Shown in pieces: positions 1 to 10,715 of a stretch of DNA of 10,715 nucleotides; the stretch's first letter is position 1; every line of letters begins with the position of its first letter. Below the pieces are notes generated by a model. It was not told the DNA's origin and made no database searches. It saw only the letters and a program-made list of their open reading frames with translations. Location of the stretch: NCBI GenBank assembly GCA_003242115.1, contig QBMP01000121.1, positions 1,190 through 11,904 on the forward strand. Direction: 5' to 3'. Source of the stretch: Phormidesmis priestleyi. GTDB taxonomy: Bacteria > Cyanobacteriota > Cyanobacteriia > Phormidesmidales > Phormidesmidaceae. The position numbers and the translations under genes were made by a program.

Positions 1-1
1 A

Positions 2-697
2 GCTTTAAAGAAGATCTCTTTAGAATTTAAACTAGAAAAAAATCAAGAAGCCTTTGTTTCTGTTGAGTCAAAGCTAGCTTCGCCTTCTGAGCAGGCGGCG
101 TCTCTGGTAGGTTCGCCTATCCAAATTGGCAGCGTGACCTATACCCAGCCGCCCGAAGCCATCGATCTCTCTGAGCGTTGGGAGCGCAATCCGGGCATCG
201 CCAAGCAGCAGATCCGCTTCCTCGCACCCGGTCATAAACGACCTGAGATGGTCGCCCATAGCGTTGGTCATTGGTGGGTCGGCCCTGGGCTCAATGACTT
301 TGACGAGCACCTGATTCAGGCTTGCCAGAACCGCAAGCGCAAGTTTCAGCAGGCCGATACCATCGGTGATGCCAAGACGTTCATCAACAACATGTTGCGC
401 AATGGCGACTGGGCAAACCTTGCCCTGCGCTGTGAAGAGGCGATCGCGTTGCAAGAGCGGGCACAAACGCTGACGGTGGCTCGTGCTGCTGTAGAGCCCA
501 GCGTTAATGGCCGCAGTCCTTTCGAGCGCTCTCCCGCTGAGAGAAGAACCTCGGCTCTGGGGCTGGCGCGGTTTAAGGTGACGCAAGGACAGCGGGAGCA
601 AGCGTTGGTGATCGCGCAGCAGTTTGCTTTGACGCCTGCTGAGGTTGGCCTAACGGAAGTAAAACCATCGCCTGAGATGATGTTGAATGCTGCTTAA
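2..697 (+). CDS. Unrecognised protein, C-terminal 231 residues (5' end outside window)
   Basis: The frame is open from base 2 to a TAA at 695-697, so the gene enters from the left; the GTG at 134 is probably internal, because the codons before it also read as protein. The visible part begins with a charged Lys/Glu-rich and Ser/Ala-rich stretch that looks like a linker. A compact segment follows, running roughly from TYTQPPEAIDLSERW to NGDWANLALRCEEAIAL, with aromatic patches (HWWVGPG) and several basic helices. A basic tail with a second helical piece (GQREQALVIAQQFALTP) ends the protein. I see no signal peptide, membrane segment, Walker motif or nuclease motif. A HIP1 site lies inside it at 440-447. 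I cannot assign a family. The frame and stop are clear; the function is unknown. Confidence 0.75.
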   Translation, partial: ALKKISLEFKLEKNQEAFVSVESKLASPSEQAASLVGSPIQIGSVTYTQPPEAIDLSERWERNPGIAKQQIRFLAPGHKRPEMVAHSVGHWWVGPGLNDFDEHLIQACQNRKRKFQQADTIGDAKTFINNMLRNGDWANLALRCEEAIALQERAQTLTVARAAVEPSVNGRSPFERSPAERRTSALGLARFKVTQGQREQALVIAQQFALTPAEVGLTEVKPSPEMMLNAA

Positions 698-961
698 GCT
701 CTCTTCTTTAGAGGCTCAGTGCTTTGACGCACGAAGAGACAGCCTTCTACCATAATTAGGCCACAACGACTCAGACTATATTAAGACATGAATTCTCAAT
801 AATCCAAACAAAATTGAAAGTTAAATGTAGAGGCTGAGTCTTTACGAAAGTGCCTGTCTACATCTCCTGATTAGGCATTATTCTGACACCCTCAAAGCCT
901 CTATATCAAATAGTTTCAGGCTTTTTATCGCCAATACTCTGACACCCCCCTGAATGGCCTG
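698..961. other. Gene-poor spacer with a degenerate echo of the neighbouring gene
   Basis: No ORF of credible length or composition is present on either strand. Two copies of TCTGACACCC occur at 882-891 and 938-947. The sequence between and around them, read on the minus strand, partly matches an internal part of the adjacent 268-aa gene (see the repeat entry at 882-950). A weaker pair of related strings, AGAGGCTCAGT near 709 and AGAGGCTGAGT near 828, is also visible. No terminator with a T-tract was found after the 697 stop. Confidence 0.4.
882..950 (-). repeat. Degenerate partial copy of 1535-1606
   Basis: On the minus strand this segment has two GGTGTCNGA boxes 56 bp apart with CCTGAAACT between them. 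The 268-aa gene has two GGTGTCCGAAATA boxes 57 bp apart, with the same CCTGAAACT exactly 27 bp from the same flanking box. One stretch of 36 aligned positions matches at about 26; the following 21 match at only about 8. One frame of the copy reads SLKLFDIEALRVSE and then a stop, against VLKLPSGKTFKVSEI in the gene. This fits an old, decayed tandem duplication lying just beyond the gene's stop codon. Chance similarity is not excluded. Confidence 0.35.
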
Positions 962-1768
962 CTAGCCACCTAGCTTTTCGGTATCCACCTGCTGTCTAAA
1001 CTTCATTTGGGTAAGCCGAATAGCTTCATCGTGGGCACGTTCAAGGTCGTCAAATTCGAGGATAGAAATAAGCTTTTCGCAGTAGGCGATCATATCAACA
1101 CCAACGGATTCGGGGATGTAGTTTCTGGCAATGTGCTTTGAGCCAGAAACAGGCGATTCCCAAAGCCGCTTCATTTCAGCAGCATCCATGCCAAAAAGTC
1201 CTTTGTAAACGTAGTTAGTCCACTTCCCGTACTTAAAGGGACTGTTCCCACCCTGCTCAGAAATCGCATAAGCCCAATCCTTGCGAGCGGGTTTGCCAGC
1301 TTCGCGGGAGACTAGCCATTGCTGAATAATTTGGCTGTCTTCGTAAGTATAGGTACGTTTGATAATGGTATAAGCAGCAGCGTACAGACCCTCTGCGGCG
1401 TACCAAGTTAAAAAGTCAATCAGTCCATTTCTGGCTTTTTTGCCTAATCGACCCGGATTTTTAGCCCAATCGCTAACCAAATCTACCCAGTCGCTCGCTT
1501 CAATGACCCGGTAGACGTTGCCGTCATTTGCGGCTATTTCGGACACCTTGAATGTCTTTCCAGATGGGAGTTTCAGGACATTCATCCCCTCTATTTCGGA
1601 CACCCTATCGACAAAGGTTTGAGCAGGGACATCAGTATGGCGAGACATCCCTCGATAACCGATGCCGATGGTCGGTCGCCCCTCACCTAACCCATCAGGG
1701 TCAATAACAACGGCGTTGAACGTGCGCCCTTTAAAGTTTATTGGAATGAGCTGTCCGGTTTCAAGCAC
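962..1768 (-). CDS. Unrecognised 268-aa soluble protein
   Basis: The ORF starts at a GTG (1766-1768) and ends at a TAG (962-964). An in-frame TAA lies about ten codons before the GTG. The ribosome site is weak, so a slightly different start is possible. Residues 1-90 look beta-rich (GQLIPINFKGRTFNAVVIDPDG, then two VSEI repeats at about 56-59 and 75-78). Residues 90-205 are helical and rich in Trp, Tyr and Ala (IDFLTWYAAEGLYAAAYTII, then KYGKWTNYVYKGLFGMDAAE). Residues 210-256 form a further helical block (HIARNYIPESVGVDMIAYCE). There is no signal peptide or membrane helix. The layout, a small beta domain followed by a helical domain with a conserved-looking W/Y core, recalls phage or plasmid accessory proteins, but I cannot name a family. 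The gene lies downstream of the putative replication protein on the same strand, about 440 bp away. Confidence 0.7.
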   Translation of the reverse strand: MLETGQLIPINFKGRTFNAVVIDPDGLGEGRPTIGIGYRGMSRHTDVPAQTFVDRVSEIEGMNVLKLPSGKTFKVSEIAANDGNVYRVIEASDWVDLVSDWAKNPGRLGKKARNGLIDFLTWYAAEGLYAAAYTIIKRTYTYEDSQIIQQWLVSREAGKPARKDWAYAISEQGGNSPFKYGKWTNYVYKGLFGMDAAEMKRLWESPVSGSKHIARNYIPESVGVDMIAYCEKLISILEFDDLERAHDEAIRLTQMKFRQQVDTEKLGG

Positions 1769-2206
1769 TGAAGTAATATCGTCTCTAAGGGTATTCCTGG
1801 TTTATTTGTCGCGGGAAGAGCAAGGCGTTGAGAAACATTGGCAATCTGCGTTTTGCTTGATGTACACGATACATCGCTAGCAGAGGGCACAAGCGCAAGA
1901 GCCCTGGGCGCTACACAACTCACTTGAAAACCGAGGTAGTTGAGGCGGTTGACGGACAAAAAAGCGTAGTAGCAATTCCTCGGATGTTAGCCTAGGAACC
2001 TCCACATAGGATACGTCCAGCCTCGTCATTATCAGTGAGCCAAACGCTACCGCCCGCAGACGCACTTTCATAACTGTCGTGCCAAGACTATTGGCACCAT
2101 TTCCGTGCATGTCAAGCTGATTCTACATCACACAGTTGCTTTCGAGCACCTAAGAACTGAACATCCATTTCTAAGGGCTCACCTAATTTCATAGAAAACA
2201 GACGAC
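1769..2206. other. 438-bp stretch without a convincing gene
   Basis: Several short open frames overlap here on both strands and none stands out. The minus strand has a 77-codon frame (2110-1877) and a 26-codon frame starting at 2192, 14 bp past the upstream gene's stop. The plus strand has an open piece at 1861-1995 without a normal start, ending in GQKSVVAIPRMLA. All lack good ribosome sites and recognisable motifs. The stretch may be decayed coding DNA or leader sequence for the 268-aa gene. No tRNA-like cloverleaf or clear terminator was seen. Confidence 0.35.
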
Positions 2207-3595
2207 CTACATGTACTCGAATGTCTGCTTCAGAATAGATTCGTTAGCTTCTGTAATAGAGCGTGTCTCGTTTTCTATCATCGAGATAAGTCCTTGACTA
2301 ATTCCGGTTAAAGTTGCCAGTTTCCGCTGGCTCCATCCCCTGGAAATCCGCTGCGACTTTACGTCAGATCCAGTTAAGGTAGGGACTGCTAGATCCAAAG
2401 CAACCTCATCTGACGCTTCCGTAGCCGACTCCAAGTGATCTATATTCCAGCTCTCAGGCGGCATTATCTCAAGCTGGGCATCTAGCAACTGGTCAAAAAA
2501 GCCGCGCGGGCGACGGACGTTTTCGCGGCCAAAGCCAGGAGGTTGAATATCATTTGGATAGGACTCAGCATCAAACTGTATTCGCCACCCACGATCATGC
2601 AAAGCTAACAAATCTTCATCCCAAGTATTAGTCAGCTTTTTTCTGAGCTGATTATCTTGCTTGGCCGTGCGAACCTTGTCTGGCCCATAGGCCACTTCCA
2701 TCAATACCCGCACCGGAATAGTGTAGAGGCGATTAAGCTGAAACTTAAAAAGCAGCCATACCATCAACCTCGCTGCACCCGCTCTATGCTGCCAAAGGCT
2801 CATAACGTTCTCTAAAAGAGACTTAGACAATACGCCTTTGCTAGAAGGAGAATTCTGTTCATGGGCGTCATCTTCGTTTAGAAAATACTTTGCCCACAGG
2901 CCAGCTTTCACCACAAAAGACATCCCCGATAGCTGTTTCTCACCAAATATATTTTGCTGGTAGTGATAGCGGGTTCCCAACAAATGCCATAAGCGACCTT
3001 CCTCAACCGTGAAACCTTTACTCTTTCCTTGACGAGGCCAAGAAATAAACGTTGTGATCTTGCAAGGTTGCTTAACAATCTCTTCTATCAGCTCTAGTTT
3101 CTCTTGTCTATTTTTATCAGTCCGCCGCTGCAACCCTAAATAGGACTCAAGCTGTCTGTCATCAATGACTAACTCTTGCTCCCACGGTTTCTCCATCTGA
3201 GAGGCATAGGCTGCAAAGATCAAATGCATGCAAGCCGCTCGCATATCAAACGTATCGATAACAGCCAAAGCCGCCGCGCCCGCTAATGTCGATGGATGCT
3301 CATCTTCAGTATCACCTGCGACCCAGAAGCAAATAGCGCCTTTTCCATCGTTGACATCACGGCTGTAGATTAGCTTCCCATCAGGATCAGTTGTCCAAGG
3401 CAAGTGTTGACTTTGAGTCAGAATGTTACTTGCTTCCCAAATAGGCAAGGAAGAAGTCACCCTCGTTAAGGTGCTTTTCTCAAATAAGCCTGGGCTGGTT
3501 TTGGGGCGATCGCCTGCTACCGACTTCAAATAAGCCTTATTTTCTTGTGCATTGGGTGGTTTATTGGCACTAGATTTATTAGATTTAAAGGCCAT
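2207..3595 (-). CDS. Putative plasmid replication initiator or copy-control protein with C-terminal XRE HTH
   Basis: A 462-aa protein starting at ATG 3593-3595, with AGGA four bases upstream and a perfect TATAAT at 3652-3647. The N-terminal 60 residues are polar and probably disordered. Residues about 100-200 are helical and include a Lys/Glu-rich piece (RTDKNRQEKLELIEEIVKQP). A middle block at about 260-350 looks like a winged-helix fold (LMVWLLFKFQLNRLYTIPVR, then a basic helix and GWRIQFD). Residues about 407-462 are a classic XRE/Cro helix-turn-helix, with SQRKLATLTGISQGLISMIE as the two core helices. An HTH at the C-terminus of a large protein is unusual for a simple repressor. Position supports a replication role: the gene diverges from a primase-polymerase gene across an iteron-like array. 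The HTH is clear; the initiator role is inferred from context, and a stand-alone regulator remains possible. Confidence 0.6.
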   Translation of the reverse strand: MAFKSNKSSANKPPNAQENKAYLKSVAGDRPKTSPGLFEKSTLTRVTSSLPIWEASNILTQSQHLPWTTDPDGKLIYSRDVNDGKGAICFWVAGDTEDEHPSTLAGAAALAVIDTFDMRAACMHLIFAAYASQMEKPWEQELVIDDRQLESYLGLQRRTDKNRQEKLELIEEIVKQPCKITTFISWPRQGKSKGFTVEEGRLWHLLGTRYHYQQNIFGEKQLSGMSFVVKAGLWAKYFLNEDDAHEQNSPSSKGVLSKSLLENVMSLWQHRAGAARLMVWLLFKFQLNRLYTIPVRVLMEVAYGPDKVRTAKQDNQLRKKLTNTWDEDLLALHDRGWRIQFDAESYPNDIQPPGFGRENVRRPRGFFDQLLDAQLEIMPPESWNIDHLESATEASDEVALDLAVPTLTGSDVKSQRISRGWSQRKLATLTGISQGLISMIENETRSITEANESILKQTFEYM

Positions 3596-3646
3596 CAGTC
3601 CTAATACCCGTTTAGTTCCGACACCAAAGACAAAGTTTTGACTGAG

Positions 3647-3652
3647 ATTATA
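3647..3652 (-). promoter_or_regulatory. -10 element upstream of the 462-aa XRE protein gene
   Basis: A perfect TATAAT is read on the minus strand, giving a leader of about 45 nt before the ATG at 3595. No good -35 hexamer lies 16-18 bp upstream, so the promoter may depend on an activator. A TGATTACA box (3708-3715) lies about 55 bp upstream of it and could be an operator. Confidence 0.5.
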
Positions 3653-3845
3653 GCGCTATTTGCTCCAGAAGCAGAAAATACATCTTAAACCGCACAGATA
3701 TTCGTGTTGATTACATAACAGAACTGTCAAATGTATCTAAAAGCAGGCACTAATAAAGTGTAGCCAGTAATAAGGATACGCTATCAGTAGAGTTACTTTG
3801 TGTTAACAGTCGCTCCAAGTGCGCTAGCTGTAGTGGAGACATCTA

Positions 3846-3880
3846 CCAATCTTGCACCGAGTGATTACAAGAAACTCTAG
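3846..3880 (+). repeat. 35-bp direct repeat, copy 1
   Basis: It begins CCAATCTTGCACCGAG and contains a complete left half-site (TGATTACA) followed by AGAAACTCTAG. Copy 2 at 3982-4016 is identical except for one base (G at 3854, A at 3990). The 136-bp offset and near identity point to a recent local duplication or strong selection on this larger unit. Confidence 0.8.
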
Positions 3881-4163
3881 AACCTAGCCTTGATTACACA
3901 TTTTTCTAGAACCTGACCCCGTACTGATTACAGAACAAGCCGCTGAAAGCCCTGATTACACAGTAATCCTAGAGCCTCTACCCAATCTTACACCGAGTGA
4001 TTACAAGAAACTCTAGTATTCCAACCCAATTTTTCTAGAGCCTCGGCCCTATTTTTTCTAGAACCTCGGCCCAAGTAAATTACGTCTCATACGCCAAATC
4101 AGTCTGTTCGCTGGCATCGTGCGATTAAAAGATCGCAAAACGATTACAGAACGGAGTAGAACA
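3862..4163 (+). repeat. Composite iteron array TGATTACA-N7-CTAGARCC
   Basis: Left half-sites TGATTACA occur at 3862, 3891, 3925, 3953 and 3998, plus CGATTACA at 4141. Right half-sites CTAGAACC or CTAGAGCC occur at 3877, 3906, 3969, 4035 and 4058, with degenerate forms at 4013 (CTAG only) and 4156 (GTAGAACA). The start-to-start distance from left to right half is 15 bp at 3862, 3891, 3998 and 4141, and 16 bp at 3953. The last three right halves (4013, 4035, 4058) are 22-23 bp apart, about two helical turns, and two of them continue into CTCGGCCC. All these copies point the same way. An extra direct TGATTACA (3708) and an inverted one (4185-4192) flank the array. Confidence 0.75.
3982..4016 (+). 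repeat. 35-bp direct repeat, copy 2
   Basis: This matches 3846-3880 at 34 of 35 positions. It then diverges: after CTAG copy 1 continues AACC, whereas copy 2 continues TATTCC, so its right half-site is broken. Confidence 0.8.
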
Positions 4164-4184
4164 TGTATCCTATTTTGTTCTCTT

Positions 4185-4192
4185 TGTAATCA
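4185..4192 (-). promoter_or_regulatory. Inverted TGATTACA half-site upstream of the primase gene
   Basis: TGTAATCA here is the reverse complement of the iteron left half; the extended match GTGATTACAA-GA resembles the 3861 and 3997 copies. It lies 10 bp upstream of a TATAAG -10-like hexamer (4203-4208), where a bound initiator could repress transcription. Inverted iteron halves serving as autoregulatory operators are known from several iteron plasmids; here the role is inferred. Confidence 0.4.
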
Positions 4193-4202
4193 CCCGCTTT
4201 GC

Positions 4203-4208
4203 TATAAG
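4203..4208 (+). promoter_or_regulatory. -10-like hexamer for the primase-polymerase gene
   Basis: TATAAG with no good -35 at standard spacing; TTGTTC at 4175-4180 is 22 bp away. If it is used, transcription would begin near 4215, which leaves no room for a ribosome site before the TTG at 4218 and favours the GTG at 4269. Confidence 0.3.
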
Positions 4209-4217
4209 TATTAAGCA

Positions 4218-6098
4218 TTGTTTACTGATTCACGAGTCCAGCCATTACAGGAACAACGTACAAAAAAAGTGATATCGGTCGAAAGTAAAACGTTTAAATA
4301 CGTCCAGGAAAAAAGCGAGGATTTTCTTGCTCTATTTCCGCATCGCTACGACTTTATCTACGCCCCTCACCCCAATCCTAAAGAAAAGCCGGACTGGCGA
4401 TCTGAAAACCGCTACCCGCTATCAGATCGTCAGTTGCTGGCAGGCGAATATCTCTACGGCGTTCGCTTTGAACAAGAAACCCAGTACGTTCTACTCGATA
4501 TAGATCGTACAAGCCCGTATCATCCACAAAACGCACCGTTAGTGCTGAACCGTCTGTACGAGGCATTAGAACCGCTCGGCATCACTGACCACATCACCTG
4601 CACCTCCAGTGACAGCCAAGGACTCCATATTTATTTCCCCATCACAAAAGCGTTCAATTCCTGGAAGCTTTCTAAAGCCATTTCTATCGCCTTGGGAAAC
4701 GCAGGCTTTAAGCTAAAACTGGGTCAGCTAGAGCTGTTTCCAAATCCCAAAGCCTACAGCACAGACGAAACGCCTAGCCTTTTCAACGCTCATCGAATCC
4801 CGCTACAGATGGGCTCTTATATCTTAGATGATGACTTACAGCCGATTAACAGCTCACAAACTCACTTCGTGCGCGTGTGGAAAATGTGCCAGCAGCGCAA
4901 CAACCTCGATCAGCAGCAGCTCAAACGACTGCTGAAAAAAGCCAAGCAAATCAGCTATCAGCTATCAAACAATGCGAGCAAGTTTCTCAATGATCTCAAT
5001 ACAGAAATAGACGCAGGCTGGACGGACTATGGTCAAACCAATCGGCTGTTGGGACGCATTACGATGCGCTCGTTTATCTTCAACCACATCATCGAAGGCA
5101 CAGCACCATTAGAGGGCAAAGCACTTGTCGAAAAAATTGTCTCAGTCGCCAAGGCCCTGCCTGGATACAAAGACTGGTGCCGTCATCAGCATGAGATTGA
5201 AGAGAGAGCGACAGAGTGGGCTAGATGTATCGAGAATAGTCACTATTTTGCCTATGGGACAGCGAAAGGTAAGTACAGAGAGCTAACCGGCACCAATCAA
5301 GTAGACAATGAGCTGGACTACAATCAACAGCAGGCTCAAGAGACACAGGCAAAAATTGTCGCAGCAGTCAAAGACTTACGCTCAAAAGATGCCCTGCCAG
5401 AAGCAGCGACCTCGCGATTTAAGGCACTGCTTAAGTACCACATTGGCGGCGCTTCGCTATATCGCTACCGCGAGCTGTGGCACCCGATTGAGCTAGAAAG
5501 CAATCGCGAGGAATCCGGACTTCAAATGACGGCCTTTGAGGACGCCCGCACTGAGGGTGCAAACGGCCTCAAAAATCCTACAAGCTTATTACCCCCAACT
5601 GATGGTAATTTACCGACTGACAAGGGGTTGGGCGATTCTGACAATGCGATTGACCGCCCAGAGGGTAATAATTCTCCAGATCCTGTCCAAGCGGTAAGAG
5701 ATCGCATTAAAAAGCAGCTAGCTGACCAGCAGCAGGCGCGATCGCTGGCGCAAAAGACCCCGATTGCCTTGCCCGATGAAGCCGCGAATCTGATTCACAG
5801 ACGTGCTTTGCAGCGAATGCGAGATTTTTTGCTCTCTGGCGAACCGATATTGCTGATTGAGGTGGGGCAGTGGCTAGCAAAGCAGCCGCAAAGGGTGCGA
5901 GATGAGCTTATATTTCAAGAAGATGAACGGCAGCAAGCATTGCTCTATGACTTGGCTGCGATCTCAGAATGTTTAGTCGCGTTGAATTGCTCTCCTTGGG
6001 AAGTTAGGTTTCAGTTAGAGGAGCGCTATGGAAAATCATTGATTTTAGAGCTAACGATTGAGGAACGACGCGCATGGGTGGGAACTCTCACTCAGTAG
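4218..6098 (+). CDS. Archaeo-eukaryotic-type primase-polymerase, putative plasmid replicase
   Basis: 626 aa from a TTG at 4218, the first start after the in-frame TAA at 4212. GTG 4269, with AGGA at 4249-4252 but a long 16-nt spacer, is an alternative that removes 17 residues. The AEP catalytic series is visible: DID at 94-96 (metal-binding DxD), GLHIYF with H137, LELFP with E172, and HRIPL at 192-196, the arrangement seen in TOTE-type and plasmid primase-polymerases. Residues about 265-345 resemble PriCT regions (GQTNRLLGRI, then LPGYKDWCRHQHEIEERATE). An HTH-like piece ending in SLYRYRELWHP (413-423) precedes a Pro/Asn/Gly-rich linker (430-490) and a helical C-terminus. No Walker A motif is present, so a helicase must come from elsewhere. 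It should synthesise primers or DNA at the adjacent iteron region. The AEP call is good; the replicase role comes from context. Confidence 0.75.
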   Translation: MFTDSRVQPLQEQRTKKVISVESKTFKYVQEKSEDFLALFPHRYDFIYAPHPNPKEKPDWRSENRYPLSDRQLLAGEYLYGVRFEQETQYVLLDIDRTSPYHPQNAPLVLNRLYEALEPLGITDHITCTSSDSQGLHIYFPITKAFNSWKLSKAISIALGNAGFKLKLGQLELFPNPKAYSTDETPSLFNAHRIPLQMGSYILDDDLQPINSSQTHFVRVWKMCQQRNNLDQQQLKRLLKKAKQISYQLSNNASKFLNDLNTEIDAGWTDYGQTNRLLGRITMRSFIFNHIIEGTAPLEGKALVEKIVSVAKALPGYKDWCRHQHEIEERATEWARCIENSHYFAYGTAKGKYRELTGTNQVDNELDYNQQQAQETQAKIVAAVKDLRSKDALPEAATSRFKALLKYHIGGASLYRYRELWHPIELESNREESGLQMTAFEDARTEGANGLKNPTSLLPPTDGNLPTDKGLGDSDNAIDRPEGNNSPDPVQAVRDRIKKQLADQQQARSLAQKTPIALPDEAANLIHRRALQRMRDFLLSGEPILLIEVGQWLAKQPQRVRDELIFQEDERQQALLYDLAAISECLVALNCSPWEVRFQLEERYGKSLILELTIEERRAWVGTLTQ

Positions 6099-6111
6099 TG
6101 GCTGCTGACGG

Positions 6112-6954
6112 TCAAAGAAGAGGCGTTAGCAGATGTCTACGGTAGTTGAGGTAAGCGATATCATTGAGTGTCTTTTTGCCGTCTCTGACAAAGGCATACT
6201 CCTCTGCTAGAGCCAGCTCATCGAGAATGCTCTAGCAGAGGAGTAGTCACCTGCACGCCGAAAAGCTCAGCCGTACCGACCACTCGTTCGTAGGCGCTAG
6301 GTGTTCTGCCTAAATGCCATAGAATGTCTGCCCCCGCTACAAACTCAAACCGCCGCTGATTAAAGCTGTAGGCGTTCACAAAATGAGCGTGATAGTGATC
6401 TTCAGGCTTACCGCAAAAGCAGTCGAAACTAAACCAAGCCCTTTTGACCTCAGATGAGTATCGTTTTCTCGATGACTTTTCGAGGATACGAAAGTCATTG
6501 ACGTTAGAGATGACGACAACACAGCGAGTACCATCGTCATCAATATACTCACCAGCGATCGCCGAACGAATACTGGAAACAGCATAGTAGGGCGATTGAG
6601 CGCCTTGAACAAGCGCTTGATCTCGCGTTCGACCTGTGGTTGTTTGGGCAGATAAGTTTTGACCTTGCACCCATTCAGATCAGGCTTGAGTAGGTCAATA
6701 TAGAACCGCTCTTGCTCGTTTAGCTGGTGAGCTGAAAACGCCTGCCAATAGATCTGATGCTTGAGCTTACGATTTGTGCGAATAAGCTGCGGGTACCGAT
6801 GATGACCTTTGCCCAACCATCGGCTTTGCAAGTCAACGGCTTGTCCGACATACCAGACGCAGTGATGATCATCAGCAATCACGTATATGCCGGAACAAGC
6901 GGGAAGAAGCTGGCGATCGCCAAAAGCCACAGACGGCCACTGCTGCCATTCCAT
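6112..6954 (-). pseudogene. GIY-YIG nuclease-domain gene broken by two frame changes
   Basis: ATG 6952-6954 opens a frame holding a complete GIY-YIG domain: GIY at 22-24, YVG at 36-38, Arg45 in DLQSRW, and the catalytic Glu region NEQERFYIDLLKPDLN at 79-94. Around 6577-6580, after FKALNR, this frame loses sense and the -1 frame continues naturally as PYYAVSSIRSAIAGEYIDDDG through a Cys-, His- and Phe-rich domain to TPLLE near 6230. The first frame then resumes as ILDELALAEEYAFV and ends RHLLTPLL at a TGA (6112-6114). The total span of 843 bp is a whole number of codons, so the two shifts cancel. The first fits loss of one C from a C run; I see no slippery heptamer. If unshifted it would encode about 280 aa. 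The stop lies 13 bp from the converging primase gene. Either a recent pseudogene or assembly errors explain it. Confidence 0.65.
6197..6245. repeat. Perfect 17-bp inverted repeat, 15-bp loop
   Basis: TACTCCTCTGCTAGAGC at 6197-6213 is exactly complementary to 6229-6245. Neither arm is followed by a T-tract, so it does not look like a standard intrinsic terminator. On the minus strand the arms encode TPLLE and ALAEEY of the broken GIY-YIG protein, and the second frame change falls at the loop edge. Confidence 0.85.
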
Positions 6955-6978
6955 AAGCTAATTCGCCTTAAATCCTAG

Positions 6979-7303
6979 AACACAGCAACCGCTACTCTGT
7001 ATAGCTTACCCAGGGCAGGGGTGTAGCTAAAGTTGAGGAATCGCGCGGCTGCTCGCCAGCAATACGAGCCGGAAATTAGCGGCACCGAGTAGAAGTGACA
7101 ACTGACACTGTAAGCAGGTGATAGCGAAGCCTGCTAAGGGAAGCGTTTGCCTCGGGCTATTTTCTCCCACCCAAAATGGCCTGACGAAATAGCTAATCGA
7201 GCCATCAGCCGCTGTCAGCACCACTTTGATATTTCAAGCTGGAGATTGCCGGTTGACCGCTTGGCATCGACATCAGCCTTTAGCTTGTGACCGTGCTATC
7301 TAA
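6979..7303. other. 325-bp stretch with coding-like fragments, no intact gene
   Basis: On the minus strand one frame reads HKLKADVDAKRSTGNLQLEI (about 7285-7225) and stops. A second frame (7224-7027) continues with SYFVRPFWVGENSPRQTLPL and ends ASSRAIPQL. The change of frame between two protein-like pieces suggests a decayed gene lying just downstream of dinB, perhaps a transposase or other mobile-element gene. I do not recognise the family, and chance open frames are possible. A small hairpin (AGCAGG/CCTGCT) lies near 7113-7136. Confidence 0.25.
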
Positions 7304-8392
7304 TTACTCACGTTCACAACGGTCACTTGCTGACAAGTCCAGCGCTAGCTGCTGAAAGGACTGAGGATGAGCCAAGTTTGAGATTGTAATGCCTAGCAGC
7401 CTGACTGATCGATTGAGATCTAGATGTGCGGACAGTAAATCACGAGATAGCTGCAAGATCTCCGCTGGCTCTCGGATCAAACTGTCTCGCGTGCGACTGC
7501 GCGTAATCGTCTCGTAGTTACCGTATTTTATCTTCAGCGTCAGAGTGTAGCCGTAGCGTTTGTTCTCAGTTAGCCGTTGATGCACCTCTTGGGCAATCTT
7601 CACTAGCGCCGCCGCCATCTCATCAGGCTCTCGCAAATCTTCTGAAAAGCTGCGCTCCGCGCCAATTGACTTACGAAGCCGATGGGGATTGACCGGGCGG
7701 TTATCCTCAGCTCTGACGACCCAGTAGTAATAGTCTCCTGCTTTGCCAAACGTCGCTATCAGCCGCGCCCTGTCCCACTGCTTCAGGTCTGCGCCATTTT
7801 CGATACCTTGCGCCTTCATCTTTGCCGCTGTCGCGGGGCCAACGCCGTGAAACGCGGCGATCGGCAGCTGCTCTAAGAATGCTTCTGCCTGCGCTGGCGC
7901 TATCAAGGAAAGCCCGTCTGGCTTCTCTAGATCGGACGCAATTTTGGCCAGAAACTTATTGATAGAGACGCCCGCAGAGGCCGTCAGGTGCAAATTTGCT
8001 TGGATGCGGTGTTTGATTTGCTGTGCGATCGCCATCGCTGACCCGATGCCTAGCTTATCGACCGTCACATCTAGATAAGCCTCATCGAGAGAGAGCGGCT
8101 CCACTAGGTCTGTGTAGTCAAAAAATATCTTTCTAATCTCAGCCGACGCTGCTTTATAGGCATCAAAGCGAGGCGGCACGAACACGAGCTGCGGGCAGCG
8201 CATCAGGGCGCTGCGAGAGGGCATAGCCGAATGAATGCCAAATTGTCTGGCCTCGTAGCTAGCGGTCATCACCACTCCGCGCTGCTCGGGAGGCCCGCCT
8301 ACGGCCACCGGCTGACCGCGCAGCGATGGATCGTCTCTTTGCTCCACCGATGCATAAAAGGCATCCATGTCTACATGGATAATCTTTCTCAT
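7304..8392 (-). CDS. dinB: DNA polymerase IV (Y-family translesion polymerase)
   Basis: 362 aa, the normal length for this family, which copies past damaged template bases. The open frame extends upstream to a GTG at 8476, but the family start MRKIIHVDMDAFYASVE and a purine-rich AAAGAGAG just before it fix the ATG at 8390-8392. Catalytic metal ligands are visible as D8 in HVDMD and D103/E104 in SLDEAYLD; Tyr13 takes the steric-gate place that excludes ribonucleotides. YEARQFGI (46-53) is the usual fingers motif, and GVSINKFLAKIASD, the palm helix, is followed by the helix-hairpin-helix region (LPIAAFHGVGPATAAKM). The little-finger domain follows, and the C-terminal QLALDL matches the sliding-clamp-binding motif. 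Everything needed for activity appears present. No LexA-like box could be identified upstream. It stands between decayed fragments, consistent with accessory DNA. Confidence 0.96.
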   Translation of the reverse strand: MRKIIHVDMDAFYASVEQRDDPSLRGQPVAVGGPPEQRGVVMTASYEARQFGIHSAMPSRSALMRCPQLVFVPPRFDAYKAASAEIRKIFFDYTDLVEPLSLDEAYLDVTVDKLGIGSAMAIAQQIKHRIQANLHLTASAGVSINKFLAKIASDLEKPDGLSLIAPAQAEAFLEQLPIAAFHGVGPATAAKMKAQGIENGADLKQWDRARLIATFGKAGDYYYWVVRAEDNRPVNPHRLRKSIGAERSFSEDLREPDEMAAALVKIAQEVHQRLTENKRYGYTLTLKIKYGNYETITRSRTRDSLIREPAEILQLSRDLLSAHLDLNRSVRLLGITISNLAHPQSFQQLALDLSASDRCERE

Positions 8393-8501
8393 GCTCTCTT
8401 TAGAACGGGTCAATGGGGGCACCGAATAGACTGAAGCAAGTACGATCTCCATACCATTGTGAACGTTGAGTTGCACAGGCGAAACGTCTACCTGACCAAC
8501 A

Positions 8502-8657
8502 TCATCGATTCACCGTACTCATGTTGGCATAGCGATCGCCTACGGCAACGCCCTGCGGCGCAACGGCATCAATCCGGTCTAACTCAGCCTGAGACAGCGT
8601 AATCTCCACTGCCGCCGCATTTTCTTCCAGGCAGCTGCGCCGCTTGGTACCAGACAT
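8502..8657 (-). pseudogene. Aldo/keto reductase C-terminal remnant
   Basis: A 51-codon minus-strand frame reads MSGTKRRSCLEENAAAVEIT, then LSQAELDRIDAVAPQGVAVG and DRYANMSTVNR. This is the C-terminus of the aldo/keto reductase family: the PGTKR NADP-binding loop (here SGTKR), the ENxxA helix, the LSxxELxxID helix and the GxRY tail. A stop lies four codons before the ATG, and the codons beyond it (AETD, stop, AIA) still vaguely follow the family pattern, so the gene has decayed. The remaining roughly 270 residues, including the catalytic Asp-Tyr-Lys-His set, are absent. It ends 110 bp before dinB on the same strand. Confidence 0.75.
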
Positions 8658-8828
8658 TGCGATTGCTCAATCTGTCTCAGCCTATGATGCCTGCTAGGTC
8701 GAGCTATCGGAGCAATTATGTCTGCCTTTGGTAACAGCGGATCAAAAACTCATTCGGTCACTGGCAGGCACTGCCTACCAAATTCACTCCCTGCCTACGT
8801 TTTTGTCATCGCACCCCAGCGAATGACC
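8658..8828. other. Short spacer between the reductase remnant and traX
   Basis: No certain gene is present. A 44-codon plus-strand frame begins at ATG 8718 behind a good GGAG (8709-8712) and runs into the 3' end of the opposing TraX gene, but its product has no recognisable features. A small hairpin GGCAG-GCA-CTGCC lies within the spacer. Confidence 0.3.
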
Positions 8829-9440
8829 TCAGAGCAGTGCCAGCAGCGCTAGATGAACTGGGTAGAAGCCGTAAAACCAGCGAGCTTTGGGGCCACGCTG
8901 CCCCTTGAACGCAATAAACAACAGCGGCACAACGGTAGTTGGAAGCTGAAACGTTCCAGCATACCCTGCCCAAATCAGATGAAACCCAACCCAGACCAAC
9001 CACCATATGAGATGAGGGCGAAAATAGCGGATCAGCAGTATCAGAATGATACCGTAGCTACCGTAGCTGATGTTCAACGCTTCAGTGATGAGCGCTGCTG
9101 ATATCCACACTGGCAGCATCAACGCTGGGCGCTGCCGCGCCACTCTCAAACACACCAACCCTAAGAGCAACTGAAACAGAATATTCAGCTGCTGCGTGCC
9201 AAATGTGATCTGATAGATCGGCTGAGAGATCAGTCCTAGCAGCCCTAGCCGTAGTCCGTAGCGCCAGATATCTTTGGTGTGCGCTTCCCCCTGTATTAGC
9301 AGCCATATAAATAGTGGAAAGCTGACGCGCCCAATCACCCGCAGCCAATCAAGGTCGGGGTAGAACAGCACGCCGATATGATCCACCACCATAGTGAGCG
9401 CTGCAATAAGCTTGAAGTGATAGCTGGTGAGTCCAGTCAT
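8829..9440 (-). CDS. TraX family membrane protein
   Basis: An integral membrane protein of the TraX family, named after the F-plasmid protein that N-acetylates pilin; cyanobacterial members are usually uncharacterised. The family opening is clear: FKLIAALTMVVDHIG with Asp20 and His21 in the first helix, then RVIGRVSFPLFIWLLIQGEAHT and RYGLRLGLLGLISQPIY. I see about eight hydrophobic segments across 203 aa (near residues 10-26, 33-50, 60-76, 84-100, 106-122, 127-140, 143-161 and 167-178). The frame extends upstream to an ATG at 9503, but that start would sit 3 bp from the divergent gene's ATG and add a tail absent from typical members, so the Met at 9438-9440 is preferred. Family membership is confident; an acetyltransferase role and substrate are unproven, and no pilus genes are seen nearby. 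Confidence 0.9.
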   Translation of the reverse strand: MTGLTSYHFKLIAALTMVVDHIGVLFYPDLDWLRVIGRVSFPLFIWLLIQGEAHTKDIWRYGLRLGLLGLISQPIYQITFGTQQLNILFQLLLGLVCLRVARQRPALMLPVWISAALITEALNISYGSYGIILILLIRYFRPHLIWWLVWVGFHLIWAGYAGTFQLPTTVVPLLFIAFKGQRGPKARWFYGFYPVHLALLALL

Positions 9441-9494
9441 AGCGCAGGGTAGCATTGATAAAAATAGATACTGTTGTTTGATAGCTAGGCGCTC

Positions 9495-9499
9495 AGAGG
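9495..9499 (+). promoter_or_regulatory. Ribosome binding site of the EEP hydrolase gene
   Basis: AGAGG lies 7 nt before the ATG at 9507, ideal spacing. It fixes this start and makes the opposite-strand ATG at 9503 an unlikely start for the TraX gene. Confidence 0.7.
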
Positions 9500-9506
9500 C
9501 CATCTT

Positions 9507-10262
9507 ATGCTACGCATCGCCACCTGGAATGTGGAGCGTCCCAAACTGTCGGAAGCGACTCGCCGCGCCCGACTGCTCGAAGCCATGCAAACGATGCAGG
9601 CTGACATCTGGGTACTCACAGAAACCCATACCGCTCTCTCCCCTGGCTCAGGATTTACTGCGGTCACCTCTCAGGGCACAGACCGTCCCTGCGAACCCGG
9701 TGAAACCTGGGTCACTATCTGGTCTCGCTTTCCAATGCAGCCGGTTGATCACACCTCAGATTCATGCCGTGCGATCGCCGTGCGGATCACGCTACCCGGC
9801 GCTAAAGCCCTCATTGTCTATGGCACGGTGCTGCCGTGGCTGGGCAGCACCTGGCAAGGGATTCCGGCGGCGGGCGGCGCTGCCTTCTCAGCCGCACTGA
9901 CGGCGCAGCTCGCTGACTGGCGATCGCTTCAGCAGGACAATCCGGACTGTGATTTCATCCTGGCGGGTGACCTGAATCAGGATCTAAGCTCGTCTCACTA
10001 CTATGGTTCTAAAAAGAATCGGATTGCGCTCCAAAGCGCACTGCTAACAGCCAATCTTCAGTGCCTCACTGCCGCCGAGCTTGATCCGGTGCCGAAACAC
10101 GCCCCGAGCCATGCCTCCATAGACCATATCTGTATCAGCCAAGGGCTTACCCTTGTGCGCTCTACCGTGAGCTGGCCGATGTCTAACAGGCCGCAAAAAA
10201 ACCTCTCTGACCACTTTGGTGTCTTGGTTGAGTTGGGAAGCAATGCTAGTCTAGCAGTGTAA
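9507..10262 (+). CDS. Endonuclease/exonuclease/phosphatase family hydrolase
   Basis: 251 aa with the EEP fold signature of DNase I-like, metal-dependent phosphodiesterases. Motifs run in family order: ATWNVE (Asn8), LTET (Glu39 as metal ligand), GDLNQDL (Asp155 and Asn157), SIDHI (Asp206, His207) and SDHFGV (Asp235, His236 as general base). All expected catalytic residues are present and the length is normal for a single-domain member. There is no signal peptide or membrane helix, so it is probably cytosolic. Substrate cannot be told from sequence: DNA, RNA, phospholipid and inositol phosphate enzymes share this fold. It is transcribed away from traX, with about 66 bp between the preferred starts. 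Two HIP1 sites lie within it (9771 and 9920). Confidence 0.92.
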   Translation: MLRIATWNVERPKLSEATRRARLLEAMQTMQADIWVLTETHTALSPGSGFTAVTSQGTDRPCEPGETWVTIWSRFPMQPVDHTSDSCRAIAVRITLPGAKALIVYGTVLPWLGSTWQGIPAAGGAAFSAALTAQLADWRSLQQDNPDCDFILAGDLNQDLSSSHYYGSKKNRIALQSALLTANLQCLTAAELDPVPKHAPSHASIDHICISQGLTLVRSTVSWPMSNRPQKNLSDHFGVLVELGSNASLAV

Positions 10263-10375
10263 AAACAAGCCTTCATCGACTCATCACAGAAAAAATACGT
10301 AGCCACTTCTGCGCTTGTGTATCTCAGATAGTAGGCTGCGGCTAAACTGCGTCGTCTGTCGAGCACTGAAACGTC
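10263..10375. other. Intergenic spacer before the XRE gene
   Basis: 113 bp with no clear terminator. The AT-rich 5' part may hold the promoter of the following gene, but no convincing -35/-10 pair is seen. Confidence 0.3.
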
Positions 10376-10715
10376 ATGAACTTTGGACTAGCGTTCAACG
10401 AAACCATCAAAAAATACGGGTTGAAGGGCAGCGCGATCGCAGCAGCGGCAGACGTATCCGCGAGTATGGTTTCGCGCTTTAGAAGCGGTAAGGCCATCAA
10501 TACTGAAAGTTTAGAAAAGCTGATGGCGGTCTTGGAAGCAGAACCGCTCAGATACTTGCTAACGCATGTCGTCAACGCCATGCAGATACCACAAGACTCC
10601 GTTGCGCTAGCAGAGCTAATGAGCCATCTGGACAACAAAGAAACGGCTGCGCTACTATTTGCGCTTGCCGAAAAGGTTAGGCAAGAGGGAAAACCCAAGT
10701 CAGAGCCCAAAGTAT
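10376..10715 (+). CDS. XRE-type helix-turn-helix protein, 3' end outside window
   Basis: The frame opens at ATG 10376, immediately after an in-frame TGA (10367-10369), and stays open to the window end (113 codons). Residues 1-65 are a Cro/C1-type HTH: a first helix (FNETIKKYGL), then KGSAIAAAADVSASMVSRFR as the helix-turn-helix, then SGKAINTESLEKLMAVL. The following part (LRYLLTHVVNAMQIP, then AELMSHLDNKETAALLFALA) is helical and probably used for dimerisation. The ribosome site is poor (GAG 12 nt upstream). It likely regulates itself or nearby plasmid or island genes; the target is unknown. Ser rather than Gln at the turn and the basic RFRSGK recognition end fit DNA binding. Confidence 0.85.
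   Translation, partial: MNFGLAFNETIKKYGLKGSAIAAAADVSASMVSRFRSGKAINTESLEKLMAVLEAEPLRYLLTHVVNAMQIPQDSVALAELMSHLDNKETAALLFALAEKVRQEGKPKSEPKV

Follow-up and report, generated by a model that had tools for sequence, protein, structure and literature searches.

Introduction

Large plasmids are common in cyanobacteria, and information on their replication proteins is described as limited (PMC10899382). In Synechocystis, a role of CyRepA1 (Slr7037) in the replication of pSYSA has been shown, and control of this replicon is described through sense and antisense RNAs (PMC9978351). Screening for autonomous replication identified CyRepX1 and CyRepX2, from pSYSX (PMC10899382). The main text of PMC9978351 does not contain the terms iteron, direct repeat or HTH, nor does that of PMC10899382 contain 'iteron' or 'repeat'. 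The iteron plasmids F, pPS10 and R6K, which depend on Rep_3/RepE-type initiators, are generally known to carry direct repeats next to the replication gene, spaced by about two helical turns, and an inverted half-site before that gene (see PMC4980987). With regard to transcription factors, CnfR/PatB proteins are described as harbouring an N-terminal 4Fe-4S domain, a middle region and an XRE domain; CnfR activates nif genes, and its presumed binding sites are three conserved elements situated 300–600 bp ahead of the start sites of nifB (PMC8510180).

Here, we focus on a stretch of 10,715 nucleotides (the window), located on a contig of 11.9 kb in a cyanobacterial draft genome (4.78 Mb, 439 contigs), in which a repeat array lies between the gene for a CnfR/PatB-like helix-turn-helix (HTH) protein and a replicase gene. 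On balance, we are inclined to read this array as a region of two-part iterons in a replication-control origin of plasmid type, with the HTH protein as candidate reader.

Genes Flanking the Array

The HTH protein gene (2207..3595, minus strand) codes for 462 residues. A C-terminal XRE HTH domain, at about residues 409–450, is detected by Pfam (HTH_3, 32.1 bits, cut-off 23), which found neither a Rep_3 or other initiator domain (E up to 1) nor the N-terminal 4Fe-4S ferredoxin domain, present in the chromosomal relative L074. The invariant S433-Q434 pair of the XRE recognition helix may resemble that of the 434 repressor, which reads ACAA.

On the other side, the gene at 4218..6098 (plus strand) codes for 626 residues as listed, its start codon being uncertain. 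The product has no family match above cut-off, and none to the CyRepA1 family NF042913. Residues D94, D96 and H137 are invariant across 102 relatives. DxD and sxH-like motifs are hallmarks of archaeo-eukaryotic primases (AEPs), and the best AEP-type match of the replicase profile is to a short LigD polymerase-domain motif (weak, E 0.77). From these features, we infer the name AEP-like primase used below. Five further relatives of this primase (27–60% identity) are present in the same genome, on contigs C436, C250, C69, C68 and C203 (L208–L212), so that this genome may hold several plasmid-type replicons.

Further along the window, a Y-family DNA polymerase gene (7304–8476; IMS, 168 bits) is followed by a divergent pair consisting of a TraX-like gene (8829–9503, 129.5 bits) and an endonuclease/exonuclease/phosphatase-family gene (9507–10262). 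The frame 6376–6954, with GIY-YIG and VirB3 matches that are weak and below cut-offs, overlaps the frame 6218–6670, which has no match; the region 6218–6954 may be one gene split by a frameshift or an assembly error.

A Two-Part Repeat Array Upstream of the Replicase Gene

Exact copies of TGATTACA (half A) start on the plus strand at 3862, 3891, 3925, 3953 and 3998, with one more at 3708, and exact copies of CTAGARCC (half B) start on the same strand at 3877, 3906, 3969, 4035 and 4058. Composite units 1 (3862..3884; A 3862–3869, B 3877–3884) and 2 (3891..3913; A 3891–3898, B 3906–3913) have a start-to-start distance of 15 bp, and unit 3 (3953..3976; A 3953–3960, B 3969–3976) has one of 16 bp. 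The recurrence of the two halves at 15 bp, once 16, which an earlier note on this DNA had pointed out, is thus confirmed, as is its remark that several units keep a single half, A standing alone at 3925..3932 and B at 4035..4042 and, 23 bp further, at 4058..4065 (all plus strand). In composite unit 4 (3998..4020, plus strand), a decayed B, CTAGTATT, is found at 4013, 15 bp after the start of A; this unit overlaps the second copy of a 35-bp duplication (3846–3880 versus 3982–4016, 97% identity), which covers one unit. Half B extends past its first description, reading CTAGARCCTnnnCCC in four of five copies, the exception being the copy at 3877.

Outside this core, a lone A half is located at 3708..3715 (plus strand), 112 bp before the HTH start codon, and an A-like site, CGATTACA, at 4141..4148 (plus strand). 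An inverted A site (4185..4192, minus strand) starts 15 bp before an extended -10-like sequence, TGCTATAAG, at 4200. The gap 3596–4217 contains no DnaA box (two consensus forms, at most one mismatch), and its richest A/T 40-mer reaches 28/40, without any marked AT-rich tract.

The window was resampled 1000 times under a first-order Markov model for counts of A, B and A-B pairs. The seven A, six B and three A-B pairs observed compare with means of 0.27, 0.74 and 0.0, respectively, and none of these counts was reached in any of the 1000 resamples. The signal is weaker with one mismatch allowed, giving 14 A sites versus 6.8 expected (2 of 200 shuffles as high) and 27 B sites versus 16.1 expected (3 of 200). 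In the whole genome, TGATTACA-N4..12-CTAGARCC has three matches, all in the window array.

Spread and Geometry Among Close Relatives

A tblastn search with the HTH protein returned 43 plasmid records, and relatives of the protein were found in 190 of the 388 genomes of the class by genome search. Close relatives, sharing 59% to 100% identity over nearly the whole length, define family I, present in 27 of the 388 genomes. A local array, defined as three or more exact TGATTACA on the same strand plus CTAGA-type sites near the HTH gene, is present in 18 of the 27; it is cut by a contig end in one, and eight have none nearby. These 18 genomes lead us to reject the idea of a local quirk of the window. 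The likeness is at the motif level only, the whole-gap DNA having no similarity match among plasmids.

A blind search for TGATTACA-N5..9-CTAGARC gave matches in 52 of the 388 genomes, versus 11 for the reversed control (table counted by hand). Clustered A-B pairs, counted by eye, occur in 14 genomes, all of which carry a family-I HTH gene (Fisher p 1e-18); the clusters lie beside this gene in 13 and elsewhere in the genome in one (G099). A chance origin of the array is rejected by the pattern count in its own genome, by this clustering in the 388 genomes and by the resamples. The search of cyanobacteria for the motif beside homologous gene pairs, which the earlier note had suggested, was positive.

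With A taken as YGATTACA and B as CTAGANC, the 18 family-I arrays contain 90 pairs, with start-to-start offsets of 14 bp (10 pairs), 15 bp (50) or 16 bp (30), and none at any other value from 1 to 21; these pairs are not independent, since L038/L039 and L046/L048 are close kin. L005 is without A and adds nothing to this count, from which L004 and L006 were omitted as doubles of L050 and L062. B-to-B distances peak at 22–24 bp in the same arrays. In short, A (TGATTACA) and B (CTAGARCCnnnnCCC) lie at a fixed 14–16 bp, with B also in tandem at 22–24 bp, in the gap that separates the replicase gene from a CnfR/PatB-like HTH gene, and the bipartite unit of fixed spacing that had been noticed beside the primase-like gene holds far beyond the window. 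In the local arrays, the exact pairs listed are directed towards the replicase, whether the gene layout is co-oriented or divergent (the latter in the window and L038–L040), the replicase of G282 being beyond the contig end. Lone A sites are found on both strands (six and five in L051). Gloeocapsa pGLO7428.02 carries a variant array, with ATTACAAA and CTAGAACCCCACCCC. Very long arrays, with 22 and 25 A sites within 1.6 kb and repeated blocks, were noticed in two close relatives, L038 and L039, on contigs of 7.69 Mb and 344 kb.

The Array Follows the HTH Protein, Not the Replicase

Family I HTH genes precede three kinds of replicase, namely, the AEP-like primase, CyRepA1 (L006: 576 bits, cut-off 200) and, with a variant array, a DUF3987 protein (L005). 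A second HTH family (family II, 41–44% identity) is associated with a different two-part array, made of AGTAAACA and CCCGACC-type units, which precedes either the AEP-like primase (L064, L068, L069) or CyRepA1 (L065–L067: 365–384 bits). A two-by-two arrangement results, in which family I goes with TGATTACA/CTAGA and family II with AGTAAACA/CCCGACC, each with either replicase. Conversely, the AEP-like primase family is found behind four different arrays.

Pairs from single strains show the same. In the genome of the window, the second replicon (C436) has a primase that is 60% identical and an HTH protein that is 26% identical to those of the window, and its array halves are AAGACAA-type and CTCCGTAT-type; the C24 and C436 primases fall in one clade of three (100/100). 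Likewise, two plasmids of Leptolyngbya NIES-3755 carry related primases (sisters, 96/99) with different HTH proteins and arrays. In the primase tree behind these support values, the L069 row has one stop and the bootstrap had not settled. On quick trees of 21 loci, the array type changes three times along the HTH tree, which is the minimum for four types, and six times along the primase tree. The array letters thus track the HTH protein, whatever the replicase. We take the two-by-two arrangement, the same-strain pairs and the tree counts to mean that the HTH gene and its array travel together while the replicase is exchanged. A motif tied to the primase is rejected by the two-by-two arrangement and the change counts.

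Since the letters follow the HTH clade and not the replicase, one HTH protein probably reads both halves, A and B. Of the readers suggested in the earlier note, a two-domain initiator is the one favoured by these sequence patterns; that the letters track the HTH protein is observed, and its binding and initiator role are what we infer from it. The other suggestion, two proteins as readers, would have the HTH protein bind A and the replicase (or a host protein) bind B, as might be expected from two halves that differ in letters and each also occur alone. However, the letters of B are the same before the AEP-like primase, CyRepA1 and DUF3987 proteins and change with the HTH clade, and the fixed 14–16 bp offset fits one tethered protein. 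Moreover, repeated units also stand behind A upstream of nifB (see below). Because one array thus fronts several replicases, the variant one including the DUF3987 protein, and the AEP-like primase follows four arrays, we consider two readers improbable.

Arrays Away from the HTH Gene

Among the eight family-I genomes without a local array, six have one elsewhere, beside a CyRepA1 gene, which suggests action in trans. The CyRepA1 scores are 443 bits in G099, 432 in G227, 442 in G145 and 444 in G109; in G056, the array and CyRepA1 (420 bits) are on the same contig as the HTH gene, 17 kb off, and in G002, the array beside CyRepA1 (406 bits) is cut by the contig start. The remaining two of the 27 (G027 and G207) possess the HTH gene and CyRepA1 genes, with no array in the little upstream DNA examined. 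In G227 and G145, some units face away from the replicase.

The CyRepA1 genes with a family-I array in G227 (L253), G145 (L255) and G109 (L257) apparently occupy one conserved site, far from the HTH gene, and the other flank is a photolyase-like frame, as read from translation. The dnaA gene is present in all 13 genomes examined, over the cut-off in 12, and in two pieces in G227. A takeover of the chromosome origin of G099 by the HTH-array module is not supported: 222 kb separate the skew minimum of the contig from the array, and 16 kb separate it from dnaA.

Distant Relatives

The survey was extended to seven plasmids with HTH proteins at 24–30% identity (L130–L136) and eight fetched later (L215–L222). 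These loci keep the order HTH gene, gap, large gene, with a divergent layout in L216 and an intervening small frame in L217. The large gene belongs to the window primase family in L133, L134, L135 and L222, and is of CyRepA1 or DUF3854 type in L216, L217, L220 (annotation) and L221 (391 bits), as well as in L218 and L219, where it is cut by the locus end. In L130 and L131, the large gene has a PriCT_2 domain, and the large downstream frames of L132, L136 and L215 gave no replicase family match. L129, at 35% identity, has no replicase within the 4 kb examined and falls in the CnfR clade described below, like L070.

The repeat letters of these distant relatives differ from those of the window. 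A 22-bp repeat is frequent, this being the commonest distance of repeated 8-mers in eight of the 15 loci (L130, L132, L135, L136, L215, L219, L220 and L221); it is 21 in L131, and the remaining loci differ. By eye, an A-like site stands ahead of the first B unit in many of them. In 12 distant loci, ACA-to-CTAG offsets pile up at 9–11 bp (16 versus about 1.2 expected), which corresponds to 14–16 bp from the start of the 8-base A. An A consensus, W[TG]W-NN-ACA, was drawn from loci already seen, being weak in L130, L132, L135 and L136. When applied to eight fresh loci, it passed in five, including L215, a near copy of L130, and failed in L217, L219 and L222; with three of eight failing, it is rejected as a universal rule and describes a tendency only. 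In several arrays, among them L131, L132, L136 and L064–L068, a T run and a GATC-rich AT stretch were noticed by eye near another A site after the B units; such a stretch is a possible unwinding element.

Kinship with CnfR/PatB and the Region Upstream of nifB

The window HTH protein shares 35% to 39% identity with chromosomal ferredoxin-XRE proteins, with best matches starting at residues 13–34 and ending at 455–462, and a joint alignment reveals a conserved middle region common to it and the CnfR/PatB-like proteins. The chromosomal relatives L071–L076 have N-terminal cysteine motifs (by eye), the same middle region and an XRE domain, with 4Fe-4S families found in L074. We assign to this clade the putative name CnfR/PatB, which is backed by nifB: 21 of 25 such genomes have this gene, and in six of them (G005, G051, G073, G149, G193 and G265) it lies no more than about 21 kb from the CnfR-like gene. 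On a midpoint-rooted tree that carries a long-branch warning, the CnfR clade (100/100), which also includes L070 and L129, groups as sister to family I, and family II branches outside the two (99/95). ChlR was also considered as a relative and rejected, being a MarR protein according to a review; only CnfR/PatB fits.

Upstream of nifB, TGAGTAC occurs 52 times in 11 of 21 loci, versus 2.8 expected (at most 8 in 200 resamples), and is absent from the other 10 upstream stretches. Same-strand steps are of 71–74 bp (10 cases) and 114–116 bp (10 cases). NAATAC units follow the start of this A-type site at 8–12 bp (8 cases), 30–32 bp (11) and 53–54 bp (7), i.e., about 22 bp apart; with a loose filter, A plus such units is found at 13 sites in 7 of the 21 loci, two sites being off the step. 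These 11 loci (L229, L230, L232, L233, L235 and six more, read to at most 1.2 kb before nifB) show TGAGTAC steps of about 72 and 116 bp, with sites on both strands in most of the loci, and this layout is perhaps a mirrored pair of iteron-like arrays. Among the literature matches listed, none describes the plasmid arrays or TGAGTACA at nifB; the nif motif could have been published before, likeliest in Mol Microbiol 2016, 101:411 or in reference 35 of PMC8510180.

The nifB layout is the best outside support for the reading of A plus repeats by this protein family, and also the best for another explanation. In this alternative, the HTH protein would act like CnfR, as a transcription activator (or else a repressor) controlling the replicase gene, and the array would be only its control region. 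The origin proper would then be situated close to the replicase gene or within it; the parallel is pSYSA, for which priming of replication by an mRNA that originates upstream of the replicase has been suggested. Such an enhancer is favoured by the activity of CnfR as an activator of nif transcription (PMC8510180) and by the similar layout upstream of nifB. With regard to ancestry, we tentatively propose, as a possible scenario, that a phylum-wide class of plasmid initiators with two-part iterons, a two-part protein and exchangeable replicases gave rise to CnfR via chromosomal uptake, an iron-sulfur oxygen sensor and a nif iteron-like array, or that the path was the reverse.

Origin or Enhancer

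Detrended cumulative GC skew was computed for seven close and four distant replicons, contigs being treated as circles, and distances were taken to the array centre. The minimum lies near the array in NC_019691.1 (0.3 kb), AP017311.1 (1.1 kb), G141:C3 (1.3 kb) and G183:C12 (2.0 kb). It is not at the array in G115:C3, where the skew is weak (81 of 300 block shuffles reach it), or in G155:C2, and G162:C3, a contig with two further primase relatives, has a skew maximum 2.3 kb from the array. In the four distant plasmids, the minimum is 6–9 kb away. Fisher's method over the 11 replicons gives p 5e-4 for the minimum and 0.56 for the maximum. The origin check by skew, as proposed in the earlier note, thus finds the minimum no more than 2 kb from the array in four of seven close replicons, and not in the other three. 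This result is equally compatible with an enhancer and with an initiator.

Promoter-like sequences were searched in the last 420 bp before the replicase of 18 loci. In 9 of the 18 stretches, an extended -10-like sequence is preceded at 8–32 bp by an A site, versus 2.7 by random A placement, which makes the lone A sites resemble promoter control and speaks for the enhancer. The exact 15-bp inverted arrangement seen at 4185 is found in five loci including the window (4 of the 17 others), and in four of the five, the site precedes the replicase match by 305–400 bp. By contrast, the A-B and B-B part of the array looks like iterons, and up to 26 A-type sites per gap (L057 not being included in the scoring) together with tandem B units resemble, in our judgement, copy-number iterons more than a promoter. 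We rank an initiator-type origin first and the enhancer second, the latter being less probable.

Direct repeats are also typical of par loci. A partition (centromere) site, or another plasmid maintenance repeat without a part in replication control, would share this trait, and ParA/ParB genes are present about 3 kb from the array in AP017311.1. However, what constantly adjoins the array is the HTH gene on one side and a replicase on the other, in some cases CyRepA1, for which a part in pSYSA replication is shown (PMC9978351), and we regard this explanation as highly improbable.

According to the preferred reading, that of a two-part iteron region at a plasmid-type origin, the HTH protein would bind both A and B: the XRE domain at its C-terminus, joined via a length-variable stretch, would contact A, and its conserved middle region would contact B. 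Loaded on the array, it would start plasmid replication by recruiting whichever replicase adjoins, and the lone inverted A site before the replicase gene would serve expression control. The HTH protein might open the origin itself, or just drive replicase transcription. A portable module of this kind, made of the HTH gene and its array, would explain the coexistence of several plasmids with related primases in one cell, as the genome of the window seems to have, and would give compatible origins for vector work. In other respects, the CnfR link joins two questions, those of the CnfR target upstream of nifB and of CnfR ancestry.

Comparison with Known Systems

The window displays a trait of iteron origins, directly repeated units in register beside a replication gene, and it shares with F, pPS10 and R6K both the repeat spacing of about two helical turns and the inverted half-site before that gene. 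It differs from them in that no Rep_3 domain or DnaA box was found, in that its iteron is a composite of two halves also used apart, and in that reader and replicase are separate, exchangeable genes. As to pSYSA, CyRepA1-family replicases follow such arrays in other members of the group, whereas the window replicase is not CyRepA1. The likeness to CyRepX1/CyRepX2 of pSYSX is by description alone, as replication proteins of large cyanobacterial plasmids. CnfR/PatB is homologous to the window protein in both the middle region and the C-terminal XRE domain, and the A-plus-repeats layout in 7 of 21 nifB loci is similar to the plasmid array; unlike CnfR/PatB, however, the window protein lacks the N-terminal 4Fe-4S domain and is encoded next to a replicase of plasmid type, and its A sites read TGATTACA, in contrast to TGAGTACA at nifB.
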